Positions 1-64,000 of a stretch of DNA of 64,000 nt are shown one piece after another. Source of the DNA: an uncultured Bacteroidales bacterium (GTDB taxonomy: Bacteria; Bacteroidota; Bacteroidia; Bacteroidales; Muribaculaceae). Below the pieces are notes generated by a model. The model worked only from the letters and a program-made list of their open reading frames with translations. It did no database searches and was not told the origin of the DNA. The position numbers were made by a program, and so were the translations under genes. Each line of letters begins with the position of its first letter. Position 1 is the stretch's first letter. Location of the stretch: assembly GCA_902762385.1 (NCBI GenBank), contig CACWNQ010000004.1, positions 1 through 64,000 on the forward strand, given 5' to 3'.

Positions 1-207
1 AAAGAACACCTGTTCGTCAACATCATCCCACAAGCCAAATCTTGAATAAGCACCTCCACATGGCTGATTTTCGATAAAAACGCGCACAGTACCTCTCTGC
101 AAAGCGTCATAACCGCTGTTCTCCACTGCTGCACAATCGCTCTGCGCCCGCATCATTGCAGGAAAAGCCAGCAGCATCAAAGTCAATATGGAGAGAAACT
201 TTTTCAT
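1..207 (-). CDS. secreted protein, 3' end outside window
   Basis: An open frame runs from an ATG at 207 to the left edge of the window, giving 69 residues with no stop. The N-terminus is a clear Sec signal peptide (MKKFLSILTLMLLAFPAMMRAQ), so the product is exported. The mature part contains two Cys residues, one in DCAAVENSG and one in NQPCGGAY, but no domain I recognise. It lies 68 bp downstream of the outer-membrane barrel gene on the same strand and may be co-transcribed with it. The function is unknown and the C-terminus cannot be seen. Confidence 0.7.
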   Translation of the reverse strand, partial: MKKFLSILTLMLLAFPAMMRAQSDCAAVENSGYDALQRGTVRVFIENQPCGGAYSRFGLWDDVDEQVFF

Positions 208-275
208 AATTAAAAAGTCACAAAATCTTCGATGAGAATTCAGTCTCTTGGTGACACCATTTTTATCGCAATCAG

Positions 276-914
276 TTATTTCAGTTTAAATTTATAGCCT
301 AAAGAAATCATAACTGCGTAGTTGTTGATCTTGGCATCACCCAAGTCAAGCCTAATGCCATTGCCTTCTATATAGGAGTTTTTCTTAAACAATGGGCACA
401 AACCAAAGTAAGCACTTGCGCCAGCCACCACGTTGCGATATTCATAAGAAACGCCAATGGGTATCGAAACATCAAAGGAGCGAGAAATTTTACCCGACTT
501 CACACCTACCGAAACGCCATTGCCCCTAAAGTCGAACACTGAATTCACGACAATAGTTGGTGCGACTCCTGCGCTTAACGACAACCCTCGCCACACATAG
601 CATTTTGCTGTTAAAGGGAAATAAATTCTATCGCTTTTGATTGTCATGTTTTCGGCGTTTTCAGATATTTTTGCCCCTCCAGTGCTATATAATGCTCCCA
701 GGGCGACACTCCAGCGATGATGGAACTGATATTCAACCTCCAAGCCGCCATGATATCCGAATCTTGCCTCTGAACCATCGGCATCATCACCCATGAAACT
801 GGAAATACTCATGCCTGCAAAAGGCTTTAATGACCATTGCTTCACATCATTTTGACCACATGCAATAAATGCAATCAGCATTGACATGCAAAATACTATT
901 TTTCTCATATGCAT
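276..914 (-). CDS. outer-membrane beta-barrel protein (porin family)
   Basis: The product has 212 residues with a signal peptide ending near ACGQ. The mature chain alternates short amphipathic strands (WSLKPFAGMSISSF, GGLEVEYQFHHRWSVALGALYS, YAVMISLGYKFKLK) and ends in an aromatic/basic strand, as Bacteroidetes OMP_b-brl barrels do. The role is probably structural or sensory in the outer membrane; no substrate can be assigned. Translation may begin at the first Met or two codons later (MRKIVF). A -7 box at 993-1000 lies about 80 bp upstream. Confidence 0.75.
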   Translation of the reverse strand: MHMRKIVFCMSMLIAFIACGQNDVKQWSLKPFAGMSISSFMGDDADGSEARFGYHGGLEVEYQFHHRWSVALGALYSTGGAKISENAENMTIKSDRIYFPLTAKCYVWRGLSLSAGVAPTIVVNSVFDFRGNGVSVGVKSGKISRSFDVSIPIGVSYEYRNVVAGASAYFGLCPLFKKNSYIEGNGIRLDLGDAKINNYAVMISLGYKFKLK

Positions 915-992
915 AATGTGTGTTAACGTGTAAGTATAAACTTCGAAAACGTGATGTTGTTACCTGCTTTCAATTTAGAGGCTTCTAGGTTG

Positions 993-1000
993 CAAATTTA
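993..1000 (-). promoter_or_regulatory. Bacteroidetes -7 box (TAnnTTTG)
   Basis: The minus strand reads TAAATTTG, upstream of the beta-barrel gene. Confidence 0.55.
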
Positions 1001-1309
1001 GATGGTTTTTTATTTAAAAGCAAGAGACTCATAAAAATTATGAGTCAATTTGAACAAATTACTGTGGTGTGTAATCTCACAAAGGTGCAACTATCGTTGT
1101 CGAAAAGCCTGCTTACGCAGGAAATTTGGCTGCGCGTGGGGCTTATTCAATGCACAATTGCGTTAGATGCTGGGTGGGTCGCCTGCGGCGAGAAATTAAA
1201 CCGTTCGCTTTGCTCACTCAAAATTAAATTATTTTTGGATGCCGGTGGGGGCGACTGGGGTTTATTCGATGCACAATGCACATTTTGCCGGCTTGTGCGA
1301 GGAATTATT
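1001..1309. other. intergenic, no gene seen
   Basis: A plus-strand open frame at 1040-1372 runs on into the purine repeat and has no recognisable protein features, so I do not call it. The stretch holds two diverged copies of a short segment with the core TTATTCRATGCACAAT (near 1142 and 1261), which looks like decayed duplicated intergenic DNA. Confidence 0.5.
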
Positions 1310-1511
1310 AAGAGGAGAGGGGGAAGAGGAGAGAGGAGAGAGGGGAGAGTGAGAGGGGAGAGTGAGAGGTGAGAGTGAGAGGTGAGAGGGAAGAGGAGAG
1401 AGGTGAGAGTGAGAGGTGAGAGTGAGAGGGAAGAGGAGAGAGGTGAGAGTGAGAGGGGAGAGGGGAGAGGGGAGAGGAGAGAGGAGAGAGGAGAGAGGAG
1501 AGAGGAGAGGG
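1310..1511. repeat. purine-rich GAGAGG/GTGAGAG minisatellite, intergenic
   Basis: About 200 bp are built almost only of A and G on the plus strand, from short units such as GAGAGGG, GTGAGAG and GGAGAGA. The array ends just before the pdxB stop codon. The same unit types occur inside pdxB (2022-2158), which makes slippage or gene conversion between the arrays plausible. Confidence 0.85.
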
Positions 1512-1518
1512 GGATTTT

Positions 1519-2640
1519 TTATGGTAGCTCGTTGCGGAGGTGGTAGTTGTTTCGGAGGGATTCGAAGGTGGTGGGAGCTGATTTAAGGAATTCTGTGTCG
1601 TGGAGTGGGTTGTAGCTGGTGAGGATGGATTGTGGTGTGACGTGCTCTGCTCCCTTGAGTGGGGTTGTTGCCTGGACGGGCTTGATGTCCCAGCCGTAGC
1701 GACGGTTGAGGGCCTTGATAATCATGGCAGTGCCTCGTTGCTTGCCCTGCAAGCTGTAGCCAGCAATGTGTGGTGTGGCGATAAAGGCTTTCTTGAGTAG
1801 TTCGCAGTTGATGTTAGGTTCGCCTTCCCAGCAGTCGAGTGCCAGGTCGCCGTACCATCGCAACAGCGCTTTGTTGTCGCACACGGCTCCACGGGCAGCA
1901 TTGATAATGAGCTTGCATCGCTGCAGACTATTGAGGAACTGCTCGTCGCACAGATGCCAAGTGGGATACTTTCCCTCACGGGTGAGCGGGGTGTGGAAAG
2001 TGATGATGTCGCAGTTTTTCAGGAGAGAGGAGAGGGGGGAGAGGTGAGAGGGGAGAGGTGAGGGGGAAGAGGTGAGAGGTGAGAGGTGAGAGGGTAGGGG
2101 GGAGAGGGAAGAGGTGAGAGGTGAGATGTGAGAGGGTAGGGGGGAGAGGGGAGAGAGGGTGGTGGTGACTTTTGTTACTTTTTCTTCTAAAGGTGGGTCG
2201 TTGAGGAGGATGTGATAGCCGAGCTGGTGGGCCCAGCGTGCGACGATGCTGCCCACGTGACCCACGCCCACGATGCCTAAAGTGAGCTGGTGGTTGAGTG
2301 GTGTGCGTTGCGCCGCGAGCCATTGCAGGATAGAGGCATGCACCCACTGCGCCACTGCCGGGGCGTTGCATCCGGGTGCGTTCTCAACGGCGATGCCGTG
2401 CTGGCGGCAGTAGTCGAGGTCGATGTGATCGGTGCCTATGGTGGCAGTGCCTATGAACTCAACCGCAGTGCCCTCGAGCAGGTTGCGGTCGCAGCGCGTG
2501 CGTGTGCGAGTGAGCAGCACTTGTGCATCGCGCAGAATGTCGTTATTTATCTCGCTGCCAGGCACGTAGAGGACCTCTTGAGCCACTGGTTCAAGAAGAC
2601 CTTTGAGATAAGGGATTTTACTGTCGGCAACTATCTTCAT
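1519..2640 (-). CDS. pdxB: 4-phosphoerythronate dehydrogenase
   Basis: PdxB oxidises 4-phospho-D-erythronate in the DXP-dependent pyridoxal phosphate pathway and is an NAD-dependent 2-hydroxyacid dehydrogenase. In this 373-aa protein I see the Rossmann motif GVGHVG (about 125-130), the catalytic Arg in NAARGA (250), an acidic WEGEP segment (about 271-275) and the catalytic His in TPHIAG (291). The end (FESLRNNYHLRNE) fits the PdxB dimerisation domain. Residues 161-204 are a 14-aa repeat (SPLPSHLSPLTSS type) inserted between the NAD-ribose-binding strand and the NCDIITFHTPL strand. I start at MKIVADSK: its ATG shares one base with the upstream TGA (TGATG), which suggests translational coupling. 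An in-frame upstream extension lies inside the previous gene. Confidence 0.9.
   Translation of the reverse strand: MKIVADSKIPYLKGLLEPVAQEVLYVPGSEINNDILRDAQVLLTRTRTRCDRNLLEGTAVEFIGTATIGTDHIDLDYCRQHGIAVENAPGCNAPAVAQWVHASILQWLAAQRTPLNHQLTLGIVGVGHVGSIVARWAHQLGYHILLNDPPLEEKVTKVTTTLSPLSPLPSHISPLTSSLSPLPSHLSPLTSSPSPLPSHLSPLSSLLKNCDIITFHTPLTREGKYPTWHLCDEQFLNSLQRCKLIINAARGAVCDNKALLRWYGDLALDCWEGEPNINCELLKKAFIATPHIAGYSLQGKQRGTAMIIKALNRRYGWDIKPVQATTPLKGAEHVTPQSILTSYNPLHDTEFLKSAPTTFESLRNNYHLRNELP
2022..2158. repeat. 42-bp in-frame tandem repeat inside pdxB
   Basis: Nearly three copies of a 42-bp unit, for example 2064-2105 and 2106-2147, which differ at very few bases. Each unit is itself made of roughly six 7-mers of the GTGAGAG type. 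The repeat encodes the Ser/Pro/Leu-rich 14-mer insert of PdxB. Whole-unit changes keep the reading frame, while 7-mer slippage would break it. Confidence 0.85.
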
Positions 2641-3629
2641 CAGGCTATTATCATTGCGATGATAAATGCTGTGAGCATAGCCACTAGCAGCCACATGGTG
2701 ATGGGTTGCCGCGACTCGTGAGGGGTAATGACATACCAATGCCCATACTGAATTGCGAAGCACATGTTGAGCAAGGGCATGTAGATGAGGAAGTCGTTGT
2801 AGTCGATGGCCATCATCAGCACCACAAAGATTGAGAGGGCAATGAAAAAGTTGTTGTAGGCTCGCACATGCACGCTATAGTTGAGCATCGTTTTGAGGTT
2901 GGCAATGGTGAGAAGTACTGTGAGTGCCACGGTGGTGATTGCCATGGTGATAGCCCAGTCTCGTGCAGCAAACGATGGTGTGCTCTGCCACACCTGCGAC
3001 AGGTGTGGTGCCTGAAATGCCGACAATGGCTCAAGGCCTGTGCCAAGCATAATCCAATAGGGTGTTACGATGCCGAAGATTGTGGCGAAGACACCACGCA
3101 CGTCGAGTACTCGCATATAGGCGAAGCCCAGTATGAAGAGAGGCATGAGCAGGAAGAACACATAATGGTAGATGGTGAAGAACGAAAGCAACGCCATCAC
3201 CAGGAAGATGCCTTGTGAGGCTCCACCTCGCTTGCCATAGAGTTCGAAAGTGAAGAAAAGCGACATCACAACAACTAGGCACATGGCAGTGCCGGCAAAG
3301 AATCGTGTGCTCAGGAACGGATTAATGCCTTGCAGCAGCACAAAGATGGCGGCAAACACGAAGCAGTTGTAGGTCTTGATGTAGCGGAACATGATGTTGA
3401 GCGTGACCAGGAGAACACCCGTCACAATGTTGCACAACACAGCTACAAAGCAAGAGGTGTCGCTGCTCGAAATCCATGAGGCGAGGTTGTGGAAGGTGCC
3501 ATATCCTCGTTGTGGAATCTCGAAGTTACCGCTGGCAATTACCGAAAAGACTACAAGCAGCAGAATCGACAACCCAAAGAAGCCGCGATTGTTGAAGTAG
3601 TCTACTATGTAACTGCCTTTTTTAGCCAT
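2640..3629 (-). CDS. polytopic membrane protein, DUF6427-like
   Basis: The 329-aa product is almost entirely hydrophobic, with about nine predicted membrane helices (for example FGLSILLLVVFSVIA, FVFAAIFVLLQGI, MWLLVAMLTAFIIAMIIA). Length, the opening around residues 1-30 and the adjacent pdxB fit the Bacteroidetes DUF6427 family, but I assign this from memory and cannot confirm it. The stop codon overlaps the pdxB start by one base. No catalytic motif is visible and the function is unknown. Confidence 0.7.
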   Translation of the reverse strand: MAKKGSYIVDYFNNRGFFGLSILLLVVFSVIASGNFEIPQRGYGTFHNLASWISSSDTSCFVAVLCNIVTGVLLVTLNIMFRYIKTYNCFVFAAIFVLLQGINPFLSTRFFAGTAMCLVVVMSLFFTFELYGKRGGASQGIFLVMALLSFFTIYHYVFFLLMPLFILGFAYMRVLDVRGVFATIFGIVTPYWIMLGTGLEPLSAFQAPHLSQVWQSTPSFAARDWAITMAITTVALTVLLTIANLKTMLNYSVHVRAYNNFFIALSIFVVLMMAIDYNDFLIYMPLLNMCFAIQYGHWYVITPHESRQPITMWLLVAMLTAFIIAMIIA

Positions 3630-3679
3630 GTTCTTATAGGAACTCTAGAAAACTAGATGATTTAGGTTGAGAGAGTGCG

Positions 3680-5293
3680 TTATGCGTCGTTGTTATTGTC
3701 GTTACCATCGCCAGTCTCGGCGTCGCGACGTTTCCAGCCGTTGCGGCGTCCCTTGAAGATGGGGCGCTCTTTGTCTTCGCCCAGTTGTGGACCATGGAAC
3801 GAGAATGTGTGTCGGCGTCCTTCGCGAGACTCATTTCCGCCAAAAGAGCGCTCAGAGCGATAGGTGCGTCCTTCGCCCTCATCGTTGCGACGTCGCATGG
3901 GGTTAGTGCCACGGTCGCCATCATGGCGTCGACGCATGGGATTGGTGCCACGGTCGCCGTCGCGCTTGAACTCACGACGCTTGCCATGGTCACGATCGCG
4001 GTGGTCGTGGTCACGGTCACGACGCTCACGCTTATCGTCATCGCGCTTGAATTCGCGACGTGGCCTTTCGTCACGCTCACGGCGCTCGTAGGTGGGCTTG
4101 TCGCTTGCTCTGAACTCGGTGTTCTTGATGGTGCCGCCCTTGCGACGCATGTCGTCGAAGCTACCATCGAAGATGACATACTCTCGAAGTTCGCACTCGA
4201 TGTCGCCATTGAGCAATGGGTAATGCAGCGATGCCTTGAGGCCGAGATTGTCGATAAGTTCCTTGTTCATGCCCATGATAAGCCAGCAGTCATAGCCCAC
4301 AAACACCTTCTTGAGCTTGGTGCCGAGGGTTGCATAGAGCTGAGGCAGTTCATCGCTAGTAAGACGCTCGCCATAGGGTGGATTAGTGATAAGCACGCCC
4401 TTGGTGGGAACAGTTTCCTGATCCTCGAGAGGCTTGCGTTCCACCTCGATGTACTGAGTGAGGCCGGCATTCTTGACGTTGGCGTTAGTTGCCGCTACTG
4501 CCTTGCCCAGGATGTCGTAGCCGTAAATCTTGTGTGTGAACTCACGCTCGCCACTGTCATCGTTGTAGATTTCGTCGAATAGGTCGGCATCATAGTCTGG
4601 CCACTTCTGGAATGCATATTCCTTGCGATAAACGCCGGGATTGATATTGGCAGCAATGAGCGCCGCCTCAATCAAGAACGTGCCAGAACCACACATAGGG
4701 TCGACAAAATTGCTCTCGCCATCCCATCCGCTGAGCTTGATGATGCCAGCAGCGAGCACCTCGTTGATGGGTGCATCGGTCTGTGCCACACGCCATCCAC
4801 GCTTGTAGAGAGGTTCTCCCGACGAGTCGAGCGAGATTGTGACATCGTTGCCACTGATGTGCACGTTGAATTGATAGTCGGGCGAGTTGAGACGAATTGA
4901 AGGTCGCTTTCCCGAGCGCTCCATGAAATAGTCGGCAATGCCGTCTTTCACGCGGTAAGTTACAAATCGAGAGTGCTTGAAAGTGTCGCTGTAGACAGTG
5001 CAGTCGATAGAGAAAGTGTTGCCCTCGGTCAAGATGTTTTCCCACTGGAACTGCTTAACCTGCTCGTAGAGGTCGTCGGCACTGGTTGAGGTGAATTTAT
5101 AGATGGGCTTGAGCACCCTGAGTGCAGTGCGCAACGAGAAGTTGGCACGGTACATGAGCTCTTTGTCACCAACGAATGAAACCATTCGCCGCCCTTGTTT
5201 TACATCTTGCGCTCCCAGCGCAACCAGTTCATCACTCAACACGCCTTCCAGCCCCTGGAAGGTCTTAGCAACCATTTCAAATGTCTCGCTCAT
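3680..5293 (-). CDS. THUMP-domain SAM-dependent RNA methyltransferase (RlmL-like) with Arg-rich tail
   Basis: This is a class I methyltransferase of the UPF0020/RlmL type, expected to modify guanine N2 of 23S rRNA. The N-terminal 160 residues match a THUMP RNA-binding region. The catalytic domain shows the SAM-binding segment FVDPMCGSGTFLIEAAL and motif IV NPPYGERL. After about residue 390 the protein becomes a disordered, very basic tail of roughly 145 residues rich in RRERDERPRR, DRDHDHRDRDH and two copies of DGDRGTNPMRRR. RlmL N-terminal halves are normally near 380-390 aa, so the tail is an addition, probably for RNA binding. A -7 box lies about 50 bp upstream at 5343-5350. Confidence 0.88.
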   Translation of the reverse strand: MSETFEMVAKTFQGLEGVLSDELVALGAQDVKQGRRMVSFVGDKELMYRANFSLRTALRVLKPIYKFTSTSADDLYEQVKQFQWENILTEGNTFSIDCTVYSDTFKHSRFVTYRVKDGIADYFMERSGKRPSIRLNSPDYQFNVHISGNDVTISLDSSGEPLYKRGWRVAQTDAPINEVLAAGIIKLSGWDGESNFVDPMCGSGTFLIEAALIAANINPGVYRKEYAFQKWPDYDADLFDEIYNDDSGEREFTHKIYGYDILGKAVAATNANVKNAGLTQYIEVERKPLEDQETVPTKGVLITNPPYGERLTSDELPQLYATLGTKLKKVFVGYDCWLIMGMNKELIDNLGLKASLHYPLLNGDIECELREYVIFDGSFDDMRRKGGTIKNTEFRASDKPTYERRERDERPRREFKRDDDKRERRDRDHDHRDRDHGKRREFKRDGDRGTNPMRRRHDGDRGTNPMRRRNDEGEGRTYRSERSFGGNESREGRRHTFSFHGPQLGEDKERPIFKGRRNGWKRRDAETGDGNDNNNDA

Positions 5294-5342
5294 AATTGTA
5301 TCAAAATATTTTGGTTATTCCACACCGCGTGAAATACGGGTG

Positions 5343-5350
5343 CAAAGTTA
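5343..5350 (-). promoter_or_regulatory. -7 box for the THUMP methyltransferase
   Basis: The minus strand reads TAACTTTG. Confidence 0.6.
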
Positions 5351-5400
5351 GTCTTTTTTGATGAAATATGATGTTAATCATCTTGTTTTTTTGTCATTAA

Positions 5401-5408
5401 TAACTTTG
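5401..5408 (+). promoter_or_regulatory. -7 box for the SH3-domain protein
   Basis: The plus strand reads TAACTTTG, about 85 bp before the ATG at 5494. The 5343-5408 region is a divergent promoter. Confidence 0.6.
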
Positions 5409-5493
5409 TGGTGTGAAGAATTCTTGATAAATTTGCAACATATCGAATTATGCAAGAGAAGTCCTATTAATAACACTCTAATAATCAATAATT

Positions 5494-6018
5494 ATGAAGC
5501 TTAATAAACTATTTATTCTAACACTGCTATTGAGTGTGACATCGATGTTCTCGATTGATGCTCAGCAATATTATGGCCGTGTGTCGGACCCTGATGGCTA
5601 CACCAATATTCGCAGTGGTGCATCGACCAGGTATCCTATCATAGGAAGCTATAGGTCGGGATATTATCTCTACTACACTCCAATGAGCAATGGTTGGAGC
5701 AAGGTGTATTCGGGAACTCGCAGCAACACCTTCATGGGATACATGCACACTAGCCGCATCGTGCGCATAAACCCCAATAGCAGTAGTAGCTACACTACTG
5801 GCGGCACGTCGACAAGCTCCTTGAGAAGGGGTACTATCGTTGACCCTCGTGACAACTATGTGAACGTGCGCAAGGGCCCAGGCACTAACTATGCTATAGT
5901 GAGCCGACTTTGGATAGGCACAACAGTTTATTACCAAGGTAGTAGTTCAGGTTGGGTTAAAGTGTATAACGGTAACCGTAATTATCTGGGCTACGTTGCT
6001 CGCAGCCGCATCCGTTAG
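5494..6018 (+). CDS. secreted double SH3-domain protein
   Basis: The 174-aa product has a signal peptide (cleavage near SIDAQ) and two bacterial SH3 domains, at about 28-92 and 108-174. Each carries the NIRSGAS/NVRKGPG strand, a YPIIGSY/YAIVSRL segment and a GWxKVY motif. Such SH3b domains bind peptidoglycan or serve as protein-docking modules in the envelope. There is no enzymatic domain, so it is a binding or adaptor protein of the periplasm or cell surface. The gene is monocistronic. Confidence 0.82.
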   Translation: MKLNKLFILTLLLSVTSMFSIDAQQYYGRVSDPDGYTNIRSGASTRYPIIGSYRSGYYLYYTPMSNGWSKVYSGTRSNTFMGYMHTSRIVRINPNSSSSYTTGGTSTSSLRRGTIVDPRDNYVNVRKGPGTNYAIVSRLWIGTTVYYQGSSSGWVKVYNGNRNYLGYVARSRIR

Positions 6019-6037
6019 ATGATTAGGTGGCTACACT

Positions 6038-6259
6038 TTACAGAGTGATAAATACCTTGGCCCAGTCGCCAGAGGAGTGGTCGATGATACCGAAAAAGTC
6101 GGGTTCATCGACCACTTCGGCATCGGAACATCCTTGAAACTGAACCTCAATTATATCTTTCATGCTCGAGAATTTCTCTTGGGCATCTTCATCGTGGGAG
6201 AAGCGATAGTCGTCGCTACCGTGCTCATTGCCAGCTTTGTATTGGAATGTCACTTTCAT
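6038..6259 (-). CDS. small acidic hypothetical protein
   Basis: A 73-aa, acidic, soluble product with no signal peptide and no domain I recognise (MKVTFQYKAGNEHGSDDYRF...). It starts 4 bp after the stop of the BASS-type transporter and is read on the same strand, so the two are very likely co-transcribed. The tight spacing and good codon use support a real gene. Confidence 0.6.
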   Translation of the reverse strand: MKVTFQYKAGNEHGSDDYRFSHDEDAQEKFSSMKDIIEVQFQGCSDAEVVDEPDFFGIIDHSSGDWAKVFITL

Positions 6260-6263
6260 AGGA

Positions 6264-7247
6264 TTAAGGTTGTTGTTTATTAGTTGATTGATGATGCTTT
6301 AGTCGGTTGTGGTGCCAAATTTCAAGGCTATTGAAGGCGTTTTGCCACAGTATGTAGAAGCCAGGCCCCACGGCGGCAAGTGGGTGGAGCCATGCGCTCG
6401 ATACCCATATGGCGAAAGCTGTGTTCTTTTGCCCCATCGCCTGTCCCATCTCGGTAGTGGCATGGAAAAAACGCCCAACGTAGCGGCCTATGGCAAACTG
6501 CACAAAAGTGATGAACAGGCTCGTGAGCGCCACTATCACGATGAACCACACGGTGGTGCCTGAGTTCATAATGTTGCGCATTGTGGCACCCGAAATCACA
6601 AGAAGTAGCACTCCCCACAAGTAGAAAGAGAGGTCCTTGTTGCTGATGATGAGGCGATGCAATCGCGGTGTGAAATGCTTCACCACATAGGCAAGCGCCA
6701 TGGGAGCCACCAGCACTGAGCACACGCGCTCGAGTAGTGCGAGGAATGCGTCCCAGAAAGGCATGTCGATGCTCTCGTCGACTAGTGGAAACACAACGGG
6801 AATCGACACGGCAGCAACGAAATTGCTCAGCAGCATGAAGGTGGTCATCTTCTCGAGGTCTCCGTCGAGTTTGGCAGTCACTACTGGTGCTGCTGTGGCG
6901 CACGGACAGATGACACAGCAAATTATGCATTCCATTAATATCAGGTCGTTGCCCGAGGCATCGTAGTGCATGATGAGCACTGTGCTCACGATTACAAGCA
7001 CCAATTGCAGTGCCAGTATGACGAAGTGCCACCAGCAGGGGCGCATGCGATGGAAGTCGGCACGGCAGAAGGTGACAAACAGAATCACAAACAATATCCA
7101 CGGCAGGATAAAATTGAAGAAACTGTTGAACACTCGTGACGCCTCGTCGAGCGCTGGAGTGAAATAAAAGATGAAATAGACCAATATGCCAGTTGACATC
7201 GACACCGGCAAAGTCCATTCTTTCAATATCTTAATAAGCTTGTTCAT
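6264..7247 (-). CDS. BASS-family (bile acid:sodium symporter-like) transporter
   Basis: A 327-aa inner-membrane protein with about ten hydrophobic helices. The segments CPCATAAPVV and MGQKNTAFAIW resemble the two conserved unwound-helix motifs of BASS/SBF transporters, which couple sodium import to uptake of organic anions. The substrate cannot be read from sequence. It begins 16 bp after the helicase stop and may form one unit with the genes on either side. Confidence 0.7.
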   Translation of the reverse strand: MNKLIKILKEWTLPVSMSTGILVYFIFYFTPALDEASRVFNSFFNFILPWILFVILFVTFCRADFHRMRPCWWHFVILALQLVLVIVSTVLIMHYDASGNDLILMECIICCVICPCATAAPVVTAKLDGDLEKMTTFMLLSNFVAAVSIPVVFPLVDESIDMPFWDAFLALLERVCSVLVAPMALAYVVKHFTPRLHRLIISNKDLSFYLWGVLLLVISGATMRNIMNSGTTVWFIVIVALTSLFITFVQFAIGRYVGRFFHATTEMGQAMGQKNTAFAIWVSSAWLHPLAAVGPGFYILWQNAFNSLEIWHHNRLKHHQSTNKQQP

Positions 7248-7263
7248 CTTGATTAAAAAAGGG

Positions 7264-9144
7264 TTATTCTTGTTTTAGTTGTTGTATGTAATGATATAGT
7301 TTGCGGTAAAAGGGATGGCGAGCCATTGTGGTGCTGTTGCCAAGGATGAATAGTTTCATGCGAGCGCGGGTGATGGCGACGTTCATGCGTCGCAGGTCGC
7401 GCAGGAAACCTATTTGCCCAGCCTCGTTGCTTCGCACCAGGCTGATAACGATGATGTCGCGCTCCTGGCCTTGGAAACCATCGACAGTATTAACCGAGAT
7501 AAGCTGCTTGAGTGGCTTGAAATAGGCACTCTTGCGCAGCATGCGTCGCAGCAGTTGCACCTGGGCGCGATAGGGCGAAATAATGCCCACATCGAGTCGC
7601 TCGTCGAGAACGCGTTGGCGTCCTAGCCGCGAGAAATACTGTTGCAAAGTGTCGATGGTAAGTTGCGCTTCGGCACGGTTGATGCGTCCGTAGGTCTCAC
7701 CCACGAGCTGCTCGTGTGCTTCGATGTCGAGTTGAGCTGTGTCGATCCATGTCATGGGTGTGTCGAGGTCGAGGATGCTTCGGTATTTCACCTCGGGGGC
7801 GCTCTCCACCTGGCCATTATAGAACCAGTCGCTCGAGAAGCGCATGATGTCGTCGTTCATGCGATATTGCACCTTGAGCAGTGTCACCACTTGAGGATTG
7901 CTCTGCACGATGCGCTCCATGAGGGTGCGGGCGAGCCCACCTTTTATCGCCTCGAGACATTTCACTGTGGGAGGCAGCTGACAGTGGTCGCCGGCAAATA
8001 TCACACGGTTAGCCTTGCGGATGGCAATCCAGCACGCTGCCTCGAGGGCTTGCGCTGCCTCGTCGATGAAGAGCGTGGCAAACTTCATCCCCTCAAGCAC
8101 CCGGCTAGCACTGCCTGCAAGGGTGCAAGAAATCACACGCGCACTGTTGAATAGTTCGTTATTTATGCGTAGTTCCAGCTCGGTTTCACGGCTTTTCAGC
8201 CTGTCAAGCTTTTGGTGATAGCTGTCGGAACCTCGTCGCTTTGCGCTGCGAAGTTCGCGAATGGCTTTACGAATAGCCCAGAGTTGAGGATAGTCGGGGT
8301 GCGCTTCAAATCGTCGTTCATAGGTGAATCCCAGCATCTTGTCGTTAACCTTGGTGGGGTTGCCAATGCGCAGCACTTCCACCCCTCGGTCAACTAGTCG
8401 CTCGCTAATCCAGTCGACAGCCATATTGCTTTGTGCACACACCAGCACCTGGTTCTCGCGTCGCAGCGTCTCATAAATGGCTTCGACCAGAGTTGTGGTC
8501 TTGCCAGTGCCTGGAGGGCCATGAACAATCGAAACATCTTTAGCAAGCAGAACCTCGTTGACGGCGTGCTCCTGAGTGGGGTTGAGCCATGGGAAACGAA
8601 TGGGCGCAAAGGTGAATTTCTCGGTCTTGCTGTGGTTGTAGAAGATGTCGCGCAGCTGTGCGAGACGGTTGCCTTTGGCCCTTGTGACCTTGTCAATGGC
8701 CTGGAGCATGAGCTGATAAGTGTGCTCATCGAACGAGAGTTGCACTCCCACTCGCTCGCGGCCTTGTAGCTCGGCCACGGCATTGCCGTCGGGCACCACT
8801 ATCACCATGCGACTCTCCTGAGCATAGCTCATCGTTGCAGCAAACTTGAAATAGGAGATGTTGTCGCTAGCGTCGACATGGAAAAACATCACCTGGCGTC
8901 CATATTCGAAGTTGTGCTCGATGTCGGTATCATCATTGCGGCTCACCTCAACCACAAGCTGGTTGAGCGAATTGTAGTAGCTGCGCCCCACTGTGATGGG
9001 CCACCAGCAGTCGCCACGCTTCACCTTGCGTCCCAGTCCCACGGTCTCGGTTTGCCGCTGGAACTCGCCACGCTCGGTGTCGCGCTCGGCCACGAGCAAC
9101 GCTCGCTGCTTCTGCAATTCTAATATGGGTGATACCGCCTGCAT
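7264..9144 (-). CDS. SF1B helicase, IGHMBP2/DNA2-NAM7 type
   Basis: This 626-aa protein has the full set of superfamily 1 motifs: Walker A GPPGTGKTTT (about 209-218), CAQSNMAVD (Ia), the Walker B variant FIDEAAQA, AGDHCQLPP (III), QYRMND (IV), VDGFQGQERDIIVISL (V) and NVAITRARMKL (VI). An N-terminal beta-barrel region precedes motif I, as in eukaryotic IGHMBP2 and bacterial relatives that unwind RNA or DNA 5' to 3'. The length is typical. The cellular role in Bacteroidetes is not established. It may head the helicase-transporter-73-aa unit. Confidence 0.88.
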   Translation of the reverse strand: MQAVSPILELQKQRALLVAERDTERGEFQRQTETVGLGRKVKRGDCWWPITVGRSYYNSLNQLVVEVSRNDDTDIEHNFEYGRQVMFFHVDASDNISYFKFAATMSYAQESRMVIVVPDGNAVAELQGRERVGVQLSFDEHTYQLMLQAIDKVTRAKGNRLAQLRDIFYNHSKTEKFTFAPIRFPWLNPTQEHAVNEVLLAKDVSIVHGPPGTGKTTTLVEAIYETLRRENQVLVCAQSNMAVDWISERLVDRGVEVLRIGNPTKVNDKMLGFTYERRFEAHPDYPQLWAIRKAIRELRSAKRRGSDSYHQKLDRLKSRETELELRINNELFNSARVISCTLAGSASRVLEGMKFATLFIDEAAQALEAACWIAIRKANRVIFAGDHCQLPPTVKCLEAIKGGLARTLMERIVQSNPQVVTLLKVQYRMNDDIMRFSSDWFYNGQVESAPEVKYRSILDLDTPMTWIDTAQLDIEAHEQLVGETYGRINRAEAQLTIDTLQQYFSRLGRQRVLDERLDVGIISPYRAQVQLLRRMLRKSAYFKPLKQLISVNTVDGFQGQERDIIVISLVRSNEAGQIGFLRDLRRMNVAITRARMKLFILGNSTTMARHPFYRKLYHYIQQLKQE

Positions 9145-9169
9145 TTATTGTATATTGTAAATAGAAATT

Positions 9170-9202
9170 CTAGAGATTCTAGAGGACTAGAAAATCTAGA
9201 AT
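9170..9202. repeat. TCTAGA-containing short repeats
   Basis: The segment has repeated TCTAGA cores with outer arms ATTCTAGA and TCTAGAAT forming an inverted repeat between metG and the helicase. It could fold as a weak hairpin. A related string is seen near 3642. Confidence 0.35.
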
Positions 9203-9228
9203 TTCTTATGAATTGTCGATGTTGTGGT

Positions 9229-11274
9229 TTATCCCACTTGCACTCCTGGGCGAACTTCGCCTTGTGGTCCTATTACCACGAGACGGCCGTCGGCGTCCTC
9301 GGCGCTGAGAATCATGCCCTGTGACTCCACGCCTTTGAGTTTACGGGTGGGGAAGTTGGCAATGAAGCACACCTCCTTGCCGATGAGGTCCTCGGGATTG
9401 TAGAACTTGGCGATACCCGAAACGATTGTGCGTCCCTTCATGCCGTCGTCGATGGTGAACTTGAGCAGTTTGTCGGCTTTTTTCACCTTCTCGCAGTCGA
9501 GCACCTTACCCACGCGAATGTCAAGCTTCTGGAAGTCGTCGAAAGTCACAGTTGGGGCCACAGCCTTAGGTGTGAAGTTCTTGAGGATGTTCTCTTGCTT
9601 GATGCGCTCAAGACGGTCGGTTTGAATCTTAATGGTCTCATCGTCAATCTTCTCGAAGAGCAGCACGGGTTTCTCGACGCGTTCGCCAGCTTTAAGAATA
9701 TCGATAGAACCGAGTTTGTTCCAGTCGGCGCATTCCATGTTAATCATCTTGCGCAGTTTCTCGGCGCTGAAAGGCAGGAATGGCTCGAAAGCGATGGCGA
9801 GGTTGGCAGTAATCTGCAATGCCACGTTCATGATGGTCTCTACGCGTGCCATGTCGGTCTTAGCAAGCTTCCAAGGCTCGGTGTCGGCAAGATATTTGTT
9901 ACCAATGCGTGCCAGTTTCATGGCCTCGGCAAGTGCTGCACGGAAGTGGAATGTGTCGAGAGCTTTGCCCAGCTCGTCTTTCACGCCCTTGAATTCCTCG
10001 ATGGTTGCGCGATCGTAGTCGGTGAGCTCATGAGCCTCGGGAATCACACCGTCGAAATACTTGTTGGTGAGTACGATGGCACGGTTCACGAAGTTACCAA
10101 GAATTGCCACCAACTCGTTGTTGTTGCGATCCTGGAAGTCCTTCCAGGTGAAGTCGTTGTCCTTGGCCTCGGGAGCGTTGGCAGTGAGCACATAGCGCAG
10201 CACGTCTTGCTTGCCGGGGAAGTCCTCGAGATATTCATTGAGCCACACCGCCCAGTTGCGGCTGGTAGAGATTTTGTCGCCCTCGAGGTTGAGGAACTCG
10301 TTGGCAGGCACGTTCTCAGGTAGCTGATAAGTGCCCTCGGCCATGAGCATAGCGGGGAAGATTAGGCAGTGGAACACGATGTTGTCCTTGCCTATGAAGT
10401 GAATGATGCGAGTGTCGTCGGCCTTCCAGTACTTCTCCCAGTCGTCGGGGCGAAGCTCCTTGGTGTTGCTGATATAACCAATGGGTGCATCAAACCATAC
10501 ATATAGCACCTTGCCCTCGGCGCCCTCGATGGGCACGGGGATACCCCAGTTGAGGTCGCGCGTCACGGCACGTGGCTGCAAGCCACCGTCGAGCCATGAT
10601 TTGCACTGGCCGTAGACGTTGGTCTTCCATTCCTTATGGTCCTCGAGAATCCACTGGCGCAGACGAGGTTCCCACTTATCGAGAGGCATGTACCAGTGCT
10701 TGGTTTCCTTGAGCACTGGCACGTTGCCGGTAATGGCACTCTTAGGATTAATAAGGTCGGTGGCGTTGAGCGAAGTGCCGCAAGCCTCACACTGGTCGCC
10801 ATAGGCGCCGTCGTTGCCGCAGTGTGGGCAAGTGCCGGTGATATAGCGGTCGGCAAGCCATTGGTCGGCTTCCTCGTCATAAAACTGCTCGCTAGTTTTC
10901 TCGATGAACTCGCCGTTGTCGTAGAGTTTCTTGAAGAAGTCGCTCGCAGTGCGGCGATGCATGTCGCTGGTGGTGCGGCCATACACGTCGAACGAGATTC
11001 CTAATCCAGCCATCGACTCCTTGATTATCTTGTGGTAGCGGTCAACAATGTCTTGTGGTGTAACACCTTCCTTCTGTGCTTTGATGGTAATGGGCACGCC
11101 ATGCTCGTCGCTGCCACCTATCATGAGCACATCCTCACCCTTGAGGCGCAGATAGCGCACATAGATGTCGGCAGGGACATAAACTCCGGCCAGATGGCCG
11201 ATGTGTACTGGACCATTGGCATAGGGTAGCGCAGTGGTCACAAGCGTGCGTGAATATTTCTTCTTCTCTTCCAT
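9229..11274 (-). CDS. metG: methionyl-tRNA synthetase with C-terminal tRNA-binding domain
   Basis: MetG charges tRNA-Met. The 681-aa protein has the HIGH motif (PVHIGHLAG), a zinc-knuckle segment with CPHCG and CEAC, the KMSKS equivalent KISTS (class I signature loop) and the anticodon-binding helical domain. The last 110 residues form an EMAP/Trbp111-type OB fold ([25 protein letters not shown]), which in E. coli MetG mediates dimerisation and tRNA binding. I start at [10 protein letters not shown] (11274) because the longer in-frame extension, MQKFFQH..., reads through the promoter-proximal leader; a -7 box lies at 11314-11321. Confidence 0.97.
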
Positions 11275-11313
11275 ATCAATAGTATAATAATGTGTGTGTT
11301 GAAAAAATTTTTG

Positions 11314-11321
11314 CAAAGGTA
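11314..11321 (-). promoter_or_regulatory. -7 box for metG
   Basis: The minus strand reads TACCTTTG, 40 bp before the metG start. Confidence 0.65.
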
Positions 11322-11380
11322 GGAAAAAAATGGAGAAAAAACAATTAGGACAGAAATCAAGTTGACTTCTGCCCTAATGC

Positions 11381-11453
11381 GCTTCAAGATGGACTTGAAC
11401 CAACGACCCCCTGATTAACAGTCAGGTGCTCTAACCAACTGAGCTATTGAAGC
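11381..11453 (-). tRNA. tRNA-Asn(GTT), copy 2
   Basis: 73 nt on the minus strand fold as a cloverleaf: 7-bp acceptor GCTTCAA/TTGAAGC, D stem GCTC/GAGC, and anticodon stem CCTGA/TCAGG around the loop CTGTTAA with anticodon GTT. The T loop is TTCAAGT. The T stem has one U-U mismatch (GTTGG/CCATC). CCA is not encoded. The sequence is identical to the copy at 11494-11566. Confidence 0.95.
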
Positions 11454-11493
11454 TTCGTTTAACCCTAAAATTATCCAATTATGAAAAAATGGC

Positions 11494-11566
11494 GCTTCAA
11501 GATGGACTTGAACCAACGACCCCCTGATTAACAGTCAGGTGCTCTAACCAACTGAGCTATTGAAGC
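11494..11566 (-). tRNA. tRNA-Asn(GTT), copy 1
   Basis: Base-for-base identical to the gene at 11381-11453 and separated from it by 40 bp. It is first in the transcription direction, directly after a -7 box at 11598-11605, so both are probably processed from one transcript. Confidence 0.95.
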
Positions 11567-11597
11567 AGTCGTGCAACCCCTTTCGGGAATTGCGGTG

Positions 11598-11605
11598 CAA
11601 AATTA
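11598..11605 (-). promoter_or_regulatory. -7 box for the tandem tRNA-Asn genes
   Basis: The minus strand reads TAATTTTG (TAnnTTTG), 32 bp upstream of the first tRNA. Confidence 0.6.
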
Positions 11606-11755
11606 CAGTCAATTTTTGAATTGTGCAACACTTTTAGTCAAAATATTTAAAAAAAATGTCGTTTAAGTGTTTTTTAAGCACTTTTAAGTGCTCTAATTCA
11701 ACTAAAAGAAGTACTTTAGCAGACTAAAAACAATAGCAAAGAATATAAAGTATCA

Positions 11756-13489
11756 ATGGAGAAAAAATCAAGAATAATAATTGCGTTGCTTAGTGTGATG
11801 TTATTGGTTGTTCCCCTAGCCTTGGCCCAGAGTAACGAAACCAGCACGCGTGACACTCGCATTGCCCGTAACCTCGACATTTTTAACAGCTTGTTCAAGG
11901 AACTGAATGCGTTTTATGTCGACTCGCTAGACATCGACAAGTCGATGGAAACAGCTATCAACGCCATGCTCGACGATGTGGACCCCTACACCGAATATAT
12001 CCCAGCATCGGCACGTGCTGACTTTATGGTAATCTCGACAGGTGAGTATGGCGGCATAGGTTCCTACATATATGAGCGCGACGGTAACGTCTACATCAGC
12101 GAGCCCTATCAAGACAGCCCTGCTGCAAAGGCTGGCCTCAAGCCAGGTGATAGAATTATAATGATTGATGGCGATTCGGTTAAAGGCTGGGCCAGCGACA
12201 AGGTGAGTGAGCACCTGAAAGGTCAGGCCAGCACACAGCTCAAGCTTGTGATAGCCCGCAAGTATGACCCTGATAGCATTAAGACTTTCACTATTACCCG
12301 TGAGAAGATAAAGGTTGACCCCGTGAGCTATTATGGTGTGACTAATGGAAACATTGGCTATATTGCTCTTGAGACATATAATGAACACTCAGCGGCTAAT
12401 GTCAAGAAGGCGTTGCTCGAACTCAAGAAGAATCCCGAGGTGAAAAACATTGTGCTCGACTTGCGAGGCAATGGTGGTGGATTGCTCGAAAGCGCCATCC
12501 AGATTGTGGGTCTCTTTGTTCCCAAGGGTACCCAGGTGCTCCAGACACGAGGCAAGACCAAGCAGCAGGAACGCACCTATAAGACCACCGAGGAGCCAGT
12601 CGACACTAAAATCCCGCTCGCAGTGCTCATCGATGGTGGTTCTGCTTCGGCAGCCGAGATTACTGCTGGTGCCCTTCAGGACTTGGACCGTGCTGTGGTG
12701 ATAGGTTCTCGCTCGTTTGGCAAGGGCCTTGTCCAAGCTACTCGTCAGTTGCCATTTGATGCATTGTTTAAGGTTACTGTGTCGAAGTACTACATTCCCA
12801 GTGGGCGACTGATACAAGAGATAGATTATTCCAAGCGTGACACCGATGGCAGTCCTAAGCAAGCTGTCGACAGCACTGCGCAGCAGTTCCACACAGCCCA
12901 TGGTCGCTTAGTGACAGGTGGCGGTGGCATCACTCCCGACATCAAGATTGAGCCAGCGCAGGCCAGTCGCTTGGTATATAACATCGTGCGCGACGGTTGG
13001 GCATTTGACTACGCTGTGAAATATGCTTCGGAGCATCCAACCATACCAAAACCAGAAGATTTCACTATTACCGACGAGATATTCAACGACTTCAAGTCAT
13101 TTGTCGACCCCGAGAAGTTCCAGTATGATAAGGTGTGCGAGACCAGTTTCGCCTCGCTGAAAAAGACTGCCGAGACCGAGGGTTACCTCAATGATGAAAC
13201 CAAGGCCGAGTTTGACCGCCTTGAGAAGTTGCTAAAGCACGACCTCGATAAGGATTTGGACCTCAACCGCAGTCAGCTTGAGAAACTCTTGTCGAAGGAA
13301 ATCATCAAGGGCTATTACTACCAGCGTGGGCAGATGATTTATGCGCTGAAGCAGGACAAATGCACCCAAAGCGCCAGCGAGATGTTTAACAAACCTGGCG
13401 AGTATGAGCGGATTCTCAACATTGCTCCAGCCACTGCTAAGAAACAGTCGCAGCCTAAGGCTCAAGGCAAGAAGAAATCGAGGAAATAA
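11756..13489 (+). CDS. ctpA: S41-family C-terminal processing protease
   Basis: This periplasmic serine protease has a PDZ domain and a Ser/Lys dyad and trims exported proteins from the C-terminus. The 577-aa product has an N-terminal signal/anchor (ending near PLALAQ), a PDZ region around 85-165 (SPAAKAGLKPGDRIIMIDG) and the S41 catalytic fold. The nucleophile region SASAAE lies at about 296-301 and the general-base Lys in FGKGLVQ at about 323. A Lys-rich C-terminal tail follows. mfd starts 6 bp downstream, so they are probably one transcript. No good -7 box is seen; TACTTTAG near 11711 is one base off. Confidence 0.93.
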   Translation: MEKKSRIIIALLSVMLLVVPLALAQSNETSTRDTRIARNLDIFNSLFKELNAFYVDSLDIDKSMETAINAMLDDVDPYTEYIPASARADFMVISTGEYGGIGSYIYERDGNVYISEPYQDSPAAKAGLKPGDRIIMIDGDSVKGWASDKVSEHLKGQASTQLKLVIARKYDPDSIKTFTITREKIKVDPVSYYGVTNGNIGYIALETYNEHSAANVKKALLELKKNPEVKNIVLDLRGNGGGLLESAIQIVGLFVPKGTQVLQTRGKTKQQERTYKTTEEPVDTKIPLAVLIDGGSASAAEITAGALQDLDRAVVIGSRSFGKGLVQATRQLPFDALFKVTVSKYYIPSGRLIQEIDYSKRDTDGSPKQAVDSTAQQFHTAHGRLVTGGGGITPDIKIEPAQASRLVYNIVRDGWAFDYAVKYASEHPTIPKPEDFTITDEIFNDFKSFVDPEKFQYDKVCETSFASLKKTAETEGYLNDETKAEFDRLEKLLKHDLDKDLDLNRSQLEKLLSKEIIKGYYYQRGQMIYALKQDKCTQSASEMFNKPGEYERILNIAPATAKKQSQPKAQGKKKSRK

Positions 13490-13495
13490 GCAGTT

Positions 13496-16400
13496 ATGCC
13501 CGCCCCAATTTCCCTCAGTACACTAGTTAATCAGGTGTCGACGCAGGCAATGCGCGACGCCATTGCATCGATGTTGCGCAGCAAGCGCAACCGAGTAATT
13601 GTGGTTGATGGACTGGCAGGTTCTGCATCATCGATGCTTTTTGCAACTATGCCTAAAGGCAAGTCGCCTTATCTGATTGTTGCCAACGACCTTGACGAAG
13701 CTGGCTACATCTATAACGACTTGTGCCAACTCACAAGCGAGGACAATGTGCTGATATTCCCGTCGGGCTACAAACGCGATATAAAGTATGGTCAGGTTGA
13801 TGCGCCAATGGAAATCCTGCGCACCGAGGTGCTTAACCGCTGGCATACCGACAAGAACTTGCGCTGGGTCGTGACCTATCCCGAGGCACTAGCCGAGAAA
13901 GTGGCACCACGCGTGAGCATCGAGCGCGACACGATTACCCTCGCTGTAGGCAATGAGATGGACCTGACGGCCGTTGCCATCAAGCTGCGTGAGCTAGGAT
14001 TCCAAGAGATTGACTATGTGTATGAGCCTGGTCAGTTCTCGCTGCGTGGTTCCATTCTCGACGTGTATTCCTACAGTAACGAGTATCCTTATCGCATCGA
14101 CTTCTTTGGCGATGAAATCGACAGTGTGCGAACCTTCAATGTTGAGACCCAGTTATCGCTCGAGCACCTTGAGAGTGTGAGCATTATTAACAACACCTCG
14201 TCGCAGGCAGTGGATGCCGGAGTGTCACTTCTTGACTATGTGGGACCCGACGTGCTGCTAGTTGTGCGTGACACATCGTGGCTCAAGAGCCGCATAGAGA
14301 GCATTGGTAAGGAGTCGTTGAGCCAGAGCGCTCTCGAAGCCCAGGAATGTGACCATGATGCCATGCGCAAGGTGGTGGATGTGCCCAAGTTTATGGCCTC
14401 GCTCGATGCCATGCGACGATTGGAGTATTACTATGGCGAGAGCCTGGCTCGTGGTGATGCGAGGTTATCACTACACTGCACTCCACAGGGCATTTACCAT
14501 AAGAATTTCGACCTCATAAGCCAGTCGTTCAACCATTTCATTGAGCGTGGTTATACATTATATATACTAAGCGACAGCGAAAAGCAAATTCAGCGCTTGC
14601 GCGTGATTTTCGACGATAGGCACGATAATATATCGTTCACTCCAGTCAAAAAGACACTGCACGAAGGTTGGGTCGATGACGACCGCAAGATGTGCGTCTT
14701 CACCGATCACCAGATTTTCGACCGCTTCCACAAGTACAATCTTAAGAGCGAGCGCGCCCGCTCGGGCAAACTTGCATTATCGCTCAAGGAACTAAATCAG
14801 ATAGAAACAGGCGACTTCATAGTTCATGAGGACCATGGCATAGGAAGATTTGAGGGATTGTTGCGCACCAACATCAACGGCACCACGCAAGAGATGATAA
14901 AGCTTTCATATCTGAATGGTGACGTGATTTTCGTATCAATACATGCGCTTCACAAGCTCTCGAAATACCGTGGCAAAGAGGGTGTTCCACCCAGGCTCAG
15001 CAAACTAGGCACTGGCAAGTGGGAGCGCATCAAGAGTCGCACCAAGGGCCGCCTGAAAGATATAGCTCGCGATCTTATCAAGCTATATGCCCAACGTCGA
15101 GAGGAGAAAGGTTTTGCTTTCAGTCCCGACAGCTACTTGCAGCAGGAGCTTGAGGCGTCGTTCATCTATGAGGACACTCCCGACCAGTTGCTCGCGTCGC
15201 AGGCCGTGAAAGCCGATATGGAACGTGACAAACCCATGGACCGCCTGGTGTGTGGTGATGTGGGATTTGGCAAGACCGAGGTTGCTATTCGCGCAGCGTT
15301 CAAGGCAGCAGTTGATGGCAAGCAGACGGCAGTGCTTGTTCCCACCACTGTTCTCGCCTTCCAGCACTATAACACATTCAGCGACCGTCTCAAAGGGTTC
15401 CCTGTGCGCATCGACTACTTGAGCCGAGCACGACGACCCAAGGATGTGAAGCAGATACTCGCCGACCTTGCCGAGGGTAAGATTGACATCATAATTGGTA
15501 CTCATAAACTCATCGGCAAAACGGTGAAATTTAAAGATTTAGGTTTGCTGGTCGTAGACGAGGAGCAGAAGTTTGGTGTTGCAGTAAAAGATAAACTCAA
15601 GCAACTCAAGGTTAATGTCGACACCTTGACGATGAGTGCGACCCCAATTCCACGAACCCTGCAATTCTCGCTCATGGGAGCGCGCGACCTTAGCACCATC
15701 AACACACCACCAGCTAACCGATATCCCATCCTTACTAGCATCAATACTCTTGAGGACGATGTGGTGCGCGAGGCCATCAACTTTGAGTTGTCGCGTAACG
15801 GCCAGGTGTTCTTTGTTAACAACCGCATCGAGCCACTGTTTAATCTCAAGGCTATGATAAACCGCTTGGTGCCCGATGCGCGCGTGGTGGTGGCACATGG
15901 ACAGATGCCTCCCGAGCAATTAGAGCAGCGCATTATCGACTTTACTAATCACGATTATGACGTGCTGCTCGCGACAACCATAATCGAGAGTGGCATCGAC
16001 ATGCCAAACGTGAACACCATAATCATCAACAATGCTCAGAACTACGGACTTAGCGACCTGCATCAGCTGAGAGGACGTGTGGGGCGCAGTAGTCGCAAGG
16101 CGTTTTGCTACCTGCTAGTGCCTCCGGGTGCGCCTCTTACCACCGTGGCGCGTCGTCGACTTCAGGCCATTGAGAGTTTCAGTGACCTTGGGGCAGGCAT
16201 CCACATTGCCATGCAAGACCTTGACATACGCGGCGCAGGCAACCTGCTGGGTGCCGAGCAGAGTGGTTTTATTGCCGACTTGGGCTTTGAGACCTATCAG
16301 AAGATACTCAAGGAGGCCGTTCTGGAGTTGAAAACCGAGGAATTTGCCGACACTTATATGGAGCAGATGCAAGAAGACGCCGAGGTGGGTGGTGAGGATG

Positions 16401-16876
16401 AGGCCGAATTTGCTGCCGACTGTGTTATCGATACCGACCTCACACTCATGTTCCCATCGGATTATGTTCCACAGGAGAATGAGCGCATATCGCTATATCG
16501 TGAACTCGATAACATGGAAAACCAGCGCGACATCGATGACTTTGAAGAGCGCTTGCGCGACCGGTTCGGTGCCATCCCAGAGATGGGACTTGAGTTGATA
16601 CGCATTGTGCCATTGCGGTTCACAGCCCGGCGCCTTGGCATCGAGAAGATTGCCTTGAAGAAAGGTCATATGTATGCCTATTTTGTTGGCGACGAGAACA
16701 AGGCCTACTATCAGTCGCGAGCCTTTGGACGAATGCTCAACTACTTGCAGCAAAACCCATTGCGCTGCAAGCTGCGTGAGGTTAACGGCAAGCGATCGAT
16801 GGTGATATCGAGCGTTAGCACCGTACTCCAGGCACTTGATATCCTGCGCACAATAACTGCACTGCCGGCTATGTAA
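13496..16876 (+). CDS. mfd: transcription-repair coupling factor
   Basis: Mfd removes stalled RNA polymerase at DNA lesions and recruits UvrA. The 1126-aa product carries the UvrB-like N-terminal module, the polymerase-interacting CarD-like domain (about 440-510, IVHEDHGIGRFEGLL), and an SF2 translocase with Walker A GDVGFGKTE (about 586-594), DEEQ box (about 688-691), SATPIPRTL and the Q-L-RGRVGRS motif VI. A TRCF C-terminal domain follows. The length is normal for the family. It is probably co-transcribed with ctpA and ends before a strong hairpin at 16933-16967. Confidence 0.97.
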   Translation: MPAPISLSTLVNQVSTQAMRDAIASMLRSKRNRVIVVDGLAGSASSMLFATMPKGKSPYLIVANDLDEAGYIYNDLCQLTSEDNVLIFPSGYKRDIKYGQVDAPMEILRTEVLNRWHTDKNLRWVVTYPEALAEKVAPRVSIERDTITLAVGNEMDLTAVAIKLRELGFQEIDYVYEPGQFSLRGSILDVYSYSNEYPYRIDFFGDEIDSVRTFNVETQLSLEHLESVSIINNTSSQAVDAGVSLLDYVGPDVLLVVRDTSWLKSRIESIGKESLSQSALEAQECDHDAMRKVVDVPKFMASLDAMRRLEYYYGESLARGDARLSLHCTPQGIYHKNFDLISQSFNHFIERGYTLYILSDSEKQIQRLRVIFDDRHDNISFTPVKKTLHEGWVDDDRKMCVFTDHQIFDRFHKYNLKSERARSGKLALSLKELNQIETGDFIVHEDHGIGRFEGLLRTNINGTTQEMIKLSYLNGDVIFVSIHALHKLSKYRGKEGVPPRLSKLGTGKWERIKSRTKGRLKDIARDLIKLYAQRREEKGFAFSPDSYLQQELEASFIYEDTPDQLLASQAVKADMERDKPMDRLVCGDVGFGKTEVAIRAAFKAAVDGKQTAVLVPTTVLAFQHYNTFSDRLKGFPVRIDYLSRARRPKDVKQILADLAEGKIDIIIGTHKLIGKTVKFKDLGLLVVDEEQKFGVAVKDKLKQLKVNVDTLTMSATPIPRTLQFSLMGARDLSTINTPPANRYPILTSINTLEDDVVREAINFELSRNGQVFFVNNRIEPLFNLKAMINRLVPDARVVVAHGQMPPEQLEQRIIDFTNHDYDVLLATTIIESGIDMPNVNTIIINNAQNYGLSDLHQLRGRVGRSSRKAFCYLLVPPGAPLTTVARRRLQAIESFSDLGAGIHIAMQDLDIRGAGNLLGAEQSGFIADLGFETYQKILKEAVLELKTEEFADTYMEQMQEDAEVGGEDEAEFAADCVIDTDLTLMFPSDYVPQENERISLYRELDNMENQRDIDDFEERLRDRFGAIPEMGLELIRIVPLRFTARRLGIEKIALKKGHMYAYFVGDENKAYYQSRAFGRMLNYLQQNPLRCKLREVNGKRSMVISSVSTVLQALDILRTITALPAM

Positions 16877-16932
16877 AAAAAATAATATGCCTCATCGACC
16901 TAGGGTGGCAATGGGGCAGGTGTGATAAAGAT

Positions 16933-16967
16933 GAAAGGCTTGTGACGGAATTCGTCACAAGCCTTTC
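16933..16967. terminator. bidirectional intrinsic terminator
   Basis: A perfect 15-bp stem (GAAAGGCTTGTGACG and its complement) closes a GAATT loop between the convergent mfd and the rpmB-rpmG operon. T-rich sequence follows on the plus side. Confidence 0.85.
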
Positions 16968-17029
16968 GCAATATAGCGTTTTTGTTTTATTATAAACAAA
17001 ATAACGTGTGTGGGATAACGAAGAAATTA

Positions 17030-17149
17030 TTATTTAAGAGCCTCGTCTACTTTGTCGTTAGGAACCATTCTTTCCTCAAAAACATAAGCACCGGTTTTGG
17101 GAGAGCGAACCATCTTAATCACCTTGCTGTAATTACGACCTTCACCAAG
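17030..17149 (-). pseudogene. DUF4295 gene remnant lacking its start
   Basis: The minus-strand frame reads [18 protein letters not shown] then TGAYVFEERMVPNDKV and ends DEALK-stop. This is the body of the small Bacteroidetes DUF4295 family, which normally runs about 50 residues and begins MAKKxVATL. Here the start codon and first eight or so residues are missing: the sequence joins directly to the 3' end of rpmG in a different frame. In-frame GTG and ATG codons remain at the KVIKMV segment but would give a product of only about 30 aa. I read this as a deletion between rpmG and the DUF4295 gene. Confidence 0.75.
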
Positions 17150-17315
17150 TATACTTCTTGAGGTAGGGGTTGTACTTCTTCAACTCCAGACGCTCAGTTG
17201 TGTTCTTGCGGTTCTTAGTAGTGATGTAGCGTGACATTCCGGGAACACCGCTGCCCTTTTGCTCAGTGCACTCAAGGATTACTTGAACGCGATCACCTTT
17301 TGCTTTCTTTGCCAT
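17142..17315 (-). CDS. rpmG: 50S ribosomal protein L33, C-terminus altered
   Basis: The 57-aa product ([18 protein letters not shown]..., [20 protein letters not shown]) is bacterial L33, which binds near the ribosomal E site. It is too short to be noticed as an ordinary long ORF. In related Bacteroidetes the protein ends with a sequence close to TVHKEIK, about 62 residues; here it ends KKYTW because the reading frame runs into DUF4295 sequence and stops at TGA 17142-17144. The four to five lost terminal residues may be tolerated. It sits 15 bp downstream of rpmB. Confidence 0.88.
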
Positions 17316-17330
17316 AATTTAATCCTCGAT

Positions 17331-17585
17331 TTAATAGATTGCTTTGATTTCAGTTAAATGTCCGTCCTGAGCTGCTTTCTTAAGAGCTGCGTCGAGTCCG
17401 ATACGGTTGATAAGTCTCAGTCCGCTAGCGCTCACTGTGAGCTTGATCCATTGATCCTGCTCAACCCAGTAGAACTTGCGGTTGAACACGTTCACATTGA
17501 ACTTGCGTTTTGTTCTTCTTTTAGAGTGCGATACATTGTTACCAGTGATCGCCTTCTTGCCTGTGATTTGACAAACTTTTGACAT
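17331..17585 (-). CDS. rpmB: 50S ribosomal protein L28
   Basis: The 84-aa protein starts [20 protein letters not shown], the L28 signature, followed by [21 protein letters not shown]28 is a structural protein of the large subunit. It is the first gene of the rpmB-rpmG unit. The nearest -7 box is about 300 bp upstream at 17891, implying an unusually long leader. Family length is normal. Confidence 0.95.
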
Positions 17586-17890
17586 AGTGTTTTAGTTCAA
17601 AAAAATGTTATCAAAAAAACTTTGTTTCTCTCGTTGATTTCAAGCCACTCCTTCAGCTTATGTGTCCGCGTAGCACAATATTCTACCACGACACCCAAAG
17701 TCACTGGCGATAAATTGACGTGAGAAGCCATCAATGCTACCCACCAGCAGTTGTTTTTTCGTAAAAATATCGTCCTACGCTTTATGGCCACGTTTTAAGC
17801 ATCGTCAAGCAGCCATCGAAGTTTCAACGATCATGTCACAGAACAGGTCTAACGGGACTAAACCGCAGTACCCTGACTCGAAATCGGTTG
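17586..17890 (-). other. long untranslated leader of rpmB
   Basis: About 300 bp separate the rpmB start from the -7 box. A 64-codon frame (17597-17791) lies in it but has unconvincing composition. On the transcribed strand a 6-bp stem GGTTTA/TAGACC with a 7-base loop lies near 17848-17866. I see no known ribosomal-protein leader motif, but the length suggests a regulatory leader or a separate small RNA. Confidence 0.4.
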
Positions 17891-17898
17891 CAAAGGTA
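17891..17898 (-). promoter_or_regulatory. -7 box for rpmB-rpmG
   Basis: The minus strand reads TACCTTTG. Confidence 0.6.
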
Positions 17899-17999
17899 GG
17901 AACATTTTTTCAATCCACCAAATTTTTTTTCATTTTGGGTAAAAAAAGGTGGAAAATGTTCCTTTATAAATTGCTTATCAGCAATGGATAAGCGTGTTT

Positions 18000-19415
18000 T
18001 TAGTCTTTCTTATCGCTTTGTTTTAATTGTTCTACAAATTGGTCGATTTTCTGCAGCTCCTTAGGAATGTCGATTTCTTGCGGACAGTGACTCACGCACT
18101 TGCGACAGCCGATGCAGTGGTTGGCCTGACGCATGCGTGGCACGCTGTAGTCGTAGCCCACGAGGAATGCCTTGCGAGCACGCTTATAGTCGCTGTCCTT
18201 CTCGTCGCGCACCAGATTGCCTTCCTTGAGGCACTTGTTGTAATGGACAAAAATCGCCGGGATGTTGATGCCATAGGGGCAAGGCATGCAGTACTTGCAG
18301 TCGTTGCAGGGGATATCATGCAGTGCGACGATTTTGTCGGCAATCTTGCTGAGGAAAGCATCCTCTTCGGGCGAAATGGGCTTCAATGGCGAGTAGGTCT
18401 TAATGTTCTCCATGAGGTGGTCCATCCATGTCATGCCACTTAGCACGGTAAGCACCTTTTCGGGCGTGCCAGCATAGCGGAATGCCCATGAGGCGACGCT
18501 GTTGTTAGGCTCACGCCGTTTCAGGTCGGCGACAATATCATTGGGCATATTAGCCAGTCGCCCACCCAGCAGTGGTTCCATGATGACAGCGGGAATGTCG
18601 CGTTTCTGGAGTTCGTCATAAAGGTATTCGGCATTGGTGTTGTCTTCGTTTATTTCTTTAGCGTGCTTCCAGTCAACGTAGTTGAGCTCGATTTGAACGA
18701 AATCCCAGTGGTAGTCGCCGTCGTCATGCCATGCCAGCAGGTTGTCGAAGATGGCAATGTCGCCGTGATAGCTGAATCCCAGGTTGCGAATCTTGCCAGC
18801 CTCCTTCTGCTCGACGAGCCAGTCAAGAAGGCCGTTGTCCATGAATCGGTTGTTAAACTCTTCGATAGCATCTTCGCCGCCTCCCACAGCATGCAGGAGC
18901 ATGTAATCGATATAGTCGACCTGCAGTTCCTTGAGCGAGTTGTAGAACATCTTTTGGCTCTCCTCGAGCGACCTTGTTGATGAGTCGAAATTAGAGAGCT
19001 TAGTAGCGATGAAATACTTGTCGCGAGGGTGCCTGCTCAATGCAATACCCGTTGCTTTCTCGCTACGTCCCTGACAGTAGGCTGGCGATGTGTCGAAGTA
19101 GTTCACGCCATGTTCAATTGCGAAGTCAACCTCTTTGTTCACCAGTTCTTGGTCGATAGCAGCATCAGGGTCGGCCAAATCACCACCCTCTAATGGCAGT
19201 CGCATCATGCCATAGCCCAGCAGCGACACTCGGTCGCCAGTGTTGTGGTTGGTGCGATAGGTCATTTTGTCTTTTGGCACATCGTCGGCCGATATGGCAT
19301 TGTTTTCCTGATGGTCGTATTTGCAAGCGGCGAGCACAGCGCTCGATGCCACTGCAGTGCCTCCTGCCACCTTAAGGAAGTGGCGTCGGCTCATGTTATG
19401 CTTGTTGTCGCTCAT
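18000..19415 (-). CDS. Tat-exported aldo/keto reductase with C-terminal 4Fe-4S domain
   Basis: The 471-aa protein starts with a twin-arginine signal (SRRHFLK) that ends in a lipobox-like LAAC, so it may be a Tat-exported lipoprotein. The middle is an aldo/keto reductase barrel (YFDTSPAYCQGRSE, with the catalytic Tyr region). The last 100 residues carry Fe-S Cys clusters: CNDCKYCMPCPYGI and CIGCRKCVSHCP. Members of this family reduce unknown carbonyl substrates. It follows the polyferredoxin membrane protein by 66 bp, a plausible electron donor. Confidence 0.85.
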   Translation of the reverse strand: MSDNKHNMSRRHFLKVAGGTAVASSAVLAACKYDHQENNAISADDVPKDKMTYRTNHNTGDRVSLLGYGMMRLPLEGGDLADPDAAIDQELVNKEVDFAIEHGVNYFDTSPAYCQGRSEKATGIALSRHPRDKYFIATKLSNFDSSTRSLEESQKMFYNSLKELQVDYIDYMLLHAVGGGEDAIEEFNNRFMDNGLLDWLVEQKEAGKIRNLGFSYHGDIAIFDNLLAWHDDGDYHWDFVQIELNYVDWKHAKEINEDNTNAEYLYDELQKRDIPAVIMEPLLGGRLANMPNDIVADLKRREPNNSVASWAFRYAGTPEKVLTVLSGMTWMDHLMENIKTYSPLKPISPEEDAFLSKIADKIVALHDIPCNDCKYCMPCPYGINIPAIFVHYNKCLKEGNLVRDEKDSDYKRARKAFLVGYDYSVPRMRQANHCIGCRKCVSHCPQEIDIPKELQKIDQFVEQLKQSDKKD

Positions 19416-19481
19416 TGTTCTTATTATTATAAAAGGAGTGAAAGGAGGAATAACTCAACTCTTGCAGTCTTGTTATGAAAT

Positions 19482-20990
19482 TTAAACTGTTCGATGGTCT
19501 TCGTGACCCTCGACGTGGATGGCCGAAACTGGGCGTGATGGGCACACATATTCGCATGCTCCACAGCCAATGCACTTGGCCTCGTTGATGCTAGGCACCA
19601 TGGGCGAATTCTCATCGTTCTCGTCGAGTTGAATCATGGTGATGGCACCTGTTGGGCAATGGCGGGCACAGTTGCCACAGGAAACTGGCGTGCCGTCGTC
19701 GTTCTTGTCACGAGTGGGTATGCACAGGAAATGGGTCCACACGGCGTGGCCTATCTGTGTAGATGATTTCTGCTCGATGGTGATGGGCTTGATTGCACCT
19801 GCGGGGCACACCTGCGAGCAGCGGTTGCACTCGGGGCGGCAGTAGCCACGCTCATAACTCATAATGGGCTGCATGAAGTTGAGCAAGTCGCCCGAGGGGT
19901 GCAGCACTTGATTGGGACACTCGGCAACACACAGTTGGCATGCCACGCAATGCTGATGCATGTTGCGGGCGTTAAGCGAACCAGGAGGAGTGATGGGATT
20001 CTTGCGCTCGGGCATCTTTTTGTCCTCGATGGCAGCAAGTCCGCCATCCACCTTCTTCTTGGCCTGCGCCATAGCAGTAGTAGCAAGAGCTACACCACTG
20101 CCAATGAGGAATGCTCGCTTGGCCTTGTCAACTCCTTCTTGCTGCTGAGGAGTGTCTTCAACGGCAACCACTTTGCGTGGACGGCCATAATAGATTGCGT
20201 CCTTGTGGCACTTGTCAATGCAGTTGCCACAGGTCACGCAGCGGCTATGGTCAACGGTGCCGTTCTTGTAGTCGATGCACGACGACTTGCAGTTGCGAGT
20301 GCACATGCCGCACTTGATGCACTTGTCGTCATCGATGTGCACCTTGAGCAACGAGAATCGCGAGATGAGACTCAAGAAAGTTCCCACCGGGCACACGGTG
20401 TTGCAATAGGTGCGTCCGCCTCGCCATGCCAGCACGGCGATGACAATGAACAGTACGGCAGCAGTAGCAAGCGACGCTATGCTCTTTACCCACACCTCCA
20501 CGGTGTAGATACCGTAACTGTGATAGTGCTCGGCGATGGCGGCAATGCCATTATTGCACCACTGGTAGATGGGTTGGAACAAATTGGTCGCTATCAACCC
20601 AAATGTCCCATAAGGTTCAAGCAAGGTGAATATCGAACCCACACCAGCGAGCACTAGGGCGATAAAAAGCACCAGCACTGGATAGCGCAACCATTTCACT
20701 TCCTTGGAGTAGGTGAAACGGTTCTTCTTGCGCCTGCCGTGAAACCATGAAATGATGTCTTGCAAGACTCCCAGCGGGCATATCACCGAGCAATAGATTC
20801 GGCCAAACACCAGAGTGAGCAACGCAAGCGCGACAATTATCACCACATTCAATGCCAGCACTGCAGGCATAAACTGAATCTTGGCAGTCCACCCTAGCCA
20901 GTGGTGTAGCGTTCCTGTGAAGTCGAGGAACAGCAGCATCACTGCAATAAAGAACAGCACAGCAAGTGTTTTTCTTATTTTCTTCAACAT
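19482..20990 (-). CDS. NapH/NosR-like polyferredoxin membrane protein
   Basis: 502 aa. The N-terminal half has about five membrane helices with NapH-type cytosolic motifs CSVICPLGVLQD and CNTVCPVGTFLS. Then come two 4Fe-4S clusters (CIKCGMCTRNC, CVTCGNCIDKC), a further hydrophobic segment (AFLIGSGVALATTAMAQ) and three to four more Cys clusters (CVACQLCVAEC, CNRCSQVC, CGNCARHC, CIGCGACEYVC). It likely moves electrons across the inner membrane. It combines NapH-like and NapG-like parts in one chain. It sits between MATE and the Fe-S aldo/keto reductase on one strand. Confidence 0.85.
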   Translation of the reverse strand: MLKKIRKTLAVLFFIAVMLLFLDFTGTLHHWLGWTAKIQFMPAVLALNVVIIVALALLTLVFGRIYCSVICPLGVLQDIISWFHGRRKKNRFTYSKEVKWLRYPVLVLFIALVLAGVGSIFTLLEPYGTFGLIATNLFQPIYQWCNNGIAAIAEHYHSYGIYTVEVWVKSIASLATAAVLFIVIAVLAWRGGRTYCNTVCPVGTFLSLISRFSLLKVHIDDDKCIKCGMCTRNCKSSCIDYKNGTVDHSRCVTCGNCIDKCHKDAIYYGRPRKVVAVEDTPQQQEGVDKAKRAFLIGSGVALATTAMAQAKKKVDGGLAAIEDKKMPERKNPITPPGSLNARNMHQHCVACQLCVAECPNQVLHPSGDLLNFMQPIMSYERGYCRPECNRCSQVCPAGAIKPITIEQKSSTQIGHAVWTHFLCIPTRDKNDDGTPVSCGNCARHCPTGAITMIQLDENDENSPMVPSINEAKCIGCGACEYVCPSRPVSAIHVEGHEDHRTV

Positions 20991-21045
20991 GAGTTATGAT
21001 ATTAAAAGTGTATTAATCAGTTAAGTAAACGGTAATTATAAGTCG

Positions 21046-22410
21046 CTATGTGTGCGTGTTTGCGACCAGACGGTTGATTTTGCGCATCTCGATTATTAGC
21101 AGCACCACACCCATGAGCGCCGATATAAGGTCGCTTGCAGGGAATGAGTACCACACTCCGTCGAGCTTGAACAGTGGTGGCAATATGAACAGGAATGGCA
21201 GCAGGCAAAGCACTTGTCGCGACAGGCTCATGAAAATTGACTTCGTTGCCTCGCCTAACGACTGGAAGAAATTAGTTGTCACAATTTGGAAACCTGCCAC
21301 CCAGAACACCATGTTTGCTATGCGGAACGCATGTGCACTCGTTTTGATCAGTCCCTCATCGGTAGTAAATATCATTGCCAGATACTCGGGAACCAACTCG
21401 CTCAGCAGAGTGGCGATGAGACACACTATAGTGCCTACCATGACGGTGAGCCAATAGGCTCGCTTGAGGCGGTCATATCGCTTTGCCCCATAGTTGAAAC
21501 CCACAATTGGTTGCATGCCCATGCACACACCTAGCACAAACATGATGGCAAGCTGTGAAATGGTCATCAAGATACCCATGGCCGCCACACTCTGGTCGCC
21601 ACCGTGCTTGAAAACGGTGTGATTGAGCACAGCGTTTATCACACATCCGGCTGTGTTGACGATGCATGGTGCAGCGCCAACGGCAATAATCGGGCTCAAG
21701 ATGCTCCATTTCACCGAGTAGATGCCTGGTTTGTAATGGATTTCACTCTTCTTGTTGAAGAAGTGCATCTGCACATATACCATTGAGATGAACATCGAGA
21801 TGTCGGTAGCAATGGCTGCGCCCTTGATGCCCCATTTGAGTCCGAAGATGAAAATTGGTGCCAGAATCACATTCATGCCGGCACCTATGAAGTTGGCCCA
21901 CATGGCTTTCTTTGGATAGCCCGTGGCACGCATAATGTTGCTGAAAGAGAACGTGAGATTGTTGATTAGCAATCCGGGCAACATATAAATCATGAAGTCG
22001 CGTGCATAGGGTAGTGATGTCTCGCTAGCACCGAAGAGGATGAGAACCTCGTCGATGAAAATAGCGAAAAGCGTAAGATATAAAATGCCCAGTATCAACG
22101 TCATCACCAGGCTGTTACCCAAGATTTGCTCGGCTGTGCGACGATTGCCCTGTCCCAGCACTATTGAGGTCCGGGCGCCGGCGCCACCACCGATGAGCAC
22201 GCCGAAAGCTGCCGACACGTTCATCACAGGGAAAGTTATGGCGAGACCTGCAATGGCATCGGGGCCCACACCTTGACCAATGAACATTCGATCGATGATG
22301 TTGTAAACCGACATCACCACCATACCCACAACCGAAGGCAAGCTGTATTTAAACAACAGCTTGCCTATTGGGGCTTTATCTAGTTCGTTAAGCCTATCTT
22401 TTCCCTGCAT
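21046..22410 (-). CDS. MATE-family efflux transporter
   Basis: A 454-aa protein with about twelve membrane helices and MATE features: the opening LNELDKAPIGKLLFKYSLP, IDRMFIGQGVG, and the conserved GGGAGARTSIVLGQGN segment. MATE pumps export cationic drugs or metabolites using Na+ or H+ gradients. The substrate is unknown. It lies 55 bp upstream of the polyferredoxin gene and 54 bp after the TPR protein, so an operon is possible. Confidence 0.9.
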   Translation of the reverse strand: MQGKDRLNELDKAPIGKLLFKYSLPSVVGMVVMSVYNIIDRMFIGQGVGPDAIAGLAITFPVMNVSAAFGVLIGGGAGARTSIVLGQGNRRTAEQILGNSLVMTLILGILYLTLFAIFIDEVLILFGASETSLPYARDFMIYMLPGLLINNLTFSFSNIMRATGYPKKAMWANFIGAGMNVILAPIFIFGLKWGIKGAAIATDISMFISMVYVQMHFFNKKSEIHYKPGIYSVKWSILSPIIAVGAAPCIVNTAGCVINAVLNHTVFKHGGDQSVAAMGILMTISQLAIMFVLGVCMGMQPIVGFNYGAKRYDRLKRAYWLTVMVGTIVCLIATLLSELVPEYLAMIFTTDEGLIKTSAHAFRIANMVFWVAGFQIVTTNFFQSLGEATKSIFMSLSRQVLCLLPFLFILPPLFKLDGVWYSFPASDLISALMGVVLLIIEMRKINRLVANTHT

Positions 22411-22464
22411 TGTAGTATTTAGGGTTCTCTATAGGGTGTGTAGAGAGAATTAAGATGTGATAAA

Positions 22465-23337
22465 TTAGTCTTTCAGCAAGTCGAGCCAAGTTGGGTCTTT
22501 GGTTTTCTTTGCTTTGTCGTTGAACACTTTATTCAGGTCTTTGGATGCGTCCTCGGTTTGCTTGAGATATTCCAGAATCCACAATGCGCGTGTGTTTTCT
22601 CGGTCGAGTTCAAGAGCGGTCACCACATCTTTGGCAGCTTTCTCATAATCCCAATCGTTGAAATATTCAACTGCTCTCAGGGCATAGCACTCAGGTTGCT
22701 CGGGCTCGAGCTTAATGGCCATAGTGTAGGCCTTTATGGCTTCTTTGCGTTTTTTGAGCGAACCAGCCACTGTGCCAAGTCCCAGATATCCTTGCACCTC
22801 TTTGGGCTCATATTGAATTACCATACCGTAGTCGACCATGGCCTCGTCAAATCGACGTAAGCGCTTGTAGATGTTGGCGCGGCGGAAGTAGCTGTCGACA
22901 TCGGTTTTGTCGTAACGTAATGCCATGTTCAGGTCTTCGATGGCCGAAATGGTGTCGTTGAGCTGCAAGTTTATGCCTGAACGTGTGAAATATAGCCAGT
23001 TGAGCAGTTCGGTATCACTCTCGCTGATGTTGCACTGGCGAGCGCGGTCGATGGCCTTCATAGCTTCTTGCGATCTTCCAGCCTCTCCATAAATCCCAGC
23101 TAGGCAAGCCCAGCTCTCGGCATCGTTAGGATGCTTGTCGAGGTGCTTCTTCATGAGTGCTGCGGCAGTATTAAGGTCATCTTTATCATAGGCGTCCATG
23201 GCTTTTTGATAGTCGGAGCCATTAACGACCTGAGTTTTTCTGGCAACTTTTCTGATCGATTTTTTCTCAATCGATAGTGCTCCTGCCGACACGCTGAGTA
23301 GTGCAGCAAGAATCAGTAAAATTGTTATTCTTTTCAT
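22465..23337 (-). CDS. secreted tetratricopeptide-repeat protein
   Basis: 290 aa with a signal peptide (MKRITILLILAALLSVSAGA) and at least five TPR units from about residue 42 to 260 (QKAMDAYDKDDLNTAAALMKK, WACLAGIYGEAGRSQEAMKA, DSYFRRANIYKRLRRFDEAM). TPRs act as protein-protein scaffolds, here in the periplasm. No enzyme domain is seen. A -7 box lies about 35 bp upstream. Confidence 0.85.
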   Translation of the reverse strand: MKRITILLILAALLSVSAGALSIEKKSIRKVARKTQVVNGSDYQKAMDAYDKDDLNTAAALMKKHLDKHPNDAESWACLAGIYGEAGRSQEAMKAIDRARQCNISESDTELLNWLYFTRSGINLQLNDTISAIEDLNMALRYDKTDVDSYFRRANIYKRLRRFDEAMVDYGMVIQYEPKEVQGYLGLGTVAGSLKKRKEAIKAYTMAIKLEPEQPECYALRAVEYFNDWDYEKAAKDVVTALELDRENTRALWILEYLKQTEDASKDLNKVFNDKAKKTKDPTWLDLLKD

Positions 23338-23372
23338 AATGTTGAACTTATTAGTGTTATATATATTGTTTG

Positions 23373-23380
23373 CAAATATA
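23373..23380 (-). promoter_or_regulatory. -7 box for the TPR protein
   Basis: The minus strand reads TATATTTG. Confidence 0.5.
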
Positions 23381-23420
23381 TAAAAAATATTTCATTGTTG
23401 GCGTGTTGTATAGTAAATAT

Positions 23421-24431
23421 TTATATCACAACTCGGGCAAATGGTGGAGCAGTGATGTCGCAGGTCTCACCGTTAAGATACTTGAAGTAGCCCGCAACGG
23501 CAATCATGGCGGCATTATCGGTGGTAAAAGAGCGTTCGGGAATGAATGCCTTAATGTGGCGTCGGTCGCAATATTGCTGCACAGCGTTGCGCACTCCACT
23601 GTTGGCACTCACTCCACCACTTATTGCTACAGTCTTGATGCCTGTGGCTTTGATTGCCTTGTCAAATTTGTCCATCAGCGTGTCGATAATGGTCTTCTGT
23701 AGCGAAGCTGCAAGGTCGGCCTTGTTTTCCTCGATAAAGTTGGGGTTGAGTTTGAGGTTGTCGCGCAAGGTGTAGAGGAACGAAGTCTTCAATCCGCTGA
23801 AGCTGTAGTTATAGCCCTCTATGTGCGGCTTTGAGAACTTGAATCGATTAGGATTACCTTCTTGGGCCAGTTCATCGATGTAGGGACCACCAGGGTAGGG
23901 GAGTCCCATCACCTTGGCGCACTTGTCGAATGCTTCGCCTGCAGCATCATCTATTGTCTGTCCCAGAATTTCCATATTGGTGGGAGATTCAACTCTGATA
24001 ATCTGCGAGTTGCCTCCACTTATGAGCAAGCACAGGAAGGGGAAAGTTGGCACCTGGGTATTCTCATCTTCCTTAATGAAATGGGCAAGCACGTGACCGT
24101 GCAAGTGGTTAACATCCACAAGAGGTATACCAAGCGCTAGCGCAAGGCCCTTGCTGAACGAGGTTCCCACATGCAGGGAACCTGGCAGGCCAGGTCCACG
24201 TGTGAAGGCAATGGCATCGATATCGCCTTTGTTAATGCCCGCCTGACGAATGGCCTCGCTCACTACAGGCACAATGTTCTGCTGGTGTGCACGCGAAGCA
24301 AGCTCGGGCACTACTCCACCATAGGCTTCATGCACCTTCTGGCTGGCGATGACGTTGCTCAAGAGAATGCAGTCCTTGATGACTGCTGCGCTGGTGTCGT
24401 CGCACGACGACTCAATTCCAAGTATAATCAT
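23421..24431 (-). CDS. tsaD: tRNA N6-adenosine threonylcarbamoyltransferase
   Basis: TsaD transfers threonylcarbamoyl to A37 of ANN-decoding tRNAs (t6A). The 336-aa protein begins MIILGIESSCDDTSAAVI and shows the metal-binding HLHGHVLAHF, the GGNSQI loop and CDRRHIKAF. The length is typical. I start at 24431: an in-frame extension of 20 codons upstream has a random composition and overlaps the promoter (-7 box 24489-24496). Confidence 0.96.
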   Translation of the reverse strand: MIILGIESSCDDTSAAVIKDCILLSNVIASQKVHEAYGGVVPELASRAHQQNIVPVVSEAIRQAGINKGDIDAIAFTRGPGLPGSLHVGTSFSKGLALALGIPLVDVNHLHGHVLAHFIKEDENTQVPTFPFLCLLISGGNSQIIRVESPTNMEILGQTIDDAAGEAFDKCAKVMGLPYPGGPYIDELAQEGNPNRFKFSKPHIEGYNYSFSGLKTSFLYTLRDNLKLNPNFIEENKADLAASLQKTIIDTLMDKFDKAIKATGIKTVAISGGVSANSGVRNAVQQYCDRRHIKAFIPERSFTTDNAAMIAVAGYFKYLNGETCDITAPPFARVVI

Positions 24432-24488
24432 AAGTTCTGGTAAAGCAAGTAGAATTGTGGGTGGGGCATTTGCCCCAATTAACGGTGG

Positions 24489-24496
24489 CAAAGTTA
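24489..24496 (-). promoter_or_regulatory. -7 box for tsaD
   Basis: The minus strand reads TAACTTTG. Confidence 0.6.
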
Positions 24497-24601
24497 CTCA
24501 AAGTTGTGCCCAGCAGCAAGAGTGACAACCATTTTGTGCCATTTTTTTGCTATTTTTTAAGGTTTTAGAAGAAAAGCCGACTTTAAGTCGGTAATTATTT
24601 G

Positions 24602-24609
24602 TACCTTTG
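24602..24609 (+). promoter_or_regulatory. -7 box for obgE
   Basis: The plus strand reads TACCTTTG, about 30 bp before the ATG. Confidence 0.65.
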
Positions 24610-24639
24610 CACCCCGAAAACTGAAAACTTACATTTGTT

Positions 24640-25872
24640 ATGGCTGAGAGCAACTTCATCGATTACGTAAAGATATTGTGCCGTAGCGGGCACGGTGGCG
24701 CAGGGTCGAAGCACCTGCACCGCGCCAAGTATATCCCCAAGGGAGGTCCCGACGGCGGCGACGGCGGCCGTGGAGGTCACATCTTCCTGAAGGGTAACCG
24801 CAACTTGTGGACTCTAATTCACCTGAAGTATCAGCGACACATATTTGCCACCGATGGCGCTCCAGGCAGCGAGAATCAATGCACCGGCAAGAAGGGCGAG
24901 GACCGTACTATCGAGGTTCCTTGCGGCACTGCTGTGTATGATGCCGAGACAGGCAAGTTCCTGTGCGACGTTACCGAGCATGACCAGATTGTGCGCTTGC
25001 TCAAGGGTGGCCGTGGTGGATTGGGAAATGTACACTTCAAGAGTGCAACACGCCAGACACCACGTTTTGCTCAGCCAGGCGAGGATGGTGTTGAGAAGTC
25101 AATAGTTCTCGAGCTCAAGTTGCTAGCCGATGTGGGTCTAGTGGGATTTCCTAACGCTGGTAAGTCGACGCTACTCTCGGTGATTAGTGCTGCTAAGCCT
25201 AAGATAGCCAATTACCCCTTTACCACTCTCGAGCCCAACTTGGGTATCGTGACCTACCGTGGCCAACAGTCGTTTGTGATGGCCGACATCCCTGGAATCA
25301 TTGAGGGCGCCAGCGAGGGTAAGGGATTGGGACTAAGATTCTTGCGTCACATCGAGCGCAATGCTGTGCTGCTGTTTATGGTGCCTAGCGATACCGATGA
25401 TATCAAGCGCGAATATGAAATACTGAGCAACGAGCTCGCTACCTTCAACCCCGACTTGGTGGAAAAGCCTCGCGTGCTTGCTATCACCAAGTGTGACCTT
25501 ATTGACGAAGAGCTCAAAGAGATGTTGCGCGAAGGCTTGCCCAGCGACGTGCCCGTGGTGTTCATTTCGAGCGTGGCTCAGCAGGGGCTTACCGAATTGA
25601 AAGACATCTTGTGGCGCACCATCAACGATGAGCACAATCGCATCCCCGACACTGTTGCGCTCCACGACCTCGATGAGCAACATCGTGTTCAGGAGGAGGA
25701 TGACTTCATCTTTGCCGCCGAGGATCCCGACTATGACGAAATGCCCGATGCCGGAGGCAAGATGATTGTCGACGAGCAGGAATGGGACGATGAGTACTGG
25801 GCCGAGAAATATGACGACCCCGACCGTGACTTCCAGATTGTGAATGACGATGAGGATGATAGCGGAGAGTAA
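24640..25872 (+). CDS. obgE: Obg-family ribosome-assembly GTPase
   Basis: ObgE is an essential GTPase in 50S maturation and stringent signalling. The 410-aa protein has the glycine-rich Obg fold at 1-158 ([26 protein letters not shown]), G1 GFPNAGKST at about 169-177, switch [11 protein letters not shown]3 DIPGI and G4 TKCD. The last 85 residues form a very acidic tail in place of an OCT domain, as in other Bacteroidetes. It leads a plus-strand run with the LOG gene 26 bp after it. Confidence 0.96.
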
Positions 25873-25898
25873 AGAGTGGAGAGGCTTTGAGATTTTGA

Positions 25899-26498
25899 GT
25901 GAGATTAAAGATTTTGGAGAAAAAGGGTAACATATGTGTTTTTGGTGCCTCGAGCCGTAACATAGGTCAAGCCTATATTACAGCAGCTTATCAGTTGGGC
26001 TCAATCATGGCTAAGCGTGGCTGGTGTTGCCTGAATGGTGCTGGCAGCGAAGGGCTGATGCGTGCAGTGAGCGATGGAGTGCTCGATGCTGGAGGCGAGG
26101 CAATAGGCGTAATTCCACAATTCATGATCGACAATGGATGGCACTACGACCGCTTGAGTAGCATCATTGCTACCGAAACCATGCACGACCGCAAGCACAC
26201 TCTGGCTCAGATGTCGCAGGCTGTGATAGCGTTGCCAGGCGGTTGTGGCACCATGGAAGAGCTGCTTGAGGCCATCACCTGGCGTCAGCTTAACCTTGCT
26301 CCCAAGCCCATTGTACTGCTCAACACATTGGGGTACTACAATCACTTGGAGTCGATGCTCGTTACTGCTATTGAGCACGGTTTCATGAAGGCGAGTCACC
26401 GCCGCTTGTGGCGCATGGCTAAAGACCCTGTGCAGGCGCTCGACATTATTGAGCAGGAATTGGCAAGCGAGGACGCGCCCATTGAATCAAAATACTAA
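25899..26498 (+). CDS. LOG-family nucleotide phosphoribohydrolase (TIGR00730)
   Basis: 199 aa with the two LOG motifs: GAGSEGLMRAVSDG (usually PGGGxGLM) and ALPGGCGTMEELLEA (PGGxGTxxE). Such enzymes release the base from nucleoside 5'-monophosphates, for example cytokinin riboside monophosphates, though the bacterial substrate is often unclear. I give the GTG start at 25899; an initiation nearer to GNICVFGASS is also possible. It lies between obgE and DUF4271 on the same strand. Confidence 0.85.
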   Translation: MRLKILEKKGNICVFGASSRNIGQAYITAAYQLGSIMAKRGWCCLNGAGSEGLMRAVSDGVLDAGGEAIGVIPQFMIDNGWHYDRLSSIIATETMHDRKHTLAQMSQAVIALPGGCGTMEELLEAITWRQLNLAPKPIVLLNTLGYYNHLESMLVTAIEHGFMKASHRRLWRMAKDPVQALDIIEQELASEDAPIESKY

Positions 26499-26507
26499 AA
26501 CTTAACA

Positions 26508-27389
26508 ATGCCAACCGATAACCAAAATATAATCACCGACACCACATCGATGGCTAGCGACACAACGCAGACCGTTGACACCGTGGTTGCGCCCAAGCAG
26601 CATCGCGCTCAGTATCTGAATGGATTTCCGCAGCGTGGCGGTAACGACACCACCTTTGAGCGCATCGAGCAGATGCCCGTGCTCGAGGTCCCTGCTGCCG
26701 GCAATGCCCACACCCACAACAGCTCGCCTCTTCACGACACAGGTTCGATGATTATGTTCCTGCTCTCATGTCTGTTCCTTATCACCAGTTATCGCCTGGG
26801 TAATGTGTATATCTCAAATCTTGCGCATAACATGTTCTCAATCAAGGGTAAGGATGACCTTTACAGCGACCACACCATGAGCGACACGCGCATTATCATC
26901 GCACTCATTGTCAACACTTGCCTCATGGAAGGAATGCTGATGTTCTACGGGTTGTCGTGGTATAACCCACAGCTCACTCTGGCACTGCAGAGCTCGGTGT
27001 TCTTGCACGTTTTTGTGCTTGTACTGGCTGCAGCTTTGTTCATCACATTGCAGCTGTTCCTTTACCGTCTTATTGGTTTCACCTTCAGCGACGACCGCCT
27101 TACCGAATTGTGGGTGGGTGGTTTTTTGGCATCCCAGGCCACGCTTGGTCTGGTTCTTTTCCCCATAGTGGTTATCACGCTTGTGTTCCCATCTACTATT
27201 AAATTGATGCTGACTCTAGCAATAATCCTATATGTTTTGGCTAGATTAGTGTTTATTTGGAAAGGATTTAGAATTTTTTTCAATAATTTCTCTTCTAGTA
27301 TTTATTTTATTTTGTACCTTTGCGCCGTCGAAATTGTACCCCCTCTCTTGGCACTTGCCGGTACAGTTTATGTATGCAGCATATTATAA
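26508..27389 (+). CDS. DUF4271 membrane protein
   Basis: 293 aa. The first 80 residues are polar and disordered (Thr/Asp-rich); six to seven membrane helices follow (MIMFLLSCLFLITSYRLG, VFVLVLAAALFITLQL, and others). The position directly upstream of hemD and the overall layout match the Bacteroidetes DUF4271 family, whose function is unknown. Ten bp separate it from the LOG gene and 18 bp from hemD, so one transcript is likely. Confidence 0.8.
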   Translation: MPTDNQNIITDTTSMASDTTQTVDTVVAPKQHRAQYLNGFPQRGGNDTTFERIEQMPVLEVPAAGNAHTHNSSPLHDTGSMIMFLLSCLFLITSYRLGNVYISNLAHNMFSIKGKDDLYSDHTMSDTRIIIALIVNTCLMEGMLMFYGLSWYNPQLTLALQSSVFLHVFVLVLAAALFITLQLFLYRLIGFTFSDDRLTELWVGGFLASQATLGLVLFPIVVITLVFPSTIKLMLTLAIILYVLARLVFIWKGFRIFFNNFSSSIYFILYLCAVEIVPPLLALAGTVYVCSIL

Positions 27390-27407
27390 ACAAAAAACAT
27401 TGAAACA

Positions 27408-28445
27408 GTGAAGATTAAGAAAATTCTGGTTTCCCAGCCGAAGCCACAATCTGAAAAATCTCCGTATTTCGATTTGGAACGTAAGTATGGTGTTGAAGTG
27501 GTCTTCAGGCCATTCATCAAGATTGAGGGGTTGACATCAAGAGAATTCCGTCAGTCAAAAATTCCCATCACTAACCATACTGCAGTGATTTTCACTGCAC
27601 GCACTGCGGTTGACCATTACTTCCGTCTGTGTAAGGAGCTCCGTTTCAACGTGCCTGACACAATGAAATACTTTTGTGTGAGCGAGACAATTGCCCACTA
27701 TCTGCAAAAGTATATCATCTATCGCAAGCGCAAGATATTCTATAGCGAGACAGGCCATGCCGAGGCTCTCCTCCCATTGCTTGCAAAGCACAACAAGGAG
27801 ACCTATATCTATCCCATCAGTGATGTGCACGACCAGAAGCTGCACATTCCTGAGGATGGAAGCATCAAGTTTACCAAGGCAATCATGTATCGCACCGTGA
27901 GCAACGTGATAGGCAATCACGAGCCTTTCGATTACGACATGATTATCCTGTTCACACCATCGGGCGTGAAATCGCTTATGCAAAGCTTCCCACACTTTGA
28001 GCAAGGCAATATCGCTATTGGCGTTATGGGTTCGAAGACCATCGAGGAACTCAAGAACAACGGTCTGAGACTCGACTTCACCACCTCGCCCAAGGCTCCA
28101 TCGATTGCTGCTGCAATTGAGCAATACATCAAGGAGCATATGGATGATCCCGAAGAGGAACGAATCGTGCAAGAGAGATTTAAAGACTCTGAGCCAAGGG
28201 TTGAGAAAAAGCGTGAGATTGTTCCAGCTAAGCCAGTAGCTGAAAAGAAGGCCGAGGAACCTGTAAAGAAGGCTGTTGCTAAAAAGGCTCCAGCAAAGGC
28301 TGCTGCTCCTGCTAAGAAAGCGCCAGCCAAAAAAACTGTAGCCAAGAAGAGTGAGCCCGCCAAGAAGGCAACCGCTACTAAAAAAGCTACAGCCAAAAAG
28401 GCTACAGCAAAGGCTGCTACAACCAAGAAGACCACAAAGAAATAA
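27408..28445 (+). CDS. hemD: uroporphyrinogen-III synthase with H1-like Lys/Ala tail
   Basis: HemD closes and inverts ring D to make uroporphyrinogen III for haem and corrinoid synthesis. Residues 1-245 fit the two-lobed HemD fold (VIFTARTAVDHYF, YPISDVHDQKLH, DMIILFTPSGVKSLMQSF, GSKTIEELKNNG). From about residue 262 the chain becomes a low-complexity tail of roughly 80 residues made of AKKAPAKKA, KKATAKKA and KKTTKK units, resembling bacterial histone H1-like proteins. HemD is usually near 250 aa, so the tail is an addition. The start is GTG at 27408. A terminator follows at 28469-28507. Confidence 0.85.
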   Translation: MKIKKILVSQPKPQSEKSPYFDLERKYGVEVVFRPFIKIEGLTSREFRQSKIPITNHTAVIFTARTAVDHYFRLCKELRFNVPDTMKYFCVSETIAHYLQKYIIYRKRKIFYSETGHAEALLPLLAKHNKETYIYPISDVHDQKLHIPEDGSIKFTKAIMYRTVSNVIGNHEPFDYDMIILFTPSGVKSLMQSFPHFEQGNIAIGVMGSKTIEELKNNGLRLDFTTSPKAPSIAAAIEQYIKEHMDDPEEERIVQERFKDSEPRVEKKREIVPAKPVAEKKAEEPVKKAVAKKAPAKAAAPAKKAPAKKTVAKKSEPAKKATATKKATAKKATAKAATTKKTTKK

Positions 28446-28468
28446 TCAGAATTTTCTATAAAACACCC

Positions 28469-28507
28469 AAGCAAGGACAATCAGTGATGATTAGTCCTTG
28501 CTTTTTT
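28469..28507 (+). terminator. intrinsic terminator after hemD
   Basis: A 10-bp stem AAGCAAGGAC/GTCCTTGCTT is followed by TTTTT. Confidence 0.8.
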
Positions 28508-28727
28508 ATTATGAGTAGGACTAAATGGATGAAAAAAGTCAATGTAAATCAATGATTCTTGCCGTCATTCTTGCATAATAGAATAATTATGATTTACTTT
28601 GTACCTGAAAAAATGTAGAAGCCGGTTACTTATTACACATTTCTAATGCGACGTTGGAGATAAAAAAGTAGTCTTTACATTAAACCAAACACTTTTATTT
28701 TTTATAAAACAACTAATTAATTCTTCT

Positions 28728-30050
28728 ATGACAAAGAAATTTACACTCGTGGCACTTGCTATGCTTGCATTGTGCCTCACGGCTAACGCCGACCCAATTA
28801 AAATCAAGGGCGTGTACAACAACAACCGTTATGACGACCATGCCGACCACTGGTATAGCACATACGTTGGCTGGAACAGCACTCTGGGCAAGGCCATCTT
28901 CGTGGTGGAGAATGGCATTTATGCTATGGAGGTTGAAGGCAACTCGGTTACTACTCCTGTGAAGGAACCTGATGTGGTTATCAGCGATTTCTACTCTAAT
29001 GGACAATTCACTAATGATGCTATGGCTCTTTGGGCCAACAACTTCAACCTGATGTATGGTAACTCGGGCGCTGTGAAAGCTGGTGACCGCATTGTTACCG
29101 TTACTTCTCGCTCGGGCGACGAAGTAGAGGACAGCGAGCGCTTTGCAGTGCGCAAGTGGAACGCCGAGACTGGCGACCTGCTCAACTCTCCTAGTGAGTA
29201 CCATGCTAAGAGCGAGTGGCTCGAGAGCGCTGGTATGTGCGTCAACCCCAAGGACGGCAAGGTTTATGGCATATTCTATCTTACTGACGTGCAACTCCCC
29301 GATGAGATTATTAATGATCCCGACTTCTTTGGCGACAGCATCGACTCAGGTTATGCAATCTGCACTATCGACCTTGATAATATGGTAGTAACTCCTATTA
29401 CTCCAGGCCTCTACTACGACAACTTCGTTACATTCTCCATCAACAGCGACGGTCGTGCATTTGCCATGACAGCTGGTTCTACTGCTGGTTACGAGGGCGA
29501 GGACGGCAAGTTCTATGACATCAACGGCAACCTTACTGGTGCTCACGTTATGGAGTTTGACCTTGCTTCAGGTCTCATGATTAATGACTTGGGTGCTACT
29601 GGTTATTGCTCACAGGCAAAGCGCCAGAGCGCTTGCTTCAGCATGAAAGATCCTAACAAGATGTACTGGAACGGATTCGTTAACAGTGGCATGGGTTACA
29701 ACGACTATGGCGACTGGGCTCCACTTCCCGACAATAACTGGTTAAACAACGGCAAGTATGACACTGCCCTCTACGAGGTTGACATAACTACTGGCGAGAC
29801 CACTCGCATCGCTAAGATTGACAATCGCTTTACCTTCTCGGCAATGTGGGTTGTTGAGGACGATGAGCCTGCTGGAGTGGATGGTGACGTGAATGGCGAC
29901 GGCTATGTAAACAGTGCCGACATCACCGCACTCTACACCTTCTTGCTCACTGGCGACGACAGTGACATCGTTAACGGTGACCAGGATAAGGATGGTTCTA
30001 TCACTGCTGGCGACATTACCTATGTTTACAGCGTTCTTATGGGCTTGTAA
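28728..30050 (+). CDS. secreted protein with dockerin-like C-terminus
   Basis: 440 aa with a signal peptide ending near LTANA. Residues about 20-375 look like a repeated-strand (propeller-like) domain without a motif I can name. Residues 383-440 hold two calcium-loop duplications (DVNGDGYVNSADITAL and DQDKDGSITAGDITYV), the dockerin/EF-hand pattern. In non-cellulosomal Bacteroidetes these occur in surface or secreted proteins of unknown role. The gene is monocistronic and closed by a strong terminator. Confidence 0.8.
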   Translation: MTKKFTLVALAMLALCLTANADPIKIKGVYNNNRYDDHADHWYSTYVGWNSTLGKAIFVVENGIYAMEVEGNSVTTPVKEPDVVISDFYSNGQFTNDAMALWANNFNLMYGNSGAVKAGDRIVTVTSRSGDEVEDSERFAVRKWNAETGDLLNSPSEYHAKSEWLESAGMCVNPKDGKVYGIFYLTDVQLPDEIINDPDFFGDSIDSGYAICTIDLDNMVVTPITPGLYYDNFVTFSINSDGRAFAMTAGSTAGYEGEDGKFYDINGNLTGAHVMEFDLASGLMINDLGATGYCSQAKRQSACFSMKDPNKMYWNGFVNSGMGYNDYGDWAPLPDNNWLNNGKYDTALYEVDITTGETTRIAKIDNRFTFSAMWVVEDDEPAGVDGDVNGDGYVNSADITALYTFLLTGDDSDIVNGDQDKDGSITAGDITYVYSVLMGL

Positions 30051-30074
30051 TCAAAGCAATAATACATAAAATTT

Positions 30075-30108
30075 AGGTGGCTTCCCAATCAGGAAGCCAC
30101 CTTTTTTA
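30075..30108 (+). terminator. intrinsic terminator after the dockerin-like gene
   Basis: An 11-bp perfect stem AGGTGGCTTCC/GGAAGCCACCT is followed by a T-run. Confidence 0.88.
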
Positions 30109-30125
30109 TAATAGTGCATTACGTA

Positions 30126-30722
30126 TTATGCATTGAATATGGGTTTTCGATAGAAGTAGCAGTAGTAGGGTTGGTCTTCGGTGCTGAATCGCTCAACGAG
30201 TTCCTCGTGCACTCTCTCAAAGCCGTGACGGTGGAAGTATTGCCATGAGCAGGTGCTGTCGGTGATATGATAAGTCCATCGCACGCCACGGTCGATAAGT
30301 AGCTGCATTAGGTGTTCTTGTAGTGCTTTGGCATAACCTCGCTTGTAGCTAACCAAGAATGAAAACTTGGCACTGTCGTCACTCATGAGATTTAGCATTT
30401 CGCTTTCAGTTCGGAGTATATAGGCAATGGCTTCGTGCACTTTTTTGCGCTCATCGTCATTTTTGTCGGCCAAGAAATCCTCAACCCATTTATCAGTAGT
30501 GTTGACATGGTTTTTCATGCGGGCAAAAGCCAGAGCCTGCATCTTCCCGTCATCGTCACAAGCCTGGAGTGCAAGTTGTGGGTCGTAGAACAAGTTGAGC
30601 ACCACCTCTCGCGATAGCTCGAAGCTGTGCTCAATGCCTTTAAAAATATCCTTTTTCCACATCTTGTCAAGTATCGCCGCTGCAATGTCGATATTGGCAA
30701 TATCAAAAGGCTTGATAATCAT
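30126..30722 (-). CDS. GNAT-family acetyltransferase
   Basis: 198 aa. The C-terminal half has the GNAT layout: FSFLVSYKRGYAKALQEHLMQLL (the acetyl-CoA-binding strand and helix) and WQYFHRHGFERVHEE. No substrate can be assigned. It starts 62 bp after ddl on the same strand and may share its promoter. Confidence 0.75.
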   Translation of the reverse strand: MIIKPFDIANIDIAAAILDKMWKKDIFKGIEHSFELSREVVLNLFYDPQLALQACDDDGKMQALAFARMKNHVNTTDKWVEDFLADKNDDERKKVHEAIAYILRTESEMLNLMSDDSAKFSFLVSYKRGYAKALQEHLMQLLIDRGVRWTYHITDSTCSWQYFHRHGFERVHEELVERFSTEDQPYYCYFYRKPIFNA

Positions 30723-30784
30723 TGCTGTGATATGAGTGGATAGGAGTGACTATGAATAGCTATGATTCTGCTTTCGGCATTGAT

Positions 30785-31795
30785 TTAGAACTGGTTCTCA
30801 ACAATGTCGGTAAGCACGTCGGTCATTTCCAGGCCTGCGGCGCGCACCTGCTGTGGAATGAAGCTGGTAGCTGTCATGCCAGGAGTGGTGTTAACCTCAA
30901 GCATGTTGATGCAGTCGCTGCCGTCAGGGTTCTTGGTGACTATGTAGTCTACGCGGATAATGCCATTGCAGTGCAGGATGTCGTAGATGCGGCTTGTCTC
31001 GGTCTGCAGAGCAGCTGTGAGCTCTGGGCTGATGCGAGCTGGAGTGATTTCCTCGACCTGACCATTGTACTTAGCGTCGTAGTCGAAGAATTCATTGTCG
31101 GTAACCACCTCGGTAACAGGGAGTACCACACTTTTGGTCTTAGTCTTGTAGCAACCCACGGTCACCTCGGTGCCGTCGAGGAAGCGTTCCACCATTACTT
31201 GGTTGTACTGCTTGAAGGCATTCTTGATGGCTGGTGCAAGTTTGTCCTTGCTCTTTACTTTTGTTACACCAAAGCTCGAACCGTCGTCGGTAGGTTTCAC
31301 GAAACATGGCATGCCAAGGTCGCGCTCGATGTCATCCTCGGTGATGTTGCGCTCCACGTCCTTTATCAACAAGATGCTGTCGGCAACGGTAACGCCAAAG
31401 GGGCGCATATAGTTGTTGAGCATATATTTGTTGAATGTCAAAGCCTCGACAAGCACGCTGCAGGTGGAGTAAGGCAGGCCAATGAGGTCGAAGTAGCCTT
31501 GCAAGATGCCGTTTTCTCCAGGGGTGCCATGGATGGTAATATAAGCATAGTCGAATGTTGTGTTCTCGCCTTTCTTGTCTTTGTGCTTGAACGAGAAATC
31601 GTTCTTGTCGATGGGTGCTATGCTACCGTCGTGCAAGTTCACATGCCAGTCGTGCTTCCTGATTACCACGATGTAAACGTTGTAGCGGTTGCGGTCAAAC
31701 CAGCTGTACAGTCCCTGTGCCGAGCGCAGCGACACTTCATGCTCCGACGAGTCGCCACCACACACGATGGCGATATTGCGTTTTGTTTTCTTCAT
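30785..31795 (-). CDS. ddl: D-alanine--D-alanine ligase
   Basis: Ddl makes the D-Ala-D-Ala dipeptide of peptidoglycan. The 336-aa protein has the N-terminal motif GGDSSEHEVSLRSAQ, the ATP-grasp segment PCFVKPTDDGSSFGVTKV and the C-terminal metal-binding INMLEVNTTPGMT. The length is normal. murF, the enzyme that uses the dipeptide, lies about 2.3 kb away on the other strand, with a secreted protein gene between them. Confidence 0.96.
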   Translation of the reverse strand: MKKTKRNIAIVCGGDSSEHEVSLRSAQGLYSWFDRNRYNVYIVVIRKHDWHVNLHDGSIAPIDKNDFSFKHKDKKGENTTFDYAYITIHGTPGENGILQGYFDLIGLPYSTCSVLVEALTFNKYMLNNYMRPFGVTVADSILLIKDVERNITEDDIERDLGMPCFVKPTDDGSSFGVTKVKSKDKLAPAIKNAFKQYNQVMVERFLDGTEVTVGCYKTKTKSVVLPVTEVVTDNEFFDYDAKYNGQVEEITPARISPELTAALQTETSRIYDILHCNGIIRVDYIVTKNPDGSDCINMLEVNTTPGMTATSFIPQQVRAAGLEMTDVLTDIVENQF

Positions 31796-31824
31796 TGCAG
31801 TAGTATTGAGTTAAAAATCTACTG

Positions 31825-31832
31825 CAAAGTTA
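31825..31832 (-). promoter_or_regulatory. -7 box for ddl
   Basis: The minus strand reads TAACTTTG, 30 bp before the start. Confidence 0.6.
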
Positions 31833-31874
31833 CTATTACACCACTGAAATACCAAATTTTCTCATAAAAAAGAA

Positions 31875-31909
31875 AAATGCTTGGCACCATCAATTAGTGC
31901 CAAGCATTT
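31875..31909 (-). terminator. terminator of the two-module secreted protein
   Basis: A 13-bp stem AAATGCTTGGCAC/GTGCCAAGCATTT is followed on the minus strand by TTCTTTTTT. It also separates this gene from ddl. Confidence 0.85.
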
Positions 31910-31933
31910 TAAGTGTTATGTGTTAAGCAAGAA

Positions 31934-33838
31934 TTATTTCACTGCTTTCACGGTCTTCTTTGAACCATCGGTCATCTCCATTACAACAATGTTGATACCC
32001 TTGAATGGAGTAGCGCTCTCGATACCTGCTACATTGTAGTAGCGAACACTCTTCACATTGCTGAGGTTGAGGTTATCAATAGCGGTTGGCTGCTCTTTCT
32101 CTTTGAATGTTACTGTGATTGCAACATCCTCGGCAGGCATCTCATAGGTGTAGGCCACTGCAGTTTCGGCTTTGCCCTCATCATTAATAGGATTAAGCTC
32201 ATTCTCACCTGCCTTAACCTCAAGGTTTTCAACCTCATAACCCTCGGCTGGAGTAACGGTTACAGTGAACTTTTCACCCTCTTTAACCTTAGTCACTTGG
32301 CTCTCAACAGTAGTGCCATCCTCAAGAGTTACAGCAACAGAACCATTCTCTTGCTCAGCAGTATAACTGATAGTCTTGCCTTCCTCAACTGGTTCCTCGC
32401 CGCCAGCAACTGTGGTTACGTACATCTTAGGCAAGAAATTTTGATAAGTGTAGTTAACGCTGCCGCTCCAAGACTTGTAAGAGCAGAATGCGCTGACTGT
32501 AGTTTGTGTCTCACCTAGGAATAAACATGAAGAATAAGTACCAGTTTCTAGTACATATGTCTCAAAAGCAAGGTTCCCACCATTGTATTCAAATGGCTCA
32601 TCAAAGACAAATTTGAGTTCTGTGTCATTGGCGCCAGGAACAACAGTTCCAACTACTGTCATCTCAGTTACAGGATTGTTGGGAGCTGATGTCGATGTTT
32701 CGTATTCAAATTCATTATAATCAACTACCTTAACCGAGAGTTGAATCTTGCAACCCGAGAAACTAATCTTGTTCTGTGGGTAGAATGTAACGCTTGTGAT
32801 GGCGCGGCCATTGATCTCAGAAAGCTTCGAGGCAGGATAAATGAACTGACTCTGGGTATCTTCAGTGTCAATATAGGAACCATAAACAGGAATGTAACTG
32901 TTGGTATTGGTTGCGTCGCATACTGTCATTTCGCTGCCTTTCTCGATTGAAGCGCCCTTGAGGGTAACATTGAAAGTGCCAGCTTCGCCACAGTTGACGA
33001 TAAGAGTGCCAGTGTGGCTGCCTTCGGCACTAGGAGCATATTTCACTGGAATAACAGTGCTTTGTCCAGTGGCGAGTTCAGTAGGAGTCCAAGTGGTGCT
33101 GAATGGTGCCTCAAGAGCATTGATTGAAGGAGTAACAGGCATGATGCCCCTGTTAAGAACAGTTACGTTAATAGTAGAGTCCTCGTTGATAAACACCCTT
33201 CCAAAATCGAGAGATGCAGGAGTGACCTTAACCTCATAGTCTACTGGTTCGCCTGAGTATTCAAAGGTGGCTTTTGGCAAGAAAGCTTGACCACTCTTTT
33301 GAGAACCGTATACTGCAAGACCAGTTACATGACCAGTTGCTTGGCTAACTCCGTAAGCGCTGAATGATGCCCAATTTGAAACGGTGATAACCTTTACCTC
33401 AACAACAAGGTTATTGTCTCCACTGTAATGAAAAGGAGTGTCGAACTCAAAAGAGTAACCAGTTTCTCCTGTCACCAATGTGGTGGTGCCGCAGGCAGTC
33501 AAGTCGGTAAAAGGAACATAGCTGTAGGTTCCTTCAGGATATTCAAAAGTCTCTTCTTCAACCTCTTTGAGCGAGATTTGAAGTACGCAGCCATTCACTT
33601 TTTCAGGAAGTGCTGCTGTGTAGAACGACACCTTACTGATGTCTTTTCCTGCCATATCGGCAAGGTCAGCCTTGGGGTAAATCATCTGACCAATTGTACC
33701 CTCGGTGTCACAATAGCTTCCGTAAATGGGAAGATAAACGTTGGTGTTAGTGCCATCGGCAACGGTTAATTCGTCCTGTGCACAAAGTGACATAACGTTG
33801 ACTGCTAGTACAGCCAAAAAAAGTAAGAATTTTTTCAT
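31934..33838 (-). CDS. secreted surface protein: duplicated module, HYDIN-type Ig domain, sorting-type tail
   Basis: 634 aa with a signal peptide (ending LCAQ). Two homologous modules of about 125 residues (opening TNTNVYLPIYGSYCDTE and TNTNSYIPVYGSYIDTE) flank an ASPM/SPD-2/HYDIN-type Ig domain (VTPASLDFGRVFINEDSTI). A bacterial repeat domain with GYEVENLEVKAG and YEMPAEDVAITVTF follows. The last 48 residues (VRYYNVAGIE, KGINIVVMEMTDGSKK) look like the short C-terminal sorting tail of Bacteroidales type IX cargo. Probably a surface adhesin or binding protein. Confidence 0.8.
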   Translation of the reverse strand: MKKFLLFLAVLAVNVMSLCAQDELTVADGTNTNVYLPIYGSYCDTEGTIGQMIYPKADLADMAGKDISKVSFYTAALPEKVNGCVLQISLKEVEEETFEYPEGTYSYVPFTDLTACGTTTLVTGETGYSFEFDTPFHYSGDNNLVVEVKVITVSNWASFSAYGVSQATGHVTGLAVYGSQKSGQAFLPKATFEYSGEPVDYEVKVTPASLDFGRVFINEDSTINVTVLNRGIMPVTPSINALEAPFSTTWTPTELATGQSTVIPVKYAPSAEGSHTGTLIVNCGEAGTFNVTLKGASIEKGSEMTVCDATNTNSYIPVYGSYIDTEDTQSQFIYPASKLSEINGRAITSVTFYPQNKISFSGCKIQLSVKVVDYNEFEYETSTSAPNNPVTEMTVVGTVVPGANDTELKFVFDEPFEYNGGNLAFETYVLETGTYSSCLFLGETQTTVSAFCSYKSWSGSVNYTYQNFLPKMYVTTVAGGEEPVEEGKTISYTAEQENGSVAVTLEDGTTVESQVTKVKEGEKFTVTVTPAEGYEVENLEVKAGENELNPINDEGKAETAVAYTYEMPAEDVAITVTFKEKEQPTAIDNLNLSNVKSVRYYNVAGIESATPFKGINIVVMEMTDGSKKTVKAVK

Positions 33839-33932
33839 TTTTTTTGATAGGTTTGGGTAAGTAAATAAAATAATTGTGTATAAATATTTGGTTTGACCAA
33901 GTTTGGTTTGGTTTATGCTAAAAGTGATGTTG

Positions 33933-33940
33933 CAAAGTTA
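33933..33940 (-). promoter_or_regulatory. -7 box for the two-module secreted protein
   Basis: The minus strand reads TAACTTTG, about 95 bp before the start. Confidence 0.55.
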
Positions 33941-34041
33941 AGAAAAATAATAAAATAAGCAACAAAATTCTCAAAAAATCAAATAAAGGTTTCTTATCAA
34001 AAATAGTAATTGGTGGTTTTTGACAATTTTTCTTCATTAGA

Positions 34042-34073
34042 TTGACGTTATTAAAACATTATGTGTAACTTTG
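34042..34073 (+). promoter_or_regulatory. promoter of murF (-33 TTG and -7 box)
   Basis: TTG at 34042-34044 and TAACTTTG at 34066-34073 with 21 bp between them. The start codon is 22 bp after the box. Confidence 0.65.
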
Positions 34074-34094
34074 TGGCAAGAAAAATTACTAATC

Positions 34095-35420
34095 ATGAAT
34101 ATACAAGAATTATACGCTTTCTATAAGCAGCATCCGGTGGTAACCACCGACAGTCGCGACTGTCCCGAGGGCAGCATCTTTATTGCCCTTAAGGGTGAGT
34201 CGTTCGATGGCAACAAGTTTGCTGTTCAGGCTTTGGAGAAAGGCTGTGCACTTGCTGTGGTTGACGACGAGCAGGTCTATAACCAATTCCTAGAAAAGCC
34301 TATCGATGGCAAGCTAATGGTGCTTGTGCCTGATTCGCTACAGGCATTCAAGGACCTGGCGCGTGAGCATCGCCGCCAGGTCACAATTCCCATTGTGGGC
34401 ATAACTGGCACCAATGGTAAGACCACTACTAAAGAACTGGTACGCACAGTGCTGGCGCAAAAATACAATGTGATGGCGACCGAGGGCAACTTCAACAACG
34501 ACGTGGGCGTGCCTAAGACGCTGCTGCGCCTCTCGCCTGAGCATGAGATTGCCGTGGTTGAGATGGGTGCCAGCCATCCTGGCGACATCAAGACGCTGGT
34601 TGAGACAGCTGAACCCACTAGTGGACTGATCACCAACGTGGGCAAAGCGCACTTACAGGGCTTCGGTTCGCTCGAGGGCGTAATCAAGACCAAAGGCGAG
34701 CTCTATGATAACCTTGCCACTCGCGACGACAGCGTGATTTTCATCAATGCCGGTAACGAGTTGCTGATGAACATCTTGCCAAAGAATGTTCAGTCTGTTC
34801 AATATTGTCTGGGCGCCGAGAATCAGGGGCAACGAGTGATAGGCGAAGTGGTGGCATGTGACCCCTTCCTGAGGCTGCGCTGGAGAGCTGGAGGCGAAGA
34901 GTGGCACCAGGTGGCAACTCACCTGATAGGTAGCTACAATATTGACAACGTGCTTGCTGCGGTGACTGTGGGATTATACTATGGAGTAGAGCCCGAGAAG
35001 ATTAACTTGGCAATAGAGAATTATGTGCCGTCGAACAACCGCTCGCAACTCACCGAGACTGGTCGCAACCACCTTATCGTTGATGCCTACAATGCCAATC
35101 CCACCTCGATGGCAGCTGCGCTCACTAATTTCCAAGTGATGCAAGTGTCGCCCAAGATGGCAATCCTTGGTGAGATGCGCGAGCTGGGTGCTAGCAGTCG
35201 CGAGGAGCACATGGCAATGGTTAATCGCCTGAATGAGTGTGCTTTCGACAAAGTGTGGCTAGTGGGTGATGAGTTTAACAATATTGACTGCGACTATCGC
35301 AAGTTTGCCGACGTCGAGGCTGTTAAGGCAGAGCTAGCCGCCAATCCAGTCGATGGCTACTACATCCTTATTAAGGGTTCCAACGGCAACAAGTTGTTCC
35401 AGTTACCCGAGTTGCTATAG
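34095..35420 (+). CDS. murF: UDP-MurNAc-tripeptide--D-Ala-D-Ala ligase
   Basis: MurF adds D-Ala-D-Ala to complete the peptidoglycan pentapeptide. The 441-aa protein has VTTDSRDCPEGSIFIALKGE (uracil-binding region), the ATP-binding GITGTNGKTTTKEL near 100-113, NDVGVPKT, and DAYNANPTSM. The length is typical. I start at MNIQELYAFY; eight codons upstream in frame overlap the -7 box region. Confidence 0.96.
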   Translation: MNIQELYAFYKQHPVVTTDSRDCPEGSIFIALKGESFDGNKFAVQALEKGCALAVVDDEQVYNQFLEKPIDGKLMVLVPDSLQAFKDLAREHRRQVTIPIVGITGTNGKTTTKELVRTVLAQKYNVMATEGNFNNDVGVPKTLLRLSPEHEIAVVEMGASHPGDIKTLVETAEPTSGLITNVGKAHLQGFGSLEGVIKTKGELYDNLATRDDSVIFINAGNELLMNILPKNVQSVQYCLGAENQGQRVIGEVVACDPFLRLRWRAGGEEWHQVATHLIGSYNIDNVLAAVTVGLYYGVEPEKINLAIENYVPSNNRSQLTETGRNHLIVDAYNANPTSMAAALTNFQVMQVSPKMAILGEMRELGASSREEHMAMVNRLNECAFDKVWLVGDEFNNIDCDYRKFADVEAVKAELAANPVDGYYILIKGSNGNKLFQLPELL

Positions 35421-35442
35421 GTATAGCCCTTAACATGATAAA

Positions 35443-35474
35443 AGCGGCGCCCCATCGTGCGATGAGGTGCCGCT
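35443..35474 (+). terminator. hairpin after murF
   Basis: The stem AGCGGC.CC.CATCG / CGATG.GG.GCCGCT is GC-rich but followed by only a weak T-rich stretch, so it may be a terminator for either strand. Confidence 0.5.
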
Positions 35475-35580
35475 GCTGTTATTCTATTCATTCCTTTATT
35501 AGCCTTACTAATCAAATCTAATTATTAACCTAAATCAATGCTTTTTATGAAAAAATTGTTACACTATGCTATTGTGTGCG

Positions 35581-36054
35581 TTAGTCGTTCATTTCGCCAC
35601 CGCCGAAGTCACCTCCGCCGAAGCCTCCGTGACCCATTCGGCCCGGGCCGCCATGACCGCGGTGATGTCCATGTCCTCGGCCGAAGCCCTTGCCTTGACC
35701 TCCTTCTTTCCACATCTCTTTCTCCTTTTCCTTCATCTCGGCATATTTTGCCTTCTGCTCTTCGGTTAGGATTGAGTTGATCTTGCCATTCAGGGCCTCG
35801 CGGTCTTTAAGCTCTTGCTGACGCATCTGCTGCATGCGTGCCATTTGAGCTTTGTCAAATTCACCGTAAAACTCCTTTAGCTGCTTCTGCTGGTCTTCGG
35901 TGAGCTTTAGTTTCTTTTCGAGGCGCTTCACCTGCTTCTCGATGCGCTGCTCGGGATCCGGTCCACGGCGCTCTCCACGTTTTTCAAAATCTTGTGCTGT
36001 CACTGCTGTTGTGGCTACTATTGCCATTAATGCTAATAATAATGTCTTTTTCAT
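35581..36054 (-). CDS. periplasmic Spy/LTxxQ-like protein with Gly/His tail
   Basis: 157 aa. The signal peptide ends near VTAQ. A charged helical region (about 30-110) has KLKLTEDQQKQLKEFY and NSILTEEQKAKYAEM, the doubled LTxxQ pattern of Spy/CpxP-type periplasmic chaperones. The last 45 residues are Gly/His-rich (GRGHGHHRGHGG), a likely metal-binding tail. It follows the DUF6515-like gene by 85 bp on the same strand. Confidence 0.75.
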   Translation of the reverse strand: MKKTLLLALMAIVATTAVTAQDFEKRGERRGPDPEQRIEKQVKRLEKKLKLTEDQQKQLKEFYGEFDKAQMARMQQMRQQELKDREALNGKINSILTEEQKAKYAEMKEKEKEMWKEGGQGKGFGRGHGHHRGHGGPGRMGHGGFGGGDFGGGEMND

Positions 36055-36139
36055 GTTTTCTATATTTTAAAAGTTGATATTTTGTTGATATTGAATGTGG
36101 GCCCTGAAGCTTGGGCCAGAGCCCACATTGTTTTTATGT

Positions 36140-36595
36140 TTAGATGAAGCCTGCGATGCGGAACACTACAGTGCCGTTGCGGCGCATTGGGCTGTAGAGA
36201 ATGCCGTTGTGAACAAAGTGCTTGTTGCCACCCTTAATGATTACAGTGTGTCCCATTGGGAGTGAGGGAACAATCATGCCAACTCGTGGGCGAACTACCT
36301 CAAAGCCTCGGTCGATTGCGCTGTAGAAAACTCCGTTGTTGTAGATGAAGTTTATGCCACCAAAGTTTACTACTACGCCTGCTGGGCGACGGTCGAAGCG
36401 CATGCCATATCGATGTGCTGTACCACCCACTGGAGGCATCGGTTTGCTAACTCGAGGACCATGACCTGGGCCACGCATTTCAACACCTGGTCTGTGGCTC
36501 ATTGCATCGCCACGCATTTCGCGTGCCATTGCCGATGGTGCTGCCAGACCTGCAGTCACCAGGATGATTGCGATGCTTAAAATCATTTTCTTCAT
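36140..36595 (-). CDS. secreted DUF6515-like protein
   Basis: 151 aa starting MKKMILSIAIILVTAGLAAP with cleavage near AMA. The mature chain repeats the pattern YNNGVFYSAI and HNGILYSPMRR, with GMIVPSLPMGHTVI, matching the DUF6515 family of small secreted proteins (family recalled, function unknown). A longer frame upstream to 36817 has no signal peptide and overlaps the -7 box at 36649, so I reject it. Confidence 0.75.
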   Translation of the reverse strand: MKKMILSIAIILVTAGLAAPSAMAREMRGDAMSHRPGVEMRGPGHGPRVSKPMPPVGGTAHRYGMRFDRRPAGVVVNFGGINFIYNNGVFYSAIDRGFEVVRPRVGMIVPSLPMGHTVIIKGGNKHFVHNGILYSPMRRNGTVVFRIAGFI

Positions 36596-36648
36596 AATTC
36601 TTGAGTTTTTGATGCTGTTGCCAGCGGTTATATAAAAATGTTTTGTTG

Positions 36649-36656
36649 CAAAGTTA
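36649..36656 (-). promoter_or_regulatory. -7 box for the DUF6515-like gene
   Basis: The minus strand reads TAACTTTG. Confidence 0.6.
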
Positions 36657-36693
36657 AGGTGATGTTTCACCGTGTGCAATAGTTGATTCCAAA

Positions 36694-36731
36694 GTTGGTG
36701 GTCAACTGCTCGAAAGTGGTGGTGAACGACA
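36694..36731 (-). promoter_or_regulatory. putative LytTR-type operator 1
   Basis: On the minus strand, GTCGTTCACCA and GCAGTTGACCA are direct repeats 21 bp apart. This 38-bp element recurs at 36819-36856 with 31 of 38 bases identical. It lies about 40-80 bp upstream of the DUF6515-like -7 box, a usual activator position. Confidence 0.5.
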
Positions 36732-36818
36732 TTTCGCGCTGTGTTTTGCTCAATGTTTCTCGCCGCTTTCTGTTTTTTAGATTGCTCAGGGCAGCAATAG
36801 TTTAAGAGCATGCCCATG

Positions 36819-36856
36819 GTTAGTGGCCAACGACGAGAAAGTGATGGTGAACGACA
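36819..36856 (-). promoter_or_regulatory. putative LytTR-type operator 2
   Basis: On the minus strand, GTCGTTCACCA and GTCGTTGGCCA are spaced 21 bp apart, the second copy of the 38-bp element. The surrounding 36596-37088 interval holds no convincing gene. Confidence 0.5.
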
Positions 36857-36943
36857 CGCCTACGAGTCAAATTTTGGTAACCGATTTCATGTTTTTCGGT
36901 TATTTATAGGATAAAGGTTTACATTAGATTAAAGTAAAATAAC

Positions 36944-36951
36944 TATCTTTG
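36944..36951 (+). promoter_or_regulatory. -7 box for the 404-aa coiled-coil protein
   Basis: The plus strand reads TATCTTTG. The leader to the ATG at 37089 is about 130 nt. Confidence 0.55.
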
Positions 36952-37088
36952 CAGTCGCAAATTCGGGAGTTACATTCAGTTATTTTTGCAAATAAATCTA
37001 AAATTGATGCAGATATTGAAATATTAATTGTAACTTTACCGACTCGCAATATTTTGAATAACAAATAAACTAAAAATACACTGGAATT

Positions 37089-38303
37089 ATGAGTTTTAAC
37101 AATGCATTAAAGAAGGTTTTGGGACTTGGTGACTTTGGCGAGGGCGTTGATGATCTCGACTACTTCGAGAAGAGAAACTACGACAACCCTTGGCGCAAAG
37201 ACGAGGACGAGAAGAAGCCTAAGAGCACCGATGGCGACAACAAGAATGACGATGACAAGGCACAAGGCCAGCCACAACCTAAGCCTGCCTACACACGTGT
37301 GGAGCTTCCACGTCAGGAGGTAGATGTTACAGGTCTTGCTGTGAGCAAGGAAGACGGTGTGCCCGAGAATATTCTCAAGCGCTTGATGAATATCATCAAT
37401 GGCAACTTGTCGCCACACATCCTCAACAACCTTAATGTTGAGGCCGAGACCAGGGCAATTGTTGAGAGCTTGAGGCCACAATTCCGTGACTATGAGACCA
37501 ACCTTCGCAAGGATGTGCTTGACAGTGCAGCCGAGCGTTGGAACAAGGAACGTGCCGAGATTATCGACAAGCTCAAGGAGACCGACGACAAGGCACTCAA
37601 GGCCTATGATGAGATCGAGGAGCTGAAAGAGAAGATTAAAGCAACTGAGAACTCGCGCAAGACCACTCTCACACGATATAACGACCTGCAAATGAAGATG
37701 CAGGAACTCATGAATGCTAAGGAAAAGACCGAAATGGAGAACCGTAGCCTGCAGAACAAGATGAAGGTGCTGCAGATGAATGAGGAAAAGGGTGAGAGCA
37801 ATGATAAGGCCAAGGAAGAACTGCTCAAGCTTAATGATGAGCTCACACGCGAGCGCAACGAGGGCATTAAGTCGAAGGAGCGCATCGCCCAGTTGCAGAA
37901 GCAGGTTGATGAGCTTCGTGCCAAGGGCGACGCAGTGGTTGCTCCAGTAGCCGATGATGCTGCACGCGACGGCATGATTGAAGACCTCTCGGCCGAGGTT
38001 GCATGGCTCCACCACAAGCTCGATGAGACCACCGAGGAACTTGAGCGTGCTAACGAAGAAATCGCTCAGGCTCAGCAGCTCATGGCCGAAATCGACAAGT
38101 TTGAGGCAATAAAGCAACGCAAAGACGATGAAATTGCCGACTTGAAGAAGAAGGTTGAAGAGCTCAACAAGCAACTTGAGACCAGTAAAGAGGCTCCCGT
38201 GGCTAAGGCTGCCGAGAGCGCAATACTTAATGACCTGGACGACGGCATTGAGTTTACTGACTCTAACGACGGCGAGAAAGACCAGATGTCGCTTTTCAAG
38301 TAA
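37089..38303 (+). CDS. coiled-coil protein of unknown function
   Basis: 404 aa, soluble, no signal peptide. Residues 1-30 form a short ordered start (SFNNALKKVLGLGDFGEGVDDLDYF); 35-75 are charged and disordered; about 80-125 look globular; 125-385 are a long heptad-rich coiled coil (LKETDDKALKAYDEIEELKEK, QLQKQVDELRAKGD). The end is acidic. I do not recognise the family. It could be a cytoskeletal or scaffold protein. The strong reading frame on the opposite strand is a codon-bias shadow. Confidence 0.8.
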   Translation: MSFNNALKKVLGLGDFGEGVDDLDYFEKRNYDNPWRKDEDEKKPKSTDGDNKNDDDKAQGQPQPKPAYTRVELPRQEVDVTGLAVSKEDGVPENILKRLMNIINGNLSPHILNNLNVEAETRAIVESLRPQFRDYETNLRKDVLDSAAERWNKERAEIIDKLKETDDKALKAYDEIEELKEKIKATENSRKTTLTRYNDLQMKMQELMNAKEKTEMENRSLQNKMKVLQMNEEKGESNDKAKEELLKLNDELTRERNEGIKSKERIAQLQKQVDELRAKGDAVVAPVADDAARDGMIEDLSAEVAWLHHKLDETTEELERANEEIAQAQQLMAEIDKFEAIKQRKDDEIADLKKKVEELNKQLETSKEAPVAKAAESAILNDLDDGIEFTDSNDGEKDQMSLFK

Positions 38304-38323
38304 GGCATTGAGTGTGATTTATT

Positions 38324-38363
38324 AAACGCGGTTTCCACAATAACAATGGTAACCGCGTTTTTC
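38324..38363 (+). terminator. intrinsic terminator after the coiled-coil gene
   Basis: A stem AAACGCGGTT.CCA/TGG.AACCGCGTTT is followed by T-rich sequence. Confidence 0.8.
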
Positions 38364-38398
38364 TTTGGCATGGATTTTGCAAAGTGACAAGTAATAAC

Positions 38399-38406
38399 TA
38401 ACTTTG
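38399..38406 (+). promoter_or_regulatory. -7 box for the Ca-ATPase
   Basis: The plus strand reads TAACTTTG. Confidence 0.6.
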
Positions 38407-38479
38407 CAATTGATAGAGTGGGGTGTAAGCGTGTGTTAAATCATTGCAGTACTCCACTGAATAAGACTAAAACCCTCTT

Positions 38480-41236
38480 ATGTCGCAAAAACTGAAATAC
38501 ACAGGTCTAACCTCTGAGCAAGTGATTGCCAGCAGGGCGAAGCATGGTAGCAACGTGCTGTCGCCAGTAGAGAAAGACCCATGGTGGAAAAAACTCCTTG
38601 AAAAGTTTCGTGATCCACTCATCATAATCCTGCTTGTGGCAGGCGTGCTGTCGGTGGGCATCTCGTTCTATGAGTACTATGCTCTTCACGAGGGCGCATC
38701 GGTGTTTTATGAGCCGGTGGGAATATTCATAGCTATTGCTCTGGCAACGGGTATAGCGTTTATCTTTGAGCAGAAGGCCGAGAAGGAATTTTCAATTCTT
38801 AATCAGGTGAACGACGATGAGCCTGTGCAAGTGATAAGGAACGGCAAGGTGCAGCACATCGCACGGCGCGATGTGGTGGTGGGCGATGTGGTGATGATTA
38901 ACACCGGCGAGGAAGTGCCGGCCGACTCCACCCTGCTCGAGGCACACTCGCTGCGAGTTGATGAGTCGACACTCACAGGCGAGCCACAGTGCATGAAGAC
39001 TACCGACGAGAGCCTCTTTGACCCAGCTTCGACTTATCCCAGCAACCAGGTGCTCAAGGGCACAAAAGTGATTGAGGGTCATGGCATTGCTCAGGTTACA
39101 GCTGTGGGCGATGCCACCGAGAACGGCATGGTGATGGAAGATGCTCAAATCGACTCTAGTGTTAAGACACCTCTTAATGAACAGCTCGACAAGTTAGGAA
39201 TATTCATTTCTCGAATGAGCTACTTGATAGCTGCACTGGTGATAGTGGGTAGGGTAGTGGCCTATTTCATCAATACCGAGAATGCCGCCTTCGACCTTAA
39301 CTTCATGACCTACATGCTGCAATCGGTGATGATTGCTGTGACGCTGATAGTAGTGGCTGTGCCCGAAGGCCTGCCCATGGCAGTGACGCTGAGCCTTGCC
39401 TACAGCATGCGACGAATGCTCAAGACCAATAACCTGGTGCGTCGCATGCATGCCTGCGAAACCATGGGTGCGGCAACAGTGATATGCACCGACAAGACCG
39501 GAACCCTCACTCAGAACCAGATGCATGTGCATCACGCCTGCTTCTATGGCATGAGTGGTGGTTGGCTCTATGACGACGAGCAAGGGGCAATCGTGAGCGA
39601 GAGTGTGGCAGTGAATTCTACGGCCCATCTCTCGACCGACGAGTCGACAGCCCGCACCGAGGTGCTTGGCAACCCTACCGAGGGAGCGTTGCTGCTATGG
39701 CTCAAGAGTCAGGGCATTGACTACGTTGCCGTGCGCGATTCTTGCGATGTGATAGCCGACGTGCCATTCGACACCGAGCGCAAGTATATGGCTACTGTGG
39801 TTCACAGTGAAGCCCTCGACCGTAATGTGCTCTATGTGAAAGGTGCACCCGAGATTATTGCTGCAATGTGTGATAGCACTAGTGGCGATATCGACATGGG
39901 CACTCATCGCGATGATATAATGGCATTCCAAAGTAAGGCAATGCGCACATTGGGTTTCGCCTATAAGATTCTGGCGCCCGATGAGCAGCCGCTTGATGGT
40001 CACAATATTGTGGTCAGTGGACTCTCGTTCCTGGGCTATGTGGCCATTGCCGACCCGGTGCGAGAAGATGTGCCACCGGCAATCGAGGAGTGCATAAAGG
40101 CTGGCATAGAGGTGAAAATCATCACTGGCGACAATGCTGGCACTGCCAAGGAGATAGGAAGGCAGATTGGATTGTGGGACGACAATCGCGACACCGAACG
40201 AAATATTGCTACAGGTCCTGAGATTGAGGCAATGACCGACGAGCAACTCGATGCCCAAGTCATGGATTTGAAAATCATAGCACGCTCACGACCGAATGAC
40301 AAGAAACGCGTGGTCGAGGCGCTGCAGCGATGTAACCAAGTTGTGGCTGTTACTGGCGACGGCACTAACGATGCTCCGGCACTCAAAGCGGCACAAGTGG
40401 GATTGTCGATGGGCGACGGCACTAGCGTGGCCAAGGAGGCAAGCGACATCACAATCATCGACAACTCGTTTGCGAGCATTGGCCGTGCCGTGATGTGGGG
40501 TCGCTCGCTCTACCGCAACATCCAGCGCTTCTTGCTGTTCCAGCTCACAGTGAACGTGGCTGCTTGCATGGTGGTTCTCGCAGGAGCATTCATGGACACC
40601 GATGCGCCACTCACCGTCACCCAGATGCTGTGGGTTAACCTTATTATGGACACCTTTGCCGCCATGGCTCTATCGTCGTTGCCTCCCAACAAGCGACTCA
40701 TGAAAGACAAACCACGCGATCGACGCCGCTTTATCATCAATGCGCGCATGGGTCGTCACATCTTGTGGGTGGGACTGGTGTTCAGTGCTATACTTATCAC
40801 GTTGTTCTATGTGATAAAACACTGCGATGTGAAGCAAATCTCCTCGTTGAGCGAGTTCTGGAAGATGCTAACCAGTGGCAGCTACATTAAGGCTCCAAAG
40901 CACCCGATATCTTCCTACGAGAGCGCTCTGTTCTTCACAACCTTTGTGATGATGCAGTTCTGGAACCTGTTTAATGCCCGCGCCTATCGTTCACTCTATT
41001 CGGCACTGCATCTTAAGAATTGCCGTGGATTTGTGTTTATCGCTTTGCTAATATTCATTGGACAGATACTTATTGTGAATATTGGTGGTAAGATGTTCAA
41101 TGTTGAGCCCATTGAATTCATCGATTGGGTATATATCGTGCTTGGCACATCATTTGTGCTCTGGCTTGGTGAGGGGATGCGAAAACTTAAGAAGTGGCAA
41201 TCACTACGAGCCGAAAAGGCAAGGGCTAGTTCATAG
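38480..41236 (+). CDS. P-type calcium-transporting ATPase (PMCA/SERCA type)
   Basis: A 918-aa P2-type ATPase that exports cations, most likely Ca2+, from the cytoplasm. I see the N-terminal cation-ATPase domain (LTSEQVIASRAKHGSNVL), the TGE-type loop (VDESTLTGEPQCMKT), helix M4 with VAVPEGLPMAVTLSLAYS (PEGL), the phosphorylation site CTDKTGTLTQNQM (Asp about 338), KGAPE, TGD and VTGDGTNDAPALKAAQVG. The C-terminal transport domain has the usual helices. The length is typical. It is flanked by its own promoter and terminator. Confidence 0.93.
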   Translation: MSQKLKYTGLTSEQVIASRAKHGSNVLSPVEKDPWWKKLLEKFRDPLIIILLVAGVLSVGISFYEYYALHEGASVFYEPVGIFIAIALATGIAFIFEQKAEKEFSILNQVNDDEPVQVIRNGKVQHIARRDVVVGDVVMINTGEEVPADSTLLEAHSLRVDESTLTGEPQCMKTTDESLFDPASTYPSNQVLKGTKVIEGHGIAQVTAVGDATENGMVMEDAQIDSSVKTPLNEQLDKLGIFISRMSYLIAALVIVGRVVAYFINTENAAFDLNFMTYMLQSVMIAVTLIVVAVPEGLPMAVTLSLAYSMRRMLKTNNLVRRMHACETMGAATVICTDKTGTLTQNQMHVHHACFYGMSGGWLYDDEQGAIVSESVAVNSTAHLSTDESTARTEVLGNPTEGALLLWLKSQGIDYVAVRDSCDVIADVPFDTERKYMATVVHSEALDRNVLYVKGAPEIIAAMCDSTSGDIDMGTHRDDIMAFQSKAMRTLGFAYKILAPDEQPLDGHNIVVSGLSFLGYVAIADPVREDVPPAIEECIKAGIEVKIITGDNAGTAKEIGRQIGLWDDNRDTERNIATGPEIEAMTDEQLDAQVMDLKIIARSRPNDKKRVVEALQRCNQVVAVTGDGTNDAPALKAAQVGLSMGDGTSVAKEASDITIIDNSFASIGRAVMWGRSLYRNIQRFLLFQLTVNVAACMVVLAGAFMDTDAPLTVTQMLWVNLIMDTFAAMALSSLPPNKRLMKDKPRDRRRFIINARMGRHILWVGLVFSAILITLFYVIKHCDVKQISSLSEFWKMLTSGSYIKAPKHPISSYESALFFTTFVMMQFWNLFNARAYRSLYSALHLKNCRGFVFIALLIFIGQILIVNIGGKMFNVEPIEFIDWVYIVLGTSFVLWLGEGMRKLKKWQSLRAEKARASS

Positions 41237-41286
41237 TCTTTTTGAACTTCTATTGAAAGTGTTTTTACCTTATTGAAGATATTTTT

Positions 41287-41330
41287 TGGGGATTTTCGAG
41301 AGGATAAATCCCCAAAATTTTATTTTTTTT
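41287..41330 (+). terminator. intrinsic terminator after the Ca-ATPase
   Basis: A 9-bp stem TGGGGATTT/AAATCCCCA is followed by a long T-rich run. Confidence 0.8.
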
Positions 41331-41362
41331 AGACATTTGAGGGCGTGAACGAGGTTTTTTAG

Positions 41363-41370
41363 TAACTTCG
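41363..41370 (+). promoter_or_regulatory. possible -7 box for rnpA
   Basis: TAACTTCG differs from TAnnTTTG by one base and lies only 11 bp before the rnpA ATG. Confidence 0.35.
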
Positions 41371-41381
41371 CACTTTGAATC

Positions 41382-41786
41382 ATGGCACAAAACAGGTTAT
41401 ACAAGAGCGAGAAGCTGTGCAGCAAGCTGGAGATTGAACGACTGTATGCACAAGGCACATCGATGATTGCCTATCCACTACGGGCGGTGTGGCTGGCTGT
41501 GCCGTCGTGCGAAGGCAAATATCCTGTGACAGCGCGCTTCCTTATTTCCATCCCCAAGAAGCGAGTGCGCCATGCCGTGGACCGTGTGCTGCTGCGTCGT
41601 CGCACTCGCGAGGCCTATCGCCTTAACCGTCATCTTCTAGATGCTATTGAGGGTGAGGGCGTCACAGTGCTAATAGGTTTCAACTGGCTTGCTAACCATG
41701 AGTATAACTACACCACAATCGAGCGCAGTATGCAGGAATTGCTGAGCAAGATTGCCACTGCCGTGACCCAAAGCACTGAGCCATGA
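41382..41786 (+). CDS. rnpA: ribonuclease P protein component
   Basis: RnpA helps RNase P RNA bind and mature pre-tRNA 5' ends. The 134-aa basic protein has [19 protein letters not shown], the core [25 protein letters not shown] (RNR motif region) and VLIGFNW. The stop codon overlaps the start of the YidD-TatD fusion (ATGA), so they are translationally coupled. Confidence 0.95.
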
Positions 41787-42649
41787 AATTGAGCGTGACC
41801 AACATATTCAAGCAATTGCTCATTCTGCCCATAAAGTTCTATCAGCGGTTTATATCGCCGCTCACGCCACCAGTGTGCCGCTACACACCGTCGTGCAGTC
41901 ACTATGCTGTCGAAGCCATTCAATCCTATGGCCCTCTCAAGGGGTTCTGGATGGCCACAAAGCGCATCATCAGTTGCAACCCTTGGGGTGGGCATGGCTA
42001 TGATCCTGTGCCTCCGGTAATCACCAATTTCCATAGTCACGACATTAATGCTCAGCAGGCATTGATAAGCGTGGATGTGGATGAATTTAATCCACAGTAC
42101 GCGAAGGTTTATTCGGTGGGCATTCATCCATGGAACATTGACGATGACTGGCAAGATAAAGTGAAACGACTTGAGCAGGTTGCACAGCACCCGCTAGTGG
42201 TAGCCATTGGAGAAACTGGCCTTGACTCGCTCAAGGGGCCTTCGCTTGATGTGCAGGAGCAAGTGATGCAGGCACACATCAACATTGCCGCTGCAGCGGG
42301 AAAACCGTTAATAATCCACTGCGTGCGCACCTCGCAGCAAGTGCTCAGGCTATGGCGCGACAACCCTCATGCTCACAATGTGGCATGGGTGATTCATGGC
42401 TTGCGTGGCAACGAGAATGTGGCACGTGAGTTGTTGAATGCTGGTTTTTACTTGAGTTTTGGAGCCAAATTCAATGAGGCTTCTGTCGCTAGCACTCCAC
42501 TCGACCACTTGCTAGTGGAAACCGATGACGAGCCTAGTGAAAGCATCAGCGAAGTGCTCAAAGCTGTTGCCGCCGTCAAGCAGTGCAGCATTTGGCAACT
42601 GCGACGCACTGTGCGCCGCACAGCACTTAAAATCGTTAAGTACAAATAA
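41783..42649 (+). CDS. YidD-TatD fusion: membrane-insertion factor joined to metal-dependent hydrolase
   Basis: 288 aa. Residues 1-77 are a complete YidD domain ([45 protein letters not shown]), a membrane-associated factor aiding YidC-dependent insertion. Residues 80-288 are a TatD-type deoxyribonuclease (NFHSHD metal site, [46 protein letters not shown]). These are normally separate adjacent genes; here there is no stop and no internal Met at the junction. It is coupled to rnpA by an ATGA overlap. Confidence 0.9.
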
Positions 42650-42655
42650 TCAGAT

Positions 42656-43489
42656 ATGCCAAGTAACCAAAACCATTCACAATTGGTGACAGTAATCATT
42701 CCAATCTACCGCAACAACTTGAGCGACATCGAACGATGGGCGGTAAAGCGTAACCTTCGGATATTGTCGCCCGAGCGCGATATCGCTGTGGTGTGCCCCG
42801 AAGGTCTTGACCTGTTGCCACTTGATGAGCTACTAGGCATCAGTTCAGGCCGATGTCGTGTGGAGTGTTTCAGTTCTGAATTCTTTAAGGGACGACACGG
42901 ATACAACCAGTTCATGCTCAGCCGTGAACTTTATTCCCGCTTCATGAAATCACAATTTGTTCTCATATGCCAGACCGATGTTGCACTGTTTCATGACAAG
43001 CTCGACTACTGGTGCTCGCTAGACTACGACTACATTGGCGCACCGTGGCTACCGGCACGAAGCGAGGTAGAGGGCTGGAATGTGGCAAAACGCGTCGCCT
43101 ACAAGATAAGACGTGGCTGGGCACTGCTGCGAGGTGGATTCAATCCTATCCTACTCAAGTGGAAGGTGGGCAATGGAGGATTCTCGTTGAGGCGTGTCGA
43201 GACAATGCTTCGCGTGCTTGACCAACATCCTGCCGAGATGTCTGCTATGGCTAAAAACTCAACACAAATCGCAAACTTTGAGGACGTGGTGTGGAGTGTG
43301 CGCGTCAACGAGCTTTGGCCTGGCAGCGTGCGTATTCCCGATGCCTCGACTGCAGCACATTTTGCCATTGAAGGTCACCCCGAGATGGCCATGAAACTCA
43401 CTGGCGGCGAGTTTCCAATGGGTACTCACGCCTTTTACAGGCGTCGCAACCGCAGCTTCTGGTCAAAACATTTAGATTTTAGTAAATAA
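42656..43489 (+). CDS. DUF5672 putative glycosyltransferase
   Basis: 277 aa. The start LVTVIIPIYRNNLSDIERWAV, the segment QTDVALFHDKLDYWCSLDYDYIGAPW (DxD-like region) and VGNGGFSLRRV match DUF5672 and fit a GT-A-like glycosyltransferase. It begins 6 bp after the YidD-TatD stop and is the first of four envelope-glycan genes. The acceptor is unknown. Confidence 0.8.
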   Translation: MPSNQNHSQLVTVIIPIYRNNLSDIERWAVKRNLRILSPERDIAVVCPEGLDLLPLDELLGISSGRCRVECFSSEFFKGRHGYNQFMLSRELYSRFMKSQFVLICQTDVALFHDKLDYWCSLDYDYIGAPWLPARSEVEGWNVAKRVAYKIRRGWALLRGGFNPILLKWKVGNGGFSLRRVETMLRVLDQHPAEMSAMAKNSTQIANFEDVVWSVRVNELWPGSVRIPDASTAAHFAIEGHPEMAMKLTGGEFPMGTHAFYRRRNRSFWSKHLDFSK

Positions 43490-43504
43490 TTCGTTTTTTC
43501 TTAT

Positions 43505-43512
43505 TACATTTG
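43505..43512 (+). promoter_or_regulatory. -7 box for the DUF4254-GT9 operon
   Basis: The plus strand reads TACATTTG, 30 bp before the DUF4254 ATG. Confidence 0.55.
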
Positions 43513-43541
43513 CACCTTGTAGCATAAAAATCAAATAACAA

Positions 43542-44147
43542 ATGGACTTTGCAGAAAGCGCTAATGTCATTTTTGACAAAACAATCAAACTATATCACGT
43601 TACCGACGATGTAGACGCTAAAGTTGCGTCACCCTACGCCGAGGGTTCATTTGAGAACGCACTCTTCACAAAGTGCTGGATCGACACCGTGCAGTGGCAC
43701 CTCGAGGACATAATTCGCGACCCCGAAATCGACCCCGTCGAGGCACTGGCCCTCAAGCGCCGCATCGACCGCAGCAACCAAGAGCGCACCGATTTGGTCG
43801 AGGAGATCGACAGTTTTTTCCACACCCTGTATGATGGCGTTGAAGTGAGAAGCGATGCCACTATCAACACCGAAAGCCCAGCTTGGGCCATCGACCGCCT
43901 GTCGATTCTCGCGCTCAAGATTTATCACATGCGAGAGCAAGTGGAGCGTACTGAAGCTACGCCTGAGCATCACGCTGCCTGCCAAGCAAAACTTGAAGTG
44001 CTGCTTGAGCAACGCGCCGATTTAATCACTGCCATCGACCAGTTGCTGGCCGACTACACCACTGGCCGTAAGTACATGAAAGTATATAGGCAGATGAAGA
44101 TGTATAACGACCCATCGACCAATCCCGTTCTCTATGGCAAAAGATAG
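43542..44147 (+). CDS. DUF4254 protein
   Basis: A 201-aa helical soluble protein (MDFAESANVIFDKTIKLYH). Its position directly upstream of a family 9 glycosyltransferase and conserved segments such as LHTLYDGVEVRSDATINTESPAWAIDRLSILALKIYH identify DUF4254, a Bacteroidetes family of unknown function linked to LPS genes. Its end overlaps GT9 by 14 bp. Confidence 0.85.
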   Translation: MDFAESANVIFDKTIKLYHVTDDVDAKVASPYAEGSFENALFTKCWIDTVQWHLEDIIRDPEIDPVEALALKRRIDRSNQERTDLVEEIDSFFHTLYDGVEVRSDATINTESPAWAIDRLSILALKIYHMREQVERTEATPEHHAACQAKLEVLLEQRADLITAIDQLLADYTTGRKYMKVYRQMKMYNDPSTNPVLYGKR

Positions 44148-45186
44148 TGAGAATAAGATTTTGCGACGAGTGCTAATCACACGCTTTTCGGCTCTGGGCG
44201 ATGTGGCGATGACTATCCCCATTGTCTACCCTATGTGTGAGGCCAATCCCAAGGTCAATTTCGTGTTTGCAACACGCAAGATGGCCGAAGGAATGTTTGT
44301 CAATCGACCTGCCAATCTAATAATTCTTGGAATAGACCTGGATCAATACACGGGGATATTCGGACCCATGAAACTCGCCCTCAATCTTCAGCATCGCTAT
44401 AATTTTGACGCAGTTGCCGATCTTCATGATGTGCTTCGCACCAAGCTCATGACCTTTGCACTCAAGCGCAAAGGTGTGACCAATGCCACTATCGATAAAG
44501 GCCGCAAAGAAAAGAGGAGGCTCACCCGTGGCAAGTCGAAGCAGCCTGTGCTTTCAACTCATGCTCGCTACAAGGATGTGTTTCGCCAACTAGGACTCAA
44601 TCTAGGTGAAGAGTTTAACAGCATCTTCTCACAAGGCGAGGTGCCTCGCAGCCCTATTGTTCCTGCCAAAGAACCCGGCGACCGCTGGATTGCCATTGCT
44701 CCTTTCTCGGCGCACCGTGGTAAGGAGTATCCTTTGGAACAAATGAAGCTAGTTATTGCCGAGATGTCACGCTGGGAGAATTGTCACCTGTTTCTGATGG
44801 GTGGCGGCAAGAAAGAGCGTGACCTCCTTGACCCCATCATGCGTCGTTACCCTAATGTGCTCTCGCTGCCGCACATCAAGCACTCGTTTGCCGACGAGCT
44901 GTCACTACTTGCACACTGCGACGTGATGCTCACAATGGATTCGGCCAACATGCACCTGGCATCGCTGGTCGACCTGCCAGTAGTGAGCGTGTGGGGTGCT
45001 ACCCACCCGTCGTGTGGTTTCATGGGCTGGCATCAGGCAGTAAGAGATACAGTGCAGCTTGAACTTGATTGTCGTCCATGCTCTGTCTTCGGCAATAAGA
45101 AATGCCGATATGGCGACTATCACTGCATGCGCGACATAAGCCCCGAATTGATACTCGACAAAGTTAAAACAGTTCTTCAACGATGA
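44134..45186 (+). CDS. glycosyltransferase family 9 (heptosyltransferase-like)
   Basis: 350 aa with GT-B features: RVLITRFSALGDVAMTIPIVY at the start, IAPFSAHRGKEYPLEQMK, and the nucleotide-sugar site LLAHCDVMLTMDSANMHLASLVDLPVVSVWGATHPSCGF. Such enzymes extend the LPS inner core. The stop overlaps the next gene's ATG (ATGA). Confidence 0.9.
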   Translation: MAKDSENKILRRVLITRFSALGDVAMTIPIVYPMCEANPKVNFVFATRKMAEGMFVNRPANLIILGIDLDQYTGIFGPMKLALNLQHRYNFDAVADLHDVLRTKLMTFALKRKGVTNATIDKGRKEKRRLTRGKSKQPVLSTHARYKDVFRQLGLNLGEEFNSIFSQGEVPRSPIVPAKEPGDRWIAIAPFSAHRGKEYPLEQMKLVIAEMSRWENCHLFLMGGGKKERDLLDPIMRRYPNVLSLPHIKHSFADELSLLAHCDVMLTMDSANMHLASLVDLPVVSVWGATHPSCGFMGWHQAVRDTVQLELDCRPCSVFGNKKCRYGDYHCMRDISPELILDKVKTVLQR

Positions 45187-46193
45187 CTAAGAAAATTCTC
45201 ATTACAGGAGCCGGTGGCTTCATTGGCGGATATTTGGTCGAGGAGGCCCTGAACCGTGGTTACGAAACATGGGCGGCTGTGCGCAAGACCACTAGCCGTG
45301 AGTTCCTCACCGACGAGCGCATCCACTTCCTCGAAGTCGATTTTACCGACAGCGAGGCGCTTCACAACACTCTCAAGGGCCACATCGAAGAAAACGGCAA
45401 ATGGGACTATGTGGTGCATAACCTTGGACTCACTAAGGCCACCAATTATATCGACTTCGAGACCGTGAACTATGGCTATCTCAAGAGCCTTGTCGACGAA
45501 CTCCGAGAGCTTGACGCTGTACCCGAAGTGTTCCTGATGATGAGTAGCCTGAGCGTGATGGGCCCTGGCGACGAGGTGAACTACACAGCTTTCAAGAGCG
45601 CCGACGTGCCTGCACCCAACACCCGCTACGGCACATCAAAACTTAAGGGAGAGACCTACTTGCAGATGCAAGCCGATTTCCCTTACACCATCTTCCGTTG
45701 CACTGGTGTATATGGCCCTCACGAGCGCGACTATTTCTTGATGATAAAGAGTATAAAGCGAGGATTTGACTTTAGTGTGGGATTCAAGAAGCAGATGCTG
45801 ACCTTTATCTACGTGAAAGACCTGGCACGAGGTGTGATGGACGCACTTGAGGCAGGGCCCAAGCGCCGTGCTTATTTCATGAGCGAGGACCGCAGCTACA
45901 CTCAGCAGGAGTTCCGCAAGATTGTCCTCGACGAGCTGGGCAAGAAAGTGGTGATTCCCATCACCTGCCCGCTATGGATTGTGAAGATTGTGTGTCATGT
46001 GGCTGAGTTCTGGGGTAAGGTGACAGGTAAGGCGAGCACTCTAAATCCCGACAAGTTCCGCATCCTCAAGCAGCGCAACTGGCTGTGCGACACTAGCGAT
46101 GCCGAGCGCGACTTTGGTTTCAAGGCGCAATACGACCTCAAGCAAGGCATCCACGAAGCCATCGAGTGGTACAAGAGCGCTGGTTGGCTTTAA
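45183..46193 (+). CDS. NAD-dependent epimerase/dehydratase (SDR)
   Basis: A 336-aa extended short-chain dehydrogenase: nucleotide-binding ITGAGGFIGGYLVEEAL, the catalytic segment MMSSLSVMG with downstream YGTSKLKGE (YxxxK), and RCTGVYGPHERDYF. It probably modifies a nucleotide sugar or related envelope precursor. It closes the glycan operon and is convergent with the symporter gene. Confidence 0.88.
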   Translation: MTKKILITGAGGFIGGYLVEEALNRGYETWAAVRKTTSREFLTDERIHFLEVDFTDSEALHNTLKGHIEENGKWDYVVHNLGLTKATNYIDFETVNYGYLKSLVDELRELDAVPEVFLMMSSLSVMGPGDEVNYTAFKSADVPAPNTRYGTSKLKGETYLQMQADFPYTIFRCTGVYGPHERDYFLMIKSIKRGFDFSVGFKKQMLTFIYVKDLARGVMDALEAGPKRRAYFMSEDRSYTQQEFRKIVLDELGKKVVIPITCPLWIVKIVCHVAEFWGKVTGKASTLNPDKFRILKQRNWLCDTSDAERDFGFKAQYDLKQGIHEAIEWYKSAGWL

Positions 46194-46212
46194 TTAAGGC
46201 GCAAATTCACCT

Positions 46213-47703
46213 CTACTTATTTTTCGATAAGAGTATAATAATCAGTGATGTGGCGAGGCCGTAGTACACGGCGTCGCCAGGCAGGTTTGTTGAGCCTGCT
46301 AGCAGCATGGCTGCAGTGCCGGCAATCATGGCAAGCATCACTCCACGAGGAGAAAAACGCTTGGGCAACCATAGGGCGAAGCTCAGTGGGAATATGATTG
46401 CCACAGCTCTCAATCCTAGCGAGAGGAATCCCAAATCGTTGATGAAACTTCCATTAAAAGTGTTGGCCACAACAACTGCAAGTGCAAGCAACACCACTAT
46501 TGCAAGCCTGGTTTGAAGCAGTTGTGAGATGCCTATTTGCATCTTTGAGAACTTGTGCTGCACATTGGCAACAACGTCGCGCACCAGTATGGTTGATGCG
46601 CCAAGCATAAGGCCACTGCCACAGCCTAAAATGTTGATTAACAGAGCTCCAAGCATCAAACCTCCAAACCATGCAGGCAGGTGCTGTAAGATGAACGCAG
46701 GGAATGCCTGTGCCGAGTTGGCAATAACGCCTATTCCACTGGGCAGGGCCTCTCCCGCTTGCTTGAGGGCCTCAAGTTCGGCAGCTGTCACATAATGTCC
46801 TCGCATGTATAGCCCTACCAGCGTGCACGCAGCACCAATCACTGGAATGAAAAATGCACATAGCAATGCGCCACGACGTGCCTTGGCAGTAGTGGCTCCC
46901 GACCAAATGCATTGGGCATAAGTTTGTGTCGACACCACACCAAGCACCAGCGAGAGGCATCCTCCCAGGTCCTTCAGCGCACCACGGGCAAGCATGCTGC
47001 CGTACCGATGGTGGATTGCTTCCATGCCATCTAGGCTATTGAATGATGCTATGGTGGGAGATTTATAAATGTCGTCGATACCTTGTGCAAAACCGTCGAT
47101 GCCACCGGCCATGCGATACACGATGATACCAGTGGCAACCGAACCAAAATACAGGAGTATCAGTTTCACGATGCCACCTGCTCCGGCACTCTTTATGCCA
47201 CCGAAGATAACAAACAGCATTATCAGCACAGCGCCAGTGATGAGCGACCACAATGTGCTCATGTTGAACAGGCTGCCTATCATGGCTGATGAGGTTAGCA
47301 CTTGGGCAACAATGCTGATGAAAATTCCTATCAAGAACAGTATAGATCCCACGGCTTCAACCTTGTGACCATATTCGCGGCCCACGAGTTCGAGCAAGGT
47401 GCTGCAGCCACTGCGACGCAACGGCCCAGCATAGAACACGGCTAGCATTACTCCTCCAAGCGCTGCTCCAAGTGTGAACCACCATGCCGAGATGCCATAG
47501 CTGAACGCCAGCTGTGCAGTGCCCACCGTCGACTGACCACCAGCCAGTGTGGTGAGAAACGCGCCACACACCATCCAACTGCCAGCATTGCCACCTGTAG
47601 TGAAACTGCGCTCGTCCTTGATGTTGCGGGCCGAGAGCCAGCTCACTAGCAGCAACACCGCTACTGTGAGCACTACGCCTATAATATGTGTGGTCGAAAT
47701 CAT
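46213..47703 (-). CDS. sodium:solute symporter family protein
   Basis: 496 aa with about thirteen membrane helices and the SSS pattern (GGNAGSWMVCGAFLTTLAGGQSTVGTAQLAFSYG near the start and a discontinuous first helix). It imports a small solute with Na+; the substrate is unknown. Its -7 box lies 27 bp upstream. Confidence 0.87.
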   Translation of the reverse strand: MISTTHIIGVVLTVAVLLLVSWLSARNIKDERSFTTGGNAGSWMVCGAFLTTLAGGQSTVGTAQLAFSYGISAWWFTLGAALGGVMLAVFYAGPLRRSGCSTLLELVGREYGHKVEAVGSILFLIGIFISIVAQVLTSSAMIGSLFNMSTLWSLITGAVLIMLFVIFGGIKSAGAGGIVKLILLYFGSVATGIIVYRMAGGIDGFAQGIDDIYKSPTIASFNSLDGMEAIHHRYGSMLARGALKDLGGCLSLVLGVVSTQTYAQCIWSGATTAKARRGALLCAFFIPVIGAACTLVGLYMRGHYVTAAELEALKQAGEALPSGIGVIANSAQAFPAFILQHLPAWFGGLMLGALLINILGCGSGLMLGASTILVRDVVANVQHKFSKMQIGISQLLQTRLAIVVLLALAVVVANTFNGSFINDLGFLSLGLRAVAIIFPLSFALWLPKRFSPRGVMLAMIAGTAAMLLAGSTNLPGDAVYYGLATSLIIILLSKNK

Positions 47704-47729
47704 TGGTTGCTTGGTTTATTTTGAGCGTG

Positions 47730-47737
47730 CAAAGTTA
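47730..47737 (-). promoter_or_regulatory. -7 box for the symporter
   Basis: The minus strand reads TAACTTTG. Confidence 0.6.
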
Positions 47738-47822
47738 CCAATTTTCACCATAAATAATAGTGCCTTGCACTAAATATTTGAGAAAAACAACACAAAATAA
47801 ATAGTAAATCAAAAAATATATA

Positions 47823-47830
47823 TACTTTTG
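47823..47830 (+). promoter_or_regulatory. -7 box for the 155-aa membrane protein
   Basis: The plus strand reads TACTTTTG, 55 bp before the ATG. Confidence 0.5.
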
Positions 47831-47884
47831 CATTTTGTTTTTTAAATTTGACTTCATTTTTTCTTAAAGGAAAATTATATTGGT

Positions 47885-48352
47885 ATGCCACTACTTACGA
47901 CTTCGTTTGGAAAATATGCTTCGTTACCTATGGGATGGATCCTTATGGTATTGGTTGTTGTTGCCGAAGTTATAATAATGAGTGAAATCTTATCGCGCCG
48001 CACTTTTAACCCACGCATTCTGTTGCCAGTGAGTGTGAGTAACATCGCGAGTGGGCTGGCAGGTGCTTTTGTGTCAAAGACGCTTAACGAAGGTTGGATG
48101 CTTGTAGTGTGGTTCCCATGGGTCAGCTCGGTCGAAGTGAACCCCGACAGTACCGAGTCGCTGGCACAGTTTGTCGTCTATTTTGTGGCTGCATTTATAG
48201 GCACGTTGATCATCGAGGTGCTGATCAATGGCTTGCTGATGAAAAGTAGAGGTTTCAAGAACGTGATGCGCGCAACCATTATAGCCAACGTAATCACCTA
48301 TTTGGTGGCTTGCTTCATCCTCTATACCTATAGTTTTATCTTCTACAATTAA
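47885..48352 (+). CDS. small four-helix membrane protein
   Basis: 155 aa with four hydrophobic segments (GWILMVLVVVAEVIIM, LLPVSVSNIASGLAGAF, FVVYFVAAFIGTLIIEVLI, TIIANVITYLVACFILY). I do not recognise a family. It is transcribed alone, between the symporter and the O-acyltransferase pair. Confidence 0.65.
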   Translation: MPLLTTSFGKYASLPMGWILMVLVVVAEVIIMSEILSRRTFNPRILLPVSVSNIASGLAGAFVSKTLNEGWMLVVWFPWVSSVEVNPDSTESLAQFVVYFVAAFIGTLIIEVLINGLLMKSRGFKNVMRATIIANVITYLVACFILYTYSFIFYN

Positions 48353-48374
48353 TTTGTGTGGGTTCTAGGGGCTT

Positions 48375-49922
48375 TTAGAACTGGAAGTAGATGAACGGTT
48401 GAATATCGCTGGTCTTTACCTGGATTATCACCACAATCAACACAATTAACGCTACTGCATAGAATATCACGGGCATTTTCACAAATGCTCGCTTGCACCA
48501 TTGCGAGGGTATCATGTGGAGCACATATCCTAAGAATATCAAGGCAAACACTTGCCAATAACCCGCAACCACATCAATGAAAAGTTCAGGGTGGAAACTG
48601 GTGAATATCTGGCTTATCATTTGGCCTGTATTGCCGCATTCGCCATGCTGGAACAACCCACTACATGTGAGGTCGGCATTGCGGAATATAATCCACAGGA
48701 ATATTACAAGATGGAATGTGAAAATTGCCATGATGAATTTCCAGAACTTAGTGTCAACGAGCTTCCAGCCACGTGTTATGCTCATCCATATCTTGTGAAT
48801 CACTAAGGCTATGCCATGAGCACCTCCCCACAGCACGAAGTTGAGCGATGCGCCATGCCACAGGCCCCCCAGGAGCATGGTGATGAACAGGTTGATATAC
48901 TGACGGAATTTACCCTTGCGGTTGCCGCCCAGCGATATGTAGAGATAGTCGCGCAGCCATGTGCTGAGCGAGATGTGCCAACGGCGCCAGAATTCGGTAA
49001 TCGATGTTGACTTATAGGGGTTGTTGAAGTTGATGTTGAAATGGAACCCCATTAGCAGGGCCAGTCCTATTGCCATGTCGCTGTAGCCCGAGAAGTCGCA
49101 GTATATTTGCATGCCATAGCCATAGGCACCCAGGAGGTTCTCAATGCCGCTGAACTGCATTGGATTTTCAAACACACGCTCCACAAAGTTCACGCTAATG
49201 TAGTCGCTTATTACTGCTTTCTTGAACAAGCCAATGATGATATACCAGAATCCATGACCGAGCATTTCGCGGCTCACAAATATGGGTTTGCGCATCTGTG
49301 GCAGGAAGTCACTGGCGCGAACTATAGGACCTGCAACCAGCTGCGGGAAGAACGAAACGTAGAATGCGTAATCGAGCAGACTCCCCACAGGCTCAATCTT
49401 GCGGCGATAAACGTCGATGGTGTAGCTCAACGACTGGAAAGTGAAGAACGAAATGCCCACGGGCAGGAATATTTCCATGTTGTGCCATGGCATGCCACTC
49501 ATCTCGCTCCATAATTGGCCAAAGAAGTTTGTGTACTTGAAGTATCCAAGCAGGCCCAAGTCGATGAGTAGGCTTAACGCCACTAGGCTCTTGCGACCAA
49601 ATCGTGATCGTGTTCTCGACAGTATCGAGGCTATGATATAATCGGAGCACGTGACAATGGCAATCAAGAAGAAATAGAACCCACTGCTCTTATAGTAGAA
49701 ATAGTAGCTGAACGCAAGTACAAACAGCGTTCTGGGTAGCGATTTGTTCTTAAGAAGAGTGTAGATGACGATGAAGATGGCAAACATGCACATGAACAAC
49801 CCGCTCGAGAAGATGAGGGGCGACTTGTCGTCGTAGGCAAGTTGCTTCAACAGCAAGTCCCAATCGAAGGAACCAAACTGCACGTTCAAGTATTTTAATA
49901 TGTTATGCCACAATATTTCCAT
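48375..49922 (-). CDS. MBOAT-family O-acyltransferase (AlgI/DltB/PatA type)
   Basis: 515 aa, about eleven membrane helices, with the MBOAT core: YLPVGISFFTFQSLSYTIDVYR-like segment near 150-170, FWRRWHISLSTWLRDY (conserved His) and LLGGLWHGASLNFVLWGGAHG (active-site His about 356). AlgI-type enzymes pass acetyl groups across the membrane to decorate polysaccharides. The partner is the SGNH protein 6 bp upstream. Confidence 0.92.
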   Translation of the reverse strand: MEILWHNILKYLNVQFGSFDWDLLLKQLAYDDKSPLIFSSGLFMCMFAIFIVIYTLLKNKSLPRTLFVLAFSYYFYYKSSGFYFFLIAIVTCSDYIIASILSRTRSRFGRKSLVALSLLIDLGLLGYFKYTNFFGQLWSEMSGMPWHNMEIFLPVGISFFTFQSLSYTIDVYRRKIEPVGSLLDYAFYVSFFPQLVAGPIVRASDFLPQMRKPIFVSREMLGHGFWYIIIGLFKKAVISDYISVNFVERVFENPMQFSGIENLLGAYGYGMQIYCDFSGYSDMAIGLALLMGFHFNINFNNPYKSTSITEFWRRWHISLSTWLRDYLYISLGGNRKGKFRQYINLFITMLLGGLWHGASLNFVLWGGAHGIALVIHKIWMSITRGWKLVDTKFWKFIMAIFTFHLVIFLWIIFRNADLTCSGLFQHGECGNTGQMISQIFTSFHPELFIDVVAGYWQVFALIFLGYVLHMIPSQWCKRAFVKMPVIFYAVALIVLIVVIIQVKTSDIQPFIYFQF

Positions 49923-49928
49923 ATCATC

Positions 49929-51371
49929 TTATTTATGATTGTCATACCCTAGCATTAAGGCATTGTAAAGCAGGCGGGCTATGTGGTCGCCACCTTTATT
50001 ACTCATGTGGGTGTAGTCGCTGCTGGCCTCGTGCCTGTTGACCATATCGACGATGCTGCCCTCACCTCCCATAGCGTCATACAGGTTCCAGAACGCAACG
50101 CGTGAATTGATGGCTACACGCTTTTGTGCCTGAATCAGTCCCAGCACACTCTTCATGGTCCTGAAGCCATCACTGGTGCGTTCGGCACGGTCGCTGCAGC
50201 TGGCAAGGATAATGCTCGTTGATGGCATGACTTGCTTGATGTTGGCGATTGCCGCTTCGGTATTGTTGCAGTAGGTGGTGAAGTCGCGGCGCTCTTTGCT
50301 TGCTATGTTTAAGCCATACATAATTATGACTAGGTCGTAGTGGCGCGCTGCGTCGAAGCCTGCCAGCAGGCGATTGTTTGCGTCAAGCAAGTGCTTGCCT
50401 CTCGACGAGCGCATCGACAGGTTGTCGACCGTTACTCCATTGTCGGTGTCCATCGATGTGCCCAGGAAAATGGTGCTTGCGGGATTGTCAACTACCCATT
50501 TCACCGATTTGATGTTGCCTGTCACGTCAACTCTGCCTACGGGAGCCGATGTGTCGAGCGCAAACTGCCTGTAGCGTTCTCCGTTCACATAGGCTGTCAC
50601 TGTACCACTGCCACCACCTCCCAGGTAGTAGAGCGACGACTTGGTGCACGACGAGGTGTGGGGATAACGGGAGCCGGTTGCAAGCAGGTTGACCCAAGCA
50701 CCTGTAGTGGCATTGAAATAGTAGCCTGTGAGGTTGTTGTAGGTGCTCATGTAGCCATTTCGGTCAATAGCCTTGTGCTGGATCCAACCCTCATAGGACT
50801 GACGCACCGTGAGTCGGATTTTCGATGTGATTGATGTGATGGGAAGATATCCGCATCCACTGCCGCCAAACCGTTGTTGCAAGAGTTCTCGCAGCATGCT
50901 GGTCATGATGTCGCCCTCAATGAAAGAGTCGCCAAGCACTGCAATTCTCACTTGTCGCGACGAGCAGTTGTCGAGTGCCTGGTAGAAAGCTTCCATGCCG
51001 CCTTGCTCATCTCCGCTCATGTCGACGATTGCCGTCACGCTGTCGCTCTTGGGACCTAGCTCCATCATGGCGTTGATGATAGAGTCTTCAAGGGTTATAA
51101 TGTTGCCATCCTTGTCGTGGGTGAGTCGTGACCCTTCAAGAACAGGTAATTTATCGAGGGCTGCTATCCTTTTTAGCTTGGCCTCGTCGATGGTGCTGTC
51201 GCCTGAAGCAAGAACCAGCGCCGATGAGTCGTTGCGGATATCGGCTAGCAGGTCGACTTTGCGCATTGTCCAGCCACCAATGCTCACCTCGGGCAACCAG
51301 TACAAAGCAAGTAGTCCCAGCACTACTGCCAGCACCATCCAAACGACCCTATTGAGATAGTTTTTCTCCAT
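49929..51371 (-). CDS. membrane-anchored SGNH hydrolase-like protein, partner of MBOAT
   Basis: 480 aa with a single N-terminal anchor (VVWMVLAVVLGLLALYW). The SGNH pattern is visible: AVLGDSFIEGD (nucleophile Ser about 145), a block with IIMYGLN, and the C-terminal DYTHMSNKGG (Asp/His dyad about 452/455). A jelly-roll-like carbohydrate-binding insert is likely between 190 and 330. By analogy with AlgJ/AlgX and PatB, it would move the acyl group delivered by the MBOAT partner to a surface glycan. Confidence 0.8.
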   Translation of the reverse strand: MEKNYLNRVVWMVLAVVLGLLALYWLPEVSIGGWTMRKVDLLADIRNDSSALVLASGDSTIDEAKLKRIAALDKLPVLEGSRLTHDKDGNIITLEDSIINAMMELGPKSDSVTAIVDMSGDEQGGMEAFYQALDNCSSRQVRIAVLGDSFIEGDIMTSMLRELLQQRFGGSGCGYLPITSITSKIRLTVRQSYEGWIQHKAIDRNGYMSTYNNLTGYYFNATTGAWVNLLATGSRYPHTSSCTKSSLYYLGGGGSGTVTAYVNGERYRQFALDTSAPVGRVDVTGNIKSVKWVVDNPASTIFLGTSMDTDNGVTVDNLSMRSSRGKHLLDANNRLLAGFDAARHYDLVIIMYGLNIASKERRDFTTYCNNTEAAIANIKQVMPSTSIILASCSDRAERTSDGFRTMKSVLGLIQAQKRVAINSRVAFWNLYDAMGGEGSIVDMVNRHEASSDYTHMSNKGGDHIARLLYNALMLGYDNHK

Positions 51372-51389
51372 TTACTCTAAAAACGGGTG

Positions 51390-51397
51390 CAAAGGTA
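51390..51397 (-). promoter_or_regulatory. -7 box for the SGNH-MBOAT operon
   Basis: The minus strand reads TACCTTTG. Confidence 0.6.
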
Positions 51398-51528
51398 CAA
51401 AATAGTTTTCAGATTTTAGATATCAGATGTCAGATTTTAGATATCAGATATAAGATGTGAGAAACAAATTGGCTGAATCATCCCCTCTACTGCTAGGTTG
51501 TGTAGTGGGGTAGGTGCATAAGAAAAAA

Positions 51529-51559
51529 ACAACCCTGAACTTAAATAGCCCAGGGTTGT
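51529..51559 (-). terminator. terminator of the LRR surface protein
   Basis: The stem ACAACCCTG/CAGGGTTGT is followed on the minus strand by a T-run. Confidence 0.8.
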
Positions 51560-51585
51560 GTAGGGAGGGTAAGATTAATTGTTGA

Positions 51586-53496
51586 TTACTTCATAATCTT
51601 CTTAACGGTGCCGTCGCTCATGCGAACGATGTTGATGCCTTTTTGCATCTCGCGCACTTGCTGGCCATTGATGTTGTAGATGGCCTCGATGGTGGCGTTG
51701 CCGTTGCTTACCAAGGTGTCAATAGCCGAAACACCTTGATTAAGGATAATAATGATTTCCTCGTTTGCGCCAGCTTCACAAGTCACCACTCCGGCGGGGA
51801 TAACAACATAATAGGTTTTGTTGATATCGCTTGTGAAGTAGTCAACATAGCCGTCATAATCACTGCCCCAAACGTGCAGTGTGTTCTCGTTGTTCATGGT
51901 TGCATACCAGCTGTCGAGTGGACTCAGGGTCTCGCTGCTACCTATTTCGCCAACGTAGATTTTTACATCTGGATTGTTCTGGGCAACGGTAACAGGCTGG
52001 TTAAAGGTCACCTCAAACGAGAAGGTTTGATAGGTTTCGGTATTGGCTCCCGACATTGGATTAGTTGAAACAACTTCGAGTGGTTGAGCTTGCTCAACGA
52101 TTGTGTAGTAACTCCACTCGGTAGCCTGATAAGCGTTCTTGCTGCCTTTGGGTACATAGAGAATAGCATTCTCATTGCTATTGTAGAATGGCATGTCATA
52201 ATCCTCATAATAATCCATGATGGTAGGGGGAACTGCGCTGAGGCAGGTTATCGACTGCAGAGCTGTGCAGTTATTGAGAGCATGAGGATAAATCTCGGTG
52301 ATGCCTTCGGGAATGGTGAGTGAGGTTAGAGAGGTGCAGCTGGCAAATTCGCCATCGTTCAGGTAATAGGGGCTAGAAGGAAGAACAACCTCGGTGAGTT
52401 TAGTGTCGGCAAACACCTGTTCGTCAATAAAGTTGATGTTGTCGGGACCATCAAGATTGATTTCGCTCAAGAGGCTGCTTTCGAAGCAAGCATAACCCAG
52501 GGCAGTCAATTTCTTGTTAAGCGTGATGCTTTGCAGCTCACTGCCCCAGAAGGCTCCGCCCACGATGCCCAAGCAGTTCTCATTAACCACATGGGTGCTA
52601 ACGCCTGTCATGGGTGCCATTTGAAGCAATGTTTTGTCGGCAGTGTAGAGCACGCCGTTTTCCATAACAAATGAGGTGTTGGCGGGATCCAGTGTGATTG
52701 TGCTCACAGCGGTGTTGGCTATAGCACTTTCTCCTATTGTTGTCACTCCAGCTGGGATGTTGATGGCGGTGAGAGCCTTGTCGTTAAGGAAAGCCTCCAT
52801 ACCTATTTCCTCTAGTGTCGATGGCAATGTGATGCTACTAAGGGCAGTGCAGCTGTTGAATGCGCCGTCGCCTATTTTCTTCAGACCTTCGTTGAGGGTC
52901 ACCGTCTCGAGTTTGCTGTTAAGGAAGCATGTTGAGCCAATCTCCTCGGTCGATGCAGGAATTTCAATGCTGGTGGCTGCCAGTTTATAGAATGCTGCAT
53001 TACCAATGTGTTTAACGCCATCGCCCAGGTCTACTTGAGTTAAGCAAGGCTGGTAGCTTGAGTTGTGCTGATTGTAGAACGCACTATTGCCTATCCATTC
53101 CACACTGTTGGGGAGTGTGAGGCTGCTAAGGCCTAGGCTAGAGAAAGCATAGTCACCTATGTACTTTACACCTTCGCCAAATGTTACGTTGGTTAAATCG
53201 CTGTAATAGAAAGCTTGAGCTTTGATTGTTTCAATCGAACCAGGTATAACCACCGAGATAAGGTTGCTCCACTTGAATGCGCCTTCGCCAATGGCTTTAA
53301 CATCATAGGTCACACCACCGTTCACAACAGTTGGGGGAATTTCAATACTAGTAGCTGCGTTGTCCACACCGCTACATTCAACAGTGTTTTCACCTGTCAC
53401 TGTGTAGGTGATTTGACCCGATGTGAAAGTTGTCTGGGCTTGCATGCCTAGGGCTAGTAATGCCGCTGCGGCTGTCAAAAAGTAATTCTTTCTCAT
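51586..53496 (-). CDS. BspA-type leucine-rich-repeat surface protein
   Basis: 636 aa with a signal peptide (MRKNYFLTAAAALLALGMQAQ). Residues about 40-440 are BspA-like LRR_5 repeats of 23 residues (KAIGEGAFKWSNLISVVIPGSIE, KYIGDYAFSSLGLSSLTLPNSVE). A beta-rich domain follows (about 470-590), then the C-terminal tail YNINGQQVREMQKGINIVRM, a sorting-type end. BspA proteins of Bacteroidetes bind host proteins or act as surface adhesins. I start at 53496; 37 further codons upstream in frame overlap the -7 box. Confidence 0.87.
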   Translation of the reverse strand: MRKNYFLTAAAALLALGMQAQTTFTSGQITYTVTGENTVECSGVDNAATSIEIPPTVVNGGVTYDVKAIGEGAFKWSNLISVVIPGSIETIKAQAFYYSDLTNVTFGEGVKYIGDYAFSSLGLSSLTLPNSVEWIGNSAFYNQHNSSYQPCLTQVDLGDGVKHIGNAAFYKLAATSIEIPASTEEIGSTCFLNSKLETVTLNEGLKKIGDGAFNSCTALSSITLPSTLEEIGMEAFLNDKALTAINIPAGVTTIGESAIANTAVSTITLDPANTSFVMENGVLYTADKTLLQMAPMTGVSTHVVNENCLGIVGGAFWGSELQSITLNKKLTALGYACFESSLLSEINLDGPDNINFIDEQVFADTKLTEVVLPSSPYYLNDGEFASCTSLTSLTIPEGITEIYPHALNNCTALQSITCLSAVPPTIMDYYEDYDMPFYNSNENAILYVPKGSKNAYQATEWSYYTIVEQAQPLEVVSTNPMSGANTETYQTFSFEVTFNQPVTVAQNNPDVKIYVGEIGSSETLSPLDSWYATMNNENTLHVWGSDYDGYVDYFTSDINKTYYVVIPAGVVTCEAGANEEIIIILNQGVSAIDTLVSNGNATIEAIYNINGQQVREMQKGINIVRMSDGTVKKIMK

Positions 53497-53552
53497 GTTT
53501 TTTGAGTTTAATAATTTATGTAAATACTTATATGTATTGATGACTTTCATTG

Positions 53553-53560
53553 CAAAGGTA
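53553..53560 (-). promoter_or_regulatory. -7 box for the LRR protein
   Basis: The minus strand reads TACCTTTG. Confidence 0.6.
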
Positions 53561-53770
53561 CATAAAAAATCGATTCTACTAATCCACCAACCAATTATAA
53601 TAATCATGAATATCCTAAACAGAACAATAATGTAGTCTTATTTGACTTTATGTCTAGAAAAATGTATGTGTTTTATTATGCGTTTGGCAGCGTAGACTAA
53701 AAGTTTCGCTTGGTTCTAAATAATAGTTTTTGATATCTAAATAGTTAAATAAAGTTAAATACGTAAGAAA

Positions 53771-53822
53771 TACGCAGCAAAAATTTTACTGTGTAAAAAA
53801 TACGCATTAAATTTGCTGCGTA
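53771..53822 (+). promoter_or_regulatory. promoter/operator of the VWA gene: 11-bp inverted repeat with TACGCA half-sites
   Basis: TACGCAGCAAA (53771-53781) and TTTGCTGCGTA (53812-53822) are a perfect inverted repeat. The right arm overlaps the -7 box TAAATTTG (53808-53815). A further TACGCA lies at 53801-53806. The hexamer TACGCA also forms the left arm of the WYL-gene operators at 56896 and 56966. The rest of the 53497-53855 gap holds no gene. Confidence 0.6.
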
Positions 53823-53855
53823 AAAATTACACGAACTAATTTTCAAGTATAAAAA

Positions 53856-55031
53856 ATGATCAAAATCGACTTTTTTAAAAAGATGCTTGGTTTCCAAGCA
53901 AACGAGAGTTCAACTAGCAGTATTAACCCTAAAAATGAAGAGAAAATGAACGAACAAGAAAACAAAAGCAAGAAAGCTCGCATCTACAACCTCATCATCG
54001 TCGACGAGAGTGGATCGATGCACGGACTGGAGCATGCCACACTCACTGGCGTGAACGAGATTATCAATAGCTTGCGTGGTGCGCAGCGTGAGTTTGCCGA
54101 AACACAGGAGCACTTCCTCACGCTCGTGACCTTCGATGCCAATGGTGGCAATCACCCAGTGCGTACCTTGATCGACCGTGAGCCCATAGGCAACGTCAAT
54201 GACTTTGACAACTATAACCCCTATGGTGGCACGCCTCTCTATGATGCAATGGGGCAGTCAATCACAGCTCTGCATAACCACATAAAGGACGATGACGACG
54301 CTAGCGCAGTGGTGACTGTGCTCACCGACGGCTACGAGAACGCCTCGCGCGAGTGGACTGGTGCTGCCCTAAAGGCTCTCATCGAGCAACTCACGCAAGA
54401 GGGGTGGTCATTCTCTTACATGGGTAGCAATCACGACGTGAAGCAGGTTAGCTTCAACCTGTCGATCAACAATGTGGTAGAGTTCAGCCACGATGTGATG
54501 GGAACAAGCAGCTCCTGGGCTCGTGAGAGTTCGGCAAAGCGCAACTACTTCAGAAAGATGGATGAGGAATATCGTCGCGGACGCAGACAAAGCAAGAAGG
54601 AATGGGTTGAGCGCAAGCGCGAGATGGCTAATGAGTACTACGGTAACCGTGTTACTCCTAATCACATTGCTAATCTGCAAGAAGGCGAAATATTCGTCTT
54701 CGGCAGCAACCCTCAGGGACTTCATAGCGGTGGTGCTGCTAGGGTGGCAATGGAGCGATTCGGTGCTGTGTGGGGCCAGGGCGAGGGACTGCAGGGACAG
54801 AGCTATGCCCTCCCTACTACGTGTCCTATCGAGCAGATAGCCGAGGCTGTGCAGCGTTTCACTCAGTTTGCCGGCCAGCATCCCGAACTTCGTTTCCTCG
54901 TAACACGCGTGGGCTGTGGCATCGCAGGGCGCACAGTCAATGAGATTGCACCTCTCTTTAAGGACTGCATCTATCTTGAGAATGTTGCCTTGCCCGCCGA
55001 GTTCTGGAAAATCCTCGGTCTCACAATGTAA
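53856..55031 (+). CDS. VWA domain fused to A1S_2505/macro-like domain
   Basis: 391 aa. Residues about 42-235 are a von Willebrand A domain with a complete MIDAS: DESGSM (Asp50/Ser52/Ser54), Thr in PYGGTPLYD, and TDGYEN. A charged linker (RRGRRQSKKEWVERKREM) joins it to residues 275-391 (GEIFVFGSNPQGLHSGGAARVA, GQGEGLQGQSYALPT, FLVTRVGCGIAGRTVNEIAPLF), which I recognise as the A1S_2505 phage-associated, macro-like fold. The catalytic role is unproved. Translation may start at 53856 or at Met31 (53946). It is 53 bp before the DUF6717-like gene. Confidence 0.8.
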   Translation: MIKIDFFKKMLGFQANESSTSSINPKNEEKMNEQENKSKKARIYNLIIVDESGSMHGLEHATLTGVNEIINSLRGAQREFAETQEHFLTLVTFDANGGNHPVRTLIDREPIGNVNDFDNYNPYGGTPLYDAMGQSITALHNHIKDDDDASAVVTVLTDGYENASREWTGAALKALIEQLTQEGWSFSYMGSNHDVKQVSFNLSINNVVEFSHDVMGTSSSWARESSAKRNYFRKMDEEYRRGRRQSKKEWVERKREMANEYYGNRVTPNHIANLQEGEIFVFGSNPQGLHSGGAARVAMERFGAVWGQGEGLQGQSYALPTTCPIEQIAEAVQRFTQFAGQHPELRFLVTRVGCGIAGRTVNEIAPLFKDCIYLENVALPAEFWKILGLTM

Positions 55032-55046
55032 AATCTCCAACCTAAT

Positions 55047-55080
55047 TTACTTACTACTTCTCACTTATTACTTACTACTT
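55047..55080 (+). repeat. TTACTTACTACTT direct repeat
   Basis: Two exact copies (55047-55059, 55068-55080) lie 21 bp apart directly before the DUF6717-like start. A third copy is at 60449-60461. Confidence 0.6.
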
Positions 55081-55084
55081 TTTT

Positions 55085-55510
55085 ATGTCTTATTCAATAA
55101 ATAATCTGATGGGTGGCGCACAGGCCATGGCCAAGAGTGTATTTGGCCGTAAGAAGGAGTATAAACTCAAGTTTAATCATGAGGCCGATGGACTTTGGTA
55201 CGTTGACTTCCCCAATTGGCCTTTCGACCACCATAATCTGCTCATGGTGGCAGGAGCCGATAAACTCTGTGCTTTCTTGAGCGAGGATGATGTGACTAGC
55301 CATGTCGACGTCATCCCTAGTAGCAAGCGCGAGGAGCATCCAGGTTATGCTTGTCTCGTGCAAGGCGAGCACTCGCTCACTGGCGGTTCGTTCTACACTG
55401 TTACTGGGTTGCCAGGCTTTGAGCGCGACATCTGGCTGTGCCCTGTCACCCTTTTCGTCTTGGGCCGTTACCCTAAGTACATCTACATTAAGAAAGGTCA
55501 GCCTAGCTGA
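55085..55510 (+). CDS. DUF6717-like protein
   Basis: 141 aa with no signal peptide. It has a conserved-looking core (EADGLWYVDFPNWPFDHHNLLMVAGADKLC) that resembles DUF6717, an unstudied family; this is from memory. It is read on the same strand 53 bp after the VWA-macro gene and closed by a strong terminator, so the two probably share a transcript. Confidence 0.6.
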   Translation: MSYSINNLMGGAQAMAKSVFGRKKEYKLKFNHEADGLWYVDFPNWPFDHHNLLMVAGADKLCAFLSEDDVTSHVDVIPSSKREEHPGYACLVQGEHSLTGGSFYTVTGLPGFERDIWLCPVTLFVLGRYPKYIYIKKGQPS

Positions 55511-55532
55511 CAATAGCATTATCTCACTCAGA

Positions 55533-55565
55533 AAACCGTCGCAAAGCGTTGCGGCGGTTTTTTTT
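55533..55565 (+). terminator. intrinsic terminator after the VWA/DUF6717-like pair
   Basis: A 12-bp stem AAACCGTCGCAA/TTGCGGCGGTTT (one G-T pair) with loop AGCG is followed by eight T. Confidence 0.9.
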
Positions 55566-55751
55566 GTTAGTGTTTTTTTAATGTTGCTATTAAGATTTTC
55601 CAGTTACTATTTTTGCAACGGGTATAATTCCTAAACGGTCATTGACATACTGCCACCACCATTTTAAGTGAATCGCCTCACCTCTAATTGGTTATGATAG
55701 TCACGCGCAGTCCTCTTTAACCTCTCCACACTTCCCTCTCACCTTAGTTAA

Positions 55752-55805
55752 GTGAGTCAGGTGAGTCAAGTGAGTCAGGTGAGTCAGGTGATTCCACTGA
55801 TTCCA
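55752..55805. repeat. 9-bp tandem repeat GTGAGTCAG
   Basis: Four copies of GTGAGTCAR (55752-55787) plus two degenerate ones (GTGATTCCA, CTGATTCCA). The rest of 55566-55828 shows no gene. Confidence 0.8.
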
Positions 55806-55828
55806 AAAGACACAAGAACTCTCCACTA

Positions 55829-56851
55829 TTAACTATTGTCGTAGGCGTCAGCCGCTTGGCGCAGGCAGTCGCGCATATATGCCACCACATTGCGTGGCGA
55901 CAGTACGCGCAATCCCGGTCCGTAGCTCATCAGTACTGAATATAGCTCAAAGTTGAGCACCACCTCAATCTGGAAGATGCAGCTGCCGTCTTCGTTGTTG
56001 CGCTCGAGCAACTGCTGCGACGGGTGCAGGGGCTTAGTCAGCACATATTTGCTCTGTTCGCGATTCGTCCAGAACTTTACTTGCCGTGGTTTGTTATTGA
56101 TGTTCTTACTCACCCCTATCACGTCGTCAAAGAAATGCTCGGGGTCAAAATGAGGATTGTCTTGATAAGTCACGTCAGGGGTAGGCTCAACGCTGATTAT
56201 TCGGTCGAGGGCAAGGTTATAAAGCACCATGTCCTTGGCGCGACTGCCAAAGAGGAACCAGCGGTTGCGGAATTCCTTTAACAGATATGGAAATAAGATA
56301 AACACTTGCGAACGCCGTGCACTGAACGACTGGTACTCAATGCGCAGAGTCTGACGGTGGGCGATATGGTTATATAGTGGGTTGAGCAACTTCAGACCCT
56401 TGAGGTCGGGCACATTGTCGAAATTGACGATTGGTTTGCGGCCATTGCGCGTGATAGCGAGTTTGTCCTGAAGGCGGCTCACCACATCGGCCATCTCGCT
56501 GAACTGGTCAAACTCCTCAAGCTGTCGCAGCATGTCGACTGCCTCTTGCAACGCCTCGTAATCGGTTGCCGAGAGTGGCATATTGAATATGGAGTAGTCT
56601 TGGTCGGCATATCGGTAATACTTGTGGTCATAAACCTCAATGGGAGCATTATAACCCAGTTTGTCACTGCGCATCATCTGGATGTCGGATTGCACAGTAC
56701 GCACCGACACACCTTTAGTTATCCCCTCCATCTCATAGAGGGCATCGCTGCAGGCGTCCACCAGGTCATCGAGCGTCCACCTGCGGTAATGATTTCGCAA
56801 GCAGTTGTCGATAGTCTTATAGCGAATCAACGCATTCTTATTTGCTGGCAT
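55829..56851 (-). CDS. WYL-domain transcriptional regulator
   Basis: 340 aa. Residues 1-80 are an HTH region (TLDDLVDACSDALYEMEG, SVRTVQSDIQMMRS). The WYL domain is about 150-240, with the motif as RWFLFGS and the ligand-facing LRIEYQSFSARRSQ. A WCX-type C-terminus follows. WYL regulators sense nucleic acids or nucleotides and often control defence and stress genes. I start at MPANKNALIRY; 67 codons upstream in frame run through the promoter. It is divergent from the structured RNA and has a matching operator at 56896. Confidence 0.88.
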   Translation of the reverse strand: MPANKNALIRYKTIDNCLRNHYRRWTLDDLVDACSDALYEMEGITKGVSVRTVQSDIQMMRSDKLGYNAPIEVYDHKYYRYADQDYSIFNMPLSATDYEALQEAVDMLRQLEEFDQFSEMADVVSRLQDKLAITRNGRKPIVNFDNVPDLKGLKLLNPLYNHIAHRQTLRIEYQSFSARRSQVFILFPYLLKEFRNRWFLFGSRAKDMVLYNLALDRIISVEPTPDVTYQDNPHFDPEHFFDDVIGVSKNINNKPRQVKFWTNREQSKYVLTKPLHPSQQLLERNNEDGSCIFQIEVVLNFELYSVLMSYGPGLRVLSPRNVVAYMRDCLRQAADAYDNS

Positions 56852-56878
56852 GATTACAAATGTGTTAAGTTGTTGGCA

Positions 56879-56886
56879 CAAAGTTA
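56879..56886 (-). promoter_or_regulatory. -7 box of the WYL regulator
   Basis: The minus strand reads TAACTTTG, 28 bp before the start. Confidence 0.65.
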
Positions 56887-56895
56887 CAAAAAAAC

Positions 56896-56914
56896 TACGC
56901 AACCTATTTGCGCA
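56896..56914. promoter_or_regulatory. operator 1, TACGCAA-N5-TTGCGCA
   Basis: A 19-bp near-palindrome centred about 32 bp upstream of the expected start point of the WYL gene. The arms are identical to those of operator 2. Confidence 0.7.
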
Positions 56915-56965
56915 GAAGGCAAAAAACACAAAAAAATCGCACTTTTTTTTCATTTTTTTCTTCAC

Positions 56966-56984
56966 TACGCAAAAAGATTGCGCA
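56966..56984. promoter_or_regulatory. operator 2, TACGCAA-N5-TTGCGCA
   Basis: The same 19-bp site, centred about 32 bp upstream of the expected RNA start and covering its -33 region. The two operators are 70 bp apart and placed symmetrically relative to their promoters. Confidence 0.7.
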
Positions 56985-56994
56985 CTGCCACCAT

Positions 56995-57002
56995 TACCTT
57001 TG
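56995..57002 (+). promoter_or_regulatory. -7 box of the structured RNA
   Basis: The plus strand reads TACCTTTG; the first paired base of the RNA is 5 bp downstream. Confidence 0.7.
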
Positions 57003-57006
57003 CAGC

Positions 57007-57103
57007 GACAAGTCATTAGGAGGAGAAAGTCGGTTTCTCCCGGGTACTGCACTAGCAGTAGGGCTGATGATGGAACCGCCGCACATCAATGATTTGTCTT
57101 TTT
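57007..57103 (+). ncRNA. compact structured RNA with closing stem and U-tail
   Basis: An 11-bp basal stem (GACAAGTCATT 57007-57017 with AATGATTTGTC 57088-57098, one G-U pair) is followed by TTTTT (57099-57103). Inside are two perfect hairpins: GGAGAAA/TTTCTCC around GTCGG (57022-57040) and TACTGC/GCAGTA around ACTA (57045-57060). A third weaker arm is GATG/CATC (57066-57087). The 5' end coincides with the expected start point of the -7 box. It may be a discrete small RNA or a terminating leader of the gene at 57134. I recognise no known RNA family. Confidence 0.65.
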
Positions 57104-57133
57104 AGAGTTTTTAATTATTTAAATGTAGGTATT

Positions 57134-58087
57134 ATGAAGAATTTCCATGACTACAAAAAGTTTTTTGATGTAAAGGGTGTAACAAGCACTTCGGCTAACT
57201 ACCTTAGCAACATTGCAAAGGAGATCATCAAGAGTTATGTAATCTTTGAGAAAATCTCTTTTGAAACAACTACAGTGCGCGACTTCCATGCCGAGGATGG
57301 CAAGGTGTTTCTTGTGGGCCAGGGTATCTCGGAGCAGGAATTCAACGACCTTAACCAGCTGCTTGAAAACAAGGCAAAGCTTAACTCGTTGATTGCTTGG
57401 TTCCGTGAGGCCATCAAGGCAAGGGAGTTCCAAATGGAAGAGATTGAGTCGATGAGCTTCGAGTCGTGGATGAAGGACATGAAGAACATCGATGACCTGA
57501 ACTTTGGTTACGAAATTCCTGAATACAAGGCCGAAGATTATGAGCACATAACTCAAGAGGAGTATATCGAGAACAACTTCTCGGTTAAGGAGATGAATCG
57601 TTATTTCTATCTCCAGAGCATGGCGTCTTCTCTTGGAAAGTTTATCCATCCCAATGGCGCTTATGCTGCCGCCAAGGAGATAATCGAAAAGAGTAAAGGC
57701 ACTTCCTATGTCAAGGAAACTCCATCGGCCAATATGCTTTATAGCATCTCATCTTCTGTTTCTATTGAGGAGATTCAGGCTAAGTTCTTTGAATTGCAAG
57801 ACAAGCAGCGTGAGTATCAAAAGCAGTTGAACGAGATTTTATTCTCGGTAGAAAAGGCTGTGAACAAATACAATGACGATCAAGATGCAAAGCTTCATCA
57901 GTTCAACTTGGACAAGCAAGACATCCAGGGCAAGATTCGTGTCGAAGAACTTAAGTATAAGAAGGAGTTCTCACAATGGAAGGTTGATGAGCTCAACCGA
58001 CTTCGTTCTTTGAAGATTATCATCCCTAACGATCTTATGGACATTTATCAGTTCGTAACTTCTTACGGGAAGCAGTCCGGTGAATAA
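57134..58087 (+). CDS. unrecognised soluble protein with C-terminal coiled coil
   Basis: 317 aa starting MKNFHDYKKFFDVKGV. Residues 1-190 look globular and alpha-rich, with an acidic stretch at 120-145 (EIPEYKAEDYEHITQEEY). Residues 210-290 are a coiled coil (EEIQAKFFELQDKQREYQKQLNE, DKQDIQGKIRVEELKYKKE). No signal peptide or membrane segment. I do not know the family. The start is 30 bp after the U-run of the structured RNA, so expression may depend on read-through. A frame from 57089 begins inside the RNA stem and I reject it. Confidence 0.75.
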   Translation: MKNFHDYKKFFDVKGVTSTSANYLSNIAKEIIKSYVIFEKISFETTTVRDFHAEDGKVFLVGQGISEQEFNDLNQLLENKAKLNSLIAWFREAIKAREFQMEEIESMSFESWMKDMKNIDDLNFGYEIPEYKAEDYEHITQEEYIENNFSVKEMNRYFYLQSMASSLGKFIHPNGAYAAAKEIIEKSKGTSYVKETPSANMLYSISSSVSIEEIQAKFFELQDKQREYQKQLNEILFSVEKAVNKYNDDQDAKLHQFNLDKQDIQGKIRVEELKYKKEFSQWKVDELNRLRSLKIIIPNDLMDIYQFVTSYGKQSGE

Positions 58088-58428
58088 GACTTGTCGATTT
58101 TTAAAGACTAACTTATTCTTTACAGAAATTTATTATGGGATTATAAAATGGCGACTAGACACCGTCACGATTTCTTGTATATATGTAATACATATGTGCT
58201 CCATTTAATAAAAGAAATTTTATTGGCTTTATCCACAGTATTCAAATTAAGTATTAATGGTTTTGATCTGAAGTAATATTTGGAGGTTTTCTAAATTTAC
58301 GTTCTTGATATTGAAGTGGATAAAGGTTCTTGGTTTAAGATATCGATAGGAATATCCATAATAAATTTCTGACGGAATTTTTAATCTGGTTTCAACGCGT
58401 TATAAACCAAATTACTATTTAGATTATT
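58088..58428. other. AT-rich intergenic, no gene or canonical promoter seen
   Basis: 341 bp are notably AT-rich compared with flanking genes. I find no TAnnTTTG on the plus strand and no convincing frame or hairpin terminator. rtcB may therefore be transcribed from upstream or use an unrecognised promoter. Confidence 0.45.
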
Positions 58429-59601
58429 ATGGAAGTAAAAATAATAAACAATCGTCCTGTTAAGATATGGACTGGCGAAGTGGAGGAAAGCGCAATGGAG
58501 CAGATTGCGAACCTCACTAAGTTGCCTTTCATGTTTCATCATCTTGCCATCATGCCCGACGTGCATGCCGGTATGGGAATGCCCATTGGTGGCGTGCTGG
58601 CAACGGTTGATGCGGTGATTCCTAACGCTGTTGGGGTCGACATAGGCTGCGGCATGTGTGCCGTGAAAACCTCGTGGAAGGTGGAAAACATTACATCCGA
58701 TGTGCTTCGCAAGAAGATAATGCGTGGCATTCGCAAGGCGATTCCTCTTGGCAAAGAGCATCACAAGAAAGCTCAGGACGAGAAATTCATGCCTCAGGGC
58801 CACGATATCGATTCGATGCAGGTGGTTCGTAGTCAGTACATTTCGGCAACCAAGCAGGTTGGTACCCTGGGTGGTGGCAACCACTTCATTGAGCTTCAGC
58901 GCGATGAGGAGGGTTACCTATGGGTGATGATTCACTCTGGTAGCCGAAACCTGGGCAAAAAGGTGGGCGACTACTACAATCGCCTTGCTACCACGCTTAA
59001 CGAGCGATGGCACTCGGTGGTGAATCCCGAGCTGCATCTTGCTTTCTTGCCTTTAAAGACCAATGAGTTTAACAACTACTGGGCCGAGATGCAGTACTGC
59101 GTCGACTTCGCGCTGTGCAACCGTCGCCTCATGATGGAGCGAATCAAGGAGATACTAGCCGATGCATTGTCTGGCATCGAGTTTGAGCCAATGATCAACA
59201 TTGCTCACAACTATGCAACTTGGGAGCACCACTTTAGCAAGAATGTGATAGTTCACCGCAAGGGCGCCACATTGGCGCGCGAGGGTGTGGTGGGTATCAT
59301 TCCTGGTTCGCAGGGTACTGCTTCTTATATAGTTGAGGGTCTTGGTAACCCCGACTCGTTCTGCAGCTGTTCGCACGGCGCTGGTCGTGTTATGAGCCGA
59401 ACAAAGGCCGTTCAGTCGCTCTCGTTGGAGGACGAAATCAAGCGCCTCGATGACCAGGGAATTGTCCATGCCATTCGCACCGTTCACGACCTTGAGGAAG
59501 CTGCTGGTGCCTACAAGGACATCGAGACCGTAATCAACAACGAATTCGACCTTGTGCGCATTGTCACCCGACTACTTCCCATCGCAGTCATCAAAGGCTG
59601 A
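58429..59601 (+). CDS. rtcB: RtcB-family RNA ligase
   Basis: RtcB joins RNA 2',3'-cyclic or 3'-phosphate ends to 5'-OH ends using GTP and Mn2+. The 390-aa protein has PDVHAGMGMPIGG, the metal-binding VGVDIGCGMCAV (about 69-80), LGGGNHFIE, IHSGSRNLG, INIAHNYAT, and the guanylylated His in CSCSHGAGRVMSR (about 315). All key residues appear intact. The length is on the short side of RtcB, like the RtcB2-type forms. No archease gene is in this window. Confidence 0.93.
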   Translation: MEVKIINNRPVKIWTGEVEESAMEQIANLTKLPFMFHHLAIMPDVHAGMGMPIGGVLATVDAVIPNAVGVDIGCGMCAVKTSWKVENITSDVLRKKIMRGIRKAIPLGKEHHKKAQDEKFMPQGHDIDSMQVVRSQYISATKQVGTLGGGNHFIELQRDEEGYLWVMIHSGSRNLGKKVGDYYNRLATTLNERWHSVVNPELHLAFLPLKTNEFNNYWAEMQYCVDFALCNRRLMMERIKEILADALSGIEFEPMINIAHNYATWEHHFSKNVIVHRKGATLAREGVVGIIPGSQGTASYIVEGLGNPDSFCSCSHGAGRVMSRTKAVQSLSLEDEIKRLDDQGIVHAIRTVHDLEEAAGAYKDIETVINNEFDLVRIVTRLLPIAVIKG

Positions 59602-59748
59602 AATTTCAATGGCAGAAGATTGCCGTAGTTGAGAGATACTTCTAGCTTATTTTAGCAACGGATTCATAACCCGTGTTTTATAAGGCTCTCGGCGCTTATT
59701 TCATCTTCTGTCATAGTTTTTTATTTTGCTTTCCCCGAAAAGTTTTCT

Positions 59749-59756
59749 TATCTTTG
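59749..59756 (+). promoter_or_regulatory. -7 box of the AlbA_2 gene
   Basis: The plus strand reads TATCTTTG, ending 8 bp before the ATG. Confidence 0.6.
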
Positions 59757-59764
59757 CACTTGTA

Positions 59765-60415
59765 ATGGAAACCAAGAGGAAAGGTTATATCGAGGGGCTT
59801 ATCGAACAGGGTGAGCATGAACATCAGGATTTCAAGTACCAAATCACTGACGCACGCAAGATTGCACGCTCAATCAGTGCTTTTGCCAACCACAGTGGAG
59901 GTCATCTGTTGGTGGGTGTTAAGGACAACGGCAGCATTGTGGGCGTGAGCAGCGATGAGGAAATCTACATGATTGAGCAGGCTGCGCAGATGTACTGCCA
60001 GCCAGAGCAACAGGTGAAGTTTGAGGTCTTTCGCGTTGGCGGTAAGAGTGTACTCAAAGTCGACATCGATGAAGCTGTGGCAAAACCCGTTAAGGCCCCC
60101 GACGACAATGGTAACTGGCGTACCTACTACCGCGTTGCCGACGAGAATGTGCTTGCCACATCAACCCATGCCAAGGTGATGAAACGCAAAAGCAAACCCA
60201 CACCCGAAGATGTGGTGATTAATCTCACTGAAAAGGAACAGCTGTTGCTCGACTACTTGCAAAGCCACGGTGGCATAACGCTGAGTGGCTATGAGCGCTT
60301 GGCTCACATATCGTTCTTCACGGCACAGCGCACGGTAGTGAAATTGTGCGAAATGGGCATTGTCGACATTCAATACCACAATGGGCAGAGCTTACTCACC
60401 CTCACCGAAACATAA
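59765..60415 (+). CDS. AlbA_2/Schlafen-type putative nucleic-acid-binding protein
   Basis: 216 aa. Residues 12-130 match the AlbA_2 (Schlafen) domain: GEHEHQDFKYQI, KIARSISAFANHSGGHLLVGVKDNGSIVGV and KVDIDEAVAKPVKAP. The C-terminal 60 residues look like a winged helix (KEQLLLDYLQSHGGITLSGYERLA). AlbA_2 proteins occur in regulators and RNA-related stress genes. I start at METKRKGY because the -7 box ends 8 bp before it. Confidence 0.82.
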   Translation: METKRKGYIEGLIEQGEHEHQDFKYQITDARKIARSISAFANHSGGHLLVGVKDNGSIVGVSSDEEIYMIEQAAQMYCQPEQQVKFEVFRVGGKSVLKVDIDEAVAKPVKAPDDNGNWRTYYRVADENVLATSTHAKVMKRKSKPTPEDVVINLTEKEQLLLDYLQSHGGITLSGYERLAHISFFTAQRTVVKLCEMGIVDIQYHNGQSLLTLTET

Positions 60416-60448
60416 TAATGGAGAGTGCGTCATCTTACTTTATACTTC

Positions 60449-60461
60449 TTACTTACTACTT
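60449..60461. repeat. TTACTTACTACTT, third copy
   Basis: Identical to the pair at 55047-55080. It overlaps the last codons of the radical SAM gene on the other strand. Confidence 0.5.
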
Positions 60462-61091
60462 ATCCTGCTTCATTATATATTCAAACTCATCAAAGCGTTT
60501 CACGCCCATATCCTCAAGCATAGCGCGGCTATGGTTCACATCCTCTTGGGTGTTGTGATTGGGGATGTGAGGCAGGCGCACTATCACTTTATCGGCCATG
60601 CCTTCATGACTGAGCAGCCAACGTAGGTTGTCGAGCACTTGTGCATTGTCGCGGGTGGTGTATTCCTTATAGATGGCAGGATTGGTGTCCTTGATATCGA
60701 TGAAAAACTCGTTGGCATGGGGCAGAACACGCTCCAGGTGGCTACGGTCTACATTTAGTGATGTCTCGAAATTGATTTTCCATTCGGCAGGCTTGATGCG
60801 GCAGAATGCATTGATAAACTCGCTGCGCAGCAGTGGCTCGCCGCCACCAAATGTTATCCCACCGCCAGTGGCTAGGAAGTAGAGATTGTCGAGTAGCAGT
60901 TCATCGAGTAGTTCGCTGGTGGTGATGGTGCGCCACACCATTTTGGGGTCAAGGCACTGGCTGTTGAGGCAGTATTTGCATCGCAACGGACACCCATGGA
61001 AAGCCACCAGCGTCGTCACTCCCTTGCCGTCGGTAGCAAGCCGGTGTCGCACAATGCCAATAAATGGCGCCGAAATCTCCCTGCTTTCCAT
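60456..61091 (-). CDS. radical SAM protein, glycyl-radical-enzyme activase-like
   Basis: 211 aa with the radical SAM motif FHGCPLRCKYC (CxxxCxxC, about 33-41), the GGE-type GGGITFGGGEPLL and FFIDIKDTNPAIY, as in pyruvate formate-lyase activating enzymes. These install a glycyl radical on a partner enzyme. No glycyl-radical enzyme gene is in the window, so the partner is unknown. It starts 5 bp after the AAA ATPase stop, implying co-transcription. Confidence 0.85.
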   Translation of the reverse strand: MESREISAPFIGIVRHRLATDGKGVTTLVAFHGCPLRCKYCLNSQCLDPKMVWRTITTSELLDELLLDNLYFLATGGGITFGGGEPLLRSEFINAFCRIKPAEWKINFETSLNVDRSHLERVLPHANEFFIDIKDTNPAIYKEYTTRDNAQVLDNLRWLLSHEGMADKVIVRLPHIPNHNTQEDVNHSRAMLEDMGVKRFDEFEYIMKQDK

Positions 61092-61096
61092 AACTA

Positions 61097-62224
61097 TTAC
61101 ATCATCTCTCTTTTAAACCACAACTTAAATAGTGGGTCGGCAATAAAGATGCCATTCTCATTTCTTTCTATTATCTCGCGTTCGGTTAATGCCTTGATTA
61201 TTTTTGGAACATTGGAACGGGTGCCAAGATCAAATAAGCTTGTTGTTTCTTTTTTGCTGAAATCACTGTGTATTCCAACACATATTGCCCTAAGTAGATT
61301 CAACTGATAAGTCGTGAGATTGGCTGTTTGCTCCACGAAGAGTGGCGTCACTTGTTCAAAGGTAGCTGAAAGACCGTCGTTGAAACTGTTTTCGGTCACT
61401 TTCTTGTCACTAACAGCCAGTACGTTCCAGGCCAATTGTTGCACATAGGATGAGTAGTTTTCCACCGTTTCGCAAATCTTTGTGGCCAAAACCTCGTCAA
61501 TTTCTTTGCCAGCATGTTGGAAACGACCTATGATGAACGGCACCCATTTATCGGTAGGGATTCTCTTCAAGAAGAACATATCGCCAAACTGGTAGAATGG
61601 CATTTTGCGACTATAAAATAGATTGGACATTAGGTGCTGTTTGCTGCCAAACAGACAATAACTAACATTCTGCTGATGCTGCCACACACTCCTAATGGCC
61701 CGTTGCACACTCAAGGAATTTGGAATTTCGCCAATCTGTTGGAACTCATCAATGCACACGACAATGTGAATACCTCGATCCTTAGCAATCTTCTCAGGAA
61801 GTTCGAGAATCTCTTCAGCCGAATTGCGATGCTTGTCTATGCCAAGTGACAATGTGAACTCGGCATTTATATCGGGAGAAAATGCGATTTTTGGTGTGAT
61901 GCTTGTGATGAACTTCTTGGCATTCTCAACCATGGAGTCGATTTTTGTAGCGATTGCCTGGATGATTGACGAAGCAAATTTCTCATAAAAGTCAAACTCT
62001 GTGCGGCATTTGTATATGTCCATATACACAACCTTTATTTTGGGCTCATCAATCATGCTAATCACTTTTTTCACTAGTGACGTCTTGCCCATGCGTCGTG
62101 GAGAGATGAGGATGGAATTAATCCCATTCTCAAAATTGAGTTTAAGGCGCTTTGTCTCAATCTCGCGGTCGGTGAAGTTGTCGCCTTCGACCGACATACC
62201 ATATATAAAAGGTTTGGTGTTCAT
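61097..62224 (-). CDS. AAA-type ATPase with winged helix (ATPase_2-like)
   Basis: 375 aa. Walker A is SPRRMGKTSLVKKV (about 41-54), Walker B is IVVCIDEFQQIG (about 152-163), with a sensor-like YCLFGSKQHLM. The C-terminal 90 residues are a winged helix (YQLNLLRAICVGIHSDFSKKE, VPKIIKALTEREII). This is the archaeal-type ATPase_2 layout of STAND-like proteins, common in Bacteroidetes, with unknown roles. A -7 box and two palindromic elements lie directly upstream. Confidence 0.85.
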   Translation of the reverse strand: MNTKPFIYGMSVEGDNFTDREIETKRLKLNFENGINSILISPRRMGKTSLVKKVISMIDEPKIKVVYMDIYKCRTEFDFYEKFASSIIQAIATKIDSMVENAKKFITSITPKIAFSPDINAEFTLSLGIDKHRNSAEEILELPEKIAKDRGIHIVVCIDEFQQIGEIPNSLSVQRAIRSVWQHQQNVSYCLFGSKQHLMSNLFYSRKMPFYQFGDMFFLKRIPTDKWVPFIIGRFQHAGKEIDEVLATKICETVENYSSYVQQLAWNVLAVSDKKVTENSFNDGLSATFEQVTPLFVEQTANLTTYQLNLLRAICVGIHSDFSKKETTSLFDLGTRSNVPKIIKALTEREIIERNENGIFIADPLFKLWFKREMM

Positions 62225-62243
62225 ATCTGATCATTATTTTGGG

Positions 62244-62251
62244 CAAAGATA
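62244..62251 (-). promoter_or_regulatory. -7 box of the AAA ATPase
   Basis: The minus strand reads TATCTTTG, 20 bp before the start. Confidence 0.6.
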
Positions 62252-62262
62252 CAAAAAAAAAT

Positions 62263-62301
62263 AATGTATACCAAGTGGTGTGACACCAAGTGATATACAT
62301 T
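62263..62301. repeat. 39-bp palindromic element, copy 1
   Basis: Outer arms AATGTATA/TATACATT surround a core TGGTGTGACACCA. It also contains the direct repeat ACCAAGTG with a 15-bp period. It lies upstream of the ATPase promoter. Confidence 0.75.
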
Positions 62302-62352
62302 AAATATTTTTAACTAAACACTTGAAATTAAAATAAATAAAGTTTGTTTAAA

Positions 62353-62391
62353 AATGTATACTAAGTGGTGTGACACCAAGTGGTGAACATT
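62353..62391. repeat. 39-bp palindromic element, copy 2
   Basis: The same core TGGTGTGACACCA, with arms AATGTATA and a degenerate GTGAACATT. It lies exactly 90 bp from copy 1, in the gap between the ATPase and the Cys-rich paralog. Confidence 0.75.
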
Positions 62392-62411
62392 ACTTATCTC
62401 AACTTTTCAAG

Positions 62412-62873
62412 CTAGTTTTTTGTGTTCTTTTTTTGGGGGTCAATAGTGGTTGAGTCGGGCATATGGACCACATCACCCATGAGTTGCACTGGCTGATCGG
62501 TTTTGCTCGCTGGAGTGATGCGTGCCGAGGGAGGAGTGTTGCTACCATTATTGGTGCTGCTTGGTGCGCTTATGTTGTTGCCGTTCTCGGGAGGCATCAT
62601 TATCATTCCATCGGGTTGAAAAATCTTTGGGTGGCACGACGACATGGCGCCTAGCGCCACGCTAAGTCCAGCGATTGTGACAGCCTTTCCTAGAGCTTGC
62701 CGTGAGCGAAGCTGACGTTCTAGCCAACGCGTCTCACTCTCGCATTTTGGACAGGTGCCAGCGCAGTCGCCCTCATGGGTACATTCGGTGGGCTGGTAGT
62801 CTATCTCGTTAGCCTCGGCAATTTCTCGCCTTATGTTTTTCAACGTCTCGCAAATATGTTTCCCTTGTCTCAT
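62412..62873 (-). CDS. Cys-rich N-terminal module protein, paralog A
   Basis: 153 aa starting MRQGKHICETLK. Residues 1-55 carry four spaced Cys (C31-x5-C37-x3-C41-x2-C44, in CTHEGDCAGTCPKC), a likely Zn or Fe-S knuckle. A hydrophobic segment ending in Cys follows (AVTIAGLSVALGAMSSC). The C-terminal half is Ser/Thr/Pro-rich and disordered. It is 22 bp after paralog B and shares about 75 percent identity with it over the first 85 residues. Function unknown. Confidence 0.75.
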   Translation of the reverse strand: MRQGKHICETLKNIRREIAEANEIDYQPTECTHEGDCAGTCPKCESETRWLERQLRSRQALGKAVTIAGLSVALGAMSSCHPKIFQPDGMIMMPPENGNNISAPSSTNNGSNTPPSARITPASKTDQPVQLMGDVVHMPDSTTIDPQKKNTKN

Positions 62874-62895
62874 AATAGTTGTCAATTAGTGGTTG

Positions 62896-63393
62896 TTATA
62901 GGTCGCCGACATTGCCGTTTTCATCGACTGCCACCTCGCCCATGAGTTGCTCTTCCTCGTTGTCGCCCTTACCATCCTTGGCTAGGGGGTCAATCTTGCT
63001 CATTGGGGTAAAGCGATTGTTAGTGGTTGTCGAGTCGTTGCTGTCACTCAGTATTGTGCTACTATCGGGCTTTGAGCAGTAGCTGCTGTCGGTCATTGGG
63101 ACTTCACCCAAAGTGTGGTCATCTTTATATCTCTTGTAAGATGATATTAAATCACACGAACTCATGGCTGTTAATGCCACACTCAATCCAGCGATCGTTA
63201 CTGCCTTGCCTAGTGCTTGGCGAGCTCTCAGTTGCTTTTCCAGCCAGCGTGTCTCGCTCTCGCACTTTGGGCAGGTGCCAGCGCAGTCGCCCTCATGCTT
63301 GCACTCGGTGGGCTGGTAGTCTATTTCGTTGGCAACGGCGATGTCATGCCTGATTGCCTTTAGGGTTTCGCATATTTTTTTGCCTCGTCTCAT
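62896..63393 (-). CDS. Cys-rich N-terminal module protein, paralog B
   Basis: 165 aa starting MRRGKKICETLK, with the same four-Cys knuckle (CKHEGDCAGTCPKC) and membrane segment ending AMSSC. The C-terminal half is acidic and disordered and unrelated to that of paralog A. Ten further codons upstream overlap its -7 box (63410-63417). In related Bacteroidales I recall this N-terminal module being joined to a TonB C-terminal domain; here that domain is in the next upstream gene. Confidence 0.75.
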   Translation of the reverse strand: MRRGKKICETLKAIRHDIAVANEIDYQPTECKHEGDCAGTCPKCESETRWLEKQLRARQALGKAVTIAGLSVALTAMSSCDLISSYKRYKDDHTLGEVPMTDSSYCSKPDSSTILSDSNDSTTTNNRFTPMSKIDPLAKDGKGDNEEEQLMGEVAVDENGNVGDL

Positions 63394-63409
63394 AAAATTC
63401 GGTTTTTTG

Positions 63410-63417
63410 CAAAGATA
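63410..63417 (-). promoter_or_regulatory. -7 box of paralog B
   Basis: The minus strand reads TATCTTTG, 17 bp before the start. Confidence 0.55.
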
Positions 63418-63436
63418 GGACATTTAGTGGAATAAA

Positions 63437-64000
63437 TCAATCCTTGCGTGAAAAATCGTAGACGAATTCAACAGGAATCAATTTCCATGAGCGAACGGGC
63501 ACATCTTCTATTGTGGCAGGGTGTAACTGAGGTAGGTTCTTGACTACACGAAGCGCCTCCTCATCGAAGATGGCTGCGGTAGTGGTCTTCTCAATCACGG
63601 CGTCGCTGATAGTGCCGTCAGTCTCCACAAGGGCTTTGACAATGCAGCGCGCCTTTACAGTGCCACCAACTTCCTTGATTGGATCTAGAATCTCGTCGGG
63701 AATGTAGAGCTGGTCGCGAATGATGGCATCGAGTGCTTCTTCGCCTTCTGGGTAAAATGCCTCGACTTCTACCTTGGTATAGATTGAGTCGGGGTGAGGC
63801 ATGAACCGAGACACCACACCCATAGTTCTTGCTTCTAATTTTCTGGCCTCATCACCTGTTGCTGTGGTGTCGCTTGTGGTCAACAATTGAGGCTTCATTG
63901 GAACAACATTACCAACTGTTGTATATACTTTTGTTGTGTTCGCTTTGCTTGTTCGCTGGCGATGTTTTGTCTTTTTCTTGCCTGGGTCGAGCGACGATGG
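63437..64000 (-). CDS. TonB-family C-terminal domain protein, 5' end outside window
   Basis: The frame is open from the right edge of the window to a stop at 63437. The last 85 residues are a TonB C-terminal domain (GGTVKARCIVKALVETDGTISDAVIEKT, EEALRVVKNLPQLHPA, KLIPVEFVYDF). A basic, disordered linker (DPGKKKTKHRQRTSKA) precedes it. An internal Met at 63896-63898 exists, but the frame continues upstream, so the real start is probably outside the window. TonB-like proteins couple inner-membrane energy to outer-membrane receptors. Confidence 0.82.
   Translation of the reverse strand, partial: PSSLDPGKKKTKHRQRTSKANTTKVYTTVGNVVPMKPQLLTTSDTTATGDEARKLEARTMGVVSRFMPHPDSIYTKVEVEAFYPEGEEALDAIIRDQLYIPDEILDPIKEVGGTVKARCIVKALVETDGTISDAVIEKTTTAAIFDEEALRVVKNLPQLHPATIEDVPVRSWKLIPVEFVYDFSRKD

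What the first reader, a model, noticed from the sequence alone, without database searches (positions are those of the whole stretch)
57007..57103. Undescribed structured RNA with exact promoter and U-tail boundaries
Seen directly: an 11-bp closing stem, two perfect hairpins and a third arm within 92 nt, beginning 5 bp after a TAnnTTTG box and ending at TTTTT. Few random sequences give both ends like this. It could be an autonomous small RNA (closed stem plus U-tail recalls Y RNAs in outline only), or a ligand-sensing attenuator for the 57134 gene. I recognise no Rfam-type consensus. The T-loop of bacterial Y RNAs is not seen.
Basis: partly seen in the sequence, partly recalled or inferred. 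Interest (0 to 1): 0.75.

Follow-up and report, generated by a model that had tools for sequence, protein, structure and literature searches.

The report
New phage-borne structured RNA beside RtcB
The window holds a small folded RNA of a kind we could not match to any catalogued family; related copies sit in chromosomes of related bacteria and inside giant viral genes beside RNA-cutting toxin domains, so it may be an RNA antidote that this bacterium keeps next to an RNA-repair enzyme.

Summary
Window 57007-57103 folds as described (11-bp closing stem, three arms, U5 tail), four bases after a TACCTTTG box. No Rfam family matches. Covariance models and pattern scans found 15 loci: 13 in genomes searched within the order, 2 in IMG/VR viral contigs. 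On their alignment 20 of 29 pairs show two-sided changes; the covariation score is 0.611 against 0.222 shuffled. It is a real, undescribed RNA family. Seven of 12 independent loci have an exact TAnnTTTG box within 12 nt upstream.

Context speaks against a leader of gene 57134. In the window the RNA sits behind two putative WYL operators, before 57134 and RtcB; elsewhere it follows an RtcB gene (L107), stands alone, or adjoins polyvalent-protein domains, in five of seven such cases a BECR-fold RNase domain. Of 14 PBECR3 loci, 12 carry a TAnnTTTG box pointing back at the nuclease gene, against 8 of 42 control windows; 2 hold this RNA and 7 share another RNA motif.

Best guess: an RNA antidote to BECR RNases, kept here as an orphan in an RNA-repair locus. 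Family and fold are shown; the antidote role is inferred.

The parts
55829..56851 (-). WYL-domain transcription regulator (WYL + WCX), divergent to the RNA; candidate controller of the RNA promoter
   Evidence: Pfam WYL 1.2e-8 and WCX 1.7e-10; relatives at E <= 1e-30 in 122 of 297 family genomes searched
56895..56915 (.). distal palindrome CTACGCAA-N5-TTGCGCAG, putative WYL operator (binding not shown)
   Evidence: sequence; a strict palindrome pattern matches upstream of 16 of 30 WYL-gene loci fetched
56965..56985 (.). proximal palindrome CTACGCAA-N5-TTGCGCAC, putative WYL operator just upstream of the -7 box (binding not shown)
   Evidence: sequence
56995..57002 (+). TACCTTTG, a TAnnTTTG (Bacteroidales-type -7) box; the consensus is recalled
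   Evidence: sequence; exact box 3-12 nt before the RNA start in 7 of 12 independent loci
57007..57103 (+). the structured RNA (four-way junction closed by P1, U5 tail)
   Evidence: fold, 15-member alignment with covariation
57007..57017 (+). P1 5' strand (pairs with 57088-57098)
   Evidence: 9 of 11 P1 pairs change on both sides somewhere in the family
57022..57040 (+). P2 hairpin (first arm)
   Evidence: 2 of 5 modelled pairs change on both sides; weakest helix
57041..57066 (+). P3 arm (CGG/CUG base plus variable 6-bp stem)
   Evidence: 6 of 9 pairs change on both sides
57069..57087 (+). P4 hairpin, continuous with P1, with loop AACCGCCGC
   Evidence: 3 of 4 pairs change on both sides
57088..57103 (+). 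P1 3' strand and U-tail
57134..58087 (+). downstream gene of unknown family, 317 aa; not the general partner of the RNA
   Evidence: no Pfam match over cut-off, no NCBIfam, no PADLOC match; AlphaFold model unusable, pLDDT 38
58429..59601 (+). RtcB RNA ligase
   Evidence: Pfam RtcB E 2.2e-112

Best explanation
SHOWN: 57007-57103 is a member of an undescribed small-RNA family, found in Bacteroidales, with a conserved four-way junction closed by its own ends. Seven of 12 independent copies have a promoter-like box just upstream. Copies occur in chromosomes, including beside an RtcB gene in two GTDB families, and next to or antisense inside phage-type polyvalent genes, in five of seven such cases beside a BECR-fold RNase domain. 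INFERRED: the RNA is a trans-acting RNA antidote. It folds into a compact closed-stem shape that binds and blocks a BECR RNase (or decoys it as a substrate mimic), so the element that carries the nuclease, or a host that has captured the RNA, is protected. In this window the RNA is an orphan, without its nuclease gene, placed behind putative WYL operators together with RtcB. RNA damage would then induce an inhibitor and a repair enzyme at once.
For: Covariation: 92.5% of cells paired against 70.9% shuffled, 20 of 29 pairs with two-sided changes, score 0.611 against 0.222 +- 0.022, no slid control above 0.144. Strand: 28 G-U against 7 A-C cells (the alignment is fitted to the fold, which favours G-U). 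Between L092 and L104, A-U to U-A in P4 alters both amino acids of the overlapping antisense ORF (Glu to Val, Ser to Thr). BECR link: PBECR3 precedes the antisense RNA in L092, L101, L227 and L104, PBECR2 in L105. Test from the nuclease side: 12 of 14 PBECR3 loci have a TAnnTTTG box facing them, against 8 of 42 control windows (Fisher 1.4e-5); for the 9 loci fetched after the idea arose it is 7 of 9 against 7 of 27 (P = 0.009). A box + closed stem + T-run detector fires in 6 of 14 target regions, 0 of 42 controls, 38 of 4000 background windows. The motif CGTT-N3/4-GACGT lies on that strand in 7 of 14, never on the other. RtcB link: window and L107. Precedent: the Salmonella RNA-repair study suggests that the YrlA tRNA-like domain may competitively inhibit an anticodon nuclease (PMC7790460, passage seen).
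Against: No expression, binding or toxicity data. The BECR matches beside this RNA class are below Pfam cut-offs (21-29 bits against 30; PBECR2 21-24 against 27.1). The window-type RNA is found at only 2 of the 14 PBECR3 loci collected by Pfam. L093 and L103 adjoin other polyvalent domains (Kinase-PolyVal, LPD3). Of 14 genomes searched for PBECR3 (13 carriers of the RNA plus G006) only G034 and G329 gave a match, and of 6 searched for PBECR2 only G724; the window's genome has neither. The detector's criteria were written after seeing the same loci, and the box idea after seeing 5 of the 14. PBECR domains are predicted RNases; none was tested here. The RNA is replaced in L015, so it is dispensable there. 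Seven of 15 members show no run of four T at the 3' end.
Confidence: 0.42

Rival explanations
1. Cis-antisense control (type I-like): the RNA is made against the 3' end or middle of nuclease or polyvalent mRNAs and silences them by base pairing. Chromosomal orphans, the window copy included, are relics or captured regulators.
For: Convergent geometry at PBECR3 loci and nesting antisense inside ORFs. Type I systems use convergent antisense RNAs (B. subtilis yonT/SR6, PMC5848175, start of abstract seen in the listing).
Against: The fold is conserved by compensatory change in intergenic copies too (L100, L102, L106, L107 and the window group). The window group sits at a locus without a recognised toxin. 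Small hydrophobic toxins, typical of type I (recalled), are not the partner here.
Confidence: 0.2
2. A selfish or hitch-hiking cassette (promoter + folded RNA + U-tail) that inserts between genes or in frame inside linkers of large proteins, comparable in outline to Rickettsia palindromic elements (recalled); it need not act in trans.
For: Scattered unrelated positions. In-frame tolerance in long ORFs as a Ser/Thr-rich linker. Presence/absence between near-identical loci (L015).
Against: Single copy in the window's genome, and one match per genome in each carrier. Junction kept over large divergence. Positions cluster next to BECR and other effector domains.
Confidence: 0.13
3. Structured 5' leader or attenuator regulating gene 57134.
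For: Lies 30 bp before the ATG and is kept in 4 of the 5 most similar loci, window included (window, L013, L014, L016).
Against: Absent in L015 with a 96% identical protein. No model match at ten distinct further 57134-homolog loci, L015 included (L007-L012, L015, L032, L037, L040). No 57134 homolog by tblastn in the fetched surroundings of the other 11 RNA loci.
Confidence: 0.1
4. Functional analogue of a bacterial Y RNA: an RNA partner for the 57134 protein or another factor of this RNA-repair unit, in the place that TROVE/Rsr and Y-RNA-like stretches take in some sister species.
For: WYL-linked units with TROVE (L048) or TROVE and RtcB (L050), with Y-RNA-like stretches by eye; L107 is an AAA ATPase-RtcB-RNA unit.
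Against: No YrlA match to the RNA. No TROVE match in the window's genome. 57134 homologs elsewhere lack the RNA.
Confidence: 0.1

Closest known systems
Bacterial Y RNAs (YrlA, RF02553) of rsr-yrl-rtc RNA-repair operons
   Same: Small RNA closed by pairing of its two ends, several arms, encoded in an RtcB-containing unit
   Different: No model match, no TROVE match in the genome; other copies ride in phage-type polyvalent genes
Type III toxin-antitoxin RNAs (ToxI/ToxN; recalled)
   Same: Folded RNA genetically paired with an endoRNase (in relatives), with its own promoter-like box
   Different: Convergent, not upstream in tandem repeats; closed multibranch instead of repeated pseudoknots; partner is BECR-fold; window copy has no toxin partner
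Type I antisense antitoxins (SR6, start of abstract seen; RatA recalled)
   Same: Convergent small RNA overlapping or abutting the 3' end of the toxin gene
   Different: Partner is an RNase domain, the fold is conserved in orphan copies, and large polyvalent ORFs can contain the RNA
PBECR RNase domains of polyvalent proteins (PMC5512222)
   Same: The protein side of the association
   Different: In the passages found no RNA partner is described; the exact words noncoding and ncRNA do not occur in its main text

Membership tests
Any Rfam 15 family | covariance-model match | tested here: not met
   Searches (window; six relatives): nothing overlapping the RNA
Bacterial Y RNA / YrlA | YrlA model match | tested here: not met
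   E up to 10: no YrlA match in 56850-57250; the same library gave a YrlA match in L048 (35 bits, below the gathering score of 69)
Bacterial Y RNA / YrlA | Ro60/Rsr (TROVE) partner in the genome | tested here: not met
   no TROVE match in G000 (96.6% complete); 11 of 101 genus genomes have one
Bacterial Y RNA / YrlA | binding to a Ro60/Rsr protein | not testable with these tools
   no biochemistry
tRNA / tRNA mimic | tRNA model match | tested here: not met
   no tRNA match at the RNA
tRNA / tRNA mimic | first-arm/last-arm loop contact | tested here: inconclusive
   complementary P2 and P4 loops in 13 of 13 sequences compared (13 of the 15 members, loops cut by hand), but 267 of 5000 shuffles do as well
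Type III toxin-antitoxin | RNA gene paired with an RNase gene | tested here: inconclusive
   true for five relatives next to PBECR3/2, all sub-threshold matches; not for the window, whose genome gave neither family
Type III toxin-antitoxin | tandem pseudoknot repeats upstream on the same strand | tested here: not met
   single unit, opposite strand
Type III toxin-antitoxin | RNA binds and inactivates the toxin protein | not testable with these tools
   needs co-expression and binding assays
Type I toxin-antitoxin | antisense RNA to a small hydrophobic toxin | tested here: not met
   adjacent domains are PBECR3/2, LPD3 and Kinase-PolyVal
Riboswitch / attenuator of 57134 | conserved upstream of homologs of one gene | tested here: not met

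The most novel reading that the evidence does not exclude
BECR-fold RNases of Bacteroidales phages and mobile elements are systematically paired with convergent closed-stem RNAs of several sequence classes that act as RNA antidotes. Hosts keep orphan copies, and this lineage has put one under damage-responsive WYL control beside RtcB, so that one induced unit both blocks injected RNases and repairs the RNA they cut.
Probability: 0.33. Interest if true: 0.87.

Novelty: new variant of a known kind. Interest (0 to 1): 0.74.

Why it matters
It adds a structured RNA family absent from Rfam 15, defined by covariation. It gives a concrete lead to RNA partners of polyvalent-protein RNases, which are so far predictions. 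It also ties such RNAs to RtcB loci, where signals, substrates and the role of accompanying RNAs are open questions. The claim is directly testable with two short genes in a laboratory strain.

Tried and rejected
Self-cleaving ribozyme or RtcB-circularised RNA: the CUGAUG stretch recalls a hammerhead core, but the GAAA partner is not in the required place and no ribozyme family matched (core recalled). Coding peptide: an open frame crosses the RNA, but changes fall on all codon positions (read by eye) and its only Pfam match is below cut-off (17.4 against 27.3 bits). P2-P4 kissing loop: suggestive only, 267 of 5000 shuffles. Mutual exclusion of TROVE and 57134 genes (11 and 11 of 101 genomes, no overlap): P = 0.26, not significant. 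AlphaFold of the 57134 protein on 5 near-identical sequences: pLDDT 38, not used.

Searches that found nothing: blastn of the L104 RNA in phages and of the L101 RNA in plasmids, one query per collection; tblastn of PBECR3 proteins in plasmids and phages; (plasmids) gave one distant Azospirillum hit. Viral scans were empty, 102 gave no relative, 101 only the L104 contig itself. One search gave L231, and one search gave L241-L243 besides L104 and L227; L231 and L241-L243 were judged chance. Metagenome contigs could not be scanned, so the family is surely undersampled; genome searches sampled 101, 397, 393 and 295 genomes with strict filters.

Rows dropped: six matches at E 0.038-0.95 (L094-L099); G058 at 0.038; three at E 0.0146-0.025 (L108-L110, inside unrelated ORFs, core missing). 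With model R3 L108-L110 scored 20-26 bits, E 0.0002-0.008 in that small search, and were still left out. L107 was counted in the alignment with its 3' end cut short by the model, so its P1 and P4 cells are not the pairing I read by eye. The PBECR3 loci L251 (one internal stop) and L256 were kept in the counts and left out of alignment A6; L251 was not mended. L249 and L257 have only 141 and 180 nt after the domain.

Papers: PMC4012209, PMC5512222 and PMC7790460 were seen as passages found by term; gkw722 is not held. That the RNA is undescribed rests on Rfam and on paper searches, seen as listings only.

Full report
1. The observation. Folding gives an 11-bp P1 and three arms at -32.3 kcal/mol; z is -2.52 and 2 of 200 shuffles fold as well. 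The stretch has one match in its genome. No Rfam family reaches its threshold there, and none overlaps the RNA even at E up to 10.

2. The locus. To the left, divergent, is a WYL + WCX regulator; to the right are a 317-aa protein of unknown family and RtcB. The promoter region holds two palindromes, CTACGCAA-N5-TTGCGCA. Relatives of the WYL protein occur in 122 of 297 family genomes searched at E <= 1e-30. Thirty loci were fetched, the window's among them. Of these 30, 13 have RtcB and 6 a 57134 homolog within about 1.5 kb on the divergent side, and a strict palindrome pattern matches in 16. Longer stretches showed TROVE genes in L048, L050 and L067, with RtcB too in L050 and L067; in L067 they lie more than 3 kb away behind genes of the other strand. 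L050 and L051 carry repeated stretches that I read as Y-RNA-like; Rfam did not match them. L048 has a sub-threshold YrlA match. The window locus is therefore one version of a WYL-linked RNA-repair locus. That WYL binds the palindromes is inference.

3. Relatives at the same locus. Of the four closest loci, three keep the RNA (L013, L014, L016) and one (L015, protein 96% identical) has the promoter but an unrelated leader. In L016 the RNA lies about 65 nt further downstream. L007 and L008 (34-35% identity in the 57134 protein) have other short leaders; in L007 the ends can pair. The final model finds no copy at ten distinct 57134-homolog loci.

4. A family. A covariance model from the four sequences was run on 101 genus genomes and 397 family genomes. 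It found L092, L093, L100, L101, L102 and L103 at E 1.4e-12 to 8.3e-7. A pattern scan of viral contigs gave L104; later scans gave L227. A second model on 393 genomes of the order gave L105, L106 and L107 at E 2.2e-6 to 1.6e-4. A third on 295 genomes of the class gave only the window's own genome. Fifteen members were aligned. Of 427 cells 92.5% pair (shuffled 70.9%), 20 of 29 pairs have two-sided changes, and the covariation score is 0.611 against 0.222 +- 0.022; 0 of 500 shuffles reach it and slid versions stay at or below 0.144. The alignment was fitted to the structure, which leans the counts. Against that, P1, P3 and P4 are rewritten between members while staying paired, visible in the raw sequences.

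5. It is probably transcribed in this direction. An exact TAnnTTTG box lies 3-12 nt upstream in 7 of 12 independent loci (window group counted once; chance 0.0075 per 26-nt window; P about 1e-12). L100, L103, L105, L106 and L107 lack an exact box in the 40 nt examined, as do L088 and L091 of the window group. A run of four or more T at the 3' end occurs in 8 of 15 members. Hairpin + T terminators follow L101, L105, L106, L107 and L227 by eye. G-U cells outnumber A-C cells 28 to 7, as expected if this strand folds, with the same caveat on the fitted alignment.

6. Where the other copies are. L107 follows an RtcB gene by 64 nt in an AAA ATPase-RtcB-RNA unit; that RtcB is only 32% identical to the window's. 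L100, L102 and L106 are intergenic. L092, L101, L103, L104 and L227 lie antisense inside long ORFs, L105 at the junction of two ORFs, L093 at the end of a Kinase-PolyVal ORF. Domains just before the RNA on the ORF strand: PBECR3 in L092, L101, L227 and L104, PBECR2 in L105, LPD3 in L103. So BECR in five of seven; all five scores are below the curated cut-offs. In the overlapping ORF the RNA reads as a Ser/Thr-rich linker. Between L092 and L104 a P4 pair flips from A-U to U-A and changes Glu to Val and Ser to Thr in that linker, so selection appears to hold the RNA rather than the protein.

7. The test from the nuclease side. PBECR3 was searched in 101 genus genomes (4 with a match), in 13 carriers of the RNA plus G006 (2 of 14) and in 193 genomes of the order (8), giving 14 loci, L244-L257. 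The window-type RNA is present in two (L246, L248; next best 15.5 bits). A TAnnTTTG box on the opposite strand within 350 nt after the domain is present in 12 of 14; same-size controls have it in 2 (sense, downstream), 4 (antisense, upstream) and 2 (sense, upstream) of 14 each (Fisher 1.4e-5, or 2.9e-4 without L246 and L248). The idea came from the first five loci; in the nine fetched afterwards it is 7 of 9 against 7 of 27 (P = 0.009). A detector for box, closed stem and T-run, written after looking at these loci, fires in 6 of 14, in 0 of 42 controls, in 38 of 4000 background windows and in 8 of 1400 shuffles. Seven of 14 (L244, L245, L249, L250, L251, L252, L257) share another motif, CGTT-N3/4-GACGT, on that strand and none on the other (motif chosen from five of them). 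Nuclease genes of this type thus tend to be followed by a convergent small RNA, of one of several sequence classes.

8. Mechanism. BECR-fold endoRNases are described as conflict effectors (PMC5512222, passages). RtcB repairs ends left by such cuts (established knowledge). The simplest story that covers both contexts is that the RNA blocks a BECR RNase, and that this bacterium keeps an orphan copy with its repair ligase. Family, fold and association are shown; expression, binding, inhibition and induction are not. A similar idea, a tRNA-like RNA of a repair operon as competitive inhibitor of a nuclease, was raised for YrlA in Salmonella (PMC7790460, passage). Antisense control and a selfish cassette remain serious rivals.

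9. Novelty. The RNA family is not in Rfam 15, and the paper searches named in Tried and rejected listed nothing on it. The system would be a new variant of RNA-based toxin control, not a wholly new kind.

Noticed in passing
L058:2619-2742 (+): Downstream of a WYL-linked RtcB gene lies a tRNA-like gene (59.7 bits) with a 54-nt insertion in the anticodon loop region, not called by ARAGORN; it looks like an intron-bearing or decoy tRNA beside an RNA ligase.
   Followed up: partly
L048:6648-6751 (-): A YrlA-like RNA (35 bits, below threshold) in which, by eye, a tRNA 3' half precedes a 5' half, before a TROVE gene and behind the WYL-type operator.
   Followed up: partly
L050 and L051, between the WYL gene and the next gene: Several tandem copies of a unit with TGCCGTAG...TTACTTCG follow the same promoter type; Y-RNA-like by eye and position, no Rfam match.
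   Followed up: partly
L055:1-1784 (-): An array of tRNA genes (12 by ARAGORN, 14 by Rfam) lies about 3.5 kb beyond a WYL-linked RtcB gene, on the same strand; RtcB there has its own second palindrome.
   Followed up: no
L244, L245, L249, L250, L251, L252, L257, antisense downstream of PBECR3: A second RNA sequence class with the shared motif CGTT-N3/4-GACGT, in 7 of 14 PBECR3 loci, in six of them behind a TAnnTTTG box.
   Followed up: partly
L253 and L254, antisense downstream of PBECR3: Two further closed-stem RNAs of unrelated sequence, with 15-bp and 12-bp terminal stems and T7 tails.
   Followed up: no
more than 20 genomes in the listing (for example G317:C22:59246-59647): Short matches cover only about residues 1-134 of the window's WYL regulator at 61-68% identity, mostly as ORFs of about 140-150 aa: a standalone N-terminal half.
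   Followed up: no
window 53856-55031 (+): A protein with a sub-threshold VWA-like N-terminus and an A1S_2505-type domain of phage proteins at its C-terminus, near the RNA-repair locus.
   Followed up: no
window 11380-11453 and 11493-11566 (-): Two tRNA genes with equal scores side by side.
   Followed up: no
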